This document shows, in pieces, positions 1 to 64,000 of a stretch of DNA of 64,000 bases. The DNA is taken from positions 1 through 64,000 of the forward strand of contig JAGXAJ010000005.1 of the NCBI GenBank assembly GCA_018971625.1, in the 5' to 3' direction. A program made the position numbers and the translations under genes. The notes under the pieces were generated by a model. That model searched no databases. It was not told the DNA's origin and saw only the letters and a program-made list of their open reading frames with translations. This DNA is from Pseudomonadota bacterium (lineage in GTDB: Bacteria > Pseudomonadota > Alphaproteobacteria > Rhizobiales > Xanthobacteraceae). Numbering within the stretch: position 1 is the stretch's first letter; each line of letters starts with the position of its first letter.

Positions 1-149
1 GCGGTGAAGTAGCTGGTCGGGTTGTCCAGCGCGGAGTTGACCTTGTTGCCGGTGGCGAGGTCGTTCTGCGTGGTGGCGAGCAGCGAAGCGGTGGATTGCA
101 GCGAAAGCAGGTTCTGGCGAACCGATGCCGAGAGAACAATACCAGTCAT
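1..149 (-). CDS. fliC: flagellin, N-terminal part (runs off left edge)
   Basis: The reverse strand encodes the conserved D0 start of a flagellin: MTGIVLSASVRQN, then LLSLQSTASLLATTQ, then ATGNKVNSALDNPTSYFTA, before the window ends. This is the filament subunit, exported by the flagellar type III system. Two ATGs are available. The upstream one (155) lies only one base from the AGAAAGG ribosome site, while the ATG at 149 lies seven bases from it, so 149 is preferred. The N-terminus matches the long flagellins of Bradyrhizobium subpolar flagella by memory of the family. Only about 49 residues are inside the window, so size and variable region cannot be judged. It is divergent from flbT. Confidence 0.9.
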   Translation of the reverse strand, partial: MTGIVLSASVRQNLLSLQSTASLLATTQNDLATGNKVNSALDNPTSYFT

Positions 150-155
150 TTTCAT

Positions 156-539
156 ACCTTTCTGGTGTGAAACACAGAGTACGTGCGTGCAGTCCCGACC
201 ATTCGAGTCGGGAGACATCTCACCCTGAGAGCAAGTTTCTAAAAAAATATGAATGGAATCCGTCCAAACGGCCGCTTTTTAGCCCGATGCCGAAGCACTG
301 GGCGGCAGGCTTTACCACCGCTCCATCGGGCGGATTGTGCTGATATCGCTGCGCATTCGCGACATGCGGCCAACACCGGCCTCCGCTCGCGTTTACCCCG
401 CGTTAACCATATTCAGAAAGGATTGCAGCCTGATCAGTTAAAAAAGGCGACAGCGCGCGCCCGGCAACGCCAAAGCCAATATGTACCTCGAATTCGCTGC
501 AAAGACGGCCTGCGCAACAAGCGGCAATGGAGAACAGAC
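156..539. other. flagellin/flbT divergent intergenic region
   Basis: 384 bases without a convincing gene. It must hold the flagellin promoter and 5' untranslated leader (leftward) and the flbT promoter (rightward). No clear sigma-54 or sigma-28 box was found by eye. An open frame continues upstream of flbT to 249 but it lacks coding character, so it was not used. Because FlbT in Caulobacter acts on the flagellin mRNA leader, this spacer is where such a target would lie. Confidence 0.5.
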
Positions 540-956
540 ATGGCTCTAAAAGTCGAACTCAAGCCGAACGAACGCATCATCATTGGCAGCTGCGTCATTA
601 CCAACACGGATCAACGCGCGCGGCTTCTCATCGACGGCGACAAGGTTCCGATCCTGCGTGAAAAGGATATCCTGACTCCGCTCACCGCGAACACGCCGGC
701 CAAACTGGTCTATCTGGCGGTGCAGCTGATGTATATTTCGCCGAACCCGCAGGCCAATCACGGCACCTATTTCAATCTGGTGCGCGATATCGTCACTGCC
801 GCGCCGAGCGCATGGCCAATCATCGAGGGCATCAACAACAGCATCATGCGCGGCGATCTCTACCAGGCGTTGAAGGAAGCCAGGAAATTGATCGCCTATG
901 AGAAGAAGCTGCTGGACCACAACCAGTCCATCCAGGGCCGGCAAAGCGCCGCCTGA
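540..956 (+). CDS. flbT: flagellar biosynthesis repressor FlbT
   Basis: A 138-residue protein starting MALKVELKPNERIIIGSC, the signature N-terminus of FlbT. It continues with the conserved segment NTPAKLVYLAVQLMYI and a helical C-terminus rich in K, E and L. FlbT is an alphaproteobacterial post-transcriptional regulator that binds flagellin mRNA leader and couples flagellin synthesis to hook completion. The ATG at 540 gives the family's usual length of about 130-150 residues. An upstream extension of the same frame to 249 has no FlbT-like sequence. The gene sits beside a flagellin, its normal context, but the partner flaF is not seen in the window. It converges with the decarboxylase gene, whose stop is 10 bases away. 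Confidence 0.93.
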   Translation: MALKVELKPNERIIIGSCVITNTDQRARLLIDGDKVPILREKDILTPLTANTPAKLVYLAVQLMYISPNPQANHGTYFNLVRDIVTAAPSAWPIIEGINNSIMRGDLYQALKEARKLIAYEKKLLDHNQSIQGRQSAA

Positions 957-966
957 CGGCGGATCG

Positions 967-2481
967 CTACATCGCCAGCGGCGGCGATTCCCTGATGTCG
1001 AGCACATCGCCGCTTGAGCCTGCGCGCCGATCACCGAATTCCAGCACTGCCGCGATCAACGCATCGATATCGCAAACGTCGGTGCGGTGATTGACGATCG
1101 CCGCGCGAATCGCGAGCCGGCCATCCAGCACCGTCGTCGACGGCGCCGCGATCCCGGACTCATGAATGTCGGCGACGATGTCGCGATTGATCTTGCAAGG
1201 TTCAGTGGCCCGATAGCGGAAGCAGACGATGTTGAGCTGAACTGGCGCCATCAGCTCGAGCCGTGGCTCGGCCAGGATCCGCGCTTCCAGATAGCCGGCC
1301 AGCGCGCAGGTGCGTGCGATGACCGCTCCGAGCTTCTCGGTGCCGTAGGTTTTCAGCGTAAACCAGGTCTTGAGCGCGCGAAAGCAGCGTGACAGGTCGG
1401 GACCGATATCGCAAGGCCAGGATGAGCCGGCGGCAAGCCCTCTGGTCTCGCGGCGCAGATAGGCTGCCGGGGCCGCAAACGCATCGCGATGCCGGTGGCC
1501 ATCGCGCACCAGAAGGAAACCCGCGTCGTAGGGTACCTGACCCCATTTGTGAAAATCGAGCGCTATCGAATCGGCATTTTCGATTCCGGCAAGTCGCGGC
1601 GCCAGCGCCGGCGCAAGAATCCCCAACGCGCCATAGGCGCCATCGACGTGAAACCAGACGTTCTGCTCACGACACAATTCGCCCAGCGCCGCGAGATCGT
1701 CGATCGCGCCGATGTCGACCGTGCCGGCGGAACCGACGACAAGGAACGGCGCGAGGCCGGCCTCACGATCCCTGACAATCTGGACGCGCAGGGCCGCCAC
1801 ATCAATGCGATGATCCCGATCGACCGCGATGTTGCGTAGCGCGTTGCTGCCGCAACCCGCGATATCCATTGCTTTGGTGATGCAGCCATGCGCCGCCTTT
1901 GAGGTGTATGCGGTCAACAGCGTACCTTGATGACCGATACCGCATTGCCGGGCGGATGATCCGAGCGCTGCCGTTCGCGCCACCAGTACCGCCATCAAAT
2001 TCGCCATCGACGTGCCGGTGACGAAAATCCCGCTCGCCCCGGCGGGAAAGCCGAACATCGAACGCATCCATTCCACGATCTGGCGTTCGACCTCGATCGG
2101 CATGTGATCGCGGCCGCCGAGATTGGCATTGAGTCCCGCGGCCAGCATCTCCGCCAGCATGCCCACGGCGGTGCCGCCGCCATGCACCCATCCCATGAAG
2201 CCGGGATGCACATTTCCGGTCGCATAGGGCAAAATGAAATCCGCGAACTCGCGATAGACTTCGTCGAGCGCGGTGGGCGCGCCCGGGAGAGCGGCACGAA
2301 ACCGCGCGCGAACATCGTCCGGTATCGGCGACCATACCGGGCGCTCACGAATGTTGGCGGCATAATCCAGCATGTCGTCGAGCATGCGATGACCTAGCGC
2401 GCGTACCTCATCCCAGTTTTGTGGATCGAGGCTCTCGCTCGATCCGGATTGCAATGATTGCTGGCGCTGGAGAACGGTCAT
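967..2481 (-). CDS. group II pyridoxal-dependent decarboxylase (aromatic amino acid decarboxylase-like)
   Basis: A 504-residue fold-type I PLP enzyme. Visible motifs are NVHPGFMGWVHGGGTAVG in the N-terminal third, ATP-independent PLP pocket segment WFHVDGAYGALGI, and the Schiff-base lysine in LDFHKWGQVPYD at about residue 312. These are the marks of the group II decarboxylases that act on tryptophan, tyrosine, DOPA, glutamate or 2,4-diaminobutyrate; the substrate cannot be read from sequence. The ATG at 2481 overlaps the TGA of the upstream ATP-grasp gene by four bases (ATGA), so the two are probably translationally coupled. It is the last gene of the flagellar-linked cassette that follows flgE-flgK-flgL. 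I infer it supplies an amine to the cassette, which is unproven. Confidence 0.85.
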   Translation of the reverse strand: MTVLQRQQSLQSGSSESLDPQNWDEVRALGHRMLDDMLDYAANIRERPVWSPIPDDVRARFRAALPGAPTALDEVYREFADFILPYATGNVHPGFMGWVHGGGTAVGMLAEMLAAGLNANLGGRDHMPIEVERQIVEWMRSMFGFPAGASGIFVTGTSMANLMAVLVARTAALGSSARQCGIGHQGTLLTAYTSKAAHGCITKAMDIAGCGSNALRNIAVDRDHRIDVAALRVQIVRDREAGLAPFLVVGSAGTVDIGAIDDLAALGELCREQNVWFHVDGAYGALGILAPALAPRLAGIENADSIALDFHKWGQVPYDAGFLLVRDGHRHRDAFAAPAAYLRRETRGLAAGSSWPCDIGPDLSRCFRALKTWFTLKTYGTEKLGAVIARTCALAGYLEARILAEPRLELMAPVQLNIVCFRYRATEPCKINRDIVADIHESGIAAPSTTVLDGRLAIRAAIVNHRTDVCDIDALIAAVLEFGDRRAGSSGDVLDIRESPPLAM

Positions 2482-3710
2482 GCTGCACGCTCTTGCTGTT
2501 GCGTTGCGCGACGATCGAGCATCGCTGTGAACGCGTCGAATATTTTGCGCATCTGCGGCTGCTTGTAGGGAAACAGATCGACCCGGTCCATGTCGTGCAC
2601 GATCGCCGCATTGTCGGCCTCGAAGACCAGCAGCGCGCCATCGCTGGCTTCGGCACAATCGACGATGAAATAATCCAGACCGACACGCGCCGCGATTGCC
2701 GCGAGCGCGCATTCATGGCGCCGCGCAAATTCGTCATCGAATGCGCGCATGAAGTTTTCCTCTTCGAGCCGCTTGCTCGCGCTCTGTGACATGCCTGCGT
2801 TGAGATACCAGATGTCCCAGCGATCGGCGATCGCAAGATGACAGGCGTAAGGTCGACCGTCGATAAACACGATGCGGTATTTGCGAAACAAACCATCCTC
2901 ACTCGCATAGCCGACAAATCTCGAAAGGAAAAATTCCTGTTCCCGACGCCCGTCGAGATAGTTCCGCAGCGCGGCGCGATCGCCGATCTTCGCAAGGCCC
3001 CCGCCCGCATGCGACCCGCGCGGCCTGACGATGACGGGAAAGACAAGATCGCTTGCGATGTCAGACAATGCGAGCTGCGAGCGCGACAGCTCATGTAGCC
3101 TCGCGCGCGAGACGCCGATGGTCGTCGGAATCTGCAAACCCTCGACATCATCGAGCACGCTATGCAATTTGTCGCGGTCGAGATTGCCGACCCGATGAGG
3201 TGGATTGAGCAACGGGCGCGGCCAGCGCGCAGCGGCGCGCTCGATCCTGGAGAGCGCATCGCGGGTTTCCCCGGAATCCGAGGCAATCACGATGGCGACG
3301 TCGTGATCGGGCAGCGGCGTGGGAAGCTCTGCATCCGGCACGACATAGAGCGTCATCAATTCGACTTCGGAATTGGCCAGCAGAAACTCGATCGGCGTAT
3401 TGCTGCCGATATCGGTTGCGGCGGCGAGCGCGAGAACACGCAGCCGCGGTCGTTCCGGAGAATCCTTCAGGCGAAACAATTGATGCGAGGCCAGGATCTG
3501 TTGCTGAATTGCGAGCCCGGCCTCCTTGTCGCCCAGCAATTGCGCAATCAGCGCCAGATCGAGCCCCTCCCCCGCTCCCAAGGTGCCGTCGATCAGTTTC
3601 GTGATCAGGCTGTGCCATAGCGGACGAAGATCGATACCGCTGACCTGCATCCGGGTCAGCGAGGCGACGCCGAGGCGGTCGGCACAGGTCGGCGGCACCT
3701 CACGCCGCAT
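2478..3710 (-). CDS. ATP-grasp ligase, RimK/glutathione-synthetase-like (copy 1)
   Basis: A 410-residue protein with an N-terminal helical region (MQVSGIDLRPLWHSLI onward), a Rossmann-like middle part (VAIVIASDSGETRDAL) and a C-terminal ATP-grasp domain. The ATP-grasp features are VIVRPRGSHAGGGLAKI (nucleotide loop), LFRKYRIVFIDGRPYACH, and the metal-binding end VDCAEASDG followed by LLVFEADNAAIVHDMD. Such enzymes join a carboxylate to an amine with ATP; the substrates here are unknown. The ATG at 3710 overlaps the preceding glycosyltransferase by 11 bases. Homology to copy 2 (6239-7492) starts at CADR, residue 9, supporting this start. The ribosome site is weak, consistent with coupled translation. 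By eye more than half of the residues match copy 2. Confidence 0.8.
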   Translation of the reverse strand: MRREVPPTCADRLGVASLTRMQVSGIDLRPLWHSLITKLIDGTLGAGEGLDLALIAQLLGDKEAGLAIQQQILASHQLFRLKDSPERPRLRVLALAAATDIGSNTPIEFLLANSEVELMTLYVVPDAELPTPLPDHDVAIVIASDSGETRDALSRIERAAARWPRPLLNPPHRVGNLDRDKLHSVLDDVEGLQIPTTIGVSRARLHELSRSQLALSDIASDLVFPVIVRPRGSHAGGGLAKIGDRAALRNYLDGRREQEFFLSRFVGYASEDGLFRKYRIVFIDGRPYACHLAIADRWDIWYLNAGMSQSASKRLEEENFMRAFDDEFARRHECALAAIAARVGLDYFIVDCAEASDGALLVFEADNAAIVHDMDRVDLFPYKQPQMRKIFDAFTAMLDRRATQQQERAA

Positions 3711-4473
3711 CGGTCGCAAGCACCGGAGCGGCAAATTGCGCCGAGATATCACCGTTGAACACGGAAGGGCCGACATGATCGAGCCGGCTTTCGAGATCAG
3801 CCCAGATTTCGCCGCCGATATCGGTCCAGCGTTTGCAAAAGGCGAAATCCTCGCTCAGATAAGTTCCGGTCTTGGGATCGATCATGCATTCGAACAAGGC
3901 AAATCGATTGGGACTGCCGGCCAGCGCATCGAGCGAATGCTCGCGGAAGAATTGCAATGCAGGATTGGCCACGCACAACTTCTCGAACACGTGACGTCGG
4001 ATCATCAGGAAACCGGTGCCGGCGTAGCGCACGCGAGTGAAGCCGTCGACAACCTCGACATGATCTGGATCGTTGATCTCCAGTACATAGTCGAGCGAGG
4101 AGGCTGGCACGTTCGGCTTGTTGCTTGAGATAGCCCGTCGCGCCTTGTCCCAGTTGACGCGCTTGATCGGATAAAGCCCGGCGACCACATCAAAGCCGGA
4201 CTCTATCAGGCGAAAAACCTGCTTCGGCGTGAAGCCGATATCCGCATCGACGAACAGGAAGTGCGTCGTGGCGGGATCGTCGAGGAACTGCGTCATCAGG
4301 TTGGCGCGAGCGCGCGTGATAAGCGCATCGCCGTCACGCAGCAGCACCTTGAATTCGGCGTTGGACTTCGAGCGCATGGCGCTCTGCAGCTTGAAGATGG
4401 AGCTGGCGTAGATGCTGGAAACCTGCCCTCCGAAACAGGGCGTAGCGACCACCAGGTGAATTCGCTCGGTCAT
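3700..4473 (-). CDS. glycosyltransferase-like protein with DxD motif
   Basis: A 257-residue protein beginning MTERIHLVVATPCFGGQV. It carries a GT-A type DxD centre in THFLFVDADIGFTPK at about residues 80-95, preceded by ALITRARANLMTQFLDD, a segment typical of small GT2-like transferases that add sugars to surface or phage structures. There are no membrane segments or signal peptide, so it should act in the cytoplasm. ATG 4473 follows GGAG at six bases, which decides the start. It lies between the TPR-glycosyltransferase and ATP-grasp copy 1, overlapping the latter by 11 bases, within the flagellar-linked cassette. Donor and acceptor are not known; flagellin, hook or an envelope glycan are possible acceptors. 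Confidence 0.72.
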   Translation of the reverse strand: MTERIHLVVATPCFGGQVSSIYASSIFKLQSAMRSKSNAEFKVLLRDGDALITRARANLMTQFLDDPATTHFLFVDADIGFTPKQVFRLIESGFDVVAGLYPIKRVNWDKARRAISSNKPNVPASSLDYVLEINDPDHVEVVDGFTRVRYAGTGFLMIRRHVFEKLCVANPALQFFREHSLDALAGSPNRFALFECMIDPKTGTYLSEDFAFCKRWTDIGGEIWADLESRLDHVGPSVFNGDISAQFAAPVLATDAA

Positions 4474-4570
4474 GATTGGCTCCGAAGCGGTAGAAGCCGC
4501 CTGCAATCCTCGCCAAACAGTAAATAGACGTGGTTAACGAAATCCTAACGTCCCGTCCCGGCGGAGTGTT

Positions 4571-6151
4571 CTAATGCCAGCCGGACATCCTGCTTGCTGC
4601 TGGGCCCGCGGCGCGTAGTTCGTCGCGCAAACCATGGATCACGCTAGCCCAGTCGCCGAAGGCGGGTTGTCGCAGCAATTTCGCGCTCGGATACCACGGC
4701 GTGTCGGCGCGCTGCCGCATCCAGCGGAAATCCGCGGCGTGAGGCAGCAGGATTACGACCGGCTTGCCAAGCGCGCCCGCCAGATGTGCGACCGCGGTAT
4801 CGACCGATATCACCACGTCGAGCAGCGAGATGATGGCGGCAGTGTCGGCAAAGTCGCGGATTTCGTCGCCGAGATGCATCAGCTTCGGCAACTCGCGCAA
4901 TGTTTCGCGGTCAGCGACGCGCAACTCGGTTTGAAGGCTGAGGCAACGCAGCGGCGGGTCTTCAAATAACGAAGCGAGCTGTCTGAGCGCGATCGAACGG
5001 TTGGCGTCGTTTTTGTGCATCGGCGAACCGGACCAGACAAACCCCGCCCGGGGTCCGTCGGGCGGCAGGCGCTCGCGCCAATGCGCCAGACGATCTGCCC
5101 TCGGCGCCAGATATGGGGCACCAGCCGGGATCGTCCCAAGCTGCGTCCCGAACGCCAGGGGAAGACTGAGCAGCGGACAGTGCAGGTCAAATGCCGGCAG
5201 TGCGTCGCCTTTCGCGATCACTTTGACATCGTCGAGTTGCGACAACAGGGACGTCAGCTCCGGCTGAATCTCGCAGATCACGTTAGCGCCCTGCCCTTTA
5301 AGCAGCGGCGCGTAGCGGACGAACTGGATGGTGTCGCCAAAACCCTGCTCGGCATGCAGCAAGATGGTCTTGCCGGCGACCGGCTCATGACCGAGCCACA
5401 ACGGTTGCCAAAATGACCGCCGATGCCGGACGAAAGCGGCGGCTTTCCAGCGCCATTCATATTGCTTCCAGCCCCTGGCGAAATCGCCCAGCGTCAGTCG
5501 TGCCATCGCGGCTTCGAAATGCGCCTCGGCAAATTCGCCCGCGGCAGCCAATGCTGCCGCGAAATCAACCAGCGCCTGTTCGGGCCGATCAAGCCGGCGC
5601 AGTGCATGGCCGCGATTGGTCAGGATTTGCGGATGACCGGGTAGCTCGACCAGCGCCGAATCATAGTTCGCTATCGCCTCTTCCGGCTCATTCAACCGCA
5701 GCAGGGTATTGCCCCGATTAACCAGCGCCCCGGCGTGATTCGACACCTTGGTCAGCACGGCGTCGTAGTTCATAAGCGCCTGGTCGAACCGGCCGAGCTC
5801 GAGGAAGGCGTTGGCGAGGTTGTAGAGAATTTCCGGATGATCCGGCGCCAGTTGCAGGGCATTGCGATAACTTGCGATCGCCTCGTCATAGCGCCCAGTG
5901 GCATGAAGCGCGAGGCCAAGATTCGACATCGCATCAGATGAGCTCGAATTGACCTCTAGCGCCGCTGCCAGGAAGCGCAGCGCCTCCACGAGGTGCTGAC
6001 GCTGGAAATGCAATACGCCAAGCATATGCAGCGCATCGAAATTTTCAGGACGGAATTCAAGAATGTCCGTGCACAGCCGCTCCGCGGTGTCGAGATCGCC
6101 TTCCTGAAACGAGTTCAAGGCCTGCCGTTGCAAGCGAGACAGGTTCGGCAT
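4571..6151 (-). CDS. TPR-repeat glycosyltransferase (GT9/heptosyltransferase-like C-terminus)
   Basis: A protein of about 526 residues. The first 230 residues are tandem TPR units of 34 residues, for example FDALHMLGVLHFQRQ, then SDAMSNLGLALHATGRYDEA, then PEILYNLANAFLELGRFDQA and more. The second half carries LLHAEQGFGDTIQFVRYAPL and, near the C-terminus, DVVISVDTAVAHLAGALGKP, hallmarks of the heptosyltransferase-like GT-B fold used by TPR glycosyltransferases in Bradyrhizobium. It probably glycosylates a protein or surface glycan in the cytoplasm. The position just after flgL and an ATP-grasp gene suggests flagellin or hook modification. ATG 6151 is preferred; a TTG at 6205 in the same frame would add 18 residues. 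The ribosome site is poor for both. Confidence 0.82.
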   Translation of the reverse strand: MPNLSRLQRQALNSFQEGDLDTAERLCTDILEFRPENFDALHMLGVLHFQRQHLVEALRFLAAALEVNSSSSDAMSNLGLALHATGRYDEAIASYRNALQLAPDHPEILYNLANAFLELGRFDQALMNYDAVLTKVSNHAGALVNRGNTLLRLNEPEEAIANYDSALVELPGHPQILTNRGHALRRLDRPEQALVDFAAALAAAGEFAEAHFEAAMARLTLGDFARGWKQYEWRWKAAAFVRHRRSFWQPLWLGHEPVAGKTILLHAEQGFGDTIQFVRYAPLLKGQGANVICEIQPELTSLLSQLDDVKVIAKGDALPAFDLHCPLLSLPLAFGTQLGTIPAGAPYLAPRADRLAHWRERLPPDGPRAGFVWSGSPMHKNDANRSIALRQLASLFEDPPLRCLSLQTELRVADRETLRELPKLMHLGDEIRDFADTAAIISLLDVVISVDTAVAHLAGALGKPVVILLPHAADFRWMRQRADTPWYPSAKLLRQPAFGDWASVIHGLRDELRAAGPAASRMSGWH

Positions 6152-6238
6152 CCGCCCAGACGGATTTTTCCACTTTGCCGACAATGGAGAGCGCTTTCGA
6201 ATCAACCAATGTCCGGCAAAATAGCATTTCTCCCGGCA

Positions 6239-7492
6239 TCATGCCGGGCGTTCGCGGCGTCCTCCGGCGCGATGCAGCAGCATTGCCGCAAAGGCATCGA
6301 AAATCCTGTTCATCTGCGGCGATTTGTAGGGAAAAATTTCGGGTGAATCCATGTTGTGGACCACTGCAGTGTTGTCCGCCTCGAAGATCAGCAATTCGCC
6401 CGCCTTGTTTTCCGCGCAGTCGACCGTGAAATAGTCGAGACCGATGCACTTGGCCATTCCGGCAAGCGCGTGGCAATGGCGGACAGCGAAGGCATCGTCG
6501 AACGTTCGCATGAAGTTCGCCTCTTCCGCGCGCTTGCTCTCGCTGAAGGCCATGCCGGCGTTGAGGTACCAGATGTCCCAGCGATCGGCGATCGCCATGT
6601 GGCAAGCATAGGGCCGGCCGTCGACGAAGACGATGCGGTATTTGCGAAAAAGGCCGTCGTCATTGGCGTAATCGACAAAGCGAGAGACGAAGAATTCCTG
6701 TTCCGGTCGTCCGGCGAGATAGCGGCCGAGTGAGGCTCGGCCGTCGATTTTGGCGAGGCCATTGCCGGCATGCGAACCGCGCGGCCGGATGATGATCGGA
6801 AACCGCATATCGGCCGCGATATCCGCCAACGGACCATCCATCTGTGCCAGATCCGAGAGCCGCGCACGGGTCATGGCTTCGGTCGCGGGCATATCGAGGC
6901 CTTCGATGCCGTGCAGCAGCCGATGCAGCTTGTCTCGATCGAGATTGCCGACGCGCTGCGGCGGGTTGAGCAGCGGTCGCGGCCAGTGCGCTGCGATCCG
7001 ATCGATCTTGCGCAGCGCCTCCCGGCACTCTTCCGAATCGGACGCGATCACGATCGCGACGTCATGTTCCGGCAGCGGCGACGGCAATTCCACGCCGTTC
7101 ACGACATAAAGCGTCTGCAGTTCGGTGCCGGAATGCTCGAGCAAGAACTCGATCGGCGTGTTGCCGCTTACATCCATCACCGCCGCGAGCGCGAGCACCC
7201 GGAGTTTCGGCTGTTCGAGCGAACAGGGTGAGCGGAACAACTGGTGGAAGGCCAGTACCTCGTCCTGCACCGCGAGCCCCATCTGCTTGTCGCCAAGCAG
7301 CTGCACGATCAACGACAGGTCGAGCCCCTCGCCGGCATCGACCGTTCCCATGGCGATCTTCGCCATGATCGCATCGCGCATCGGACGAAGATCAACGCCA
7401 TTGAAGGCCATAGTGGTGAGCTTCGCAAACCCGATGCGGTCGGCGCAGGGGTAGCTGACAAGTTCGGCGCGATCTACGCGCTTGAGCTCCAT
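6239..7492 (-). CDS. ATP-grasp ligase, RimK/glutathione-synthetase-like (copy 2)
   Basis: A 417-residue paralogue of the gene at 2478-3710, with the same order: helical N-terminus (FNGVDLRPMRDAIMAKI), middle domain (VAIVIASDSEECREAL), then ATP-grasp motifs IIIRPRGSHAGNGLAKI, LFRKYRIVFVDGRPYACH and VDCAENKAGELLIFEADNTA. ATG 7492 is preceded by GGAGG at about seven bases, the best ribosome site in this block, and the gene follows flgL by 38 bases. So it is expected to be translated strongly with the hook-associated proteins. It should form an amide or thioester-like bond using ATP, in the cytoplasm, with unknown substrates. The two copies flank the two glycosyltransferases, which suggests sequential addition of two related units or two substrates. 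Confidence 0.82.
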   Translation of the reverse strand: MELKRVDRAELVSYPCADRIGFAKLTTMAFNGVDLRPMRDAIMAKIAMGTVDAGEGLDLSLIVQLLGDKQMGLAVQDEVLAFHQLFRSPCSLEQPKLRVLALAAVMDVSGNTPIEFLLEHSGTELQTLYVVNGVELPSPLPEHDVAIVIASDSEECREALRKIDRIAAHWPRPLLNPPQRVGNLDRDKLHRLLHGIEGLDMPATEAMTRARLSDLAQMDGPLADIAADMRFPIIIRPRGSHAGNGLAKIDGRASLGRYLAGRPEQEFFVSRFVDYANDDGLFRKYRIVFVDGRPYACHMAIADRWDIWYLNAGMAFSESKRAEEANFMRTFDDAFAVRHCHALAGMAKCIGLDYFTVDCAENKAGELLIFEADNTAVVHNMDSPEIFPYKSPQMNRIFDAFAAMLLHRAGGRRERPA

Positions 7493-7530
7493 GGAGAGCC
7501 TCCGTTGATTCAGCCCGTAGATGATGCAGA

Positions 7531-9438
7531 TCAGCCGATCGGCAGGTATTTGGTCAGCGTCAGCTGCGACATCATCGAGGTGGTCTGATAGGACGCCTGC
7601 AGGGCGGTCTGCAGCGCCAGGATTTCGCTGGCCACCTGCTGGGTGGAAACGGTTTCGGTATTGTCCACCATGGTCTGCAGCATGATCTGGCTCTGCGCCT
7701 GCCGGGCGCTGGTGTCCTGCATCACGGTTTGCGCGCGGGCAAAATCCGACTGGATGTCCGCGATGGTCTGCTGGCCGGGCTGCGGCGTCAGGTCGGTCGC
7801 GATGCGCTGGCTCAGCGCCGAGATCTGTGCAGCCGAATTCGCGCCCGTCGGCGAAGCCGTGAACGCGGCGAACACCGCAATCGACTGCAGCTGCGAACGA
7901 ATCGCCGATTCATTGGCCTGAGCGCCATATTGCACAGTGATCGCGGAATCGACCCGAGCGGTCGATGAAGCCCGCGCCGATCCCGGCCCCGAATTGCCGG
8001 TGTACCATTGCACGGTGTTGGCCGAGGTGCCCGCGACCAGCGACGTTGCCGAACTGAGCGGCGAGCCGCTGACCCGCAAGGGAGGCACCGGCGCCGTTAT
8101 GCTGCTGCCGCTGAAACCGAGCCCTGCGAGTGCGCCCGACGGCGAGGTGGTGATCGAGAAGCTCGAAGCGTCGTCGGTATGAATTTCAACCACGCCACCA
8201 TCGATGGTCGAGGGGGTCGATGTGCCGGTGATGGAGTCGATCGCACTCAAGAGATCGCCGACCGTGGCGGTCGTGCTGATCTGCCCCGATCCCGCGGTGC
8301 CGTTCACGAAGGTCAGCGTGGTGCCGTTGACCGTGATGGTGTCGCCGGCCGTGAAGCCGGGCGCCAGCGAATCCGTACCCGTCGAACCTGACAAGGCGGT
8401 CGCAGCCGTGATCGCGGTCGGCGGCACCGCCTGATTGGTGACCGGCGTATTTCCGGTCGCAACGCTTGCGGTATTGAAGAAGTTGTCGCCCGCCTCGATC
8501 GCAGACGCCGCGACCAGCGTCGTGTTGGCCACCGTGCCGATCGCCGTGTTCAGCGCCGTGGTGAGATTGGCCGCGGTCGCCGCGGGGGTGCTCCCGATCA
8601 GGAAGCTTCCGGTCGGCGGCGGCGACGTGGTCGTTGCCGTCAACTGCACCGACGCGGTGGTACCGTCAGGCTGATTGAAGGTGAAGCTGATCTGGTCGCC
8701 GGGGCTGGGATTGGTGGCGCCGAGATCAATCGAGATCGCAGCCGGCGAGCCCGACGGTCCGGTCACGGTGGCGCCGGTCAAAGACGATGTCACCTGGTTC
8801 AGTTTCAGTCCAAACGGCGAGCCGGCGGCGTCTTCCGCCACCGACACCACCGTCGATGTCGCCGGCGGCGTCGCCGGGGGGTTGGTGATCACGAGCCGGC
8901 CGGTGCCGCCGGGAACGGCACCGTCGGCCTGCGCGCGCTGGGCAATCAGCGTCTTCAATCCGGCTTGCGTGGCGGTGCCGTTGAGCATCTCGTCGACCGG
9001 AACCGTCGCCGGCGTGTTGATCGCATTGCCGGAAAACAGATAGCGGTCGCCGGACGGCGTGTTGAGGATGCCGATCATCGAGGACAGTTCGGCGTTCGCG
9101 TTCTCCTGGGCGATGGTCTGCCCGGTGCTGTCCAGCGTCTGCGGTGTCGAGGCCGCCGAGCTCTGCACCTGGCCGCCGAGGTTGGAGATTGCCTGCAGCG
9201 CGTTGTTGGCGGACTGGATCGAGGTCGAGACATTGCTGATAGTGTCGGTGAAGGCGGAGATGCTGGCGAGCTGTGACCGCGCCGCGATCGCAAATCCCTC
9301 ATTGACGCCCATGCCGGCGTAATTGTTCGACTTCTCGCCGGTCGCGAGTTGCTGCGACAGGGTGGTCATCTGGTTGTTGAGGCTGGTTATCGCCTGCCCG
9401 AGCGGCGAAGTGGCATAACCTATACTAGTGATCGACAT
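7531..9438 (-). CDS. flgL: flagellar hook-associated protein 3 FlgL (hook-filament junction)
   Basis: A 635-residue FlgL, about twice the enterobacterial length. N-terminus MSITSIGYATSPLGQAI then ITSLNNQMTTLSQQLATGEK, and the C-terminal helix QVASEILALQTALQASYQ, are the flagellin-like D0/D1 termini. Between about residues 160 and 480 lies a long threonine/alanine/glycine-rich surface insertion containing one copy (about 350-445) of a repeated module of the kind DTITVNGTTLTF...AGLGFSG, also found twice in FlgE here. It assembles on the second junction ring between hook and filament after export. ATG 9438 lies 10 bases from the flgK stop, so flgK and flgL are cotranscribed. The call as FlgL rather than flagellin rests on position after flgK and the termini. 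Confidence 0.88.
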   Translation of the reverse strand: MSITSIGYATSPLGQAITSLNNQMTTLSQQLATGEKSNNYAGMGVNEGFAIAARSQLASISAFTDTISNVSTSIQSANNALQAISNLGGQVQSSAASTPQTLDSTGQTIAQENANAELSSMIGILNTPSGDRYLFSGNAINTPATVPVDEMLNGTATQAGLKTLIAQRAQADGAVPGGTGRLVITNPPATPPATSTVVSVAEDAAGSPFGLKLNQVTSSLTGATVTGPSGSPAAISIDLGATNPSPGDQISFTFNQPDGTTASVQLTATTTSPPPTGSFLIGSTPAATAANLTTALNTAIGTVANTTLVAASAIEAGDNFFNTASVATGNTPVTNQAVPPTAITAATALSGSTGTDSLAPGFTAGDTITVNGTTLTFVNGTAGSGQISTTATVGDLLSAIDSITGTSTPSTIDGGVVEIHTDDASSFSITTSPSGALAGLGFSGSSITAPVPPLRVSGSPLSSATSLVAGTSANTVQWYTGNSGPGSARASSTARVDSAITVQYGAQANESAIRSQLQSIAVFAAFTASPTGANSAAQISALSQRIATDLTPQPGQQTIADIQSDFARAQTVMQDTSARQAQSQIMLQTMVDNTETVSTQQVASEILALQTALQASYQTTSMMSQLTLTKYLPIG

Positions 9439-9448
9439 CTACTTGGTC

Positions 9449-11311
9449 CTAGAGTTGCGCCTGGATCAGCGTGGTCATCATGCTTTGCACGACCGACATC
9501 ACGTGAGCATTGGCGGCGTAGGCATTCTGCAACGCGATCAGGTTCGACATTTCGGTATCGATGCTGACGCTCGCCACCGAATTGAATTTCTGCTGCAACG
9601 TGCTGACCACGACGTCCTGGCCCTGCTGCAATTGCGTCGCCGTGGTGGCCGCGTTGGCCTGCTGGCTGAGGAATTGCTGCATGAAGCCGGTAATCGTGCC
9701 GGAGAACAGCGACGCGGTCGAACCGAGGCCGGTCTGTGGCGAATAGGTGAACGAGCCCGTCGTCAACTGCGAATAGAGAAAATCCGAACGCGTAGTATCG
9801 CCGGCCGCGGTTGCCGGCGAGTTGCTGTAGACGGTAAAATTCGCCGGATTATTCACCAGCGCGGGATTGACGGTGATGCGGCCGGCATAGCCGGTCATCT
9901 GCGCGCCGACGCCGGTAATCGTACCGGTAAAGAGCGCGTTGCCATCGGTGAACAGCGGCAACTGCGCGCTGCCGCCGGTAAGCGACGTGGCCGTCGTGGT
10001 CGTCGACGCGGCATTGACCACCGTGGCCGCAGATCCGACTATCTTCAGCGTGGTGCCAGATGGATTCGAGAACACGACACCGGAACCGGCGAACGTCGTG
10101 TTGAGTTGTCCGACGATCGACGACATGCTACCGGAAAAATCGATGCCGATCATTTTCGGGCTGGCGTTCGGCAAATTCTGCAGTGGCAACGCGGTCGGAT
10201 CGGTTACGTTGACAATCTGTATCTGCTGCTGGGCCAGCGTCCCGGTGTTGGTTACGGTCAGACTGATACTGTTGCCCGGTGAAATGTTCGACGTATCGAC
10301 GCTGAAGCCGGCCGGCGGTCCGGTGACGGGGCTGCCGGCCGTGGTCGTGTCGGACAATGCGCTCGACATCGTCGCCGCGAGCTGGTCGACCTGGTTCTGC
10401 GCCTGCACCAGGGTCTGGTCCCGCAGTTTCAGATCAGCCGCGATCTGCCCGGAACTGATCGAATTGTTCGCGACCATGTCGAAGCTGGCGCCATTCGGAA
10501 GCTGGATCGTCAGCGAGCCGACGCCGGATTTGGCCGGATCGGTATTGTACAGTGAATTGGCCGTCAGCGCTCCCGGTGAGGAGAACGATATCTTCGATGC
10601 CAGCTCGCCGCCGACAAGCTGCACGCCCGCTGTGGTGAACACGCTGGTTTCGTTGGAAGCATCGGTGACGGTGCGGACATCCATCAACTTTGCCAGATCG
10701 CTGATCGCGCTGTCGCGCTGATCCATCAGGGTGGCGGCCGCCGGATCGGTCGGCGCCAATCCCTGCAACCGGGTATTGATCGTGGCGATCTGGCTCATGT
10801 CTGCGTTGGCTTGCGTCACCGACGAGCCGATGTCCTGCTCGACATTGGAGCGCAGTGTCTGGATGCCCTGCGAGGTCGCGTTCAGCGATTGCGCCAGCGA
10901 TTGCGCGGCCGCAAGCGCCGCGGTCTGCGCCGACTGGCTGCCCTGGCTGGTCGACAACGCTTGCAGCGCCGTCGTGAAGTTGCTGTAGCTGGTTTCGAGC
11001 GTGCCGTCGCCGCCCGGAGGGCCGTAGACGCTCTGCAGCTGGCCGAGGATATTGGCCGTCTGGTCAGCATAGGCGCCGCCGGAAGTTTCGGTACGCAACT
11101 GGCTCTGGATATAGAGGTCCAGTTGGCGGTTGACGCCGTTGACTGCAACGTTGCTGCCGGTGCTGCCGCTCGGCAGTTCGATCTGGTTCGGCGTCTGGGT
11201 GACGTAGCCGGGCGTTTGCGCGTTGGCTATATTGCCGGACACGATCGAAAGCGCGGCCTGGTTGGCGCGCAGACCGGACATCACAGTCGCAAGGGCAGAA
11301 CTCAAACCCAT
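9449..11311 (-). CDS. flgK: flagellar hook-associated protein 1 FlgK
   Basis: A 620-residue FlgK. The N-terminus MGLSSALATVMSGLRANQAA and ALSIVSGNIANAQTPGYVTQ is the rod/hook-family motif (SGNIANxxTPGY). FlgK-specific features follow: TNRQ-like VNGVNRQLDLYIQSQLRTET, VYGPPGGDGTLETSYSNF, and the C-terminal SNLIALQNAYAANAHVMSVV coiled segment. FlgK forms the first ring on top of the hook and joins it to FlgL. Export is by the flagellar type III apparatus, so no cleaved signal is expected. It follows flgE by 48 bases and precedes flgL by 10. Length is close to the family's usual 550-650 residues. Confidence 0.93.
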   Translation of the reverse strand: MGLSSALATVMSGLRANQAALSIVSGNIANAQTPGYVTQTPNQIELPSGSTGSNVAVNGVNRQLDLYIQSQLRTETSGGAYADQTANILGQLQSVYGPPGGDGTLETSYSNFTTALQALSTSQGSQSAQTAALAAAQSLAQSLNATSQGIQTLRSNVEQDIGSSVTQANADMSQIATINTRLQGLAPTDPAAATLMDQRDSAISDLAKLMDVRTVTDASNETSVFTTAGVQLVGGELASKISFSSPGALTANSLYNTDPAKSGVGSLTIQLPNGASFDMVANNSISSGQIAADLKLRDQTLVQAQNQVDQLAATMSSALSDTTTAGSPVTGPPAGFSVDTSNISPGNSISLTVTNTGTLAQQQIQIVNVTDPTALPLQNLPNASPKMIGIDFSGSMSSIVGQLNTTFAGSGVVFSNPSGTTLKIVGSAATVVNAASTTTTATSLTGGSAQLPLFTDGNALFTGTITGVGAQMTGYAGRITVNPALVNNPANFTVYSNSPATAAGDTTRSDFLYSQLTTGSFTYSPQTGLGSTASLFSGTITGFMQQFLSQQANAATTATQLQQGQDVVVSTLQQKFNSVASVSIDTEMSNLIALQNAYAANAHVMSVVQSMMTTLIQAQL

Positions 11312-11359
11312 CTTATTGCCCGCCTTCGATCACTTACACTGGCCTCATTTCGAGACCGA

Positions 11360-13576
11360 TCAGCGCAGTACGCTCAGCAGAGACTGAACCATGTCATTGG
11401 CCGTGGTGATCACCTTGGTGTTCGCCGAATAGGCCTGCTGGGTCACGATCAGCTTGGTGAATTCGTCCGCAATATCGGTGTTCGATCCTTCCAGCGACGA
11501 ACCGCTGATGGTGCCCGACGCACCGGCGATGGCCGGGCCGGAGCCGTCGGTGACGGCGTAGGCGCCGCCATCCAGCGCTTTCAGGTAGTTGGTGCCGTCG
11601 AAATGCGACAGCGTGACGGATGCGAGATCGATGTTCTGGCCGTTGGAGAACGTGCCGACCACGAGGCCGTTGTTGTTGATCGCAACCGACTGCAACTGGC
11701 CAGCGGCATAGCCATTCTGCGAAATGGTGTTGATGGTCGCGGTGCCGCCGGTGCTGGCGAACTGAGTCAAGCCGCCGGAGCCGAGATTGAGCGAAACATT
11801 GCCGAGCGACTGGCCGCTGACGGTCACGTTCGGGATGGTGATGGAGGAGCCGGACGGGCTCGACAGCGAGCCGTCGGAGTTGAAGGTAAAGTTGGTCCCG
11901 ACGTTGACCCAGGCCACCCCGGTTCCGGTCGCGCTCGGATCGGTCTGGTAGAACAGATTCCAGGTATCCTGGTGGCCGTTTCCGAGCGAGGCGCTGTCGG
12001 TCTTGGCCCATCGCAATTGCAGGTTAACCGGCGTGCCGGCCGAGTTGTAGGTCGTTATCGCGCCGCCGCTGATGCTTTCATTGGTGAATGCGGTGAGATC
12101 GTTGCCGATGACAAAGCCGGTGCCGGCCGTGCCGCCACCGGTGCGTCGCGCCGTCATCGGGGATGAGAAGCCGAGCGCGCCGAAGGCACCCGCCGTGCTG
12201 GAGAGCGTAAGATCCTGCGCGGTGCCAGTATGCAACGTGATCGCACCTGTGCTTGCGTTGATCGTCGGCGCAACGCCGGTGATAGTACCGATGTCGTTCA
12301 TGAGATCGCCGACCGTGTTGGTTGCGATATCGAGATAGTACGTATTGGCGGCGGGGGCGCCGGCGGTCTCCCCGGCTGCGGAATTATAGAAATTAATTGT
12401 GGAGGCTGGGCTGGTATCGACCGTAATGGTATTGCCGGACACAAAGCTCGCCGACAGCGCGGTGGCCGGCGGCGTGACGGGAGCAGCAAAGCCAAGCGCG
12501 GCGAAAGCACCGGTGTTGGAGCTCGATACCGACAAGGTCCCGTTGGTGTTGTTCAGGGTGACCTTGCCCGTTGCGCCGTTAACGCTGGACGGGTTCGCCG
12601 TGCCGGTGAGCGCGTCGATCTTTCCGAGCAGAGTCGTGATGCTGTCGGTGATGTTCACGTGATTGTTGTCGCTCGCGCCGGACGCGACAAACGTAATCGT
12701 CTGACCGTTCACCGTGATCGTGTCGTTGACCGCAAAGCTCGTTGTCAGCGCGTTGGACGAGGTGCCGGACAGCAACGTCGAGCCCGAGATCGGCGCGGCG
12801 GACGTATTGGTGGCGGCAGCGCCGGTCGCCGTGCCAACCGACCCCGACAGTGCGGTCGACGCCGTGATCGGGCCGGTGCCTGCCTTGTCCAGGGCGGCCG
12901 AGCCGGTCACGGTGTTATCACCGTAGGGTGTGGCCGGGGTTCCAATGATAAGTGGATTCGAGGCGAAGTCGGCCGGATTCAAACCGCCGGCGGCGGCAAG
13001 CGTGCCCTTGGATGCGGTGGTGCTGGCCGTCGTGGCTGGTTGGGTCGGCAGGTTCGCGGCGTATTGAATGGCGCTGGTGGCCTGGGCCGGCACGAAGTTG
13101 TTCTGGAACTGGAGAACCTGCGGAACGTTGCCGAGCGGGTTTCCGGTCTTCGGATCGACCGCGACGCCCATCAGGTAATATCCGGCGCCGTTGACGAGGT
13201 TGCCGTTGGCGTTGACCTGGAAATCGCCGCGCCGGGTGTAGTCGGTGGTGCCGCTGAACACCGGGGCGTTATCGATCGTCCCGGTAGACGCCTGTACCGA
13301 GAAGAAACCGTCGCCGTTGATCGCCATGTTGGTCGCGACCGTCGATGCCGAGACGGTGCCTTGCGTGGTGATCGTCGCTTGCGCAAAAGCGGTCACGCCG
13401 CCTGCGACCTGCCGGCTCGGCGTCGTCGCATCTGGAATCAGATCTTCGAAGCTGGTGTTGATGCCCTTGTAGCCCGTGGTCGAGGCATTCGCGATGTTGC
13501 CGGAGATGTTCTGCAGCGCAAAGGACTGCGCCTGCAGACCGCCAACCGACGTATTCAGCGCGTCGAAGATACCCAT
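11360..13576 (-). CDS. flgE: flagellar hook protein FlgE (large form)
   Basis: A 738-residue hook protein, much longer than the 400-residue E. coli protein. N-terminus MGIFDALNTSVGGLQAQSFA with ISGNIANASTTGYKGINTSF, then the D1 piece NMAINGDGFFSVQASTG; C-terminus SSLEGSNTDIADEFTKLIVT and TKVITTANDMVQSLLSVLR. Two related insert modules sit at about residues 272-365 and 370-475 (each with a TITV core and ending in ALGF), similar to a module in FlgL and to the DUF1522 type seen in long flagellins. It polymerises into the universal joint. ATG 13576 has GGAG eight bases upstream and a sigma-54 promoter about 70 bases upstream, marking it as first gene of the operon. Confidence 0.93.
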   Translation of the reverse strand: MGIFDALNTSVGGLQAQSFALQNISGNIANASTTGYKGINTSFEDLIPDATTPSRQVAGGVTAFAQATITTQGTVSASTVATNMAINGDGFFSVQASTGTIDNAPVFSGTTDYTRRGDFQVNANGNLVNGAGYYLMGVAVDPKTGNPLGNVPQVLQFQNNFVPAQATSAIQYAANLPTQPATTASTTASKGTLAAAGGLNPADFASNPLIIGTPATPYGDNTVTGSAALDKAGTGPITASTALSGSVGTATGAAATNTSAAPISGSTLLSGTSSNALTTSFAVNDTITVNGQTITFVASGASDNNHVNITDSITTLLGKIDALTGTANPSSVNGATGKVTLNNTNGTLSVSSSNTGAFAALGFAAPVTPPATALSASFVSGNTITVDTSPASTINFYNSAAGETAGAPAANTYYLDIATNTVGDLMNDIGTITGVAPTINASTGAITLHTGTAQDLTLSSTAGAFGALGFSSPMTARRTGGGTAGTGFVIGNDLTAFTNESISGGAITTYNSAGTPVNLQLRWAKTDSASLGNGHQDTWNLFYQTDPSATGTGVAWVNVGTNFTFNSDGSLSSPSGSSITIPNVTVSGQSLGNVSLNLGSGGLTQFASTGGTATINTISQNGYAAGQLQSVAINNNGLVVGTFSNGQNIDLASVTLSHFDGTNYLKALDGGAYAVTDGSGPAIAGASGTISGSSLEGSNTDIADEFTKLIVTQQAYSANTKVITTANDMVQSLLSVLR

Positions 13577-13646
13577 AACATTGTCTCCACATTCGATCCC
13601 AGGCGGCCAGCCGGCATAGCCGTGGCCTTCGTCGCGGGAAGACGTC

Positions 13647-13661
13647 GCAAGCCCTGTGCCA
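13647..13661 (-). promoter_or_regulatory. sigma-54 (-24/-12) promoter of flgE operon
   Basis: On the minus strand the sequence reads CTGGCACAGGGCTTGC, that is TGGCAC, five bases, TTGC, matching the RpoN consensus with exact spacing. It lies about 70 bases upstream of the flgE start and between flgE and the msrB terminator, so it should drive flgE-flgK-flgL and possibly the ATP-grasp/glycosyltransferase genes downstream. Activation would need a FlbD/FtcR-like or other bacterial enhancer protein, which is not encoded in the window. Confidence 0.78.
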
Positions 13662-13702
13662 GGAATGAAAATCGCATCATTTCAGATGCTTAAATAGAAA
13701 TA

Positions 13703-13722
13703 CCCCGGTCCAAGGACCGGGG
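13703..13722 (-). terminator. rho-independent terminator after msrB
   Basis: A 9-bp G+C-rich perfect inverted repeat (CCCCGGTCC / GGACCGGGG) with a very short loop. On the minus strand it is followed by a T-rich run (TATTTCTATTT). It lies between the msrB stop (13780) and the flgE promoter and should isolate the flagellar operon from upstream transcription. Confidence 0.6.
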
Positions 13723-13779
13723 CACAATTGCCGGGTTGGCAAATATTGCCGGGCTTGCGCGATTTTCGAGGGAAGCGGC

Positions 13780-14280
13780 TCAGGTCGCCGAGGCGGCTGC
13801 TGGATGAAACTGCAACGCGAGGCCATCCATGCAATAGCGCAAGCCGGTCGGCTTCGGACCGTCGTCGAACACGTGACCGAGATGGCCGCCACAGCGGCGG
13901 CAGTGGACCTCGGTGCGTACCAGGCCGAGCATACGGTCTTGATGTTTGCCGACCGCGTTCTCAAGCGGTTGATAGAAACTCGGCCAGCCGGTGCCACTTT
14001 CGAATTTGGTCTCCGAGGAGAACAACGGCAGGTCGCAGCCGGCGCAGGCAAAGATGCCCTTGCGATGCTCCTCAAGCAGCGGGCTGGTAAAGGGAAGTTC
14101 GGTGCCTTGCTGGCGCAAGATTTGATATTGCTCCGGCGTCAGTTGCGCGCGCCACTCGGCGTCGGTCTTCTCGATTTCGAACTTCTCGGCGGCCTGGGCC
14201 GGCGCGCCGCGCAGCCAGCGAAAGCCAGTGATGCCAAGCAGGCCGGCAAAAGACGCAAGCAGGACACGGCGGTCAATCAT
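13780..14280 (-). CDS. msrB: peptide-methionine (R)-S-oxide reductase, exported
   Basis: A 166-residue MsrB. The zinc-site CxxC pairs are CAGC and CRRC, the substrate segment is [13 protein letters not shown], and the catalytic cysteine is in [15 protein letters not shown] near the C-terminus. It reduces methionine-R-sulfoxide in proteins. The first 35 residues, [20 protein letters not shown] and on to AQAAEKF, look like a signal peptide with a twin-arginine start, so the enzyme probably acts in the periplasm. ATG 14280 has GGAG seven bases upstream; a longer upstream reading lacks sense. It lies 68 bases downstream of the FAD oxidoreductase gene on the same strand and may be cotranscribed. 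A terminator follows. Confidence 0.93.
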
Positions 14281-14348
14281 GATGGTCTCCGTGGCGTTAG
14301 GCGCTATATAGTGTCTTCGCCGGGAGATACGGCGTCTGGCAGCGGAAG

Positions 14349-15848
14349 TTACACCGGCCCGGGCCAAACCTTCTCACTTTCTTGCGAGTTGGAATGCAAC
14401 CTACCCTCGTCCTGCTCCGATTCTGACGCGACCCGTGCCGGCAAGCGTTCGAGACTCGGCGGGTCAGGTGGCGGACGTGGGCGCGCCGGCCGGGTTCGGG
14501 CCCGGCGGTTGGCTTCGACCAGCCGCGCCTCGCGAATCCGTTCTTTGGCCCGGGCGCGTTCCCGATAGCGCGCCAGGGCGCCGGCCGTGGCCGAGCTTCC
14601 CCTGACCCACAGGGCAACGACATGGCCTGCAACCCGGCCGATCGAGCCGCCCGCCCAGACCAGTTCGAAAGGCGAAAACAGCCGCCATCGCTCGTCGCCC
14701 CGCAGAATGCTCTGCGCAATCAACTGGCCCGCCATCGCCGATGTGTTCAGGCCCTGGCGCCCGAAGCCGCTCGCCACCCACAGCCCCCTGCGCAACTGGC
14801 CGATCTGCGGCATGCCGTGCACGGTCTGCCCCACCGCGCCGCTAAAGACATCTGCGATCTGGACCTCGCCCAGCTGGGGAAAGATGGTGTGGATGCGGCG
14901 CGCAATCGCGGCGGCAAACCGCTGCGGCCGCGCCGCCCAGGTGGTTTCCGGCGACGCCCACATCAGGCGGTCGCCATCCACGATCCGGTAGTGATCGACA
15001 CCATCACTGTCGGCGACCGATCCCTGGAAGACAATCGCCTCGGCGAGGCGCTCGCCAAGCGGCGCGGTCACCGCTGCATAGCGCCAGATTGGCAATAGCG
15101 TTTCCGACAGCCGCCGGAGCGGTGCGCCTAGATGAATGTTACCGGCGAGCACGATGTGCGAGGCGCGCAGCCGCGCCGATGGCGTTACGATGCGCTTGCG
15201 GATGCCGGAGGGATCGATGCTAACGACCGGCGTATCCTCGAAGATGCGCGCCCCTGCCCGCCGGGCCAGCGCCGCCAGGCCATGGACATATTTGCGGCCA
15301 TCGAGCTGAAATGCCCCGGGGTAATACACGCCGTGGAAATAACGCCCGGTCTTGAGCTGGTCGCGGACCCGATCGACCTGCCAACCCTCCACTTCGGTCT
15401 CGAAATCCTCGTTCAGCAACTGCAGCCGGCTGATAAGTCGATCACCGACATCGACGTTGGATACCTCCAGCGCACCTTCGCTGAGGCCGATGCCCGGCAT
15501 CAGCTCTTCAGTGGCGTTGGTCCGTATATAGTCGGCGCCCTGCTTCGACAACGACCAGAGTTCGCGGGCGTCCTCAAATCCCACGCGTTCGATCAATTCG
15601 TCAATCGGCAGACCATAGCCCGGCATCACCGTGCCGAGTTGATGGCCGGATGCATTCCAGCCGACATGGCGGCCCTCGAGCACCGCGACGCTGGCGCCGA
15701 GGCGTGCCGCCTCCAAAGCGACCGTCAGGCCGGCGAGGCCGGCGCCGACCACGCAGATATCGACGTCGAGGTCGAATGACAGCCGCGAGCGCTCGCGCAC
15801 CGATGCGGTGTCGGATAGGCTGCCCGCTTCGCTGGATGTCTCGCTCAT
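14349..15848 (-). CDS. FAD-dependent amine/amino acid oxidoreductase (DAO family, PuuB-like)
   Basis: A 499-residue flavoprotein. The Rossmann FAD motif is in [20 protein letters not shown] at about residues 30-50, followed by the acidic end of strand 2 (VAVLEG) and the DAO-type C-terminal FAD contact [19 protein letters not shown] near residue 375. The family oxidises secondary amines or D-amino acids; the resemblance to gamma-glutamylputrescine oxidase is by overall layout only. After the catalytic part there is an unusual basic and proline-rich tail of about 60 residues ([20 protein letters not shown]), likely disordered. No signal peptide; probably cytoplasmic or membrane-associated. Divergent from the SixA-like gene. 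Confidence 0.8.
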
Positions 15849-15945
15849 GTCGTTTTCTTACGGATCGATCGAGCGCTTGTCACCTTGCCCTGAGCCACAG
15901 TCTGTACATTAATCCGCAGGACTTTGAACGAATCGAGATTGCGTC

Positions 15946-16488
15946 ATGCGCCGTTTGATGCTGTTGCGTCATGCCAAGACCGAAAACGACGCGCCGAGCG
16001 GCCGGGATCAGGACCGCCGCCTCGACGGGCGTGGCCGCAGGGACGCCGCCGAGATCGGCAGCTTTATTGCCACCCATCCTCCGTTTCCCGATTCCGTGCT
16101 GATTTCACCGGCGGTGCGCGCGCACGAGACCTGGGAACTGGCATGGGCCGTGATGAAGGATCTGGTCCCGCAGCCGCATGTGGAACTGCAACCCGATCTC
16201 TATGGCGCCGATTCCGCCCAACTGCTGCAAAGCATCCGCGAGGTTTCCTTGCGCCAGGCGCAACGGCTGATGGTAATCGGGCACAATCCGGGCATGCACG
16301 AGCTGGCGTTGAGCCTGATCGATGGAGGCGACGCCGCCGGACGGAGGACGCTCGCTGACAATCTGCCGACGTCGGGTCTTGCGATCTTCGATTTTGCAAT
16401 CGACGACTGGTCCGACGTGGCATTCCGCCGCGGACGGCTCGTGCTTTTTGTCAGCCCGAAACTGCTGAAGCAGACCTTGGGCGACTAA
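15946..16488 (+). CDS. SixA-like phosphohistidine phosphatase (histidine phosphatase family)
   Basis: A 180-residue single-domain protein with the RHG-type motif MLLRHAKTEND at the N-terminus, an acidic/arginine surface segment (RDQDRRLDGRGRRDAAEI) and the second catalytic histidine in LMVIGHNPGMHELALSL at about residue 107. E. coli SixA dephosphorylates the Hpt domain of ArcB or the nitrogen phosphotransferase protein NPr, so a phosphorelay or PTS-related target is possible. The length is close to SixA (161). ATG 15946 is the first usable start after the divergent oxidoreductase. The same window encodes an Hpt protein at 27032-27424, but there is no direct link. Confidence 0.87.
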   Translation: MRRLMLLRHAKTENDAPSGRDQDRRLDGRGRRDAAEIGSFIATHPPFPDSVLISPAVRAHETWELAWAVMKDLVPQPHVELQPDLYGADSAQLLQSIREVSLRQAQRLMVIGHNPGMHELALSLIDGGDAAGRRTLADNLPTSGLAIFDFAIDDWSDVAFRRGRLVLFVSPKLLKQTLGD

Positions 16489-16605
16489 GACCTTGGCTGG
16501 CCGAAGCTTTAAAAGGCCGAGAGCCGGGATGATTAAGGTGCCGCGCCCGGCATTCAGCCGGCATTCAGAGTATGTGCTATATCGATGGCCGACAGGGAGG
16601 CGCAG

Positions 16606-17031
16606 ATGTTCAAATCCATCCTCGTGCCGATCGACCTTTCCGACACCGAACTGGCGAAGCCAGCGATTGCGACCGCGACGACGCTGTCGCAGACCTGGGG
16701 CGGCGCGGTGCGCCTGTTGAACGTGCTGCCGATGACGCCTGTGATGCTGGCGGAATATGTGCCGGTCGATTTCGACACCCAGCAGCGCCAGGCCTCCGAG
16801 GAAGCCCTCGCCATCGTAGCGCGCGAATCCGGCATCGATACGGCCCGGATTTCCAGCGTGGTGCGCCAAGGCGGTATCTATCACGAAATCCTGGAAGAGG
16901 CCTTGGCCGTCAAGGCCGACCTGATCGTTATGACCTCGCACCGGCCTGCCATGCGGACCTATTTTCTCGGCTCCAACGCCGGCCATGTGGTGCGCTACGC
17001 CAAATGCTCGGTACTGGTGGTGCGCAACTGA
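16606..17031 (+). CDS. universal stress protein UspA family
   Basis: A 141-residue single Usp domain: MFKSILVPIDLSDTELAKP at the start, helix with DFDTQQRQASEEALAIVARE, and the end ADLIVMTSHRPAMRTYFLG, SNAGHVVRYAKCSVLVVRN. The last part has the Usp nucleotide-loop pattern G-x2-H-x9-S with small changes (GSNAGHVV.. CSVLVV). It probably binds ATP and responds to stress in the cytoplasm. The ATG at 16606 follows GGGAGG at six bases, so it is preferred over the ATG at 16585 in the same frame, which has no ribosome site. The gene stands alone, convergent with the next minus-strand gene. Confidence 0.92.
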   Translation: MFKSILVPIDLSDTELAKPAIATATTLSQTWGGAVRLLNVLPMTPVMLAEYVPVDFDTQQRQASEEALAIVARESGIDTARISSVVRQGGIYHEILEEALAVKADLIVMTSHRPAMRTYFLGSNAGHVVRYAKCSVLVVRN

Positions 17032-17155
17032 ATTTTCCGCCGGCGCAGTCCGTCAGATATGAACCACTCCCTGATAAAGCCCTTTGCCTTTTAGGGCTCG
17101 ATCTTGTCCATTTGTGCAGCAAGCAAAGTCATTTTTCGTTGCGCTTGATACGCCT

Positions 17156-17752
17156 TTACGGCAGCAACGCCTCCGGCGGATGATCGAAGCTGTAAGTCTG
17201 CGGCCGGTTGCGCCTGACGAAGCCGCCGACCTGCCAGGCGAACAGGGCGGCGAAACCGACAAGAAACAGGATGCCGGCGAGTTCGCCCGACAGAATGGCG
17301 CGAACCAGCAGTCCCGCCATAGCGAGCCCGACCAGCGCCAGCATCACCAGCGCTGCAACATAAAGGCGTGGCTTGAGGCCTCCGATCAGCTCGGCCTGAC
17401 TGCCGGCAGCCGCCATGCGGCGGTGCAGCTCGAGGATGAAGGCACGATAGTCGCGGTCCTGCGGCGCCATCAACGCAGAGGTCTGCCAGCTCGTTGACAG
17501 CAAGGCGATGCGCCCGAGATCGGCACTTTCGATGTCGGCGCGAAACCGACGCGCCTGCATCGATACCGGACGAAAGGACAGGCGCACTCTGGTAATGGCC
17601 GCATACGGCCAGACGCCGGTTCTGCCGGCAATGCGCCAGGACAGGCCTTGATCGGTCAGTTCGAACCGGTGTGCGACTCCGATCAGCGAAGCCCTGTAGG
17701 CGTATTGAATGATGGGAGCGTCGTCCGCCGATAACGTTGCCTGTTCCTGCAG
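17156..17752 (-). CDS. PH-like membrane protein without a canonical start codon
   Basis: The reading frame from 17587 (GTG) to 17156 gives 143 residues, but the frame is open back to 17812 and the added sequence is clearly coding: APIIQYAYRASLIGVAHRFE then LTDQGLSWRIAGRTGVWPYA. This makes one continuous beta-rich, bacterial-PH-like domain with VRLSFRPVSMQARRF and RAFILELHRRMAAA, followed by two membrane helices (LYVAALVMLALVGLAMAGLL; LAGILFLVGFAALFAWQVGG). No ATG, GTG or TTG is in frame upstream of 17587. The best candidate is a CTG at 17752 with GGA nine bases before it; an upstream start lost by mutation is the alternative. Function not recognised. Confidence 0.6.
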   Translation of the reverse strand: MQEQATLSADDAPIIQYAYRASLIGVAHRFELTDQGLSWRIAGRTGVWPYAAITRVRLSFRPVSMQARRFRADIESADLGRIALLSTSWQTSALMAPQDRDYRAFILELHRRMAAAGSQAELIGGLKPRLYVAALVMLALVGLAMAGLLVRAILSGELAGILFLVGFAALFAWQVGGFVRRNRPQTYSFDHPPEALLP

Positions 17753-17825
17753 CTGATTTGATCCAGTTGTTGATCCGCTTGATGTCGGCTTGCGCGGCCG
17801 GTCGGCTTTATCTTACAAGCACGGC

Positions 17826-18260
17826 ATGGCCGAGACGACTTTTTTTCCGCATCGTTTGATTCTGGCCAGTGCCGTGGTTTCGGGCTTGCTGCTGGCGCTG
17901 GCCGTGCACATGCTCGGCGCGCGCTTCGGCCTCGACCTCGGCGGCCTCTGGCGATCGGATGCCCGCGAATTCATGCCGGCCGGTGCTGCGATTGCGTGGT
18001 GGCTGCTCGCGACGGCCGGATTTGGCGGCGGCTATTTCACCGTCAATCTGATGCAGAGCGCCGTGTCGGGACAAATCCCGCCGCGGATGCGCCAGTTCCT
18101 GATCGGGGTCGGCGTTCTCTTGCTGATCGGAGCGGCGGCGGTCGCCTCCGGACCGAGTTCGGTCCCGACGATGTCGGGCGTGCTCGGGGGTATCGCGGCG
18201 TTGTGCCTCGGCGCGGCAATGGCTTTTTGTGGCGCGCATTTCGCGCTGCGCAGGAGCTAG
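17826..18260 (+). CDS. small four-helix inner-membrane protein
   Basis: A 144-residue hydrophobic protein starting MAETTFFPHRLILASAVVSG. Four membrane helices are visible: LILASAVVSGLLLALAVHML, AIAWWLLATAGFGGGYF, FLIGVGVLLLIGAAAVA and MSGVLGGIAALCLGAAMAFC. No conserved catalytic motif is seen and no family was recognised. It is divergent from the PH-like protein gene and converges with the DHA2 transporter, whose stop is only five bases away. The ATG at 17826 is the first after the divergent gene and gives a start close to the first helix. Confidence 0.72.
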   Translation: MAETTFFPHRLILASAVVSGLLLALAVHMLGARFGLDLGGLWRSDAREFMPAGAAIAWWLLATAGFGGGYFTVNLMQSAVSGQIPPRMRQFLIGVGVLLLIGAAAVASGPSSVPTMSGVLGGIAALCLGAAMAFCGAHFALRRS

Positions 18261-18264
18261 ACCT

Positions 18265-19689
18265 TCATTGCGTGGCCGGACGCGAGGCGCCAAAGCAGAT
18301 CGCGACAGCGGCGGCGAGCAGCAGGCCGACGGAAATCACGAGCGATAGATGCGCGCCGTGGAGCAGTGCATTGTGCTGACCGGCGAGTGAACCGAACAGG
18401 GCGACGCCCAACACGCTGCCGGTTTGCCGGGTCGCGTTGAGCACGCCAGCGGCAATACCGGAGCGCTGCTTCTCGACGCTTCCAAGCAGCGTGGACGTCA
18501 GCGGTGGCACCAGTAGCCCGAGGCCGCCACCGATCACGATCAGTTGCGCGCACATCGCCAGATAGCCGGTGCCCTGCCCGATCCCGAGCAACGCCAGGCA
18601 TCCAAGCGCCGACAGTGCTGTGCCCAACGCGATCGTCGCCGGAGCGCCGATCCGTTCGGCCAGATGCGGCGCCAGCAAATTGACCGGCAGCACTGCGCCC
18701 ATCATCGGCACGAAGGCCAGCCCGGTTTTGAACGGCGACCATCCGTTGACGCGCTGGAAGTACAGGCTGAAGATGAAGATCAACCCGTAAAACGCAACGT
18801 TGACCAACAGACCGACCAGCGAGGTCAGCGCAAACATCCGATGACCAAACAATAACAGCGGCAGCATCGGTTGCGACGCGCGCCGTTCCTGCAACACGAA
18901 CAACATTGCAAGCATCGCGGCCACAACAAAGCCCGCGATCACGAATGGGTTGCTCCAGCCGAGCGAGCTGCCTTCGATGATGGCGCCGGCGAGCGAGCCG
19001 AGTGCGGCGATTGCCGCGAGCTGGCCCGGCAGATCGATCTCACGCTGCGGTGTGCGCGCGGTCTCGCTGGCGTAGCGCCAGCTCAACCAGAGGCCCGCGA
19101 GCCCGATCGGCAGATTGACCACGAAGATCGAACGCCACCCGACCAGCTCGATCAGTCCGCCGCCGACCAATGGACCCGCCGTCAGCGCAAGACTTGCACC
19201 CGCGGCCCAGATCGCGACCGCGCGGCCGCACGCCTTGTCTTCGGGGTAGGCGTGGCTCAGAAGTGCCAGCGAATTCGGCACCAGAACGGCCGCGCCAAAT
19301 CCCTGCACCGCGCGCGCCGCGATCAGGATTACGGCATTGGGCGACAGGGCGCAGGCAACCGAAGCGGCGGTGAAGATGGCAAAGCCCGCGACAAACACCC
19401 GCTTGGCGCCGATGCGCTCGCCGAGCGCGCCGGCGGTCAGAATGAAGGCGGCAAACGCGATAGTATAGGCACTGACGACCCATTGCAGACCCGACACGCC
19501 GCCGCCGAGCGAGGCGCCGATGCTGCCGAGCGCGGTGTTGACGATGGTGACGTCGAGTTGAACCACGCCGTAGCCAAGGCTCATCGCCGCCAGCGTCAGC
19601 GGCGTTGAGAAACCGGATCGATCCGGTTTCAACCGGGATTGCGGCGCGTCACGCAGGGTCGCGGGGCATTTCAATGATGTGCCTGGCAT
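18265..19689 (-). CDS. DHA2 (EmrB/QacA) family MFS drug efflux transporter
   Basis: A 474-residue membrane protein with about 14 predicted helices. The DHA2 motif C region is GFGAAVLVPNSLALLSHAYP with RAVAIWAAGASLALTAGPLV, and the N-terminal acidic helix is QLDVTIVNTALGSIGASLGG, which has the D-x-T-I-V-N-x-A-L signature. It should export hydrophobic or cationic compounds using the proton gradient. There is no adjacent HlyD partner, so it may act alone, unlike the EmrAB pair at 47-50 kb. ATG 19689 follows AGAGGTGAC. The upstream open frame to 19857 has no coding character. Neighbouring transcription from the DUF892 gene is stopped by the terminator at 19805-19841. Confidence 0.9.
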   Translation of the reverse strand: MPGTSLKCPATLRDAPQSRLKPDRSGFSTPLTLAAMSLGYGVVQLDVTIVNTALGSIGASLGGGVSGLQWVVSAYTIAFAAFILTAGALGERIGAKRVFVAGFAIFTAASVACALSPNAVILIAARAVQGFGAAVLVPNSLALLSHAYPEDKACGRAVAIWAAGASLALTAGPLVGGGLIELVGWRSIFVVNLPIGLAGLWLSWRYASETARTPQREIDLPGQLAAIAALGSLAGAIIEGSSLGWSNPFVIAGFVVAAMLAMLFVLQERRASQPMLPLLLFGHRMFALTSLVGLLVNVAFYGLIFIFSLYFQRVNGWSPFKTGLAFVPMMGAVLPVNLLAPHLAERIGAPATIALGTALSALGCLALLGIGQGTGYLAMCAQLIVIGGGLGLLVPPLTSTLLGSVEKQRSGIAAGVLNATRQTGSVLGVALFGSLAGQHNALLHGAHLSLVISVGLLLAAAVAICFGASRPATQ

Positions 19690-19804
19690 GGTCACCTCTG
19701 TCCGAGGAAGCAACGCCTGATCTAGGCTCTCATTGCCATGAGACGCTTCGTTGCCGGTCGAACTATGCGCGAAAACCGGCAATAGTGACCTGCTCCGACC
19801 GGAG

Positions 19805-19841
19805 AAAACGCCGCGCCGGACAGCGGTCCGCGCGGCGTTTT
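19805..19841 (-). terminator. strong hairpin terminator after DUF892 gene
   Basis: An 11-bp perfect stem, AAAACGCCGCG / CGCGGCGTTTT, with an extra inner 4-bp pairing. On the minus strand the stem ends in TTTT directly downstream of the DUF892 stop at 19875. The plus strand also ends in a T-rich run, so it may work in both directions. Confidence 0.8.
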
Positions 19842-19874
19842 GTCTTAATTGTGACAATGATCAGCTTGCTGCGA

Positions 19875-20381
19875 TCATCCTGCGGCACGCAAATTGACCT
19901 TGCCTTCCGCCAGCGTCGTCAATTTCTGGTCGGTGGCCTTTTCTTCCTCGAGTGTCCGTTGCAGGACACTGGCGCAATCGTTGCGGCCGAGTTGCCTTGC
20001 CCAGGCAATCAGGCTGCCGTAGCGCGCGATCTCGTAATGTTCGGCTGCCTGTGCCGCGTTGATCAGCGCGGCATCGAGTACTCGCTTGTCCTCGACTTCG
20101 ACGGTCACTTCATCGGCTTCCTCGATGATGCCGTCGATCGCCGGACAGTCCACCGCCTTGACCTCGGCGCCATGCATCTCGAACACCTGTTCGAGACGCT
20201 GCACATGGGTTTTGGTCTCTTCAAGATGGGTAAGGAAACCACCCTTGAGCTGCTTGTCGGTTGCCTTGTCGGCCATTTTCGGCAGCGCCATCACCAGTTG
20301 CTTTTCGGCATAGTAGATGTCCTGTAACTGATGCACGAACAGGTCGTTCATGGTTTTGATGTCTTTGGAGAAGAGTCCCAT
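19875..20381 (-). CDS. DUF892 (YciE/YciF-like) ferritin-like protein
   Basis: A 168-residue four-helix protein: MGLFSKDIKTMNDLFVHQLQ, DIYYAEKQLVMALPKMADKA, LEETKTHVQRLEQVFEMHGA, and near the end AAEHYEIARYGSLIAWARQL and LQRTLEEEKATDQKL. The spaced glutamate and histidine residues (E-x6-Y, E-x2-H) are those of a ferritin-like di-iron site. YciE/YciF proteins are general-stress proteins of uncertain enzymatic role. ATG 20381 follows AAAGGA at about eight bases. An EcfG-like promoter lies 86-110 bases upstream, which fits the general stress response of Alphaproteobacteria. It stands alone and is followed by a strong terminator. Confidence 0.9.
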   Translation of the reverse strand: MGLFSKDIKTMNDLFVHQLQDIYYAEKQLVMALPKMADKATDKQLKGGFLTHLEETKTHVQRLEQVFEMHGAEVKAVDCPAIDGIIEEADEVTVEVEDKRVLDAALINAAQAAEHYEIARYGSLIAWARQLGRNDCASVLQRTLEEEKATDQKLTTLAEGKVNLRAAG

Positions 20382-20798
20382 TGCGTGGGTCCTTTGTTGA
20401 TGGGAACACCGCGCGCGAATCGTGCCCTTTCTCGGCGCGTCCTGTGTTCGACTACTGACAAGCGCTAACCGGCCGACTGTTGCCATGTTCCTGCAATCCG
20501 CGAAAAACATCGCGATGGAACAGGCGACTCGACCGGACCGGTAGCTCATCGCCGCGGCGCATGGGACTTCCGGGCCGCCATTTCAAGACTCGAATCCGCT
20601 GCGTCACACACTACGTAAGGACATATGTACGGGATATGACAGGCTGCGACGCCGAGAGCCGCAAGTAACCTTGTCAAGAACTGCACATCGGCCCGTTTTT
20701 ACTTTATGGGTCTAGGCCTATGGAGCGATTGACAGCGGTTTGCTATCAATGGTTTCAAGAAAGACACGCCTGTTGCCGCCGCCCCGCCGGGAGGATGA
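20382..20798. other. intergenic region between DUF892 and UPF0104 genes
   Basis: 417 bases without a convincing gene. It holds the EcfG-like promoter toward the DUF892 gene and presumably the rightward promoter for the UPF0104 gene, whose ribosome site GGGAGG is just before 20799. A second GGAAC at 20517 on the plus strand has a poor -10 partner. Small open frames here have no coding character. Confidence 0.5.
20467..20491 (-). promoter_or_regulatory. EcfG-like general-stress promoter of the DUF892 gene
   Basis: The minus strand reads GGAAC, 16 bases, GGTT, close to the EcfG consensus GGAAC-N16/17-CGTT with one mismatch in the -10 element. It lies 86 bases upstream of the DUF892 start at 20381. 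This family is often under EcfG control in Rhizobiales, which supports the call; the mismatch lowers confidence. Confidence 0.5.
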
Positions 20799-21944
20799 AT
20801 GCATCGACTACTGACCACGCTGGGGCGTGGCTTCAAGGAACGGATTGGTTGGAAGCGACTGGGAGTAGTCGCAAGTCTCGTCATTATCGTCCTTGCGATC
20901 ACGACATTAGTTCGCACCCTTAAGGGCGTCGATACCGGCGTAATCCTGACGGCGCTGACGGAAATATCACCGCATCACATCGCGCTTGCCGCACTGTGCG
21001 TGATCGGGGCGTTCTGCACGCTGACATTCTATGATTTTTTCGCGCTGCGGACACTCGGCGAGAAGCACGTGCCCTACCGGATCGCCGCAATGTCGGCCTT
21101 TGCGAGCTATTCGATCGGCCACAACATCGGCGCCACCGTGTTTACCGGTGGCGCGATCCGATTCCGGATCTATTCGGATTACGGGCTGAACGCCATCGAC
21201 GTCGCCAAGATATGCTTTCTCTCCGGCCTGACCTTCTGGCTCGGCAACCTGTTCGTGCTCGGCTTCGGCATGGCATGGCACCCATGGGCCGCCAGCGCCA
21301 TGGATCTGCTGCCGCCGGCCATCAACCGGCTGATCGCGCTTGGCTGCCTCGCCGGCATCGCCGCCTATTTCGTCTGGCTGGTGTCGGGCAAGAACCGCAG
21401 GGAACTCGGGCAAAACGGCTGGAAGGTGGTGCTGCCTTCGGCGCGGTTGACGCTGCTGCAGATGCTGATCGGCGTGGTCGATCTGAGCTTTTGTGCGCTG
21501 GCGATGTATCTCCTGGTGCCGGCCGAGCCGCATATCGATTTCATTTCGCTGGCGGTCGTGTTCATTCTTGCGACCCTGCTCGGATTTGCCAGTCACGCGC
21601 CGGGCAGCCTCGGCGTGTTCGACGCGGCGATGCTGGTGGCGCTCCCGGAATTCGGCCGCGAACAGTTGCTGGCCACGCTGCTGGTATTCCGGGTGCTGTA
21701 CTTTCTGATTCCGTTCGGCATCGCGATTTCCATCATGGGCACCCGCGAGCTGTGGCTCAATGTCGTGCAGCCCTGGCAAGAGCGCCGACGGATGGACGAC
21801 AGATACTCGAGCCAAACAGCGGTGCCGCAACTGGTCAAGCCAAACAGCGGTACCGCAACCGGTCAAGCGACCGACACTGCGGAGCTTCAGGCGGCTGACA
21901 CCGCGGAGCTAACGACCAGCCGGTTGCGTCGCGGGGCCCCCTGA
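20799..21944 (+). CDS. UPF0104 / lysylphosphatidylglycerol-synthase-like membrane protein
   Basis: A 381-residue protein with seven to eight helices: LGVVASLVIIVLAITTLV, HIALAALCVIGAFCTLTFYD, the conserved AASYSIGHN-type segment FASYSIGHNIGATVFTGGAI, and LLGFASHAPGSLGVFDAAML toward the end. These are typical of the N-terminal flippase part of MprF (UPF0104), without the synthetase part. It may move lipid across the inner membrane. ATG 20799 follows GGGAGG. The last 45 residues are low complexity (PNSGTATGQATDTAELQAAD) and arise from two short DNA repeats, so the C-terminus is probably recent and dispensable. A second UPF0104 gene lies at 59803. Confidence 0.85.
   Translation: MHRLLTTLGRGFKERIGWKRLGVVASLVIIVLAITTLVRTLKGVDTGVILTALTEISPHHIALAALCVIGAFCTLTFYDFFALRTLGEKHVPYRIAAMSAFASYSIGHNIGATVFTGGAIRFRIYSDYGLNAIDVAKICFLSGLTFWLGNLFVLGFGMAWHPWAASAMDLLPPAINRLIALGCLAGIAAYFVWLVSGKNRRELGQNGWKVVLPSARLTLLQMLIGVVDLSFCALAMYLLVPAEPHIDFISLAVVFILATLLGFASHAPGSLGVFDAAMLVALPEFGREQLLATLLVFRVLYFLIPFGIAISIMGTRELWLNVVQPWQERRRMDDRYSSQTAVPQLVKPNSGTATGQATDTAELQAADTAELTTSRLRRGAP
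21812..21867 (+). repeat. 28-bp tandem duplication in the UPF0104 C-terminus
   Basis: Two adjacent copies, 21812-21839 and 21840-21867, begin CCAAACAGCGGT and end GGTCAAG, differing at two positions. Because 28 is not a multiple of three, the duplication moved the following codons into another frame. A separate 24-base near-repeat (GACACTGCGGAGCT / GACACCGCGGAGCT) follows immediately. Confidence 0.85.
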
Positions 21945-22090
21945 TCAAGCACCGCCAGCCCTATTGGTTTCTGGACAGTTGGATTGCGTCTTGATGACGC
22001 TTGAGATTGAGAGCCTGCAGGATTAGGACGGAACCGAGCTTGAGCGCCGCTCGCTCTTATTTCTGCCCCACCAATAAAGTCAAACGCGCC

Positions 22091-24076
22091 ATGGTCCGAA
22101 TTCCGCTTTTGTCGATAGTCGCGTGCGCACTGCTCGGCGCACTTCAGATCCAGTGGGCTGCAGCCCAAATCCAAACATTGCCACCAGCAGCGCTGACCGC
22201 GCCGGACGCTGCGTCGATGCAGATTTCTTGGGAAGTCCGCAACCGTTTCCGGCTGTTCCGCGAAGAACGCGATTTCAAGCTTCACACCGAGAGCGCCCAG
22301 GCCGGCAACATTCTGGCCTCGGAGGACCTGCTGGAACAGCAGAGCGACGGCCGCGGCTGGTCCCGCAACATCATCAATCGGCTCTGCATTGACCTGACCG
22401 GCCGCGTCAGCGAGCCCTGCACGCGCGACAACGTCAATGAAAGCTATCTGACGCCGGTGGACCATCCGGTCACGGTTCGTCTCACCGGACAGGTTCCGGT
22501 TGGTGCCATCTGCGCCTGGTCGTTCGATGACGGCGATCCTCCTCGACAATCGACGTTCGATTGCGCCGAGCCGATCAATCTCAGGGTACGCTACGGCCGC
22601 GCCACCAACGTCACCGTGGATATCTCGAGCACCGAAGCTCCACAGCGGCTTGCTACCGCGATCGAGGTGCGGGACATCTTCATCGCTGGCCTTGGCGACA
22701 GCATCGCCTCCGGTGAAGGCAATCCGGACCGGCCGGTCGCGCTGGCCGACGAGGGGTTTTGCTTCCGTTCCTATCTCGGCACCGCGAGTTCGCAATATTT
22801 CCGTCCGAGCCGCGCCGGTTACAAGGGCGGCCGCGCCTGCGAGGCGCCGGACACGCTGCAGAACTGGCAGCGCCACGGCGCGCTTTGGTTCAATTCGGCC
22901 TGCCATCGCTCGCTTTACAGCTACCAGACCCGCACCGCGCTGGCGCTCGCGGTGCGTTATCCGCATATCGCGGTGACCTATCTGCCGCTGGCCTGCACCG
23001 GCGCCACCATCGCCGACGGCCTGCTTGGCTCGCAACGCGCGCGGGAATGCCCGACCGCGAAATCCGCCACCTGCAAGAGCATCGTCAACGCGCAGGTGAG
23101 CGAGTTGCGCGAAGCGCTTGCCGCTGCGAAACGCCGGCAACCTGACCGCCAACTCGACCTCGTGCTGCTGTCGATCGGCGCCAATGATATCAATTTTTCC
23201 GGACTGGTCGCCGATGCCATCATCGACGGGCCAACCGAACGCGAGTTGTTCAGGCGTATCGGAGTGATCGGATCGGTCGATGATTCCCGCGCATCGCTGG
23301 CGCGCGACCTGCCGCGCGGCTTCGCCCGACTTCGCGACGCGTTGAAACCGCTGGTCGGCGGCGATCTCTCCCATGTCGTCTATGTCTCCTACGCCAACCC
23401 CGCGCTGGCGGCCAACGGCGCGCCCTGCCCCGGCGGCCGCGCCGGTTTCGATATTCATCCCTCCTTCAACGCCGCGCCGGAGCGGCTCGCCAATGTCGTC
23501 GAGTTCGTGCAGAACGAATTCCTGCCGGAACTGAAGGCGCTCGCGCTGTGTCAATCGGGCGTACTGTGCCGCGATCCCTCCAGCGACCGCATGACCTTTG
23601 TCGACGCCCATCAGGCGTCCTTCGCTGACCATGGATTCTGCGCCCGCGCAGAGAGTGACCCGGAATTCGATCGGGCCTGTTTCTCGGACAAGGGCGACAG
23701 TTTCGATCCCGACATCGTCACAGCGGCAAACCAGCCCCTGCTATGCGGCCGCAGCGCCGGAGAATACCGCGCCTATTTGCCCCGTGCGCGATGGATTCGC
23801 GATGCCAATGACAGCTACTTCGCCGCGATGACCTATCCGCAGGGGCTGCCGTCGGCGATGCAGCCCACTGACATCCACGACGCGACCTGGGGAATTCTGT
23901 CCGCAGTCTATGGCGGCGCAATCCATCCCACCGCCGAAGGCCACGCCGCGATGGCAGATGCGGCATTGCCGGCGGTGACGTCGGTGCTGCGTCTCGATGC
24001 CGCGATGGCGGAGGTGACATCCGAGCCAGCCCCGCCGCTGCAGCAGCCTGCACCCACCGCACCGAACGCGCGCTAA
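22091..24076 (+). CDS. secreted SGNH/GDSL-family hydrolase
   Basis: A 661-residue protein with a signal peptide (MVRIPLLSIVACALLGALQI, cut near WAAAQ). The SGNH blocks are visible: block I FIAGLGDSIASGEGNPDRP at about residue 200, block III LVLLSIGANDINFSGLV at about 360, and the catalytic block V histidine in GGAIHPTAEGHAAMADAAL near residue 625. Many cysteines (CHRSLYSYQ, CTGATIADG, CQSGVLCRDP) suggest disulfides, fitting an exported esterase or lipase. The N-terminal 190 residues look like a separate beta-rich domain. The tail is proline-rich. The ATG at 22091 places the signal peptide correctly; the frame is open upstream to 22001 but has no useful start. Confidence 0.87.
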   Translation: MVRIPLLSIVACALLGALQIQWAAAQIQTLPPAALTAPDAASMQISWEVRNRFRLFREERDFKLHTESAQAGNILASEDLLEQQSDGRGWSRNIINRLCIDLTGRVSEPCTRDNVNESYLTPVDHPVTVRLTGQVPVGAICAWSFDDGDPPRQSTFDCAEPINLRVRYGRATNVTVDISSTEAPQRLATAIEVRDIFIAGLGDSIASGEGNPDRPVALADEGFCFRSYLGTASSQYFRPSRAGYKGGRACEAPDTLQNWQRHGALWFNSACHRSLYSYQTRTALALAVRYPHIAVTYLPLACTGATIADGLLGSQRARECPTAKSATCKSIVNAQVSELREALAAAKRRQPDRQLDLVLLSIGANDINFSGLVADAIIDGPTERELFRRIGVIGSVDDSRASLARDLPRGFARLRDALKPLVGGDLSHVVYVSYANPALAANGAPCPGGRAGFDIHPSFNAAPERLANVVEFVQNEFLPELKALALCQSGVLCRDPSSDRMTFVDAHQASFADHGFCARAESDPEFDRACFSDKGDSFDPDIVTAANQPLLCGRSAGEYRAYLPRARWIRDANDSYFAAMTYPQGLPSAMQPTDIHDATWGILSAVYGGAIHPTAEGHAAMADAALPAVTSVLRLDAAMAEVTSEPAPPLQQPAPTAPNAR

Positions 24077-24133
24077 GCGGACCTGGATGGATGGGTGGAA
24101 AGGTCAGTCGTGCGGAGAGAGAGAGCGCACGCA

Positions 24134-24739
24134 TCAACGCGCGTGCGCCGTGTTCCTCTTGACACCCCCCGGCTGCTTTATCGCGGCAGCCTGTGTCGGC
24201 AAGTACTTCTGGATAATGGCGGGCTCGACCGAAGTCATCGCGGTATCCGGCAGCCGCTGCCAGGTCTCGTCCTTGCCAAAAAGCGCAATGCCGATATAGC
24301 CGCGCATCGTTAGCGTCTGACCATCGGGGCTGACAGTCATCTTGGCGTGGTAGATCTTGCCGTCGCGCGGATCGAGCACGTTGCCGTCCTCGTACTTCAA
24401 TCCGTTGCGCTTCATATCGCGGATGAAGGAAATGCCAAGCACCGGCGCGTTCTTGCGGTCGTCGGTGCACTTCGAGCAAATGTCGTCCGGAACCGTCGCT
24501 TCGCCGGGTTCTGGAAATTCCCTGGCAATCACACCCTCGAAGTTGACGCCGTCATGATCGACGACGAGAACCCACACCACCGGCTTGCCGTTTTCGACCT
24601 TCTGCCACAATCCCGCCGCCGAAGGCTCCATTGCGCTTGCGGGGGACATGACGGCAAGCGCCACGAGAGCAAGGGCCCCGGCCAAACCGGCCGCAATCGA
24701 TAACGGTAGTCCAACTCTGGATACGATAATCCGCATCAT
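24134..24739 (-). CDS. exported DUF2147 family protein
   Basis: A 201-residue protein with an N-terminal signal peptide ([20 protein letters not shown], cut near ASAME) and the DUF2147 pattern [17 protein letters not shown], then [37 protein letters not shown] and [20 protein letters not shown]. Two cysteines in [10 protein letters not shown] are typical. The family is a periplasmic beta-sandwich of unknown function, often upregulated by stress. Two adjacent ATGs (24739 and 24736) are equally possible. It converges with the SGNH hydrolase gene and shares no operon. Confidence 0.82.
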
Positions 24740-24911
24740 TCACCCGACCAATTCACAAGAACAATGGACACAGACTAAGGCCATTTCGCGAACGGTTCCA
24801 GTACCGCCTTTGGTCTTCTGGTTCCCGGAACCAGCCGGGGGCACTGCCAAAATGCGCCGTCATCGCTCATGGCGATTGCGTAACGGCTTCGCCACGCTTG
24901 ACGATAGCGGA

Positions 24912-26144
<1,233 letters not shown>

Positions 26145-26185
26145 TCAAAACTCGAGGATCCAAAACTCAAGGATCCAAGGCTTTG

Positions 26186-26596
26186 AGGATTTCCCGTTCG
26201 GGTCGCCGACAATGTGCGGTTTGCCGATCTCGATCCCAATCGCCACGTCGGTCTATGCCACCTACTTCGAAAGCGGCCCCGTCACGCTGATGAAGGACCG
26301 CAGCTACGGACTGACGCCGGAGGGGCAGGCGTGGATGATGGTGCGGCTCGCCATGCATTTGCCTACCCGACTACGCTGGCCGGGCCAGATCGAAGTGGGA
26401 TTGGGGGTGGTGAAATTGGTCAGTGACGTTCGATCAGGTGGTATTTTCGGCGGGAAAATGCGTCGCCTCGACGCAATCGGTGTCGGTGCTGATAAATGAG
26501 GTCAGCTATAAGCCGACGCCGCTAACTGCCGGGATCGTCAGGAATTTCCTGCACTGGTTGCGACGCGGGATGAATATCGTGCAGCCGACATTTTAG
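26186..26596 (+). pseudogene. acyl-CoA thioesterase (4HBT type), multiply frameshifted
   Basis: Three reading frames in succession make one recognisable hot-dog thioesterase. About 26203-26250 reads VRFADLDPNRHV, then 26250-26420 reads VYATYFESGPVTLMKDRSYG and on to GLGVVKL, then 26424-26596 reads VTFDQVVFSAGKCVASTQSV, SVLINEVSYKPTPLT and [13 protein letters not shown] before a stop. The catalytic region after DPNRHV is where the first deletion lies. Each junction needs a small deletion relative to the family, so no functional product is expected. The 3' end overlaps the ferredoxin stop by four bases. Confidence 0.85.
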
Positions 26597-26913
26597 GCCT
26601 GCCGCTCGGGGGTAGTGACCACGAGACCGTCGAGTTCGTCGCTGACCTTGATCTGACAGGACAACCGCGAGTTTGGTCGCACGTCGAAGCCGAAATCCAG
26701 CATGTCCTCTTCCATTGGCGTGGGCGCTCCAACTTTTTCGCGCCAGGCTTCATCGACATAGACGTGGCAGGTCGCACACGCGCATGCGCCACCGCACTCC
26801 GCCTCGATGCCTGGAATGCCGTTTTTGATCGCCGCTTCCATGACCGTCGAGCCGTTTTCCACCTCAACGATGCGGGATTCGCCGGAATGGTCGACAAAAG
26901 TAATCTTGGCCAT
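26593..26913 (-). CDS. 2Fe-2S ferredoxin (adrenodoxin type)
   Basis: A 106-residue protein with the cluster motif [17 protein letters not shown], giving C-x5-C-x2-C, and the distant fourth cysteine in [14 protein letters not shown]. The acidic segment after the cluster and the length match the alphaproteobacterial FdxB/Fdx-like electron carriers that serve P450s or iron-sulfur assembly. ATG 26913 is the only start that fits. Its likely electron donor is the FNR encoded at 24912-25940, on the same strand and separated only by the thioesterase remnant. The 3' end overlaps that pseudogene by four bases. Confidence 0.93.
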
Positions 26914-27031
26914 GATTGCTCGTAACTAGCGGAGGGTAAAGCGGTCCCGCCTGTCCTATAACGGGTCGATCCGCTCCGCGCTAGTCTGCGGGGCTGCGCC
27001 GCATACCAGTGTTCAGCAAGCCATCGATCAA

Positions 27032-27424
27032 TCAGGAACGGCGGAGGATCGCGTCGATTGCCGTCCGCGCCTCGACAACGGCCTCTTTCAAACCGGCCAG
27101 CGCCTCGGCCGGATCGTCGCCCTTCCGGATCGCGACTTCCAGTCCTTCGGCCGCGTCGGCGACGCGAAACGCGCCGACCGCGCGCGCCGAGCCTTTCAGG
27201 GTGTGCGCCAGCTCCGGCGCGTTCGCAGACCAACTTTCCGAAAGGCCGTCTTGGAGACGGCCGATCAGGCCGACGGCCTGGGCCGAAAACATTGCCAGCA
27301 CCTCGCGGGTCAGACCGGCATCGCCCAGTGTCATTCGGTCGAGATGTCCGCTGTCGATTGGACCGTCATCAGGAGCGAGCGGCGGCGACGGCATCCATTC
27401 AATCCGTTCGAGGCGAAGTGGCAT
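27032..27424 (-). CDS. Hpt domain histidine phosphotransfer protein
   Basis: A 130-residue protein with the Hpt phosphorylation motif ELAHTLKGSARAVGAFRVAD, in which the histidine of AHTLKGSA is the site. Before it lies a helix (LTREVLAMFSAQAVGLIGRL), after it a helix (AAEGLEVAIRKGDDPAEAL). It relays phosphate between a sensor kinase and a response regulator. No kinase or regulator lies next to it in the window. ATG 27424 is preferred; a GTG at 27475 would add 17 unlikely residues. The 396-base gap to the coiled-coil gene separates the two divergent genes. Confidence 0.9.
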   Translation of the reverse strand: MPLRLERIEWMPSPPLAPDDGPIDSGHLDRMTLGDAGLTREVLAMFSAQAVGLIGRLQDGLSESWSANAPELAHTLKGSARAVGAFRVADAAEGLEVAIRKGDDPAEALAGLKEAVVEARTAIDAILRRS

Positions 27425-27820
27425 AGCAATAATCCGGTTCCCGCCGCCCCGCCGGCTTGGCAGCGCAGTTTTCACCAGCCAAACACGGAAACGGTTAACA
27501 GAAAGTTTTGCGCCGCAAGTCTGCCGCTTTTCTAGCGAAAAGCTGCCGGGATTAGCCGGAGCGGACCGGAATTCCCAGAACTTTGAATACCTTGCGGAAC
27601 AGCGCAGCGCTGTTAACGATGATCGGGGATGGTTAAGATTGTGTTAATCGGAACCATTTCATTAGCATCGCTCAGCCAATAGGATGTTCGGGAGGTTGCG
27701 GACAAGCAGGCCGATGGCCGCGCTTGCGCACCGATCTGGGGATGGACCGTCGCTGGCTTGCGTTGGGCGCGCAAAGCCTTATCGACGCATACAAAATAAA
27801 ACGAGGGGCTCAGACTGAAC
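27425..27820. other. intergenic region between hpt and the giant coiled-coil gene
   Basis: 396 bases with no convincing gene. It should hold the promoters for both divergent neighbours. An A+T-rich stretch near 27610-27670 is the most promoter-like part. A possible leftward open frame at 27613-27876 overlaps the coding start of the coiled-coil gene and has no family resemblance. Confidence 0.45.
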
Positions 27821-30800
27821 ATGGCGAACAATCCCAAGAAGGTCAAAGACCCTACCGAGGTGGCGCTTTCTGCCATTCAGGAAGCCTTGGACATCGGCGA
27901 CACGTCGAACGCCGATCACGGCAGCGATTCAATGCGCGACGATTCAATGCGCATCGACACCAGCACCCCGATCTCGCCGGCGGCTTACGGCGACTCTTCA
28001 TTCCGTGACGGGACGAGCGCCACCGAACGGCCGGTCGATCCGATCGATGGCCCGCGCCCCACCCGTCGCGCCGCCAATGACGACCGCGAAAACATCGGGC
28101 AAATCCTGCAGGCCATCCAGAAAGGCCGCCCTGCCCGCCGCGCCTTCACGCTCGCGGTGTCGTTCACCGCGGTCTGGGTCGTCGGCGCGCTGTTGTTGAC
28201 CATCAGCTTCCTGCCCTCGCTGCAGGCCGCGATCGGCAAGGGCGCCGGCGGAACGCTGACACTGGCCGGTCTGCTGGCATTGTTTGTCGCGCCCGTGCTG
28301 CTGATGTTTTTCCTGGCGAGCCTGTCCTGGCGCGGCCAGGAAATGCGGATGATCGCGCAGTCGATGGCGCAGGTCGCGCTGCGTTTCTCGGAGCCCGAGG
28401 ACGCGGCAAGCGACTCCGTGGTCACCGTCGGCCAGGCGATCCGCCGCGAAGTCGCGGCGATGGGCGACGGCGTCGAACGCGCGATCGCGCGAGCTGGTGA
28501 ACTTGAAACACTCGTCGCCAATGAAGTCGCCGCGCTGGAACGCGCCTACAGCGACAACGAAGTGCGCATCCGCGCGCTGCTGCAGGATATCGCCCACCAG
28601 CGCGACAACCTGGTCGGCCAGGCCGAACAGGTGCGCAGCGCCATTTCCGGCGTGCAGATCGACCTGCGCCATGACATCGCGCTGATCTCGGACGCGATCG
28701 CCTCGCGGGTCGATGAGGTCGCCAAGAGCATCACGGGCGCGCTCGAGGAGCGCGGCACCCACATCACCAGCGCGCTGAGCAATGCAGGCGACAACATGAT
28801 CCTGGCGCTCGGCGAGCGCGGCGGCGACCTGCTCGACCGGCTCGAGGAAGCCAGCGCCGAGACCACGCGCGCGGTGCTCGACGCCAGCGAGCGTCTCACC
28901 ACCAGCCTCAATTTCAAAACCGGGCACGTGCACGACGAATTCGTCGATCTCGCCGATCGCGTCCACGAGATGCTGAATGAACGCATGGACCGCATTACCA
29001 GCGAGTTCGAGCAGCGTTCCTCAACAATCGTCGACGGCATTTCTGACCGCACCGAGCAGGTCCATGACTCCCTGAAGAATTCGAGCGACTCGCTGTTGCT
29101 CGAACTCGAACTGCGCAGCGGCGATCTCGTCAGCAAGATCGACGAGGCCGGCAACCGGCTCGCGACCCAGATCCTGGGCAGCGGCGACAAGGCCAGCGAA
29201 GCGCTCGACGTCACCGTCAACTCGCTGGTGGCGAAGGTGGTCAGCCAGACCGAAACCGCGCACGACTCGCTGTCGCTGCAGATCAGCGCATTCGATGAAC
29301 TGGTGAAGAACCAGGGCAGCGAATTGGCAGAAAAATTTGCGCGCGACAGCGGCACGCTGGGCGCTTTGATCACCCGCCACATCTCGGAATTCGACCGCAC
29401 CGTCAAAACCTTCGGCGGCGAAATCGTCGAACGGCTAGGCCAGCGCACGCAGGACATCGCCGAGAACCTCAAGACCTATGTCGATAGCTTCGACACCCGC
29501 CTGACCTCGAACGGCGGCGAGATCACCGCCTCGCTCGACCAGCGCCTCGTGCAGTTCGAGACCACGCTCGGCAATCGCGTGGCCAATCTCGACGCTTCGC
29601 TCGAGACCAGAATCAAGGGTTTCGACGAGTCGGTCGATGGCCGCCTCAAGGCGCTCGAACAGACGTTCGATGCACGGGCCAGATCGGTAACCGAGACCAT
29701 CGACAGCCGTCTCGGCACGCTGTCGTCGTCGCTGACCGATGGCGCAGCGCAGGCGATCCATTCGATCGATTCCCGCCTCAATCAGCTGACCTCGTCGCTG
29801 ACCGACGGCACCACGCAAGCGATCCAGTCGATCGACTCCCGCCTTACCCACCTCACGACGTCGTTGACCGCCGGCGCCACGCGAGCGGTTGAAGCCGTCG
29901 ATCAGCGCATCCTGGCCGCGACCGAAAGCATCGACGGCCGCAGCGCGCAGTTGACCGACACCATCACGGCGCGCTTCCAGGAAATTCACCAGGGCATCGA
30001 ATCCCGCATCGGCGCCGTCGCCAACGATATCGACACCCGCGTTACACAGTTCGAAGACCTGCTGGGCTCGCGCGTCGAAGCGGTGGCCGGTCGCATCGAA
30101 AGCAGCGGACGGCAGGCCAGCGACGGCCTGATGGCGCGCGCCAAGGAATTGTCGGCGGGAATCAGGTCCCATGTCGAGGATGCCGAGCGTTCGCTCACCA
30201 ACCTCGTGGTCAACACCAGCGAGACCATTCAAACCGGCGCGCGAGCCGCACAGCAGTCGCTGCTGACCGTCTCCTCCGATGTCGGAGCACAGTTGAAGCT
30301 GACCTCGTCGGAAGTCGAGCGCGCCCTTACGGCGGTCGGCACCGGCGCCGCCCATTCCATCCTCAACAGTGCGCGGGAGGCCCAGAGCACGCTGGTGACT
30401 TCCTCCGCCGACGCCGCCAACCAGATCAAGTCACTGTCGGCCGACATCGAGCGAACGCTGTCTGCCGCCGGCACCTCCACCGCCGGCGCCATCGTCACCG
30501 GCGCGCGCGATGCGCAGAGCACGTTGATCGCCGCATCGTCGGACGCCGCCAACCAGGTCAGGTCGATCTCCGCCGAGATCGAACGGTCGCTCGCCGCGGT
30601 CACCACCAATACCAGCGACAATATCCAGGCCAGCGCGCTCAACGCGCAGAACGCACTGGTCGCCGCATCGAACGAGGTCAGTTCCAGGATCAAGTCGACC
30701 TCGGCCGATGTCGAACGCTCGGTGCTTGCCGCCAGCGGCGCGTTCGGCTCCACCATGAGCGGCAAGACCGACGAGATCGTCAGCTATATCCAGCAACAGA

Positions 30801-32629
30801 GCGATCGGCTGGGACAGATGATCGACGGCAAGCGCGGCACGCTGGTCGAGGCCATCGGAACCAGGGCCAGCGAGCTTACGCTCGACATCGATCGTGTCAC
30901 CTCCGAAGCCCTGCAATCGATCGAAACCCGAAGCCAGACTTTCTCGCAGTCGCTGGCGGCCAAGGGATCCGACGTCGCGCGGACCATCACGTCGGCGAGC
31001 GAACAGGCCACCGGTGCGGTCAGCAAGTCGCTAAAGGACGTTGAGCAGTCGACGCGGGCGGCGATCGACCAGTCGCGTCAGGTATCGATCGCGGCGGTCA
31101 CCGAAATGCAGGAGACCAGCAAGATTCTGCGCACCGACACGGTCGCCCTGTTCGAGCGGCTGCGCGAAGGCAATATCCTGCTGCAGGAAGTGCTGACCGG
31201 CGCCCACGACAATCTCAATTCGCTGGAGCGCGCGCTCGTCACCCGCGTGGCCGACTTCGTGTCCGCCATGAACGACGTGACCTCGCGCAACGGCGCCGCG
31301 ACGCAGGCGCTGGAAGACCAACTAAACGTATTCAACTCCAAGACCGCAAGCGCGCTGGCAAATCTCGGCTCGCTGTCCAGCCAGTTCGAGGCTCACGGCA
31401 AATCGTTGGTCGAGGCAGCAACCGTGGTCGAGCAGAGCAACCGCGGCACCACCGCCTCCGTCGCCGAGCGCAAGGCGACGCTGGAATCGCTCGTCACCAC
31501 CATCGACCTGCGCACCACCGACCTCGATCAGCGGCTGTCGCGCTTCACCAGCCTGCTGGATGAATCGCTTGCGGCCGCCGAGGAGCGCGCCCGCGATATC
31601 GCCCGCGTGGTGGCGGAAACCGCAGGTGCAGGCTCGTCCGCGATCAGCCGCCAGTTCGAGGCGGTCCGCCAGGCCGCCGAACAGGAACGCCGGATCACCG
31701 CCGACACCATGAGCGAGCTCTATCACCAGGGCACCCGCGAAGCGGACGCGATGTTCAAGCAGTCCGCCGACAAGTTCGCGTCCATGGTCACGAGCATGAA
31801 GCAGATGGCTGCGGAAATGCAGCAGGAGCTGGAAGCCACGCGTAACGAATTGCGCCGTGGCGTACTGGAAATGCCGCAGGAGGCCGCCGAAAGCACCTCG
31901 CAGATGCGCAAGGTCATTGTCGACCAGATCGAGGCACTGGCCGAACTTAACCGGATCGTCGCACGTCACGGTCGCGGCCTTGACGTGGTCGGCACCAATA
32001 GCGGCCGTTCCAGCACCCAACGCGAGGAAGAGTCGATGCTGGCGGCCGTAGTGGGCGGTCGCAACGATGCGCCATCGCGTTCGGCGCCGTCGCGGATGCG
32101 CGACAGCGCCTCCAACCTGCCGCCGCCGGATCTCGGCATGCCAGGCTCGCGGCGCACCGACGCGCCGCCGGTCAGCCCCGCCAGTGCCGAATCCGGCAAC
32201 GACGGATGGCTGTCAGGCCTGTTGAACCGCGCCGACAGCGGCAGCCAGGACACCCCGCGCGGCCGTGGGTCGCAGCCACCAGCCAGCAGCGGCAATCCGC
32301 TGGAAACGCTGTCGCTCGACATCGGACGGTTGATGGATCGTAATCTTGCGGTCGAAATGTGGGATCGCTATCAGCGCGGCGAGAGCAAGGCCTTCACCAA
32401 GCGGCTCTACACGCCCGCCGGTCAGAAGGCGTTCGACGAGGTCACCCGCAAATACCGCGCCGACCGCAACTTCAAGCAGACGGTAGATCGCTACATCACC
32501 GAGTTCGAGCGCCTGCTCGACGATGTCGCGCGCGACGACCGTGGCCCCGCGGCGCTGCGCAGCCACCTCACTTCCGAGACCGGACTGGTCTACACGCTTC
32601 TGGCGCATGCGGCGGGACGGCTTAGTTAG
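27821..32629 (+). CDS. giant membrane coiled-coil protein, GPR (growth pole ring)-like
   Basis: A 1602-residue protein. It has a disordered N-terminus with DSMRDDSMRIDTS, two membrane helices (about residues 108-130 and 146-168), then about 1250 residues of heptad-rich coiled coil and apolipoprotein-like repeats, a basic/proline-rich linker at about 1420-1480, and a conserved C-terminal domain (NPLETLSLDIGRLMDRNLAV, MWDRYQRGESKAFTKRLY). Internal repeats include a 22-residue unit (SIDSRLNQLTSSLTDGTTQA, residues 625-690) and a 40-residue unit (about 807-965). The layout matches the Agrobacterium growth pole ring protein, which forms a ring at the growing pole. The ring role is inferred from the family. 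Strong hairpin terminator follows. Confidence 0.8.
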   Translation: MANNPKKVKDPTEVALSAIQEALDIGDTSNADHGSDSMRDDSMRIDTSTPISPAAYGDSSFRDGTSATERPVDPIDGPRPTRRAANDDRENIGQILQAIQKGRPARRAFTLAVSFTAVWVVGALLLTISFLPSLQAAIGKGAGGTLTLAGLLALFVAPVLLMFFLASLSWRGQEMRMIAQSMAQVALRFSEPEDAASDSVVTVGQAIRREVAAMGDGVERAIARAGELETLVANEVAALERAYSDNEVRIRALLQDIAHQRDNLVGQAEQVRSAISGVQIDLRHDIALISDAIASRVDEVAKSITGALEERGTHITSALSNAGDNMILALGERGGDLLDRLEEASAETTRAVLDASERLTTSLNFKTGHVHDEFVDLADRVHEMLNERMDRITSEFEQRSSTIVDGISDRTEQVHDSLKNSSDSLLLELELRSGDLVSKIDEAGNRLATQILGSGDKASEALDVTVNSLVAKVVSQTETAHDSLSLQISAFDELVKNQGSELAEKFARDSGTLGALITRHISEFDRTVKTFGGEIVERLGQRTQDIAENLKTYVDSFDTRLTSNGGEITASLDQRLVQFETTLGNRVANLDASLETRIKGFDESVDGRLKALEQTFDARARSVTETIDSRLGTLSSSLTDGAAQAIHSIDSRLNQLTSSLTDGTTQAIQSIDSRLTHLTTSLTAGATRAVEAVDQRILAATESIDGRSAQLTDTITARFQEIHQGIESRIGAVANDIDTRVTQFEDLLGSRVEAVAGRIESSGRQASDGLMARAKELSAGIRSHVEDAERSLTNLVVNTSETIQTGARAAQQSLLTVSSDVGAQLKLTSSEVERALTAVGTGAAHSILNSAREAQSTLVTSSADAANQIKSLSADIERTLSAAGTSTAGAIVTGARDAQSTLIAASSDAANQVRSISAEIERSLAAVTTNTSDNIQASALNAQNALVAASNEVSSRIKSTSADVERSVLAASGAFGSTMSGKTDEIVSYIQQQSDRLGQMIDGKRGTLVEAIGTRASELTLDIDRVTSEALQSIETRSQTFSQSLAAKGSDVARTITSASEQATGAVSKSLKDVEQSTRAAIDQSRQVSIAAVTEMQETSKILRTDTVALFERLREGNILLQEVLTGAHDNLNSLERALVTRVADFVSAMNDVTSRNGAATQALEDQLNVFNSKTASALANLGSLSSQFEAHGKSLVEAATVVEQSNRGTTASVAERKATLESLVTTIDLRTTDLDQRLSRFTSLLDESLAAAEERARDIARVVAETAGAGSSAISRQFEAVRQAAEQERRITADTMSELYHQGTREADAMFKQSADKFASMVTSMKQMAAEMQQELEATRNELRRGVLEMPQEAAESTSQMRKVIVDQIEALAELNRIVARHGRGLDVVGTNSGRSSTQREEESMLAAVVGGRNDAPSRSAPSRMRDSASNLPPPDLGMPGSRRTDAPPVSPASAESGNDGWLSGLLNRADSGSQDTPRGRGSQPPASSGNPLETLSLDIGRLMDRNLAVEMWDRYQRGESKAFTKRLYTPAGQKAFDEVTRKYRADRNFKQTVDRYITEFERLLDDVARDDRGPAALRSHLTSETGLVYTLLAHAAGRLS

Positions 32630-32642
32630 CGAGTAGCAAAAA

Positions 32643-32668
32643 AAACGGAGGCACCGCTGCCTCCGTTT
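32643..32668. terminator. bidirectional terminator between GPR-like gene and mlaD
   Basis: An 11-bp perfect stem AAACGGAGGCA / TGCCTCCGTTT with loop CCGC. On the minus strand it is followed by a run of nine T, a strong rho-independent end for the Mla operon; on the plus strand the tail is weaker (TTTCTGCTT). It sits between two convergent genes, so it can serve both. Confidence 0.87.
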
Positions 32669-32723
32669 CTGCTTGGCGAATCCTGTTCGTCACTCACCAT
32701 TCAATATCTTATGATTCAATATC

Positions 32724-33608
32724 TTATGGCCTTCTCCTCTCACTGACCGCCGCCGGCTTCCTTTCGCTGGCCGGTGTTGCCGCAGGCGCCGATACGGTGC
32801 TGTTGCCGGGACCGAACAACAGGCGCGTCGGGTTGCGGTCGAGATTGTTCACCGCGCGGCTGATATCGGCCAGCGTGTGGCGACCGTCGGACATCAGAGC
32901 GCCCGAACGTTTGTCGAAATCCTCGGCCAGTTCGCGGATCGATTTCACGGTGAGAAACAGTTCACCGCCGTCCTTGCCTCCGGCCAGCGCATCGAGCCCG
33001 AGCATCAGACTGTCGGCCTTGGTCATCACGCCATCGACCTTCAGCATCAAATTGTCGATCTTTTCGGAGTTGCGTGCCAGCGAGGCCGTGAAGGTCTCCA
33101 GATTGTGCAGCGAATTCTTGACCGCCAACTGATTGTCGGCGACCACACGGTTGATATTCTGCAGCGTGCCGCGGATCGCCTCGGTGACGTCCTGCAGCGC
33201 GTTTGGATCGGCAGTCAGCACCGGCACGCCATCCTCGTCCAGCGGTACGCTTGGCGCGGTCTCCTCACCGCCCTTGAGCGAAATCGCGGCGACCCCGGTG
33301 AGACCCTGGAATTCGAGTCCCACCTGCGTATCCTTTCGGATCGGGGCGTTGTTTTCGATCATCGCCAATGCCACGACCCGGCGCGGGTTATCGAGCTTCA
33401 CCGACACCACTTCACCTATCCTGATACCATTGAAATTGACGCTGCCACCATTGCGCAGGCCCGATGCCGGGCCCTCGAAAATAATGCGCAGGGGCGTGCG
33501 GGCCTTGGTGGTGTGGAGGCTCTGAAACCACATCACAAAGCCAAACGCTGCGGCGATCACCGCCAACGTGAACGACCCGATCAGGACGAAATTCGCCCGC
33601 GTTTCCAT
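32724..33608 (-). CDS. mlaD: MlaD/MCE lipid-transport protein
   Basis: A 294-residue protein with one N-terminal membrane helix (FVLIGSFTLAVIAAAFGFVM) and one MCE domain with the pattern LRIIFEGPASGLRNGGSVNF and GIRIGEVVSVKLDNP, then VGLEFQGLTGVAAISLKGG. The C-terminal half is helical (LHNLETFTASLARNSEKIDN) as in MlaD/PqiB-like tubes. It binds lipids in the periplasm and forms a hexamer on the MlaE-MlaF complex. ATG 33608 follows CGGAG. It lies 34 bases after mlaF on the same strand, the last gene of the operon before the terminator. It lacks the MlaC and MlaB partners seen in E. coli. Confidence 0.92.
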   Translation of the reverse strand: METRANFVLIGSFTLAVIAAAFGFVMWFQSLHTTKARTPLRIIFEGPASGLRNGGSVNFNGIRIGEVVSVKLDNPRRVVALAMIENNAPIRKDTQVGLEFQGLTGVAAISLKGGEETAPSVPLDEDGVPVLTADPNALQDVTEAIRGTLQNINRVVADNQLAVKNSLHNLETFTASLARNSEKIDNLMLKVDGVMTKADSLMLGLDALAGGKDGGELFLTVKSIRELAEDFDKRSGALMSDGRHTLADISRAVNNLDRNPTRLLFGPGNSTVSAPAATPASERKPAAVSERRRP

Positions 33609-33642
33609 CAAATCAACTCCGGTGCCGCACCCCGACTCATGA

Positions 33643-34413
33643 TCAGCCCATGACAGCGCGGGCACGCTTGCCGTGGAAATAGGCCCTCAGCCAGGGATGT
33701 TGTGAAGCCTGCATGTCGGCCATCGATCCTGCAGCAATGATCTTACCGTTGCCTAAAACCGCGATGCGGTCGCAGGCTGTATAGAGGCTGTCCAGATCGT
33801 GGGTTACCATGAAAACCGTCAGCCCCAAAGTTCGCTGCAGGGTGCGCACCAACTCATCGAAATCGCCGGCACCGATCGGATCAAGGCCTGAAGTCGGCTC
33901 ATCCAGGAACACCAGTTCCGGATCGAGCGCGAGCGCGCGTGCGAGCGCCACGCGCTTGATCATGCCGCCGGACAGTTCGGAGGGGAAACGGTCGGCCACT
34001 TCGGGGCGCAAGCCGACCATGCCGAGCTTGGCCACCATGATCTCGTCGAGCAGGCGCTGCGAGACGTTGAGATATTCGCGCACCGGAAACTGGATGTTCT
34101 GCCGCACCGTCAGCGAGGAGAACAGCGCGCCTTGCTGAAACAAAATGCCCCAGCGCCGTTCGACGCCGCGCCGTTCCCGCGCGCTCGCGGAATCAAGATC
34201 GACCCCGAACACCTCGATGCGGCCGGCGACTTTCGGAACCAGGCCGATGATGGTGCGCGTCAGCACCGACTTGCCGGCGCCGGAGGGGCCGACGAAGCCG
34301 AGGATCTCGCCGCGCTTGACATCGAGATCGAGCCCGTCGAGCACGCGCGTCACGCCGAACTGCACGGTGATGTCGCGAACCCGGATGATGGCATCGCTGG
34401 TTTCGGTCGCCAT
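33643..34413 (-). CDS. mlaF: MlaF-type ABC transporter ATPase
   Basis: A 256-residue ABC ATPase. Walker A is in ILGFVGPSGAGKSVLTRTI, the Q-loop in WGILFQQGALFSSLTV, the signature in SELSGGMIKRVALARALALD and Walker B in ELVFLDEPTSGLDPIGAG, with the switch histidine in VFMVTHDLDSLY. The SGGM form of the signature and the N-terminal IIRVRDITVQFGVTRV are typical of the Mla/MCE ATPases rather than importers. It drives lipid transport across the envelope. The start ATG at 34413 is two bases after the mlaE stop, so translation is coupled. Confidence 0.93.
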   Translation of the reverse strand: MATETSDAIIRVRDITVQFGVTRVLDGLDLDVKRGEILGFVGPSGAGKSVLTRTIIGLVPKVAGRIEVFGVDLDSASARERRGVERRWGILFQQGALFSSLTVRQNIQFPVREYLNVSQRLLDEIMVAKLGMVGLRPEVADRFPSELSGGMIKRVALARALALDPELVFLDEPTSGLDPIGAGDFDELVRTLQRTLGLTVFMVTHDLDSLYTACDRIAVLGNGKIIAAGSMADMQASQHPWLRAYFHGKRARAVMG

Positions 34414-34415
34414 CG

Positions 34416-35549
34416 TCACATCCCGATCGACGCGAAGAAGATCGCAAACACGCCGTCCATTACGATGACGAAGAAAATCCCCTTCACCACTGAAGACGTG
34501 GTGTGCTGGCCGAGCGATTCGGCGCTGCCCTCGACCGCCAGCCCCTCGACGCAGGCGACGATGCCAATTACGGCAGCCATCACCGGCGCCTTGACGATGC
34601 CGACCACGAAATGATCGATCGAGATCGCGTCGCGCAGCCGCAGCAGGAAGGCTTCGGGATCGACCCCGCCGTAGAGCCACGCCACCAGCCCGCCGCCATA
34701 CAGCGCCGCCATCGCGCCCAGAAACGCCAGGATCGGCAGCGCGATGATCAGCGCCAGCATCCGCGGCAGGATCAGAACCTCGATCGGATCGAAGCCCATT
34801 GTGCGCAGCGCGTCGATCTCCTCGCGCATTTTCATCGAGCCGAGTTCGGCGGTGTAGGCGCTGCCGGAGCGGCCAGCCACCATGATCGCGACCAGCAGCA
34901 CGCCGATCTCGCGCAGCACCAGCACGCCCAGCATGTCGACCACGAAGATGTCGGCACCGAATTTGCGGAAATGAAAGATGCCCTGTTGCGAAATGATGCA
35001 GCCGATCAGGAAGGTGATGAGCCCGACGATCGGCACCGCGCGCCAGCACACCTGTTCGAGATGATGCACGGTCGAAGTGAGGCGGAAGGTTTTAGGACGA
35101 ATTAACACCCGGCCGGTCGCCGCAAGCACGGCGCCGAGCATGTCGATCAACTGGATCAAAGTGGTGCCAAAGCCTGCAACGCTGCGGCCGATCTGGTCCA
35201 GCATGCCGATGATGCTCACCGTCGTCATGTCGGCGGCTGGCGCGGCTTTGACCCGGCGCACCTCGTCGACCAGGCTGGAATAGTTGGCAGAGAGCCCTGC
35301 GATCCTGGCCTCGACGTCGCCATGGGTCAGGCTGCGGCGGAGCCGCTCGATCAACCAGGCTCCGAACGTGTCGAGCTTGTCGACCTGCGACACGTCGATA
35401 AAGATGTTGGGCCGGCTGCCGCACAGCTTTTCGGCATCGGCCACCATCTGTTCCAGCACCGGCGCAAAGCGGGCGGTCCATGGTCCCGCAGCGCATAGTG
35501 CCACGTCATTGCCCTTGGCGATCGGCTCCAATGTCGGGTCGCCGGTCAT
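34416..35549 (-). CDS. mlaE: MlaE-type permease with N-terminal STAS domain
   Basis: A 377-residue protein. Residues 1-110 form a STAS-like domain (IFIDVSQVDKLDTFGAWLIE) and the rest is the MlaE permease with helices and the family motif REIGVLLVAIMVAGRSGSAY, TAELGSMKMREEIDALRTMG. In E. coli the STAS part is the separate protein MlaB, so here it is fused. The permease spans the inner membrane and forms the core of an MlaFEDB-like complex for phospholipid traffic. ATG 35549 is the best start; an in-frame upstream reading to 35627 has no domain content. The operon is mlaE-mlaF-mlaD, all on the minus strand. Confidence 0.9.
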   Translation of the reverse strand: MTGDPTLEPIAKGNDVALCAAGPWTARFAPVLEQMVADAEKLCGSRPNIFIDVSQVDKLDTFGAWLIERLRRSLTHGDVEARIAGLSANYSSLVDEVRRVKAAPAADMTTVSIIGMLDQIGRSVAGFGTTLIQLIDMLGAVLAATGRVLIRPKTFRLTSTVHHLEQVCWRAVPIVGLITFLIGCIISQQGIFHFRKFGADIFVVDMLGVLVLREIGVLLVAIMVAGRSGSAYTAELGSMKMREEIDALRTMGFDPIEVLILPRMLALIIALPILAFLGAMAALYGGGLVAWLYGGVDPEAFLLRLRDAISIDHFVVGIVKAPVMAAVIGIVACVEGLAVEGSAESLGQHTTSSVVKGIFFVIVMDGVFAIFFASIGM

Positions 35550-35644
35550 GATCCCCGCCCCACGGCCTTTTCCCCGCGCGTCATAGAAATGAAAGTTCCC
35601 ACCCCGGCCGCCACCTTGCGGAAGCAAGCACTACCCAGCCATAC

Positions 35645-36688
35645 TTGGTCGCGGCGGGCAAGCATACGGTTCAGAAATTGCCAGACATTAAAACCACTTC
35701 CAGCAATAATCTCAAGCTGAATGCTCGAATCGAGCGCTGGCCGATCGCCGGCTCCTTTGCCATCAGCCGTGGCGCCAAGACCGAAGCGGTGGTCGTGGTG
35801 GCGAAGGTCAGTTTCGGTGGCATGACGGGGCGCGGCGAATGCGTGCCCTATTCCCGCTACGGCGAGACGCCGGAAGCCACATTGGCCGCGCTCAAGGCGG
35901 CACGGGAGCCGCTGCGCGGAGGATTGGAGCGGCAGGCGCTGCAGGCATTGATGCCCACTGGCGCCGCCCGTAACGCGCTGGACTGCGCACTTCTGGACCT
36001 GGGGGCCAAGATCCGCGGCGAGCGGGTCTGGAACATGCTCGGGCGGCCCGCGCCGATGGCCTGCACCACCGCCTATACCATCTCGCTGGGAACGCCCGTG
36101 GTGATGGCGGCGGCGACCGCCCGGGCGGCCCACCGGCCGCTGCTCAAGATCAAGCTCGGCGGCGACGGCGATGGCGAGCGGATCGCGACGGTGCGCAAGG
36201 CCGCGCCCGAATCCGAACTGATTGTCGATGCCAACGAAGCCTGGACCGCCGAGAACCTCGAGCAAAACCTCGCCGCATGCGCCGAGGCCGGCGTCACTTT
36301 GGTGGAGCAGCCGCTTCCCGCCGGCCGCGACGACGCGCTGGCGCGCATCAAGCGCCCTGTTGCGGTCTGCGCCGATGAAAGCGTGCATGACCGCACCACA
36401 CTCGAGGGCCTTCGCGAGCGCTACGACGCCATCAACATCAAACTCGACAAGACGGGCGGCCTGACCGAAGCGCTGGCGATGGCCGACTCCGCGCGCGCGC
36501 TCGGGTTTGAAATCATGGTCGGCTGCATGGTCGCGACCTCGCTCGCCATGGCGCCGGCAATGATGCTCACGCCGCAGGCGCGGTTTGTCGATCTCGATGG
36601 TCCCTTGCTGCTCAAGGGGGATCGCGAGGACGGATTGCGCTACGACGGCAGCCTGGTCTATCCGCCGGAAGCTGCACTCTGGGGCTGA
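35645..36688 (+). CDS. L-Ala-D/L-Glu (dipeptide) epimerase, enolase superfamily
   Basis: A 347-residue protein of the muconate-lactonising group with the dipeptide epimerase residues: KIKLGGDGD (KxK), IVDANEAW, VEQPLP, CADES and the second acid/base lysine in INIKLDKTGGLTEAL. It probably epimerises L-Ala-D-Glu released from murein. There is no ATG near the N-terminus: the frame begins with TTG at 35645 (adopted) or TTG at 35678, neither with a clear ribosome site. The conserved part, LKLNARIERWPIAGSFAISR, begins 22 residues after the first TTG, so 35678 is also plausible. The last 31 bases overlap the convergent MFS gene. Confidence 0.85.
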   Translation: MVAAGKHTVQKLPDIKTTSSNNLKLNARIERWPIAGSFAISRGAKTEAVVVVAKVSFGGMTGRGECVPYSRYGETPEATLAALKAAREPLRGGLERQALQALMPTGAARNALDCALLDLGAKIRGERVWNMLGRPAPMACTTAYTISLGTPVVMAAATARAAHRPLLKIKLGGDGDGERIATVRKAAPESELIVDANEAWTAENLEQNLAACAEAGVTLVEQPLPAGRDDALARIKRPVAVCADESVHDRTTLEGLRERYDAINIKLDKTGGLTEALAMADSARALGFEIMVGCMVATSLAMAPAMMLTPQARFVDLDGPLLLKGDREDGLRYDGSLVYPPEAALWG

Positions 36689-37872
36689 TCATGGGCGGTA
36701 CGCTCGGCGAGGCGATGCCGCGCCAGCCACATCACGATCGCGCCCGAGAGCGCCATCGCGACCATCACGTAATAAACGCCCTCCCCGTATCGACCATAGA
36801 CCACACCCGATACGATCGAGGCGCTGCCGCTGACGATGCCGGCGCACGCCGCCAGATAGCCCTGCCCGCGCGCCATCAAATGTGCGGGCACATGACGCAG
36901 CAGCAGGTTCATGGTGCCGACCTGCGTCAGCCCGTAGGTCAGCCCGTGCGCGAGTTGAACCAGCGACAGCACCACGACCGGCGGATCCTGCGCATAGATC
37001 AGCCAGCGGACGACCGCGCTGAGCGCCCCGATCACCACCAACAGCGCCGGTGCCGCGGTAAATCGCGGCGACAGTGCGAACACCACGATCTCGGCGAGCA
37101 CGCCGAGCGTCCAGAGCCCCGCGATGGTCAGGCCGCCAAGACCCGAGGCCTGCCAATGGATGGAGGCAAACGTGTAGTAGGCGGCGTGGCTGCCCTGGAC
37201 CAGTGCCGAAGCCAGGACGATGGCGAGGAAACCCTTGTCGCGCAACAGGCCCCTGATGCCATGCACCGTCGCGGCGGCGGTCTTCGGCCACTCCAGCGGC
37301 TGCAAGCCCAGACTGGTTGCCGCGCTGAGCGCGGCCGCCGCCGCGATGACCCAGATCAAATGCCGGGCCGCGATGATATCGACCAGAAGCCCGCAGACCA
37401 GCGCGCCCGCCACGAAGGCGGCCGAGCCCCACAGCCGCAGCGGTCCGTAATTGAGGCCATACCGCGCGACGCCGCGCAGCGCATAGGCGTCGGTCAGCGG
37501 CAGCACCGGCGTCCATACGCAACAGGTCGCCGCATAGACGAGGAACACGGCGGGCGCCCGATACTGGGTCCCGACAATCGAGAAGCAAATGGCCGTGAGA
37601 AACGCGGTGGCAATCAGTGCGCCACGCAGCGAATAGCGCTTCTCGGCTGAACCGGTCACCACAGGCAGGGTCGTGAACCGTGTTACCGCCGGAACCGCCG
37701 AAATGATGCCGATCCATAACGCGTCGATTCCTGCCGCCTTCAGCCACACCGTGAAGAACGGCAGATGGGTGCCCATCGTGCCGAATGACGCGCCATAAAA
37801 CAGCGCCAACCGCACCGCGAATCGCCTGGAAGGGACCTGAGATGCGATGGGGATTTGTGATTCGGCAGCCAT
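36658..37872 (-). CDS. MFS transporter (MFS_1-like, 3-phenylpropionate permease type)
   Basis: A 404-residue protein with about 12 helices. Starting VRLALFYGASFGTMGTHLPF and FFTVWLKAAGIDALWIGI, it matches the HcaT/nucleoside-symporter-like subgroup in which the N-terminal helix carries FYG...G..LPFF. Sugar, aromatic acid or peptide substrates are possible; none can be fixed. The stop lies inside the 3' end of the convergent epimerase gene, so the two overlap by 31 bases. ATG 37872 is the first start; TTG at 37875 is less likely. It is divergent from the glutamate/alanine-rich gene at 37948. A link to murein peptide recycling is tempting given the epimerase. Confidence 0.82.
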   Translation of the reverse strand: MAAESQIPIASQVPSRRFAVRLALFYGASFGTMGTHLPFFTVWLKAAGIDALWIGIISAVPAVTRFTTLPVVTGSAEKRYSLRGALIATAFLTAICFSIVGTQYRAPAVFLVYAATCCVWTPVLPLTDAYALRGVARYGLNYGPLRLWGSAAFVAGALVCGLLVDIIAARHLIWVIAAAAALSAATSLGLQPLEWPKTAAATVHGIRGLLRDKGFLAIVLASALVQGSHAAYYTFASIHWQASGLGGLTIAGLWTLGVLAEIVVFALSPRFTAAPALLVVIGALSAVVRWLIYAQDPPVVVLSLVQLAHGLTYGLTQVGTMNLLLRHVPAHLMARGQGYLAACAGIVSGSASIVSGVVYGRYGEGVYYVMVAMALSGAIVMWLARHRLAERTAHDQPQSAASGG

Positions 37873-37947
37873 CAATTCAATTGCGATTCGCTTGATATCG
37901 TGATGATCGTTAGCGTAACGCGCAGTGATTTGCGCGATGAGTTTTGC

Positions 37948-39177
37948 ATGGCCGACGAAGCATTTGCCCTATCGCCGATCTCCGCCCGCGCGGTCCAGCC
38001 GAGCGAGGAAGACTACGACGCGATCAGCGAAGCCTTCATGGAGACGTCGCGGGGGCGCTGGTTTCTCGGCGAATACGCCAAGCGTAACCGCAATGCCGAC
38101 ACCCGCATGGTGCTCGATGCAGTGGAGCGGATCGAGCAGTCGCTGGCCGCCCAGAAGCAGCCGGAGCCTGCCCCCGCCAATAACGAACTTGCGGAAGCGA
38201 TCGATGCGATCAAGGCCGCGCTACAGGAAGCCCGAGCCACGGCAACCTCCGCGATCGACGAGCTTGCGCTTGAGGAGCATTTGGCGCCGGTGCGCAAGGG
38301 CGCGCGCGTGATCCACGAGATCTCCTGGCGCTGGCGCGAGATCGGCGCCGACAGCCGGATTTGCGACCTGATCGATTCGCAAGTCGGCGCGATCGAAGCA
38401 AGTTGCGGGCAGCTTGCGACAGTCGACCCGCACAGCGCCCTGAGCGCGGCCTTCGACCTGATCGGCCGCCAGATTGCTGCCTTCGACGACAGCGACGATG
38501 CGCCGGAGCAGGCCGCGGCCGAGACGGCTGCCGTGCCCTCTTTCGCTCCATCCGTCGAAACGCCGGTCGCTTACGCCGAGCAGATTGAAGCGTCGAGCCA
38601 TGAGGCCGAAATCGAAACGTCGGCAGAGGCCGAACCAGCCGTTACCGCGGCTGATGTTGCGACTGAAATGGATGTCGCAACCGTCGAGCTCAGTGCGGCA
38701 GTTTCCGATCTGACGCCGCAAGCAGCCGAAGCGGCGCACGCCGCGACGGAGATGCCTGCCGGGATCGCCGGGGCCGGCGCTGACATGAGTAACGAGGCGG
38801 CCGATGCGCACGACGATGCGGTGCTCGACCTGATTGCAGCCGAAATGTCTGCGCCCGACGTATCGGACGCCCATGCCGATTTTGACGATATGGAAAGGCT
38901 GCAGGTAGATACGGGTGCCGTTGAGCCGAGATCGGTCGCGCCTGCCGAACAGGTCGCGATTGCAGCGGCGATGGCGCCGACGATCGAACCATCCGCCGCA
39001 GCCGTGCTTCAACCCGCGGCCGAACGCCCCGCGGAGCCCTCATCGCCACCGGCGCCCGAACGATCGATCGGTTCGGCGGTGGTCGCCGGTGGATTGCTAC
39101 GAAGGCAGGCCTCCAATGGCTCGTTGGCCGCGCTCCGGAGCCTGAGCCAGGCCGAGAAGATCGCACTGTTTTCCTGA
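37948..39177 (+). CDS. Ala/Glu-rich protein with conserved N-terminal motif (unknown)
   Basis: A 409-residue protein. The first 100 residues are conserved-looking: EEDYDAISEAFMETSRGRWF, LGEYAKRNRNADTRMVLDAV and ERIEQSLAAQK, a motif seen by memory in many alphaproteobacterial hypotheticals. The next part is helical (ARVIHEISWRWREIGADSRI). From about residue 200 to 390 it is low-complexity, acidic and alanine-rich (EAEIETSAEAEPAVTAADVA), probably disordered, ending in SLAALRSLSQAEKIALFS. No enzymatic motif, signal or membrane helix is seen. ATG 37948 is used; in-frame GTG/ATG at 37900/37903 would add 15 residues. Function unknown. Confidence 0.7.
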   Translation: MADEAFALSPISARAVQPSEEDYDAISEAFMETSRGRWFLGEYAKRNRNADTRMVLDAVERIEQSLAAQKQPEPAPANNELAEAIDAIKAALQEARATATSAIDELALEEHLAPVRKGARVIHEISWRWREIGADSRICDLIDSQVGAIEASCGQLATVDPHSALSAAFDLIGRQIAAFDDSDDAPEQAAAETAAVPSFAPSVETPVAYAEQIEASSHEAEIETSAEAEPAVTAADVATEMDVATVELSAAVSDLTPQAAEAAHAATEMPAGIAGAGADMSNEAADAHDDAVLDLIAAEMSAPDVSDAHADFDDMERLQVDTGAVEPRSVAPAEQVAIAAAMAPTIEPSAAAVLQPAAERPAEPSSPPAPERSIGSAVVAGGLLRRQASNGSLAALRSLSQAEKIALFS

Positions 39178-39201
39178 TCGTTGTTTCGCGCCTCGCGCAA
39201 A

Positions 39202-39450
39202 TCAGCCGATCAGTTCCACGAACAAATCCGCGTCGATATTGCCGCCGGACAATACGATCACTTGTCGCGCGCATCCATGCGGCCGGCCAGAAGCGCCGCC
39301 AGACCCACCGCGCCACCCGGCTCGACCACCAGTTTCAGTTCGCGGAATGCAAACACCATCGCTTGCCCCACTTCCTCGTCCGACGTGGTAACGCTTTGCG
39401 CCAGCAATCGGCTGTTGATCGCGACGGGAGATTTTACGATTGAGGCATAG
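39202..39450 (-). pseudogene. threonine dehydratase C-terminal remnant
   Basis: The minus strand reads SPVAINSRLLAQSVTTSDEE, VGQAMVFAFRELKLVVEPGG, AVGLAALLAGRMDARDK in one frame, then after a shift VIVLSGGNIDADLFVELIG with a stop at 39202. This is the end of a serine/threonine dehydratase catalytic domain (the EPGGAVGLAALL serine-rich loop near the PLP site and the GGNID terminal motif). The N-terminal two thirds, including the PLP lysine, are missing. So it is a truncated, frameshifted remnant. Confidence 0.8.
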
Positions 39451-39498
39451 CGCTTTCTATCGCGCCATGCGCCCGACCGACAAGGTGCCGGAACCGGA

Positions 39499-40554
39499 TC
39501 AGGCGACAAAACGCGGGTGCTCCGGCTCGAATTGAACCGCAGTGTCATCCGGATCGACGTGGCGGATATCGGCCATATGATCGACGAACGCCCGGGCCGA
39601 AGCATCCCAAGTGTGCCTGGCCGCAAATTCGAGACAGAGCTGCGGCGATAGGTTCAGCGCCAACAGGCAAGCCGTGCGCAGATCCTCGTCGAGGATGCCG
39701 ACCGGCGCTGTGCCGATCACGTCGCGGGGGCCAGTCACCGGAAAGGCTGCGACCGGCAGACCGCTCGCCAGCGCTTCCAACAGCACCAGTCCAAATGTGT
39801 CGGTACGGCTAGGAAACACGAACACGTCGGAGCCCGCATAGGCCTGCGCCAGTTCCTCGCTTTGGCGCGCGCCGATGAACACCGCTTCCGGGTATTTCCG
39901 CGACAACGCCGCCCGCGCCGGTCCGTCGCCGACAATCAGCTTGGTGCCGGGCAGATCGAGATCGAGAAACGCCTCGAGATTCTTCTCCACCGCGACCCGT
40001 CCGACGCAGACGAAGATCGGGCGCGGCAGACCGAGATCGACCGCGCGCGGATGGAACAGTTTAGCGTCGACACCGCGCGGCCAAAGCACCACATTGCGAA
40101 AACCGCGCAGCCGCAATTCGGCGGCAAGCGCGGGCGTCGCTGCCATCACCGCCTGACTCGCGCCGTGGAACCAGCGCAGCCCCGCCCAGGTCCAGGCTTC
40201 GGAGATAGGCAGCCGAGCCGAAATATATTCGGGAAAGCGGGTATGAAAGCTCGTTGTGAACGGCAAGCGATGCTTGCGGCAGTAACGCCGCACCGACAGC
40301 CCGATCGGCCCTTCGGTCGCAATGTGGATGCTGTCGGCTCGGGCCGCTTCGATCAGCCGCGCGGTCCTGGCCGGGCTCGGCAATGCCAACCGCAGATCGG
40401 GATAGCTCGGCATCGCAAAGGTGCGGAAGGATTGCGGTGTCAGAAAGCTGATCTCGGCGCCGAACGCCGCGGCCGCCTCCGCCAGCATCGCGAGCGTCCG
40501 TACCACCCCATTGACCTGCGGGTGCCACGCGTCGGTCGCGACCAGGATTCGCAT
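39499..40554 (-). CDS. GT4-family glycosyltransferase (MgtA-like)
   Basis: A 351-residue GT-B enzyme beginning MRILVATDAWHPQVNGVVRT, with SFHTRFPEYISARLPI, the donor-binding IFVCVGRVAVEKNLEAFLDL, and the C-terminal E-x7-E region FVFPSRTDTFGLVLLEALAS. It resembles the GDP-mannose-dependent alpha-mannosyltransferases; acceptor unknown, possibly a glycolipid. The start at 40554 overlaps the TGA of the phosphoesterase gene by one base (TGATG), so the two are translated together. A membrane-lipid or lipid A related role fits the pair. Confidence 0.88.
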   Translation of the reverse strand: MRILVATDAWHPQVNGVVRTLAMLAEAAAAFGAEISFLTPQSFRTFAMPSYPDLRLALPSPARTARLIEAARADSIHIATEGPIGLSVRRYCRKHRLPFTTSFHTRFPEYISARLPISEAWTWAGLRWFHGASQAVMAATPALAAELRLRGFRNVVLWPRGVDAKLFHPRAVDLGLPRPIFVCVGRVAVEKNLEAFLDLDLPGTKLIVGDGPARAALSRKYPEAVFIGARQSEELAQAYAGSDVFVFPSRTDTFGLVLLEALASGLPVAAFPVTGPRDVIGTAPVGILDEDLRTACLLALNLSPQLCLEFAARHTWDASARAFVDHMADIRHVDPDDTAVQFEPEHPRFVA

Positions 40555-41351
40555 CAGGCCGCGCGCGCGGTCATGCGAGCGACCGGCGCCGCCCGCCGCA
40601 GCGGATCGGTCCAGGTGATGATTTCAAAGCGACCGTCTTCATGTTCGACCAGCGCGGTGCAGCTTTCCACCCAGTCGCCGCAATTCATGTAGCGGATACC
40701 GTGCTCGTCGCGAATGGTGGCGTAGTGGATGTGGCCGCAAATCACGCCATCGGCGCCGTGGCGCCGTGCTTCGGCGGCCAGCGTCTGCTCAAAGGCGCCG
40801 ATATAGTTGACGGCATTCTTCACCTTCAGCTTGGCCCATTGCGACAACGACCAATAGGGCACGCCGAGCGCGCGGCGGAAGAAATTGACCAGCCGGTTCA
40901 TCTGGATCGCGAAATCATAGGCCTTGTCGCCGAGATGGGCGAGCCAGCGCGCGTTCTGCACCACGAGATCAAAGATGTCGCCGTGTATCACCAGATAGCG
41001 GTGGCCGTCGACGCCGAGATGGATTGTGTTCTCGACGACGTCGATGCCGCCGAAATGCGTGCCGTAATAGTTCCTGAGGAACTCGTCATGATTGCCGGGA
41101 ACGTAGACGATCTTGGCGCCCTTGCGCGCCTTGCGGAGCATCTTCTGCACGAAGTCGTTGTGCGATTGCGGCCAGTACCAGTTGGACTTGAGCGCCCAGC
41201 CATCGACGATATCGCCGACGAGATAAATGGTATCGGCGTCATGGGTACGAAGAAAGTCCAGCAAACGTTCGGCCTGCGAGCCGCGTGCTCCGAGATGGAC
41301 GTCGGAGATAAACAAAGTGCGAAAGCGCCTTTCGGGACTTTCTTCACTCAT
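40554..41351 (-). CDS. LpxH-like UDP-2,3-diacylglucosamine diphosphatase-type phosphoesterase
   Basis: A 265-residue calcineurin-like metallophosphoesterase. Metal-ligand motifs appear in order: LFISDVHLGARGSQAERL, YLVGDIVDGWALKSNWYWPQ, VYVPGNHDEFLRNYYGTHFG, YLVIHGDIFDLVV and VICGHIHYATIRDEHGI. LpxH cuts UDP-diacylglucosamine in lipid A synthesis. Many Alphaproteobacteria use LpxI instead, so this paralogue may act on another phospho-glycolipid. ATG 41351 has GGGAAG seven bases upstream; an ATG at 41366 in frame would add five residues. It is the first gene of a two-gene unit with the GT4 transferase. Confidence 0.88.
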   Translation of the reverse strand: MSEESPERRFRTLFISDVHLGARGSQAERLLDFLRTHDADTIYLVGDIVDGWALKSNWYWPQSHNDFVQKMLRKARKGAKIVYVPGNHDEFLRNYYGTHFGGIDVVENTIHLGVDGHRYLVIHGDIFDLVVQNARWLAHLGDKAYDFAIQMNRLVNFFRRALGVPYWSLSQWAKLKVKNAVNYIGAFEQTLAAEARRHGADGVICGHIHYATIRDEHGIRYMNCGDWVESCTALVEHEDGRFEIITWTDPLRRAAPVARMTARAA

Positions 41352-41619
41352 AGGGTCACTTCCCATATATGAAGCACCTAACACAATGCCGTGACAGCGA
41401 GATGACGGTTCATGGTGGAATAGATCTGCGACCGGGCCAGACCGGCCGCGAATCAGATCTTTGTTTACTCAGGGGTGAAATAGCAGCGGCGTGCGACAGC
41501 GAAGCGACAGGCGGCCCAGGGCTGATCGGTTCTGAGTGAATCGGAACCAGACTCTAGCTGTTTGTTTGACGCGCTTTCTTCTCGCGAACCGGACGCCGCT
41601 TCGCTCGAAAACGCTATAG

Positions 41620-42438
41620 TTAATAATAACCGTGGAAATGATGCACTGGTCCGTCGCCGTGGCCGACCTCGAGCCGATCGGCCGCCGCGATCGCTGCGCT
41701 GATCCAGGCTTTCGCGGCCCGCACCGCCGCTTCCATGCCCTCGCCCTTGGCAAGACCGGCCGCGACCGCGGCTGACAGCGAACATCCGGTGCCGTGGGTA
41801 TTCCTGGTGGCGATGCGCGGTGCGGCGAGCGCAATCGTGCCGCTGCCATCAACGAGATAGTCGATGCTCTCACTGTCGTGCCCGTGACCGCCCTTGATCA
41901 GCACCGCACGGCATCCCATCGCCAAAAGCCTTCGGCCCTGGCTTGCGATCGCAGCCTCGCTTTCTGCGATCGGCTCGTCCAGAAGAGCCGCCGCCTCCGG
42001 CAGGTTGGGCGTGATCAGCGACGCGCGCGGGATGAGGCTAGTTCTCAAACTCGCCACCGCGTCCCTGGCGAGCAGATGATCGCCGGATGTCGCCACCATC
42101 ACCGGATCGAGCACGATGTGTTTCGGCGACCAGCGCGAAAGCCCGGCGACGACAGCCTCGATGGCCCCGCGCTGCGCCAACATCCCGATCTTGATGGCCT
42201 TGACGTCGAGATCGCCAAATACGGCATCGATCTGCGCGGTGATGAAATCGGCAGGCACCTCATGAATGCCGCTGATGCCGGTGGTGTTCTGCGCGGTCAG
42301 CGCTGTGATAACGGAAGCGCCATAGACCCCGAGTGCTGCAAACGTCTTGAGGTCCGCCTGCACGCCGGCGCCACCCGAGGAATCCGAACCGGCAATCGTG
42401 AGTGCGACCGGAATCGTCACGGCCTTGCCCGCAGCCAT
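41620..42438 (-). CDS. thiD: hydroxymethylpyrimidine/phosphomethylpyrimidine kinase
   Basis: A 272-residue ribokinase-fold enzyme: PVALTIAGSDSSGGAGVQAD at the start (substrate site), KIGMLAQRGAIEAVV, LITPNLPEAAALLDEPI, the ATP-site AVLIKGGHGHDSESIDYLVD and the catalytic TRNTHGTGCSLSAAVAAGLA. It phosphorylates HMP and HMP-P for thiamine synthesis in the cytoplasm. No other thi gene is adjacent, as is common in Bradyrhizobium. ATG 42438 has only a weak ribosome site. Divergent from the RAM-domain gene with 122 bases between, in which I see no TPP riboswitch. Confidence 0.95.
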   Translation of the reverse strand: MAAGKAVTIPVALTIAGSDSSGGAGVQADLKTFAALGVYGASVITALTAQNTTGISGIHEVPADFITAQIDAVFGDLDVKAIKIGMLAQRGAIEAVVAGLSRWSPKHIVLDPVMVATSGDHLLARDAVASLRTSLIPRASLITPNLPEAAALLDEPIAESEAAIASQGRRLLAMGCRAVLIKGGHGHDSESIDYLVDGSGTIALAAPRIATRNTHGTGCSLSAAVAAGLAKGEGMEAAVRAAKAWISAAIAAADRLEVGHGDGPVHHFHGYY

Positions 42439-42560
42439 TTCAGTGCTAACTGGTGGGTCATGTTTTGTCCTAACGCGGCATGCCATTGGCGGCAAGTTCG
42501 CTTGCCATAACCAGTTGAATTTTGCTCTATTGACGGCGACGCCCTTCGGAGACGACAGCA

Positions 42561-42806
42561 ATGGTCCCTTTTTTCGTCCAGTTCAAATGCAAGCTAGGCC
42601 AGTCCTATGCCGTCGCCAATGCACTGGCCGAAGCCGAGATCGCCTCGGAGATCTATTCGACTGCCGGCGACTACGATCTGCTGGTCAAATTCTATGTCGA
42701 TAACGACACCGATATCGGCCATTTCATCAACGAGAAAGTGCAGGTCATTCCAGGCATCCTGGATACCCATACCATCATCACCTTCAAGGCATTCGGCACG
42801 GGCTAG
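42561..42806 (+). CDS. stand-alone Lrp/AsnC ligand-binding (RAM) domain protein
   Basis: An 81-residue protein with the RAM fold sequence MVPFFVQFKCKLGQSYAVAN, ALAEAEIASEIYSTAGDYDL, LVKFYVDNDTDIGHFINEKV and QVIPGILDTHTIITFKAFG. It matches the C-terminal effector domain of Lrp/AsnC regulators but has no DNA-binding domain. Such proteins bind amino acids or assemble with full-length Lrp family members. GGAGA lies nine bases before the ATG. It is divergent from thiD, so a shared intergenic control is possible. Confidence 0.9.
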   Translation: MVPFFVQFKCKLGQSYAVANALAEAEIASEIYSTAGDYDLLVKFYVDNDTDIGHFINEKVQVIPGILDTHTIITFKAFGTG

Positions 42807-43029
42807 TCCTCGGTTCTACCAGCCCTCGGTTCCAATTGAATCAGGCGGGCTCCATTTTTTGTTTACGCCGGATCCAGCTTCGCTCGAAACGCCATAGCGC
42901 ATCAATTGTACAAGGGCGCCGTCAAATGTGACGCCAGCCGATATCTGTTTTCGGACAAGCGATCCATTTCGCAAAAGCGCAGGCCGCATCGGTATTGCCA
43001 CGGCACATCATCACAAACGACATGCCAGA

Positions 43030-44379
43030 CTACATACCCAGGCTCTCCCGCAGCCGCTGGAGCTGGGGACGAATTTGCTCGCATCCGAGCTCGCGCACGA
43101 ACTTGGCAACCGCATCGGGCTTCGGGTCCTCGCGCAGCCGTGCCAGCCGTGCCGCGTCACGTGCGCATACATCTCCAGGCGGGGCCGATTGCGCCTGAGC
43201 CTGCGTCTGCGCCGGCGGCGCCCTCGGCACTCCAGCGGCAGGAGCCGCCTGAGGTTGCGGCGGCGACGGATCAGACGAAACACTTTCCAGCAATCGCTGT
43301 ACTTGCGCAGCCAACCGTAGGCAGGAAAGCTCCTTCTGGAAACTGGTAATTCGTTCGCGTGACGGGTCGGCACGTAGCTGCGCCAGGCGCTTCTCGTCGT
43401 GGATGCAGGCGAGCGCCGGATCGACCGTATCGCGTGCGGCCGATGGCGGCTGCGTCTTCGGAGGCTCGGCTTTGGCGACCGTCGCCGGAGGTGGAGCGGC
43501 CGGGACCTGGGCCGACGGAATCTGTGGTAGTGGCGCCGCAGGCATTGGTTTTGGCACCGGCGCGGCCGTGGCAACTGGCGCAAGCGGCGGCTCGGCCTTT
43601 TTCGCCGCCGGCACCAGCGCAATGGTCGCGCCGCCGAGCGAGCCATAGATGAACGGCTCCTGCCGTCCGCCGGTCATCGCGATCACGTCGTCACGAACCC
43701 GGCCGAGCGCAATGCGGATGTCGAGCCCGGGTTCTGCCAAATGCCTGATCAGCGCCGTTGCGTAGGGGCTGTTGCGGCCGTCGCCGTCATAGGAAACCGA
43801 ACCGGCCTTTGCGGCATAGGCAACCAGGGTGTCGGCGCTGACATCCTCCATCGTTCCAAGCCCGCCTTTCATCGTCGAGCGCACGCCGGCGGAACGTACC
43901 CGTTGCGGAAACGGATTATCGCGACAGGCGTCGAGCAAAATCAAACGCAGGCGATGGACCGATTGCAGCGCCCAGATGATGCGATCGAGCGCCACCGCTT
44001 CGTCTTCCACGTCATAGTCACGGCTGAGCTTGGCATCGATCGGCACCAGGTAGTTGGTGCCGCCGATCTCGACGCCATGACCGGCGTAATAGACCACGGC
44101 GACATCGGAATTCTCGGCCGTGATCAGGAACTCGCGCACGGCGCGCTTGAAATCGACCACGCCGAGATCGGTACGGGAAATGACGACCTCAAATCCGACC
44201 GATTTGAACAAATTCGCGATGGCGGTTGAATCATTGATCGTGTTTGGCAGCGCCGGAGCGCTCTTGTATGCGGAATTTCCTATCACCAGCGCGACGCGCC
44301 GGTCGGCGGCGGCCGCCGTGGAAAACAGTCCCGCCACCATCAAACAAAACACGTAAACCAGGATGTTCCGTAGTTTCAT
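43030..44379 (-). CDS. secreted caspase-like (C14, metacaspase) protease
   Basis: A 449-residue protein with a signal peptide (MKLRNILVYVFCLMVAGLFS). The caspase domain (about 25-250) has RVALVIGNSAYKSAPALPNT, the catalytic histidine in VAVVYYAGHGVEIGGTNYLV and the catalytic cysteine in LRLILLDACRDNPFPQRVRS. A proline/alanine-rich linker (residues 260-320) follows, then two matching 42-residue C-terminal modules at about 325-367 and 405-447, each starting with C and ending in RLLES or RLRES. Metacaspases cut after arginine or lysine. It is likely exported to the periplasm. It lies eight bases downstream of the DUF4399 gene on the same strand. Confidence 0.88.
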   Translation of the reverse strand: MKLRNILVYVFCLMVAGLFSTAAAADRRVALVIGNSAYKSAPALPNTINDSTAIANLFKSVGFEVVISRTDLGVVDFKRAVREFLITAENSDVAVVYYAGHGVEIGGTNYLVPIDAKLSRDYDVEDEAVALDRIIWALQSVHRLRLILLDACRDNPFPQRVRSAGVRSTMKGGLGTMEDVSADTLVAYAAKAGSVSYDGDGRNSPYATALIRHLAEPGLDIRIALGRVRDDVIAMTGGRQEPFIYGSLGGATIALVPAAKKAEPPLAPVATAAPVPKPMPAAPLPQIPSAQVPAAPPPATVAKAEPPKTQPPSAARDTVDPALACIHDEKRLAQLRADPSRERITSFQKELSCLRLAAQVQRLLESVSSDPSPPQPQAAPAAGVPRAPPAQTQAQAQSAPPGDVCARDAARLARLREDPKPDAVAKFVRELGCEQIRPQLQRLRESLGM

Positions 44380-44386
44380 TTCCCTG

Positions 44387-45403
44387 TCAGTAATAATGGT
44401 GCCAATAACGATGGTGGTGCCTTCTGTGCGGCGGACGACCGTTGACGGTCACCGTGACATTGATGACGTTGGAATAGACCGGTGGGTCATGCGGTATGTG
44501 CTTCGTATCCGCGAACAGCAGCTGCAGCTTGTGCGGGCCCGGCGTGAGCGTGATCTTGGCCTCGGTCTGGCCGGCACCGAAATGCAGGTGATGGAAGTCG
44601 TTCGGAATCGGCTGATCGAGCGGCGGCAAATCGGTATCGATGAGCAAATGATGATGTCCGGTATTCGGCTTGTCGAAACCCGCCGGAGCCACACCCATGT
44701 TCAGCAGACCAAAGCGAATGACTGGGTTCGGCGTGATGTAGGCGCCATCGGTCGGATAGATGAAATAGACCTTGGCACCCTTCGGCGACGGATGCCGCTT
44801 GTAGGTCGTCGGCGACGCCGCTTGCGGTGAAGCGGAAGTCGCAGGCGGTGGCGCAGCGACCTGATCGACCACGTTCACCTTGATGCGATCGGACACCAGC
44901 GGCGGCGAATGCGGAATATGATCCTTGTCGGCGAAGACCAGCTGCAGCGTATGTTCGCCCGGCGTCAGCGTCAGCTCGGTTTCGGTCTGGCCCGCACCGA
45001 AATGCAGGTGATGAAAGTCGTTCGGGATTTCGGCATTGAGCGGCGGCGTCGGTGCATCAACGATGAGGTGATGATGACCGGAGTTCGCGCGCTCCGATCC
45101 CGCCGGAGCAACCCCCATGCCGCGGAGACCGAAATGGATCGTCGACTTGGTCGGTATGGTGTCGCCGTCCTTCAAGCCGACGAAGTAAACCGCCGCGCCG
45201 GGTGCGGATGGGGTGGGGCCGCCAGTCTGTGCTGTTGCTGCGCTCGGGCCACTCGCCGGCTTGTTCTGGGTTGTCGTTGCATCGTTCTGAGGTGTCGCTG
45301 CATTGTTTTGGGGCGCCGCTGCATCGCTCTGAGCGGTCGCTGCATTGCAAAGAACCCATAAGCCAAGAAACGGAACCAGTATTGCAGCCAGCGTTCTGTG
45401 CAT
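44387..45403 (-). CDS. exported histidine-rich protein with two DUF4399 domains
   Basis: A 338-residue protein with signal peptide (MHRTLAAILVPFLGLWVLCN) and a Q/A/T-rich linker, then two copies of a DUF4399 domain (about 70-170 and 215-320). Each contains GHHHL near the start, NDFHHLHFGAGQTE, and HTLQLVFADKDHIPHSPPL or its equivalent. The C-terminus is RPPHRRHHHRYWHHYY. The conserved histidines in equal positions suggest a metal or polymer binding site. ATG 45403 follows GGGGAG. It is the first gene of a two-gene unit with the caspase-like protease. Family function unknown. Confidence 0.83.
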   Translation of the reverse strand: MHRTLAAILVPFLGLWVLCNAATAQSDAAAPQNNAATPQNDATTTQNKPASGPSAATAQTGGPTPSAPGAAVYFVGLKDGDTIPTKSTIHFGLRGMGVAPAGSERANSGHHHLIVDAPTPPLNAEIPNDFHHLHFGAGQTETELTLTPGEHTLQLVFADKDHIPHSPPLVSDRIKVNVVDQVAAPPPATSASPQAASPTTYKRHPSPKGAKVYFIYPTDGAYITPNPVIRFGLLNMGVAPAGFDKPNTGHHHLLIDTDLPPLDQPIPNDFHHLHFGAGQTEAKITLTPGPHKLQLLFADTKHIPHDPPVYSNVINVTVTVNGRPPHRRHHHRYWHHYY

Positions 45404-45638
45404 CTTACAATCTCCCCGGCAGTCAGAACCCTTCACCGTACGATCAATTCCAGCTTCTTTAAACGATACTCATTTGACGGTCGAGGTAAACTGAAATCCG
45501 GCATCGCGGCAGCAGCGCACAATCCACGTCACACAGTCGCCTTGCCTTGCCGATCATGGCTAAATGAAGCATTCTGTATCAATTGCCTGCGACGCCGAAT
45601 ATCGAATGACGTTTTGACGGCCAGTCTGGAAACCTAAC

Positions 45639-46499
45639 ATGAGATTTCGTCCATCGTTTGTGATCTTCCTCACGGCGCTGGCCGTCGCCGCCATCGGCGC
45701 GAGTGCGCAGCGCGGTTCGGCTGCCGGTCCTGAGCCCGAGAGAGATTTGATATTGGCTCAAAAGCTGCAGACCAGCATCGAGCCCGGCGACATTTTTCGC
45801 GATTGCGACGATTGTTCCGAACTGGTGGTTGTGCCGCCAGGTGACTTCGTCATGGGATCGAACGACTCACCGTATGAAAAGCCAGAGCGCGTGATTTCGA
45901 TCCCGCGCCCGTTTGCGATCGGCCGGCACGAGGTGACATTCGCCGAGTGGGACCAATGCGCCGACGCCGGCGTTTGCAAGCACCGTCCCGACGATCACGG
46001 TTGGGGACGGGGCAACCTGCCGGTGATCAATGTGAGCTGGGACGATGCCAAACTTTTCCTGACCTGGTTGTCGAAGAAGGCCGGGCAACGATATCGGCTT
46101 CCCAGCGAGGCGGAGTGGGAATATGCGGCTCGTGCCGGAACCAAGACGGTGTTCTGGTGGGGCCGCGATGTCGGTACCGGCCACGCCCAGTGCGACAATT
46201 GCGGCGGCCCATTGATGCACAGACCGGCTCCGGTCGGTTCGTTTCGGCCGAATGGCTTTGGGCTGTACGATACCGCGGGTAACGCGTCCGAATGGGTTGA
46301 GGATTGCTGGAACGAAAACTATCGCAATGCGCCAAAGGACGCCTCCCCCTGGACCGGCGGCGATTGCCGCTTGCGCGTTTTGCGCGGGGGCAACTTCACC
46401 AGCAAGGCAACCGATATCCGTTCCGCGTCACGGTTTCGGTATGACGAAGACGTTCGCTACTACGCCAATGGCTTCCGGGTAGTACGGGAATTGCAGTGA
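45639..46499 (+). CDS. exported FGE/sulfatase-modifying-factor family protein
   Basis: A 286-residue protein with an N-terminal signal peptide (FVIFLTALAVAAIGASAQRG) and a formylglycine-generating-enzyme fold: VPPGDFVMGSNDSPYEKPER, PFAIGRHEVTFAEWDQC, RYRLPSEAEWEYAARAGTKT, FGLYDTAGNASEWVEDCWN and LRGGNFTSKATDIRSASRFR. These are the C-type lectin-like FGE_sulfatase domain motifs; the copper-binding cysteines of true FGE are not clearly placed, so it may be a non-catalytic relative. It diverges from the DUF4399-caspase pair, a frequent partnership for metacaspases in Proteobacteria. Its end is followed by a 597-base gap. Confidence 0.88.
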   Translation: MRFRPSFVIFLTALAVAAIGASAQRGSAAGPEPERDLILAQKLQTSIEPGDIFRDCDDCSELVVVPPGDFVMGSNDSPYEKPERVISIPRPFAIGRHEVTFAEWDQCADAGVCKHRPDDHGWGRGNLPVINVSWDDAKLFLTWLSKKAGQRYRLPSEAEWEYAARAGTKTVFWWGRDVGTGHAQCDNCGGPLMHRPAPVGSFRPNGFGLYDTAGNASEWVEDCWNENYRNAPKDASPWTGGDCRLRVLRGGNFTSKATDIRSASRFRYDEDVRYYANGFRVVRELQ

Positions 46500-46708
46500 T
46501 CTCGCGGCGCCCGGTCGATCCATCGCGGGACTATTGGTGACGGCCGTCGCCTTGTGTGCCGGCGCCTTAACCGCGTTCGCGCAATCCTGCATCGTTCGCC
46601 AGATCGGTTATCTCCCAGGAACGGCAAGTGGCCCGTAGCGGCATCTTTCCATCGAGCCGCGAAGCGACCCTACGGGCAAAAAAATAGCAAGATGATGGGC
46701 CATGATCC

Positions 46709-46738
46709 GGATCAGAACCTGACGGATCAGAACCTCGC
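46709..46738 (+). repeat. 15-bp tandem repeat, two copies
   Basis: GGATCAGAACCTGAC followed directly by GGATCAGAACCTCGC, with a partial third (AGATCA). The copies differ at two bases. No function known; it precedes the palindrome by 30 bases. Confidence 0.7.
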
Positions 46739-46768
46739 AGATCAAGCCTCGCCGCCATGCAGCCTTTC

Positions 46769-46792
46769 GGTAGTGTCTCATGAGACACTACC
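46769..46792. promoter_or_regulatory. 24-bp perfect palindrome, likely operator for the emrAB operon
   Basis: GGTAGTGTCTCA is followed immediately by its reverse complement TGAGACACTACC. This length and symmetry is typical of a dimer-binding site for a TetR or MarR family repressor. It is flanked on both sides by the direct repeat CAGCCTTTCG. It lies about 300 bases before the HlyD-type gene; no regulator gene is encoded nearby. Confidence 0.55.
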
Positions 46793-47096
46793 AGCCTTTC
46801 GCTGTGCTTGTCGGCTTTCCTCGGTTTCAACAGCCCCTACACTGGCGGCAGCGACGCGGTTCGCGATCGTCGCGCGACAAGTCTCTCTTCAGTCCGGATT
46901 CGCTTGGCTGCTGGTCCGTTCCGGGCTTCGGAAAGCAGCCATCGCTCGCTCCAACTATCTCTGCCTCTTGTAGCAACGAGCGCCATCTGCGCGCCAACCG
47001 GGCCAAAGCAGGAACAAGTTGCACGCTGATCCGTTTTTCCATTTCGGCATCGCACAAAAAGCCGACAGTCGCAATGGCGGCCTGGAGCAAGCCGAT

Positions 47097-48335
47097 ATGA
47101 GTTCCGCTGATCCGACGGATGTTGTTTCCCCGAAGGGCGCCCTCTCCAAAAGCCCGCGCTCGAAAACAAGGCTTGGGAATGCACCCGCGGCTGCTATCCC
47201 GGACGATGCGGATGTCCAGGCGGAGAAACCGCAACCAAGGCCGGAGGAGCGCAAAACCGATCCGAAGAATCCGGAAGCCGATCAGGCGGAAGAACCAGGT
47301 TCGAAGGGGATTGTGGGCGCATTCCGAAAGCATCCGATCGCGATGATCGTGTGTTTTGGATTGATCGCCATTGGCGTCATTGCCGGCATCGTATGGTATC
47401 TCCACGCCCGCCATTACGAAAGCACCGATGATGCCTTTATCGACAGCCGGCCGGTGCTGGTCAGCCCGGAAGTCAGCGGCAGCATCATCAGCGTCAACGT
47501 CACCGACAACCAGATCGTGAAGAAGGGAGATCTGCTCGCCACGATCGACACGCGCAACTACAAGGCCGCGCTCGAGCAGGCCAACGGGCTCATTGCACAA
47601 AATGAGGCGACGGCCAAAAACATCGACGCCCAGATCACCGCGCAAAAGGCCACGATCGAGCAGGCCAGCCAGCAGGTGACGGAGGCGCAGGCCGCGCTGA
47701 AATTCTCGACCGACGAAAACAACCGCTACCAGGACCTGGTGCAAAAAGGCGCCGGCACCCTGCAACGCGCGCAACAAGCCTCGTCCGATTTGAAAAGCAA
47801 GCAGGCCGCGCTTGACGCCGCGACCGCGGCCAAACTGGTGGCCGAACGGCAGATCGACGTCCTCAATGCACAGAAGATCGGTGCGACCGCGCAACTTGAA
47901 CAGGCCAAAGCGCAGCGCGATCGCGCCGTCGCCGATCTTCAGCGCACCGAACTGCGCGCGAGCGTGGATGGGCGTGTCGCCAAGCTGACCGCGGCGGTCG
48001 GCGCGCTAGCGGCGCCTGGACAGTCGATCATGGTGATCGTGCCGCTCGACGTCTGGGTCACCGCCAATTTCAAGGAGTCGCAACTTGCCAAGATGCGGGT
48101 CGGTCAGCCCGTCGATATCGAAGTCGACGCATTCAGCCGGACGTTTCCCGGTCACGTCGACAGCGTTCAGGCGGGCAGCGGCACCGCGTTCAGCCTGCTG
48201 CCGGCGGAAAACGCCACCGGCAACTATGTGAAGGTGGTGCAGCGCGTACCCGTCAAGATCACCTTCGATCAGCGGCCCGACGTCGAACTCGGACTCGGCA
48301 TGTCGGTGGTCCCGACCGTCACCGTCCGTCCCTGA
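47097..48335 (+). CDS. EmrA-type HlyD family membrane fusion protein
   Basis: A 412-residue protein. After a disordered acidic/proline-rich cytoplasmic tail (residues 1-75, PQPRPEERKTDPKNPEADQ) comes one membrane helix (PIAMIVCFGLIAIGVIAGIV), then the HlyD beta-barrel start RPVLVSPEVSGSIISVNVTD, a long coiled hairpin (AALEQANGLIAQNEATAKNI), and the closing barrel RVAKLTAAVGALAAPGQSIM. It joins an inner-membrane pump to the outer membrane factor. ATG 47097 is chosen over the TTG at 47019; GGAG lies about 12 bases before. The pump gene follows by 15 bases. Confidence 0.9.
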   Translation: MSSADPTDVVSPKGALSKSPRSKTRLGNAPAAAIPDDADVQAEKPQPRPEERKTDPKNPEADQAEEPGSKGIVGAFRKHPIAMIVCFGLIAIGVIAGIVWYLHARHYESTDDAFIDSRPVLVSPEVSGSIISVNVTDNQIVKKGDLLATIDTRNYKAALEQANGLIAQNEATAKNIDAQITAQKATIEQASQQVTEAQAALKFSTDENNRYQDLVQKGAGTLQRAQQASSDLKSKQAALDAATAAKLVAERQIDVLNAQKIGATAQLEQAKAQRDRAVADLQRTELRASVDGRVAKLTAAVGALAAPGQSIMVIVPLDVWVTANFKESQLAKMRVGQPVDIEVDAFSRTFPGHVDSVQAGSGTAFSLLPAENATGNYVKVVQRVPVKITFDQRPDVELGLGMSVVPTVTVRP

Positions 48336-48350
48336 CACGATCGCGGCCCA

Positions 48351-49934
48351 ATGTCGGACCCAGCAGCCAAGGGCGAATACGGCAACGCGAACCCCTGGAC
48401 CATCGCAATCCTGGTCGCGGTCGCCACTTTCATGGAGGTGCTCGATACCACGATCGCCAACGTTGCCTTGCGTTACATATCAGGTGGACTTGCCATCAGC
48501 AGCGACGAGGCCTCCTGGGTGATCACCACCTACCTCGTCGCCAATTCGATCGTGCTTTGCGCCAGCGGCTGGATCGCACAAATGTTCGGACGCAAGAACT
48601 TCTTTCTGATGTGCATCGCCCTGTTCACGCTAAGCTCGCTGCTGTGCGGCCTGGCGTGGAATCTGCAGGTGTTGTTGATCTTCCGCGTCATGCAGGGTCT
48701 GGCCGGCGGCGGCATGACGCCGGTGGCGCAATCGATTCTTGCAGCCGCTTTTCCCCCTGCGAAGCGCAGTCAGGGATTTGCGCTCTACGGCATCGCGGTG
48801 GTCGTAGCGCCCATCGTCGGGCCGACCCTCGGCGGTTGGCTGAGCGACAATCTGTCGTGGCACTGGTGCTTTCTGATCAACGTCCCTGTCGGCCTTATCT
48901 CGGTTATCCTGATTTACCTGATCATTCCGAGCTCGCCGGAGAAGCAAAAGGAACGTGAGCGGCTGTGGGCCAAGGGACCCAACTTCGACATCGTGGGCTT
49001 CCTTTTGATCGTGATGTTCCTCGGCGGCCTCGAACTCGTTCTCGACCGTGGCCAGATCGATGACTGGTTCGGATCGGAATTTATCGTGACGTTTGCGGCG
49101 ACTTCCGCCATCGCCCTGCTGCTGTTTATTCCTTGGGAACTCAACCGGCCGCAGCCTCTCATCGACATCAGGATGCTGGCCGGACGGCAGTTCGGAACCT
49201 GCTTCCTCATCATGCTGGTCACCGGCGCGCTGCTGATCGCGACCACGCAGATTCTGCCGCAGCTTTTACAGGAAGAATTTGGTTACACCGCTACTCTTGC
49301 CGGTCTTGCGATCTCGCCGGGCGGTGCGGTGACCTTATGCATGATGGTGGTGGTAGGCCGTCTTGGATTCGTTCAGCCGCGATATCTCATCGCTGCCGGC
49401 GCCGCGGTCGCGTGCTATGCGATGGTCTATATGTTGCGTATGACGCCTGACGTAGACTACTGGTACTTTGCCTGGTCGCGAATTTATCTCGGATTCGGGC
49501 TGCCCCTGATCTTCATTCCGATCACTGCGGCATCGTACGACGGCATCGCGCCCAACAAGACTGACCAGGCTTCGGCGCTGATCAACCTTGCACGAAATTT
49601 CGGCGGCTCGGTAGGCGTAGCGCTGAGCCAGACCGTGCTGGCGCGGCGGGAGCAATTTCATCAAAGCCGGCTGGTCGAACACCTTGGCTCATGGAATCCG
49701 TTCTACAACGACACCTTGAATCATATTCAGACCTATTTGACCGGACGTACGGCCACCGGCGGGACAGCCGGGACCAGCACGGCGATCATCGGTCAAATGG
49801 TTCAAAGCCAGGCCACGATCCTCGCCTATGTCGACGTGTTCGTGGTGTTGGCAATAATCGCCATGGTGATGGTGCCACTAGCCCTGACATTGCGCACCGT
49901 CGATCGAAATGCCGGCGTAAAAGCGGCGCATTGA
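48351..49934 (+). CDS. EmrB-type DHA2 family efflux pump
   Basis: A 527-residue protein with 14 helices. The DHA2 signatures are FMEVLDTTIANVALRYISGG, SWVITTYLVANSIVLCASGW, GGGMTPVAQSILAAAFPPAK and GPTLGGWLSDNLSWHWCFLI. The pump exports hydrophobic drugs or fatty acids as a proton antiporter, paired with the upstream EmrA-type protein. Only 15 bases separate the two, so they form an operon, presumably under the palindrome at 46769. Length and motif set are those of EmrB. Substrate unknown. Confidence 0.93.
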   Translation: MSDPAAKGEYGNANPWTIAILVAVATFMEVLDTTIANVALRYISGGLAISSDEASWVITTYLVANSIVLCASGWIAQMFGRKNFFLMCIALFTLSSLLCGLAWNLQVLLIFRVMQGLAGGGMTPVAQSILAAAFPPAKRSQGFALYGIAVVVAPIVGPTLGGWLSDNLSWHWCFLINVPVGLISVILIYLIIPSSPEKQKERERLWAKGPNFDIVGFLLIVMFLGGLELVLDRGQIDDWFGSEFIVTFAATSAIALLLFIPWELNRPQPLIDIRMLAGRQFGTCFLIMLVTGALLIATTQILPQLLQEEFGYTATLAGLAISPGGAVTLCMMVVVGRLGFVQPRYLIAAGAAVACYAMVYMLRMTPDVDYWYFAWSRIYLGFGLPLIFIPITAASYDGIAPNKTDQASALINLARNFGGSVGVALSQTVLARREQFHQSRLVEHLGSWNPFYNDTLNHIQTYLTGRTATGGTAGTSTAIIGQMVQSQATILAYVDVFVVLAIIAMVMVPLALTLRTVDRNAGVKAAH

Positions 49935-50214
49935 CGGAGCGCCCACTCGATCTGCAGCTTGGCGTCGCGCACGACCTCGCCCCGTTTGTCGATCCGGCTC
50001 TGATGCGTTGGCCGAATCCATCCGGCGTGTTGGCTTTGAAGCCAGGCTTGGTGAGGTTTTCCTTGACACATCAGGCCAGCTGGTATGACCCCCAATTCCT
50101 GCCATCGATTGTCCGCAACTTTTGTCCCGTGCGGGAATGAAGCGGAACTGACGTTGTCTTAAGCAAATATAACCATATTCATCGGCCCTCACTTGACGTC
50201 AACCGGAGAGAAAC

Positions 50215-50634
50215 ATGCGCAAGACCACGACCCTGCTCGCCACGCTCGCCATCGGTATCGCGTTCGCTGGTCCCGCCTTTGCCGACAAGATGAAGGCAAC
50301 CCTCGACGGCAAGTCCGAAAATCCTCCGAATTCGAGCGCAGGCAAGGGCACTGCCGACGTCGACTATGATGCCGCCACCAAGAAGCTGACCTGGAAGCTG
50401 ACCTATTCGGGCCTTTCCGGTCCCCCGATCGCGGCGCATTTTCACGGCCCCGCCGAACCCGGCAAGAACGCCGCCATCGCCGTTGCAATCCCGAACGCGA
50501 GTTCGAGCCCGGTCGAAGGCAGTGCCACGCTGACGGACGCGCAAGCCGCCGACCTGATGGCCGGCAAGTACTACATCAACATCCACACCGCGGCCGATCC
50601 GGGCGGCGAAATTCGCGGCCAGGTGACCAAGTAA
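50215..50634 (+). CDS. secreted CHRD-domain protein
   Basis: A 139-residue protein with a signal peptide (MRKTTTLLATLAIGIAFAGP, cut near AFADK) and a CHRD domain: ATLDGKSENPPNSSAGKGTA, LTWKLTYSGLSGPPIAAHFH, GPAEPGKNAAIAVAIPN and the end YYINIHTAADPGGEIRGQVT. The CHRD domain occurs in chordin and in bacterial secreted proteins of unknown role. GGAGAG lies about six bases before ATG 50215. The gene stands alone. A 10-bp hairpin at 50666-50690 follows but lacks a T tract. Confidence 0.92.
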   Translation: MRKTTTLLATLAIGIAFAGPAFADKMKATLDGKSENPPNSSAGKGTADVDYDAATKKLTWKLTYSGLSGPPIAAHFHGPAEPGKNAAIAVAIPNASSSPVEGSATLTDAQAADLMAGKYYINIHTAADPGGEIRGQVTK

Positions 50635-50836
50635 GTCACGAATTCCTGCCACCGTCGTAAAGAACGGGCGAGCGCATCAAGCGCTCACCCTGAACGGGAG
50701 AAGACCCGAACTGTCGATCGTTGATGCGCGGTCGTCAGCTCTTTTCGACGCGCCCAGCGAACTGCGGCAACGGGCCCCGGTAAGCTATTGCGCAGCGTGG
50801 CCGACGGTTCATGTTCTCTATGGCTCATTCCCCGCC

Positions 50837-53146
50837 CTAAAGGCTATGCCGGCGCTGGTGTTCGCGGATCGCGATCCAGACCCGTTCGGCGGTCGCGGGC
50901 ATGTCGATGTGATCGATCCTGTACTCGCGCCACAGACCCTCGATGATAGCGTTGACGACCGCCGGACAGGAGCCGATCGCGCCCGCCTCGCCCGCGCCCT
51001 TGATGCCCAGGGGGTTTGTCTTGCAGGGCACGTTATGGGTCTCGAACACAAAGGATGGACCATCGGCCGCGCGCGGTAGCGCGTAATCCATGAACGTGCC
51101 GGTGACAAGCTGACCATCCCGGGGATCGTAGACCGCCCGCTCCATCAAGGCCTGGCCAATTCCCTGCATGACGCCGCCGTGGATCTGGCCAGCCAGCAGC
51201 AGCGGATTGAGCGTGAAGCCGAAATCGTCGACGATGACGTAATTGACGATCTTGACGATGCCGGTGGCCGGATCGATCTCGACCTCGGCGATATGGGTGC
51301 CGTTGGGAAAGGTGCCGTCGGCGCTGGAAAAGGTGGCGCTGGCGCTCAGCCTTGAGGAATCGACGCCCGGCCGCTTGGCCAAATCCGCAAAGCTGATCGT
51401 GCGATCGGTCCCGGCGACACGGATCGCACCGTCGGAAATTTCGAGATCGCCGGCGCTGGTCTCCAGCGCTTCGGCGGCGATCTCGCGCAAATTCCTACCG
51501 AGCGCGCGGGTTGCACGCTCGACACTGACACCGCCGGAGGGAATCGACGCCGAGCCGCCCGTGCCGAGCCCGCTCGCGATCATATCGGTGTCGCCCTGGA
51601 AGATATGGACGCGCTCGGGCGCGAGGCCGAACTGCTCGGCGACAAGCTGGGCGTACGCTGTCTGGTGCCCCTGCCCGCTCGACTGCGTGCCGATCAGAAC
51701 CGTCACGTCGCCATTGGGACCGAGCCTGACATTGGCGGTTTCCTCGCCCATGGTGCCGCAGACCTCGACATAGGTCGCCAATCCAATGCCGCGCACCAGG
51801 CCCTGCTTTTTGGCCACCTTGGCGCGTTTGGGAAACTCCTTCCAGTCGGCGATCTCCATCGCGCGTTTCATATGCGCGGTGAAGTCGCCGGAATCATAGA
51901 CCTTGCCGGTTGCGGTCCTGTACGGCATCGCTTTGGGCGTGATGAAATTCTTGCGCCGGATTGCGTCCGGCGTCATGCCGAGCTTGCGTGCGCAGGCGTC
52001 GACCAGGCGCTCGACCACATAGGCGGCTTCCGGGCGGCCAGCGCCGCGATAGGCATCGACCGGCAGAGTGTTGGTGAACACGGCGCGCACCCGACAGTGA
52101 AACGCTTCGATATCGTAAAGACCGGGCAGCATGCCGGCGCCGCCATGCGGGATGTAGGGACCGAAGGTCGACAGATACGCCCCCATGTCGCTCATCAGGT
52201 CGACATCCATGCCAAGGAACTTGCCATCCCCGGCCAGCGCCATCCGCGCCGTGGTGACATTATCGCGGCCTTGCGCATCGCCCACGAAATGATCGGCGCG
52301 ATCGGCAGTCCATTTCACCGTCTTGCGCAGTTTTCGCGCGGCGACCGCGATCAGCGCGTATTCGCGGTAGGGAAACAGCTTGGTGCCGAAGCCGCCGCCA
52401 ACATCGGGGCAAATCACCCGCATCTTCTCGAGCGGCATCTTCAGAACGTTCTGACACAGGATCTCGCGTAGCCGGTGGCTGCCCTGACTGCCGACCGTCA
52501 AGGTCAGATGGTCGCGCTTGGCATCGTATTCGGCGACTGCGGCGCGGGTTTCCATGAAATTGGTGATGACGCGTGGATTAATCACCGAGATTTCCGCCAC
52601 CGCATGCGCCCTGGCGAAGGCCGCTTCGGTCGCCTTCTTGTCGCCGATCGGCACATCGAACAGCACGTTGCCGGCCTGATCAGGCCAGACTTGCGGCGCG
52701 CCGGGTTTCACGGCGTTGGCAACGCCAACGACGGCAGGCAGCGGCGTCCAGTTGACGTCGATCGCCTCAATCGCGTCCCGGGCATGGTTGATGGTGTCCG
52801 CCACCACGAAGGCGACGGCGTCACCGACATGCCGCACCTCGCCCTCGGCCAGGATCGGATAGGGTGGACCGGTGAACGGATCGACCTCGAAATTGAACAG
52901 ACAGGGAAGACTGCCGAGATCGCCGACATCGGCCGCGGTCAGGATCACCCCGACACCCGGCAAGTCGCGGGCGCGGCTCGCATCGATGGTGAAGGTCGCA
53001 TGCGCGTGCGGCGAACGCAGCACCAGCGCGTGCATCGAAGCCCGCGGCTCATGATCATCGGTGTAGTTGCCCTTGCCGCGAATGAGCTTGTCGTCTTCCT
53101 TGCGCAGCACGCTTTGACCGACGCCGAATTTAACGGGAGCAGCCAT
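50837..53146 (-). CDS. molybdenum hydroxylase large subunit (CoxL form II/aldehyde oxidase type)
   Basis: A 769-residue large subunit of the xanthine dehydrogenase family. N-terminus VGQSVLRKEDDKLIRGKGNY; the active site loop is VDAYRGAGRPEAAYVVERL, the AYRGAGR (form II) sequence rather than the AYxCSFR of true CO dehydrogenase; molybdopterin contacts appear in ICPDVGGGFGTKLFPYREY and the end KGAGEAGAIGSCPAVVNAI. The glutamate base GAGEAG is present. It would oxidise an aldehyde or N-heterocycle. No medium (FAD) or small (2Fe-2S) subunit gene is adjacent, which is unusual. ATG 53146 is preferred over 53149 because of spacing to GGAGAG. Confidence 0.88.
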   Translation of the reverse strand: MAAPVKFGVGQSVLRKEDDKLIRGKGNYTDDHEPRASMHALVLRSPHAHATFTIDASRARDLPGVGVILTAADVGDLGSLPCLFNFEVDPFTGPPYPILAEGEVRHVGDAVAFVVADTINHARDAIEAIDVNWTPLPAVVGVANAVKPGAPQVWPDQAGNVLFDVPIGDKKATEAAFARAHAVAEISVINPRVITNFMETRAAVAEYDAKRDHLTLTVGSQGSHRLREILCQNVLKMPLEKMRVICPDVGGGFGTKLFPYREYALIAVAARKLRKTVKWTADRADHFVGDAQGRDNVTTARMALAGDGKFLGMDVDLMSDMGAYLSTFGPYIPHGGAGMLPGLYDIEAFHCRVRAVFTNTLPVDAYRGAGRPEAAYVVERLVDACARKLGMTPDAIRRKNFITPKAMPYRTATGKVYDSGDFTAHMKRAMEIADWKEFPKRAKVAKKQGLVRGIGLATYVEVCGTMGEETANVRLGPNGDVTVLIGTQSSGQGHQTAYAQLVAEQFGLAPERVHIFQGDTDMIASGLGTGGSASIPSGGVSVERATRALGRNLREIAAEALETSAGDLEISDGAIRVAGTDRTISFADLAKRPGVDSSRLSASATFSSADGTFPNGTHIAEVEIDPATGIVKIVNYVIVDDFGFTLNPLLLAGQIHGGVMQGIGQALMERAVYDPRDGQLVTGTFMDYALPRAADGPSFVFETHNVPCKTNPLGIKGAGEAGAIGSCPAVVNAIIEGLWREYRIDHIDMPATAERVWIAIREHQRRHSL

Positions 53147-53212
53147 CATCTCTCCAATTGCAGTCGCGATTGGCGGATATATTGCAGTGGATCGCGCAGC
53201 AGCGCAAAGGGT

Positions 53213-54742
53213 TTAGCTTCGTACCAGCGATCGCAGCCAGGCGGTGCCGAACAGCAGCACGATCGAGGCGCCGTAGACGATCGCGCCGACACCGATCAAC
53301 ACCAGAAGTACGGCCTCGTCGCGAAACGTCGGCATGTGCGCCAGATAAGTGCCGGCGAATTTCGCAGCGAACCACAGGGCCGCAGCCAGTATGACGCCAC
53401 AGGCGGCAAATTTTGCCAATGATTGCACCAGCGACCTGTCGAACTCCAGATAGCCGGCCCGTGCCGCGAAACCGAGCACCAGCAGAAGATTGATCCAGGC
53501 GCCGGCCGCGGTCGCAAGCGCAAGGCCTACCTGGGCGAGTGATCCCATCAGCAGGACTTTCAGCGCCAGATTGACGGCGAGACCTGTCAGCGATGCCTTT
53601 ACCGGCGTTGCGGTGTCCTTGCGGGCATAGAACGCCGAGACCGCGCTGCGGATCATCACGAACGGAATGAGGCCCACTGCATAGGCGGCCAGCGTGGCGC
53701 CGGCGGCCACTGCATCCGCGTCGGTGAACGCGCCGCGCATGAAGACCGCGCGCATCAGGACAACGGGCACGGTGAGGAATGCGGCGATGAACGGCACCGC
53801 GGCCAACAAGGTGAATTCAAAGGCGCGGCGCTGCGAGGCCATCGCGCCGGCATTGTCGCCGGCCGTGATCCGCCGTGACATTTCCGGCAGCAACACCGTG
53901 CCGATCGCAATGCCGATCACGCCGATCGGCAGTTGATAAAGCCGCTCGGCGTAATAGAGCGCCGACAACGCCCCTGCCGCGAGAAAGGTTGCGATGATGG
54001 TATCGGCGAACACCGCGACCTGCGTCCCCATCGAACCCAGCGTCGCGGGCCCAATGGCACGGAAGAACGCACGCACGTCATCGTCGAACTTGAGCGGGGC
54101 AAATCGCGGCAGGCCGCCATGCCGCGCGAGATCTCCCGCGAGCAGGAAATATTGCAGGAAGCCGGATACCAGCACGCCCCATGCCGCGGCGTGGCCGGCG
54201 GTCGGGAAAAACGCCGCGAGCGCCAGCGCGGCCATCATCGAAATGTTGAGCAGGATGGAGGCCGCCGCCGCGCTGGCGAAGCGGTGCATCACGTTGAGGA
54301 TGCCGCCATAGAGCGTCACCAGCGTAATCAGCAGCAGATAGGGAAAGGTGATCCGGGTCAGCTCGATCGCGAGCCGGCGCTGCTCTGGATCGTCGGTAAA
54401 GCCCGGCGCTAGAATGCTCAGCGCCTGCGGCATGAACAGCCACACCACGGTCAACAGCACCACTTGCGACAGGAACAATAAGGTGAAGATGCGGTCACCG
54501 AACAACCGCGCCGAACTCGCGCCACCCTTGCCCTGGACATGGGCATAGGCCGGAATGAACGCGGTGTTGAAAGCACCCTCGGCGAAGATCGCGCGAAAAC
54601 TGTTCGGCAGTCGCAGCGCCACGAAAAACGCGTCCGCCATCGGCCCGGCGCCCAGGATCGCCGCGAGCATGATCGAACTCGCAAAGCCTGTCAGCCGCGA
54701 AAGGAGCGTATAGCCGCCGACGGTAAAGATACGACCGAGCAT
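53213..54742 (-). CDS. murJ: lipid II flippase MurJ
   Basis: A 509-residue protein with 14 predicted helices. The MurJ start is MLGRIFTVGGYTLLSRLTGF followed by ADAFFVALRLPNSFRAIFAE and GAFNTAFIPAY, the signature of the family. It continues with ITFPYLLLITLVTLYGGILN and AFYARKDTATPVKASLTGLA. It flips lipid II for peptidoglycan synthesis and is essential. ATG 54742 gives the usual length. It is 43 bases downstream of the DegT aminotransferase gene on the same strand, and 66 bases upstream of the molybdenum hydroxylase gene. Confidence 0.96.
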   Translation of the reverse strand: MLGRIFTVGGYTLLSRLTGFASSIMLAAILGAGPMADAFFVALRLPNSFRAIFAEGAFNTAFIPAYAHVQGKGGASSARLFGDRIFTLLFLSQVVLLTVVWLFMPQALSILAPGFTDDPEQRRLAIELTRITFPYLLLITLVTLYGGILNVMHRFASAAAASILLNISMMAALALAAFFPTAGHAAAWGVLVSGFLQYFLLAGDLARHGGLPRFAPLKFDDDVRAFFRAIGPATLGSMGTQVAVFADTIIATFLAAGALSALYYAERLYQLPIGVIGIAIGTVLLPEMSRRITAGDNAGAMASQRRAFEFTLLAAVPFIAAFLTVPVVLMRAVFMRGAFTDADAVAAGATLAAYAVGLIPFVMIRSAVSAFYARKDTATPVKASLTGLAVNLALKVLLMGSLAQVGLALATAAGAWINLLLVLGFAARAGYLEFDRSLVQSLAKFAACGVILAAALWFAAKFAGTYLAHMPTFRDEAVLLVLIGVGAIVYGASIVLLFGTAWLRSLVRS

Positions 54743-54785
54743 AGGCCGCTTCTACAGCAAGCCGCAGCCCTTCAAAACGGCGAAA

Positions 54786-55937
54786 TCAGGATGAAAGCGC
54801 GCGACGCACAGTCCTGATGATCCGATCCTGGGTAGGCTCATCGAGATAGGCATGCATCGGCAGGCTGATAACGTCGCCGGACAGTTTTTCACTAACCGGC
54901 AAGCCGCCGTCGGCGACCGGGTAATCCCGGTAGGCGGTCTGCTGATGCAGCGATTTCGCATAATAGATCGCGGTCGGAATACCCTGCTCCTTCAGCATCG
55001 CGGCAAAAACGTCGCGATCGCAGCCGCCGGGCAGTCGAATGGTGTACTGGGCCCAAACCGAGCTGCAATTCCTGGCCAGATGCGGCACGGTCACGACATT
55101 GCCGAGCCCCTGCGCATAGCGCTCCGCAGCCCTGTTGCGCGCGGCGATCTCGTCATCGAAGATTTTGAGCTTCTCGATCAGGATCGCGGCCTGCATGGTA
55201 TCGAGCCGTCCGGTGAGGCCGAGACGGACATTGTCGTATTTGTCCGCACCCTGGCCGTGAACGCGGATGCTGCGCAATGTCGCGGCAAGTTCGGCATCAT
55301 CGGTGAAGACCGCGCCACCATCGCCGAAGCAGCCGAGCGGTTTGGCCGGGAAAAAGCTGGTCGCGGTTGCATGGCCGTAAGTGCCGAGCCTGCGGCCCTT
55401 GTAGCTCGCGCCAAAACCCTGTGCCGCGTCATCGAGAACGAACAGACCTTCGGCTTCCGCGACCGCGCCAATAGCATCATGATCAGCGCTCTGCCCGAAC
55501 AGGTCCACCGGGATCACGACCCTGGGTTTGAGACCCTGCTTCCTTGCCGCCGCGACGCCGCGCCTGAGCGAAGCGACATCCATGTTGAACGTCGCCTCAT
55601 CGACGTCGACGAATACGGGCGTCGCCCCGGTCAGTGCCACCGCCTCGCCGGTCGCGCAAAACGTGAACGACGGGCAGATCACCGCGTCACCGCGGCCGAT
55701 GTTCCTTGCCATCAGCACCATCAGCAGCGCGTCGGTCCCGCTGGCACAGCTCACCACGTGTTTCGCGCCGGAGAATTCGGCAAGCCTTGCTTCGAGGTCA
55801 GCCACTTCCGGACCGTTGATGAACTGGCAATGGGCGAGTACGCGGGCCACCGCCGCGTCGATCGATTTGCCGAGCCTGCGGCGCTGCGCGCCGATGTCGA
55901 TAAAAGGCACGGGTTCTGGAGGCATGTGCTGGTTCAT
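54786..55937 (-). CDS. DegT/DnrJ/EryC1 sugar aminotransferase (WbpE-like)
   Basis: A 383-residue PLP enzyme. The typical segments are VPFIDIGAQRRRLGKSIDAA, VSCASGTDALLMVLMARNIG, DAVICPSFTFCATGEAVALT, VLDDAAQGFGASYKGRRLG and the PLP lysine in TSFFPAKPLGCFGDGGAVFT. It transfers an amino group from glutamate to a keto-sugar nucleotide. The adjacent Gfo/Idh/MocA gene is the usual WbpB-type partner that makes the 3-keto substrate, so UDP-GlcNAc-3-amino-uronic acid type chemistry is likely. ATG 55937 has a normal N-terminus. The gene lies 30 bases after the dehydrogenase gene. Confidence 0.9.
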   Translation of the reverse strand: MNQHMPPEPVPFIDIGAQRRRLGKSIDAAVARVLAHCQFINGPEVADLEARLAEFSGAKHVVSCASGTDALLMVLMARNIGRGDAVICPSFTFCATGEAVALTGATPVFVDVDEATFNMDVASLRRGVAAARKQGLKPRVVIPVDLFGQSADHDAIGAVAEAEGLFVLDDAAQGFGASYKGRRLGTYGHATATSFFPAKPLGCFGDGGAVFTDDAELAATLRSIRVHGQGADKYDNVRLGLTGRLDTMQAAILIEKLKIFDDEIAARNRAAERYAQGLGNVVTVPHLARNCSSVWAQYTIRLPGGCDRDVFAAMLKEQGIPTAIYYAKSLHQQTAYRDYPVADGGLPVSEKLSGDVISLPMHAYLDEPTQDRIIRTVRRALSS

Positions 55938-55967
55938 GGAGCCTTCGACGAAAAGTGCAAGGACAGA

Positions 55968-56984
55968 TCAGCCGGCGACGCGGAGCGGCCCCTTACGGGA
56001 TGCCGCCACGGCAGGCCTTGCCGGCATTTCAAGGCAGCGAATCGCGATTTCGAGGCTGGCGACGCCTTGATCCCCGGTTACCGCAGGCACACCGTCGGAT
56101 CGGACGGCCGCGAGAAACGCGATCAGCTCGGCGCGCAATGGCTCGTCATGCCCGACCGGCAGATGCCGCATCGAGTAGCTGCCGTCCGGCTTGAAGCCGA
56201 AGCACTCGGTGACCTGGCGGGTGAGAAGATCGCCCATGACATACTTGTCCCGGGTCGCGACCGTGACGTTGCGCGCCTTGAACGGGGTTAACCAGTTGGT
56301 GTTGATATGCGCGAGCACACCTGATGCAGTGCGGAACTGCAACAGCGCGATGTCCTCGCGCTCGGCAACCGCGCTGGAGAGTTGCGGCTGCACCTCGACG
56401 ATGTCGGACTCGGTGAACCACCGAATCAGATCGATGTCGTGCACGGCAAGGTCAATCACCACGCCGACATTCGACATCCGCGGCGGGAACGGACCGACGC
56501 GGGTAATCGCAATCGAAAGGATGTCTTCGCCCGATATCGCCTGCTTGATCGCCGCGACCGCCGGGTTGAAGCGCTCGACATGCCCAACCATCAGCGTGAC
56601 GCCGGCGCGCCGGGCGGCCGTGACGATGGCCTCGCCCTCTTCGACCGAAGAGGCGATCGGCTTTTCCACCAGCACGTGAATTCCGTGCGCGATGGCAGCC
56701 AGCGCAATCTCGTGATGCAGATGCGTCGGTGCTGCGATCGTCACGGCGTCGATGCCAGCCGCGATCAAGTCATGGACGCTTTCGAACGCACGGCAGCCCG
56801 TCAGTTCGGTAACGCGCGTACGATGGGCCAGCAGCGGATCGACGACTCCAACCAGCGTGGTCTGCGGCAAGCCGGCCAGCACGCGGGCGTGATTGCTGCC
56901 CATTACCCCTGCGCCGATGACACCAACACGCAGCGAACGATTTGCATCGCCCTTACCGTCCAATGCGATCCCTTTAGGACTCAT
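55968..56984 (-). CDS. Gfo/Idh/MocA family sugar dehydrogenase (WbpB-like)
   Basis: A 338-residue NAD(P) dehydrogenase. The Rossmann motif is VGVIGAGVMGSNHARVLAGL, followed by ESVHDLIAAGIDAVTIAAPT, HVLVEKPIASSVEEG and the substrate region VGHVERFNPAVAAIKQAI, with DLAVHDIDLIRWF near 190. The EKP lysine is the family catalytic residue. It probably oxidises C3 of a UDP-N-acetyl sugar for the aminotransferase gene immediately downstream. ATG 56984 is used; TTG at 56993 is less likely. A 211-base gap, with no gene, separates it from the mannose gene. Confidence 0.88.
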   Translation of the reverse strand: MSPKGIALDGKGDANRSLRVGVIGAGVMGSNHARVLAGLPQTTLVGVVDPLLAHRTRVTELTGCRAFESVHDLIAAGIDAVTIAAPTHLHHEIALAAIAHGIHVLVEKPIASSVEEGEAIVTAARRAGVTLMVGHVERFNPAVAAIKQAISGEDILSIAITRVGPFPPRMSNVGVVIDLAVHDIDLIRWFTESDIVEVQPQLSSAVAEREDIALLQFRTASGVLAHINTNWLTPFKARNVTVATRDKYVMGDLLTRQVTECFGFKPDGSYSMRHLPVGHDEPLRAELIAFLAAVRSDGVPAVTGDQGVASLEIAIRCLEMPARPAVAASRKGPLRVAG

Positions 56985-57195
56985 CCCCGTCAACCTCGGT
57001 CATTTCGACTGTCGCGATTCTCTCTTCGCGAGCTCCCCGGTGGCTCTCCTAGCATACCGTCACAAATGTGGCGAACGCCTTGATCGAATCCGGAACACGT
57101 TTTGATTCAAAGAATTACACTGATTTTTCAGTGGACAAGCCCAAGATCGATTGCAAACCGTTTGCGATCCGGCCAGACTTGCCAGCTTGTGCCGC

Positions 57196-58608
57196 TCAGG
57201 AGCGCTGGTAGTCATCCTCGATGCGGATGATGTCGTCTTCGCCCAAATAACTGCCGGTCTGGACTTCGATCAGTTCGAGCAGGATCTTGCCGGGATTTTC
57301 CAGCCGATGGACAGCGCCGATCGGGATGTAGATCGATTCGTTCTCGTGCACGATCTTGACGAGGTCGTCTACCGTAACCCGTGCAGTGCCGCGCACCACG
57401 ATCCAGTGTTCGGACCGGTGATGATGCTTCTGCAATGACAGCCGCTCGCCGGCCTTCACGGTAATGCGCTTGACCTGGTGGCGATCGCCATTGGCGACCG
57501 ATTGGTAGGAACCCCAGGGCCGATGCACCTTCAGGTGATTCTGGGTCACTTCGGGCGCCACCGTCTTCACCTTGGCGACCAGCCGCTTCAATCCGTTGGC
57601 ATCCTTCTGACGCGACACCAGCACTGCGTCCTCGGTGGCCACCACAACGAGATCGTCGACTCCTTCCAGCGCAACCAGCGCCTTGTCGGTCGAGACATTG
57701 CAATTGCGCGAATTCTCGAACACCGCAGCGCCTTGCGCCGCGTTGCCCTGCTCATCCCTGGCGGAAAGCTCCCACACCGCATGCCAGGAGCCGACATCGG
57801 ACCAGCCGCAAGAGACGGGCACCACCGACGCACGCGAGGTCTTTTCCATGACGGCATAATCGATCGAGATCGCCAGCGCCTTTTCGAACGACTGCGGATC
57901 GAGCGTCACGAAGCCGAGATCGCATCCGGCTTTGCCCACGGCTTCGCGAACCGCCGCGATGCTTTCGGCATCGACGTTGCGGTATTCGTCGAGCAGCACC
58001 GAGGCACGGAACATGAAGTTGCCGCTGTTCCAGAGATAGCCTGCGCTGATATAGCCGGCGGCAGTCGCCGGATCGGGTTTCTCGACAAACTCGGCGACCG
58101 CACGAACCTCGCCCGCAATTACCTCGCCTGGGCTGATGTAGCCATATTCGGTCGCCGCACGCTCGGGCTGAACGCCGAAGGTCACGATGCGTCCGCCAGC
58201 TGCCGCGGCCAGCCCCTGCCGGCAGGCGGCGATGAAGGGCGCGGCATTCCGGACCACGTGATCGGCAGCCAGCGCCAGAACGATCGCCTCGGCGTCGCGC
58301 AATTCCGCAAATACCGCTCCTGCGGCAATCGCCGGTCCGGAATCCCGCCGCGCCGGCTCAAGCAGGATATCGGCCTCGAGCCCGATCTCCGCCAGTTGCT
58401 CCAGCACCATGAAGCGATATGCCATATTGGTGATAACGATCGGACGCTCGAACAGCGCCTTGTCCGATACCCGAAGAACGGTGTCCTGGAAGGTCGAGCG
58501 CGCGCCGAACAACGGCAAAAATTGCTTCGGACGGACCTCGCGCGATGCCGGCCACAACCGGGTCCCGGCACCGCCGCACATGATCAATGGAACAATTCGT
58601 CGATCCAT
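57196..58608 (-). CDS. manC: mannose-1-phosphate guanylyltransferase/mannose-6-phosphate isomerase
   Basis: A 470-residue bifunctional enzyme. N-terminal nucleotidyltransferase: VPLIMCGGAGTRLWPASREV, RPKQFLPLFGARSTFQDTVL, and FVEKPDPATAAGYISAGYLW. C-terminal cupin: HRPWGSYQSVANGDRHQVKR, LSLQKHHHRSEHWIVVRGTA, IYIPIGAVHRLENPGKILLE, with the metal-binding histidines of QKHHHRSEHW. It makes GDP-mannose from mannose-6-phosphate for surface polysaccharide. The ATG at 58608 is six bases after the epimerase stop, so the two are cotranscribed. Length equals the AlgA/ManC family. Confidence 0.95.
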   Translation of the reverse strand: MDRRIVPLIMCGGAGTRLWPASREVRPKQFLPLFGARSTFQDTVLRVSDKALFERPIVITNMAYRFMVLEQLAEIGLEADILLEPARRDSGPAIAAGAVFAELRDAEAIVLALAADHVVRNAAPFIAACRQGLAAAAGGRIVTFGVQPERAATEYGYISPGEVIAGEVRAVAEFVEKPDPATAAGYISAGYLWNSGNFMFRASVLLDEYRNVDAESIAAVREAVGKAGCDLGFVTLDPQSFEKALAISIDYAVMEKTSRASVVPVSCGWSDVGSWHAVWELSARDEQGNAAQGAAVFENSRNCNVSTDKALVALEGVDDLVVVATEDAVLVSRQKDANGLKRLVAKVKTVAPEVTQNHLKVHRPWGSYQSVANGDRHQVKRITVKAGERLSLQKHHHRSEHWIVVRGTARVTVDDLVKIVHENESIYIPIGAVHRLENPGKILLELIEVQTGSYLGEDDIIRIEDDYQRS

Positions 58609-58614
58609 CGGCTC

Positions 58615-59601
58615 TCAAATCCTGTAGTAGCTGCGATACCATGCGACAAATTCGGCAATTCCGTCCGCAATCGATGTCTCGGGCTTCAGCCCGATGTCCC
58701 GCACGAGTTCGCCGACATCGGCGAAGGTTTCCGGAACGTCACCCGGCTGCATGGGCAGCATATCCTTCGCGGCGGTGCGGCCCAACTGCTTCTCCAGCAA
58801 CGCCACCACTTCCATCAGGTTTTCCGGGTGCTGATTGCCGATATTGTAGATCCGAGCCGGCGCACCCCGTGTCTGTCCGGCAACGGGAACATGATCGATC
58901 AGACGCAATACTATACGGCTTGCATCATCGATATGGGTAAAGTCACGGCGCATCCTGCCATGGTTAAAAAGCTTGATGGGCGTGCCCTCGATAATGGATT
59001 TTGTAAACAGAAAAATGGCCATGTCGGGTCGGCCCCAAGACCCGTAGATTGTAAAGAACCGCAAGCCCGTGACCGGTAGTTGGTACAGATGACTGTACGA
59101 ATAAGCCATCATCTCGTTGGCCTTCTTGGTCGCAGCGTAGAAGCTGACAGGATGGTCGGTTTTGTCGTCGACCGAAAACGGCATTTTGGTGTTGGCGCCA
59201 TAGACCGAGGATGACGAGGCGTACAGAAGATGGCGGCACTGATTGTGCCGGCATCCTTCCAGCACGTTGCCAAAACCTTCCAGATTGGCATCGACATAGG
59301 CATGCGGTTGCTCGATCGAATGCCGCACGCCAGCTTGCGCGGCAAGATGCACCACCACATCGAAGCGATGCTTGGCGAACAATTTCGCCATTGCCACACG
59401 ATTCGCCAGGTCGCCCTGCACAAAACTGAACCGGGGATCGGCGCGCAAGATGTCCAGCCGCGCCTGCTTCAGCGCCGGATCGTAATAGGCGTTGAGACTG
59501 TCCAGACCGACAATTTCGCGGCCCTCCGCCAGCAGCCGGCGCGCAATATGAAAGCCGATAAAACCCGCCGCGCCTGTAACCAATATTGTCTGATCCGACA
59601 T
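58615..59601 (-). CDS. NAD-dependent nucleotide-sugar epimerase (UDP-glucuronate 4-epimerase-like)
   Basis: A 328-residue extended SDR protein. NAD motif TILVTGAAGFIGFHIARRLL, substrate segment VVVHLAAQAGVRHSIEQPHA, the catalytic triad in YASSSSVYGANTKMPF with PVSFYAATKKANEMMAYSYS (S, Y, K), and GLRFFTIYGSWGRPDMAIFL. These fit UDP-glucuronate 4-epimerase, which makes UDP-galacturonate; the exact sugar cannot be settled. ATG 59601 is the first clear start. It precedes manC by six bases and lies opposite the UPF0104 gene, with 201 bases between. Confidence 0.9.
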   Translation of the reverse strand: MSDQTILVTGAAGFIGFHIARRLLAEGREIVGLDSLNAYYDPALKQARLDILRADPRFSFVQGDLANRVAMAKLFAKHRFDVVVHLAAQAGVRHSIEQPHAYVDANLEGFGNVLEGCRHNQCRHLLYASSSSVYGANTKMPFSVDDKTDHPVSFYAATKKANEMMAYSYSHLYQLPVTGLRFFTIYGSWGRPDMAIFLFTKSIIEGTPIKLFNHGRMRRDFTHIDDASRIVLRLIDHVPVAGQTRGAPARIYNIGNQHPENLMEVVALLEKQLGRTAAKDMLPMQPGDVPETFADVGELVRDIGLKPETSIADGIAEFVAWYRSYYRI

Positions 59602-59802
59602 CCCGTCTCCAAAGCCATCGGCACAGTCCCGCGCGTGGCGGCTTCGGCCTCTTTAACCAACGCACCGAGGGGATCGCAATAGTCGTTTGCGCGGCTATTG
59701 CCAGATTGGCCTCAAAAACATACCAAGGCGCAAAAGTTCGGCGCGCGGCGCCAGATTGCGCCGTTGTCACCTGCTTCCAATTTCACACGAAGCGCGAACG
59801 AG

Positions 59803-60762
59803 ATGCGTCAGATACTGCTTTCGACAATCAAGTTATTGATCTCAGCAGCGCTGCTCTATCTTGCGCTGCGCAAGGTCAATCTGTCCGAGCTTGTTTCTCG
59901 CATCGGTATTGCGAGCCTGGGCTGGATCGGCCTGGCGATCGCCGTAGCGTTCCTGCAACTCATGGTCGGCGCCCTGCGATGGTACGAAATCTCGGCGGAA
60001 TGCGACGCGCCGCTGACGGCTCGGCAAACGATGCGTTACAATGTGATTGGAACTTTCTTCAACCAGACTCTGCCGTCCTCGATCGGCGGCGATGCGGTGC
60101 GGCTCTGGCTGGTCGCACGCGGCGGCGCCGGATGGCGCGCGGCGACCTATTCCATTTTTGTCGACCGCGCTGTCGGCCTGGTTGCGCTTGCAATCATCAT
60201 TGTGGCAAGCCTGCCCTGGAGTTACAATCTGATCCGTGATCCGGATGGGCGCTCGGCGTTGTTGTTCGTCGATTTCGCAGCGCTTGCCGCCGGGGCCGGA
60301 TTTCTTCTGCTCGGCAGATTGCCGTGGCCCTGGCTCAAGCGCTGGTGGGGAACGCATCACCTCTACTCCTGTTCGGTGATTGCGAACCGGGCGTTCTTCA
60401 GCCGTCGGCGCGGACCGAAGCTCGCGGCGTACTCACTGCTGGTGCACGTACTGACTGTCGTCATCGCCTGGTGCGTGGTGCGATCAATCGCTGCTCCCGT
60501 GCTGTTCAGCCAGGCCTTTCAACTGGTTCCGCCAGTCATGCTGATCACCATGATGCCGATCTCAATTGCCGGCTGGGGTCTCCGTGAAGCCACCATGGGC
60601 CTTGCGTTTGGCTACGCGGGGCTCGCGGCCAGCGAAGGAGTGAATGTGTCGTTGCTGTTTGGCATGGTATCCTTCATCGTCGGCGCGATCGGCGGGCTGG
60701 TGTGGATTTTCAGCGCCGAGAAGGCCGCCAGCGGCGCAATGCCGATCGAGATTCCCGAATAG
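59803..60762 (+). CDS. UPF0104 / LPG-synthase-like membrane flippase protein
   Basis: A 319-residue protein with seven or eight helices: MRQILLSTIKLLISAALLYL, LAIAVAFLQLMVGALRWYEI, the conserved NVIGTFFNQTLPSSIGGDAV motif with the family's G-G-x-x-x-R element (GGDAVRLWL), and PVMLITMMPISIAGWGLREA, TMGLAFGYAGLA. It is a relative of the gene at 20799 but of a different subgroup. In polysaccharide clusters such proteins may flip or protect lipid-linked sugars. ATG 59803 is used since the upstream frame (from 59698) has no helix. The WecA-type gene follows after one base. Confidence 0.88.
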   Translation: MRQILLSTIKLLISAALLYLALRKVNLSELVSRIGIASLGWIGLAIAVAFLQLMVGALRWYEISAECDAPLTARQTMRYNVIGTFFNQTLPSSIGGDAVRLWLVARGGAGWRAATYSIFVDRAVGLVALAIIIVASLPWSYNLIRDPDGRSALLFVDFAALAAGAGFLLLGRLPWPWLKRWWGTHHLYSCSVIANRAFFSRRRGPKLAAYSLLVHVLTVVIAWCVVRSIAAPVLFSQAFQLVPPVMLITMMPISIAGWGLREATMGLAFGYAGLAASEGVNVSLLFGMVSFIVGAIGGLVWIFSAEKAASGAMPIEIPE

Positions 60763-60763
60763 A

Positions 60764-61771
60764 ATGACGACGCCCGGATTGCTCAGGTCGCTCATAGCTT
60801 TCGGTGCCGCCGCGGTGCTGTCGGCTGCCATCACCAAGGCGATCTGGCCGTTACTGCAGCGCTACGCGCTGGCGCGGCCGAATGCACGGTCATCGCATCG
60901 CGCCCCGACGCCGCAGGGCGGCGGCATCGCGGTGATGGCGGCGACGCTTTTCGTCGCGGTCGCCATCGTGGCGTGGAGCGACGCCGCGGGGATGAAAATT
61001 CCCGTCACGGTGCCCGCGGCGACGCTGTTCATCGCAATCGTCGGCCTCGCCGACGACATCAAATCCATCGAGGTGCTGCCACGGCTGCTGCTGCAGGCAG
61101 CGGCCGTCGCTGCAATCGTCGTTACCGCGTCCAGCGATCTGCGGATCTTTCCCGCTTGTCCGCTCTGGATCGAGCGCGCCATCCTGCTGCTGGCGGGTCT
61201 CTGGTTCGTCAACCTCGTCAACTTCATGGACGGGCTCGACTGGATGACGGTCGCGGAAGTCGTGCCGGTCACCGCAGCGATCGTGATCCTCGGCGCGCTC
61301 GGCGAATTGCCCGCCTCCACGACCCTGATGGCGGCGGCACTCTGCGGGGCGATGCTCGGCTTTGCGCCGTTCAACCGGCCGATCGCCAAGGTTTTCCTCG
61401 GCGACGTCGGCAGCCTGCCGATCGGCCTCCTGCTTGGCTGGTGCCTGCTCCAGCTCGCCTGGCATCAGCAATTGATCGCCGCGTTGCTGCTGCCACTCTA
61501 CTATCTTCTCGATACTACCGTGACGCTGTTGCGCCGGATGACACGCGGCGAGCCGTTCTGGGCCGCACATCGCACGCATTTCTACCAGCGTGCCACCGAC
61601 AACGGCTTTACGGTCCGGCGCGTGGTGGGAGAAGTGTTCGCACTCAACATTGCGCTCGCCGCGCTTGCGATCGGTTCCACCGCCGCTTCGCCAGTCGCGA
61701 TCAAGATCCTCCTGCTGGCGATTGGCGGCGTCGCATCATCGGCGCTGATGTTCCGCTTTTCGCGACCGTAG
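60764..61771 (+). CDS. WecA/MraY-type undecaprenyl-phosphate sugar-1-phosphate transferase
   Basis: A 335-residue polytopic membrane enzyme. Motifs are RSSHRAPTPQGGGIAVMAAT, LFIAIVGLADDIKSIEVLP (DD pair), FVNLVNFMDGLDWMTVAEVV (NFMDGLDW), VFLGDVGSLPIGLLLGWCLL (GDVGS) and HRTHFYQRATDNGFTVR (HRTHFYQR). These define the GlcNAc-1-P transferase family that starts O-antigen or other glycan synthesis on undecaprenyl phosphate. It begins one base after the UPF0104 stop, so the two form one operon, and ends convergent with the WbpM-type gene. Sugar specificity cannot be read. Confidence 0.93.
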   Translation: MTTPGLLRSLIAFGAAAVLSAAITKAIWPLLQRYALARPNARSSHRAPTPQGGGIAVMAATLFVAVAIVAWSDAAGMKIPVTVPAATLFIAIVGLADDIKSIEVLPRLLLQAAAVAAIVVTASSDLRIFPACPLWIERAILLLAGLWFVNLVNFMDGLDWMTVAEVVPVTAAIVILGALGELPASTTLMAAALCGAMLGFAPFNRPIAKVFLGDVGSLPIGLLLGWCLLQLAWHQQLIAALLLPLYYLLDTTVTLLRRMTRGEPFWAAHRTHFYQRATDNGFTVRRVVGEVFALNIALAALAIGSTAASPVAIKILLLAIGGVASSALMFRFSRP

Positions 61772-61792
61772 AATGGCGCACCGTCATAGCCG

Positions 61793-63703
61793 TCAGGCGG
61801 CGGTCGAACCGAATTCAGGCACTGCATCCTTCAGGACAGCCCGGATCGTCACCCGATCGTCATTGGCGATGGATTGCTCGAGCGTCGCGATCCACTTGCG
61901 CACCACCTGCATCGGCGGCTCATTGGGCTTGGCCGCCATGATGCCGGCGACGCCGATCTCGACCGGCGGTTCTTCGCTGGCAAACAGGATTTCGTTCAGC
62001 CGCTCGCCCGGCCGCATTCCGGTGAACACGATTTCGATATCGTGACCGGGCTCCAGGCCCGACAGCCGGATCATCCGCTCGGCCAGATCGACGATCTTGA
62101 CCGGGTGCCCCATGTTGAGAACATAAACTGAAACTTCTGCGCGCGCTGGCGTCAGCGCGTGAGTTGCAGCCGTCAGCACGAGGTCGCAGGCCTCGCGAAT
62201 CGTCATGAAGTACCGGACCATGTCGGGATGCGTTACCGTCACCGGTCCGCCCGCTTCGATCTGCGCCTTGAATTTCGGTACCACCGAGCCATTCGACGCC
62301 AGCACGTTGCCGAACCGCACCGAGATAATGCGCATCCGCGATGCGCTGCTGGATTGCACCGCCAGATCATGATCGAGCGCCTGGCAGTACATTTCGGCAA
62401 ATCGCTTTGTCAGGCCGAGCATCGACACCGGCTCGATCGCCTTGTCGGTCGAGATCATCACCATCGCCTTGGCGCCGGCGGCCAGCGCCGCATCGGCGAC
62501 GTTGACGGAGCCGAAAATGTTGGTCTTGACGCCCTCGCTCCAATCCCGTTCAAGAATCGGCACATGCTTGAGGGCAGCGGCATGGAACACAATATCCGGC
62601 TGAAATTCGATCATCAGGCGCATGACGCGCTCGCGGTCGCGGATATCGGCGATCCGTCCCTCGATCACCGCGCTGGTCTCACGCGCCATCAGCGCCTCTG
62701 TCACCGCATAAAGCGCCGGCTCCGAATGCTCGATCACGAGCAGTCGCGCGGCACCAAACGTTGCGACGCGATCGCAGATCTCCGAGCCGATCGAACCGCC
62801 GCCGCCGGTGACAATCACTGCCTTGCCGTTCACCAGTTCCTCGAGGCGCGCATAGTCGATCTCGACGCTGGATCGCAGCAGCAAATCCTCGACAGCGACC
62901 GTCGTAAGCCGCGGCGCATCCGTACCTTCCAGCGACGGCAGGCGGCTGACGATCAGCCCGAGGCGGCGCGCCCGCATCAACACGGCCTCCGGATGGAACT
63001 CCGGCTCGAACGCCGACGGCGTCATCACCACGCGCAGGATCGGCTTGTCGCGCCGGGTGAAATCGCGGATCACGTCCTCGATATCGTCGATGCCGCCCAG
63101 CACTGGAACATTGCGGATCGACTGGCCGCGATCGGCCATCGACGGTGACAGCACGCCCACCGGCCACACCCCTTTGACGGCGCCGCTCTCAATGCCACGC
63201 AACAAGACCTCGGCATCGGCGGCGCGACCGATCAGAAGCGCCGGCGAGGCGCCGTCGGTCCGGGCATGATGGCGGACACGGGTGTAGCGGAAATAGCGAT
63301 AGGAAAAGCGCAGCGCGCTCAGGAAAGATATCTCGAGAAACCAGTACAGGATGAGGGTGATCTTGCCGGCGAAGAACGTGCCGCGGACGTTAGGCGCCAG
63401 AAAGATGTAGTCGAGCACCAACAGCGCCAGCATCAGCACGGTGGCGGCGCGCATGATATTCAGCGCGTCCGGCAGCGAAATGAACCGCCATTTCGTGGTC
63501 GTCAGATTGAAGACGTAGCAAACCACCACGCTGAAGGCGATGAAATATGGCAGGATTTGCAGCAACAGCGGCAAACGATCATAGAAATACTGGCCGCCTT
63601 CGAAACGCACATAGAAGCTCACAAGCAGTGCGAGCGCCGTCGCTAGCGCGTCATGCAGCGCAATCAGCGCATTGCGCGAGGTCAGGCTGGAAAGGCGCGT
63701 CAT
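61793..63703 (-). CDS. WbpM/FlaA1-type UDP-sugar 4,6-dehydratase with membrane domain
   Basis: A 636-residue protein. Four membrane helices lie in the first 130 residues (ALATALALLVSFYVRFEGGQ; ILPYFIAFSVVVCYVFNLTT; VLMLALLVLDYIFLAPNVRG). The NAD motif is AVIVTGGGGSIGSEICDRV; the catalytic region is DIVFHAAALKHVPILERDWS and VMISTDKAIEPVSMLGLTKR, where the usual SM..K triad is present. It is the C6 dehydratase that makes UDP-4-keto-6-deoxy sugars at the first step of QuiNAc or bacillosamine-like sugars. ATG 63703 is preferred over a TTG at 63721. It sits between the WecA-type gene and the O-antigen ligase on the same strand as the ligase. Confidence 0.93.
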   Translation of the reverse strand: MTRLSSLTSRNALIALHDALATALALLVSFYVRFEGGQYFYDRLPLLLQILPYFIAFSVVVCYVFNLTTTKWRFISLPDALNIMRAATVLMLALLVLDYIFLAPNVRGTFFAGKITLILYWFLEISFLSALRFSYRYFRYTRVRHHARTDGASPALLIGRAADAEVLLRGIESGAVKGVWPVGVLSPSMADRGQSIRNVPVLGGIDDIEDVIRDFTRRDKPILRVVMTPSAFEPEFHPEAVLMRARRLGLIVSRLPSLEGTDAPRLTTVAVEDLLLRSSVEIDYARLEELVNGKAVIVTGGGGSIGSEICDRVATFGAARLLVIEHSEPALYAVTEALMARETSAVIEGRIADIRDRERVMRLMIEFQPDIVFHAAALKHVPILERDWSEGVKTNIFGSVNVADAALAAGAKAMVMISTDKAIEPVSMLGLTKRFAEMYCQALDHDLAVQSSSASRMRIISVRFGNVLASNGSVVPKFKAQIEAGGPVTVTHPDMVRYFMTIREACDLVLTAATHALTPARAEVSVYVLNMGHPVKIVDLAERMIRLSGLEPGHDIEIVFTGMRPGERLNEILFASEEPPVEIGVAGIMAAKPNEPPMQVVRKWIATLEQSIANDDRVTIRAVLKDAVPEFGSTAA

Positions 63704-63779
63704 GTCGCTGGCCCGCGGCAACCGATGGCTGGATTACCGGCTGCTGATAGCTCATCTTCCGCGTGTATGCCAGCCGCGA

Positions 63780-64000
63780 TCATCTGTTGGAATTTACCGG
63801 TGCCACGCCGCTCGACCCCGCCTTGAGCAATGTTCCCCCGGCGACACCGACGCCGAGCACGTACATCCAGCCCTCATGAAAATCGAATATGTGAGAATTG
63901 AACAGCGAAGTGAATATGTTTTGTACCACGACCAGGAATCCGACCCAGGCAATCAGCCCGTCACCGCGGAACCACAGCAGGTGCACGAGCCACATCGCGT
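63780..64000 (-). CDS. O-antigen ligase-like membrane protein, C-terminal part (runs off right edge)
   Basis: The last 71 or more residues are open to the window edge: MWLVHLLWFRGDGLIAWVGF, LVVVQNIFTSLFNSHIFDFH, EGWMYVLGVGVAGGTLLKAG. The NSHxFDFHEGWMYVLGVGVA pattern fits the C-terminal periplasmic loop and last helix of O-antigen ligase/Wzy family proteins in Bradyrhizobium. It would join O-antigen to lipid A-core or polymerise the repeat. Only this piece is visible, so identity rests on the short motif. It lies 76 bases upstream of the WbpM-type gene, on the same strand. Confidence 0.6.
   Translation of the reverse strand, partial: AMWLVHLLWFRGDGLIAWVGFLVVVQNIFTSLFNSHIFDFHEGWMYVLGVGVAGGTLLKAGSSGVAPVNSNR

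Follow-up and report, generated by a model that had tools for sequence, protein, structure and literature searches.

The window, the whole stretch of 64,000 nucleotides that was analysed, comes from a member of the Bradyrhizobium group, probably of the genus itself, and begins at base 1 of its contig, so any flagellin genes past flbT would lie out of view. Eight genes on the minus strand make up the region of interest: flgE-flgK-flgL, followed by an ATP-grasp protein (AG2), a TPR-containing glycosyltransferase (TPR-GT), a protein with a DxD motif, a second ATP-grasp protein (AG1) and a PLP-dependent decarboxylase (PLPdec). Together with flbT they are laid out as follows.

540..956, plus strand: flbT, convergent with the cassette (PF07378, 141 bits; NF009432, 218 bits)
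967..2481, minus strand: PLPdec, group II PLP-dependent decarboxylase (PF00282, 218.2 bits against a cut-off of 27)
2478..3710, minus strand: AG1, ATP-grasp copy 1, 65% identical to AG2 and overlapping PLPdec by 4 bases
3700..4473, minus strand: DxD protein, putative glycosyltransferase with an invariant DxD motif (Anp1 sub-threshold)
4571..6151, minus strand: TPR-GT, TPR and GT9-like glycosyltransferase with a FlmG-like domain layout (TPR families; PF01075, 26.3 bits against a cut-off of 22)
6239..7492, minus strand: AG2, ATP-grasp copy 2, a helical N-terminus and then a RimK/LysX-like ATP-grasp domain
7531..9438, minus strand: flgL, hook-filament junction protein, named from weak family scores and its position after flgK
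9449..11311, minus strand: flgK, hook-filament junction protein, type A (TIGR02492, 309.9 bits against a cut-off of 170.75)
11360..13576, minus strand: flgE, hook protein (TIGR03506, 243.8 bits against a cut-off of 70.25)

The gene order, strand, spacing and ATGA overlap given in a preliminary description of this DNA are borne out by the gene coordinates and the sequence: the successive gaps of the cassette are 38, 87, 97, -11 and -4 bases, the last being the ATGA overlap between AG1 and PLPdec. The start of flbT was placed at the methionine preceding its domain. FlgL is the weaker of the flagellar assignments, with 22.4 bits for PF00669 (Flagellin_N; cut-off 26.6) and 48.2 bits for TIGR02550, also below cut-off. 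No Pfam or NCBIfam model matches AG1, AG2 or the DxD protein above its cut-off. An Rfam scan of the window gave no match, and promoter and terminator patterns were no more frequent in it than in shuffled sequences.

The decarboxylase has 4obu as its closest solved sequence (E 2.7e-62), and the desferrioxamine-pathway enzyme 5o5c is also among its solved-structure sequence matches. His198, Asp280 and the HK motif containing Lys312 are invariant in 14 aligned rows; we take Lys312 to be the PLP-binding lysine and the conserved residues to occupy catalytic-type positions. PLPdec stays below the cut-offs of both the MfnA tyrosine decarboxylase model TIGR03812 (82.3 bits, cut-off 299.4) and the RhbB diaminobutyrate decarboxylase model NF052646 (195.1 bits, cut-off 900).

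For AG2, the structure model and its fold matches agree with the ATP-grasp assignment made earlier, which for AG1 as for AG2 is not accompanied by a family score above threshold. The model places an additional helical N-terminus ahead of the ATP-grasp domain, a feature that sets AG2 apart from RimK, LysX and ArgX. RimK and LysX/ArgX, which are enzymes joining amino acids to proteins, head the VIA-align list for the model at 14-21% identity; Foldseek places D-Ala-D-Ala ligases and an inositol kinase at the top. Since ITPK kinases also score nearly as well as LysX by VIA-align Z (16.3 vs 16.5), the ligase may be used in a kinase-like manner, and the modelled fold alone would not settle its chemistry. 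In profile comparisons the ligase family matched LysX 3vpd (E 4.8e-6), the top PDB matches being TPR proteins because the alignment contained TPR fusions. Against the RimK family model TIGR00768 (cut-off 143.4 bits) AG1 scored 15.3 bits and AG2 gave no match. D358, E371 and D373 are invariant across 10 aligned ligase rows and presumably are the acidic Mg-binding residues late in the ATP-grasp domain, corresponding to those of RimK. AG2 is a predicted carboxylate-amine ligase of the RimK/LysX-like kind.

The invariant motif of the DxD protein is D76-A77-D78, present in 27 of 27 rows, and Pfam Anp1 appears below threshold in 16 of the 27. The earlier reading as a DxD glycosyltransferase, and with it a GT-A fold, is unproved, the structure model being too poor (pLDDT 43.7) for a fold search and Anp1 sub-threshold. 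The best PHROG match is phrog_1574 (4e-32), a PHROG without known function; matches to talin and hedgehog sequences in the PDB were taken as chance. TPR-GT has the domain layout of the FlmG type, with TPR at the N-terminus and at the C-terminus the PF01075 domain, which we take to be of the GT-B type. TPR-glycosyltransferases had been said to neighbour flagellins in such bacteria, and two relatives illustrate this: genes for proteins 40-41% identical to TPR-GT lie between flgL and fliC, on the same strand in L123 and on the opposite strand in L126. The window's own genome holds seven further TPR-GT matches at E <= 1e-40.

The best 80 of 118 AG2 matches correspond to 77 distinct loci, in which the presence of a ligase is given by the query. 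Two of the loci that carry the cassette, L050 and L059, belong to B. diazoefficiens strains SZCCT0138 and SZCCT0449. Among these 77 loci PLPdec is present in 73 (of the other four, two are ends of fetched stretches), flgK in 73, flbT in 72 and the DxD protein in 71, the last count including partial matches such as that in L025. A further gene, X, which the window lacks in its flgL-flbT interval, occurs in 67, and TPR-GT in only 6. Presence was scored by tblastn except for FlgE, FlgL and X, which were scored from gene calls; the FlgL query for locus comparison was its first 150 residues. The relatives' gene calls followed a simple rule of length and codon position, by which some genes were missed or misplaced and in some loci reverse-strand frames stood in place of PLPdec. 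By these calls the commonest order, flgE-flgK-flgL-DxD protein-X-AG-PLPdec with flbT convergent, is exact in 43 of the 77 loci. L006 shows the window's own order without inserts, an order that in L007, L009 and L014 is interrupted by X and further stretches. L013 keeps TPR-GT, the DxD protein and AG and has no PLPdec before flbT. The sole locus of the 77 with another setting is L027, with fliC and flbT and no flgEKL.

The recurrence of the neighbourhood in most of these 77 loci is more than chance; the full set of five genes as found in the window is rare among its variants. Conserved co-occurrence of all five genes next to flgE-flgK-flgL, which the preliminary description proposed to look for, is not what the relatives display, and the five genes as a single conserved unit were rejected: of 117 Bradyrhizobium genomes, 4 have two AG-kind copies at the locus, TPR-GT is in 6 of the 77 loci drawn from the best 80 matches, and the nearest relative, L005, whose AG2 is 92% identical, retains only a remnant of AG1. 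AG1 clusters with the second copies in L006, L007, L009 and L014 (tree support 98/91), and AG1 and AG2 fall into separate older groups of the tree, both of which include other loci (98/91 and 98/97). The steadiest pair, and the core of the neighbourhood, is ligase plus decarboxylase, around which the DxD protein, X and TPR-GT vary.

Gene X, for which the copy at L030:8293-9951 served as reference, lies between the DxD protein and AG in the commonest order. It has no Pfam match and no match to PDB sequences better than E 0.36, and it was not found in the window's own genome by a search that ran without a positive control. Motifs that we take to be PLP-enzyme-like (GTD, D-A-C-Q and GSK) suggest that X is perhaps a PLP enzyme. 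Profile comparison gave a probability of 0.2 per cent, and X was rejected as a recognisable relative of PLPdec.

Within Bradyrhizobium the ligase goes with one type of FlgK. Among 117 Bradyrhizobium genomes AG is present in 74 (E <= 1e-20) and flgK in 114. The FlgK proteins were typed by identity to that of the window, with type A at 60% or more (61-74%) and type B at 51-55%. AG is present in 73 of 74 genomes with type A FlgK vs 0 of 40 with type B, a 73:0 split that could reflect a single event, since relatedness was left uncorrected and the two types may simply be two clades. AG and flgK share a contig in 71 genomes, in all of them within 12.6 kb, and are on different contigs in two; G286 has AG and no flgK match. 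The type B loci L119, L121 and L124 run from flgL directly to a convergent flbT and fliC with the cassette absent, and L120 and L122 likewise lack it. L123 has flgL-TPR-GT-fliC with no ligase or decarboxylase, the type A genome G232 (L127) has only the DxD protein between flgL and the convergent flbT, and in L126 (G269) TPR-GT, flagellins and AG-PLPdec all lie between flgL and flbT. The flagellar link of the cassette, an expectation of the earlier account, is thus real within Bradyrhizobium. The subpolar filament of B. diazoefficiens is described as being built of the 68-kDa flagellins FliC1-4 (PMC4823718), and the presence, in several loci, of flagellin genes next to flbT suggests that the cassette belongs to the subpolar filament system.

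Beyond the genus the enzyme pair is the more constant element. The ligase or a TPR fusion of it turned up in 14 of 199 genomes of the order (E <= 1e-10), including the window's own and three of its genus, and in 19 of 337 genomes of the class (E <= 1e-20), again including its own. Thirteen genomes outside the genus have an AG-kind ligase (G036, G052, G069, G104, G113, G136, G188, G323, G331, G369, G386, G455 and G640). In six of the thirteen (G052, G069, G136, G323, G369 and G386) PLPdec lies beside AG or at one gene's distance, AG and PLPdec being convergent in G052, and contig ends suggest adjacency in G455 as well. Nine of the 13 genomes carry a close PLPdec (E <= 1e-200), counted with a search profile that included the copies of four of the nine matched genomes (G052, G069, G136 and G188); at that threshold it was not found in G036, G104, G113 or G331. 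In G386 a single 884-aa frame encodes PLPdec and then AG, with X beside it; the ATGA overlap of PLPdec and AG seen in G369 means that the fusion could stem from a one-base sequence error. The coupling of decarboxylase and ligase proposed earlier thus has a counterpart in recurrent gene pairing, in Bradyrhizobium loci and in these six outside genomes, once in one frame. A TPR-sulfotransferase precedes AG in G036 and, as judged by eye, in G113.

The preliminary description had held that a cassette found mainly away from flagellar genes would rule out a flagellar role, and on this point the evidence is mixed. Bradyrhizobium shows the link set out above, and outside the genus the fetched flanks of the ligase contain flagellar genes in three of the thirteen genomes (G052, G104 and G369), with flgK somewhere in 11 of the 13. 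G113 gave no flgK match, nor did G369, but the latter has fliC and flbT at the ligase locus. Of the six genomes with the ligase-PLPdec pair, flagellar genes are near in two (G052 and G369) and the pair is away from them in four (G069, G136, G323 and G386), as also in G455 as far as its contigs show. The enzyme pair would accordingly be the steadier unit and the flagellum one of its settings. Across the class flgK is mildly enriched in genomes with the ligase family, 16 of 19 vs 176 of 318 (one-sided p 0.010), in counts read by eye that include TPR fusions and the window's own genome and ignore kinship.

Components of such a system have precedents. In the methanofuran pathway the tyrosine decarboxylase MfnA is accompanied by MfnD, an ATP-grasp tyramine:glutamate ligase (PMC8141765), so that a PF00282-kind decarboxylase supplies the amine for an ATP-grasp-type ligase as proposed here; unlike the present case, the product is a soluble cofactor with no flagellar link, PLPdec scores below the TIGR03812 cut-off and MfnD is likened by description. 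ATP-grasp genes in flagellin-modification loci are already known from Shewanella and Clostridium difficile. Shewanella oneidensis SO_3265 is an ATP-grasp gene of the SfmABCDE operon whose deletion shifts flagellin on gels, normal motility being tied to SO_3261-3264 and not to SO_3265 (PMC3765264). That operon, again likened by description, differs from the cassette in having a PseI-like SfmA, a reductase and a methyltransferase, and the paper does not use the word decarboxylase (PMC3765264). The C. difficile type B flagellin locus includes the ATP-grasp gene CDR20291_0245 (PMC5207246), which differs in being a PF13535 protein with FemAB-, cyclodeaminase- and FdtB-like neighbours, and that paper, too, never uses the word decarboxylase. 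The flagellin O-glycosyltransferase FlmG of Caulobacter combines an N-terminal TPR region with a C-terminal GT-B-type domain (PMC7591256); TPR-GT resembles it in domain layout and in having relatives near fliC, and is unlike it in being accompanied by ligases and a decarboxylase. For Bradyrhizobium DOA9 one paper reports an ATP-grasp gene that has an RpoN site, not identified with AG1 or AG2. The literature searched yielded nothing on Bradyrhizobium flagellin with ATP-grasp or on six bll58xx locus tags, and no flagellar modification with a PLP decarboxylase, the decarboxylase itself having been only narrowly queried. The earlier comment, that a described flagellar modification with this enzyme set was not known to its author, stands, within the literature searched, for the decarboxylase, and does not hold for ATP-grasp genes (PMC3765264 and PMC5207246).

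We lean, with modest confidence, towards a flagellum-linked cassette in which the decarboxylase provides an amine, a ligase couples it in an amide and the transferases place the product on axial proteins. In such a scheme PLPdec would likely make an amine, the RimK/LysX-like ligase would likely activate a carboxylate with ATP and couple it to that amine, and the DxD protein and TPR-GT would likely link the product to flagellar axial proteins. The ligase's other partner might be a sugar acid, a small acid or a protein side chain, and the target of modification would be flagellin, hook or junction protein. A substantial possibility, though one we place short of even, is that only the glycosyltransferases touch the flagellum and that the ligases and the decarboxylase tune a sugar donor, for example through amidation of a sugar acid ahead of its transfer. 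The L123 locus, where a TPR-GT relative stands beside flagellins without ligase or decarboxylase, and G232, with the DxD protein alone, are consistent with this, as are the two NeuB matches in the window's own genome and the Shewanella result, in which loss of SO_3265 gave a slightly smaller shift of flagellin mass than other sfm losses. Nonulosonic acid as the required donor was rejected, because NeuB occurs among the genomes tested in five of eight with the ligase and two of four without, a distribution that also weighs against the sugar-donor explanation.

It is unlikely, in our estimate, that the ligase-decarboxylase module, with or without X, makes a metabolite unrelated to the flagellum (peptide-like amide, siderophore-like or cofactor-like) and merely sits at this position in Bradyrhizobium. 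The four outside genomes with the module away from flagellar genes would fit such a metabolite, as would the resemblance of PLPdec to siderophore-pathway enzymes (RhbB, 195 bits; 5o5c), but the near-complete association of AG with type A FlgK and its closeness to flgK in 71 genomes argue against it. So do L157, in which X, fliC, flbT, AG and PLPdec stand together with fliC and flbT between X and the pair, and L103, in which flgEKL, flbT and fliC adjoin the ligase module. Inheritance of the neighbourhood by descent within one Bradyrhizobium clade, flagellum and cassette being functionally unconnected, is improbable. FlgK types A and B may indeed track species clades, but the interval has been rearranged repeatedly, with X, the DxD protein and TPR-GT coming and going around a pair that persists; the cassette genes have a low dN/dS (0.11-0.23) against two relatives (L005 and L006), and the flagellar setting recurs in L103, L107, L157 and L027.

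If the amide-coupling scheme that we prefer is right, amide-linked amine chemistry would be added to the sugars known on bacterial flagella, and a consistent difference in the flagellar surface, as met by soil, roots and phages, between two Bradyrhizobium groups would be explained. A more specific version, to which we give a low probability, is that the ligase uses its helical, TPR-like N-terminus to dock an axial protein ahead of export and its RimK-like domain to join the PLPdec amine to the protein or its glycan. Were axial-protein docking true, the Bradyrhizobium flagellum would be studded with a biogenic amine, and TPR::ATP-grasp fusions elsewhere would represent a wider class of amine-attaching enzymes. 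The two members of the ligase family in the window fall below every Pfam and NCBIfam cut-off; for this family the proposal offers a function that can be put to the test, and it links the ligases to the decarboxylase across several bacterial families of the class.

On a Xanthobacteraceae contig (locus L027), a TPR::ATP-grasp fusion and a relative of AG2, one of the two predicted ATP-grasp ligases of the window, lie in one gene group with flagellin, and a fusion of this type also occurs in a further locus, L113, where no flagellar gene was recognised:

L027, 590-9529: flagellin gene, followed by the TPR::ATP-grasp fusion, a HAD-like protein (match below threshold), then a 2OG-Fe(II) oxygenase and the AG2 relative
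L113, 2824-12472: X (the gene missing from the window), decarboxylase, 2OG oxygenase, TPR::ATP-grasp fusion and FkbH-like protein, grouped in a single locus

The AG2 relative at L027 is 68% identical to AG2, and the protein that follows the fusion, matched to HAD below threshold, is one we take to be FkbH-like. The window's own genome carries a pair of TPR::ATP-grasp fusion genes read divergently (L082:9525-13013, contig C139), which share 34% and 27% identity with AG2 across the ligase part; flagellar genes were not recognised within the 19 kb fetched. At L101:9344-12360 and L102:6102-8992 a ligase gene follows a TPR-sulfotransferase, supported by PF13469 at 174 bits in L101 and assigned by eye in L102, and no flagellar gene was recognised near these genes at either locus.

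The nearest relative retains a remnant of AG1, the window's other ligase (L005:13786-13945), flanked by intact genes for the DxD protein and the decarboxylase. Elsewhere in the window's genome, five consecutive matches to the window's TPR-glycosyltransferase fall within long reading frames (contig C80:59313-67209), the longest being 1710 codons.

At L108, L109 and L110 a stretch internal to FlgE matches part of FlgL with 47-49% identity, and the hook and junction proteins therefore have a domain in common. The contig of L065 is titled Frankia sp. RB7, a label that is probably wrong because the locus is of the typical Bradyrhizobium flagellar type.
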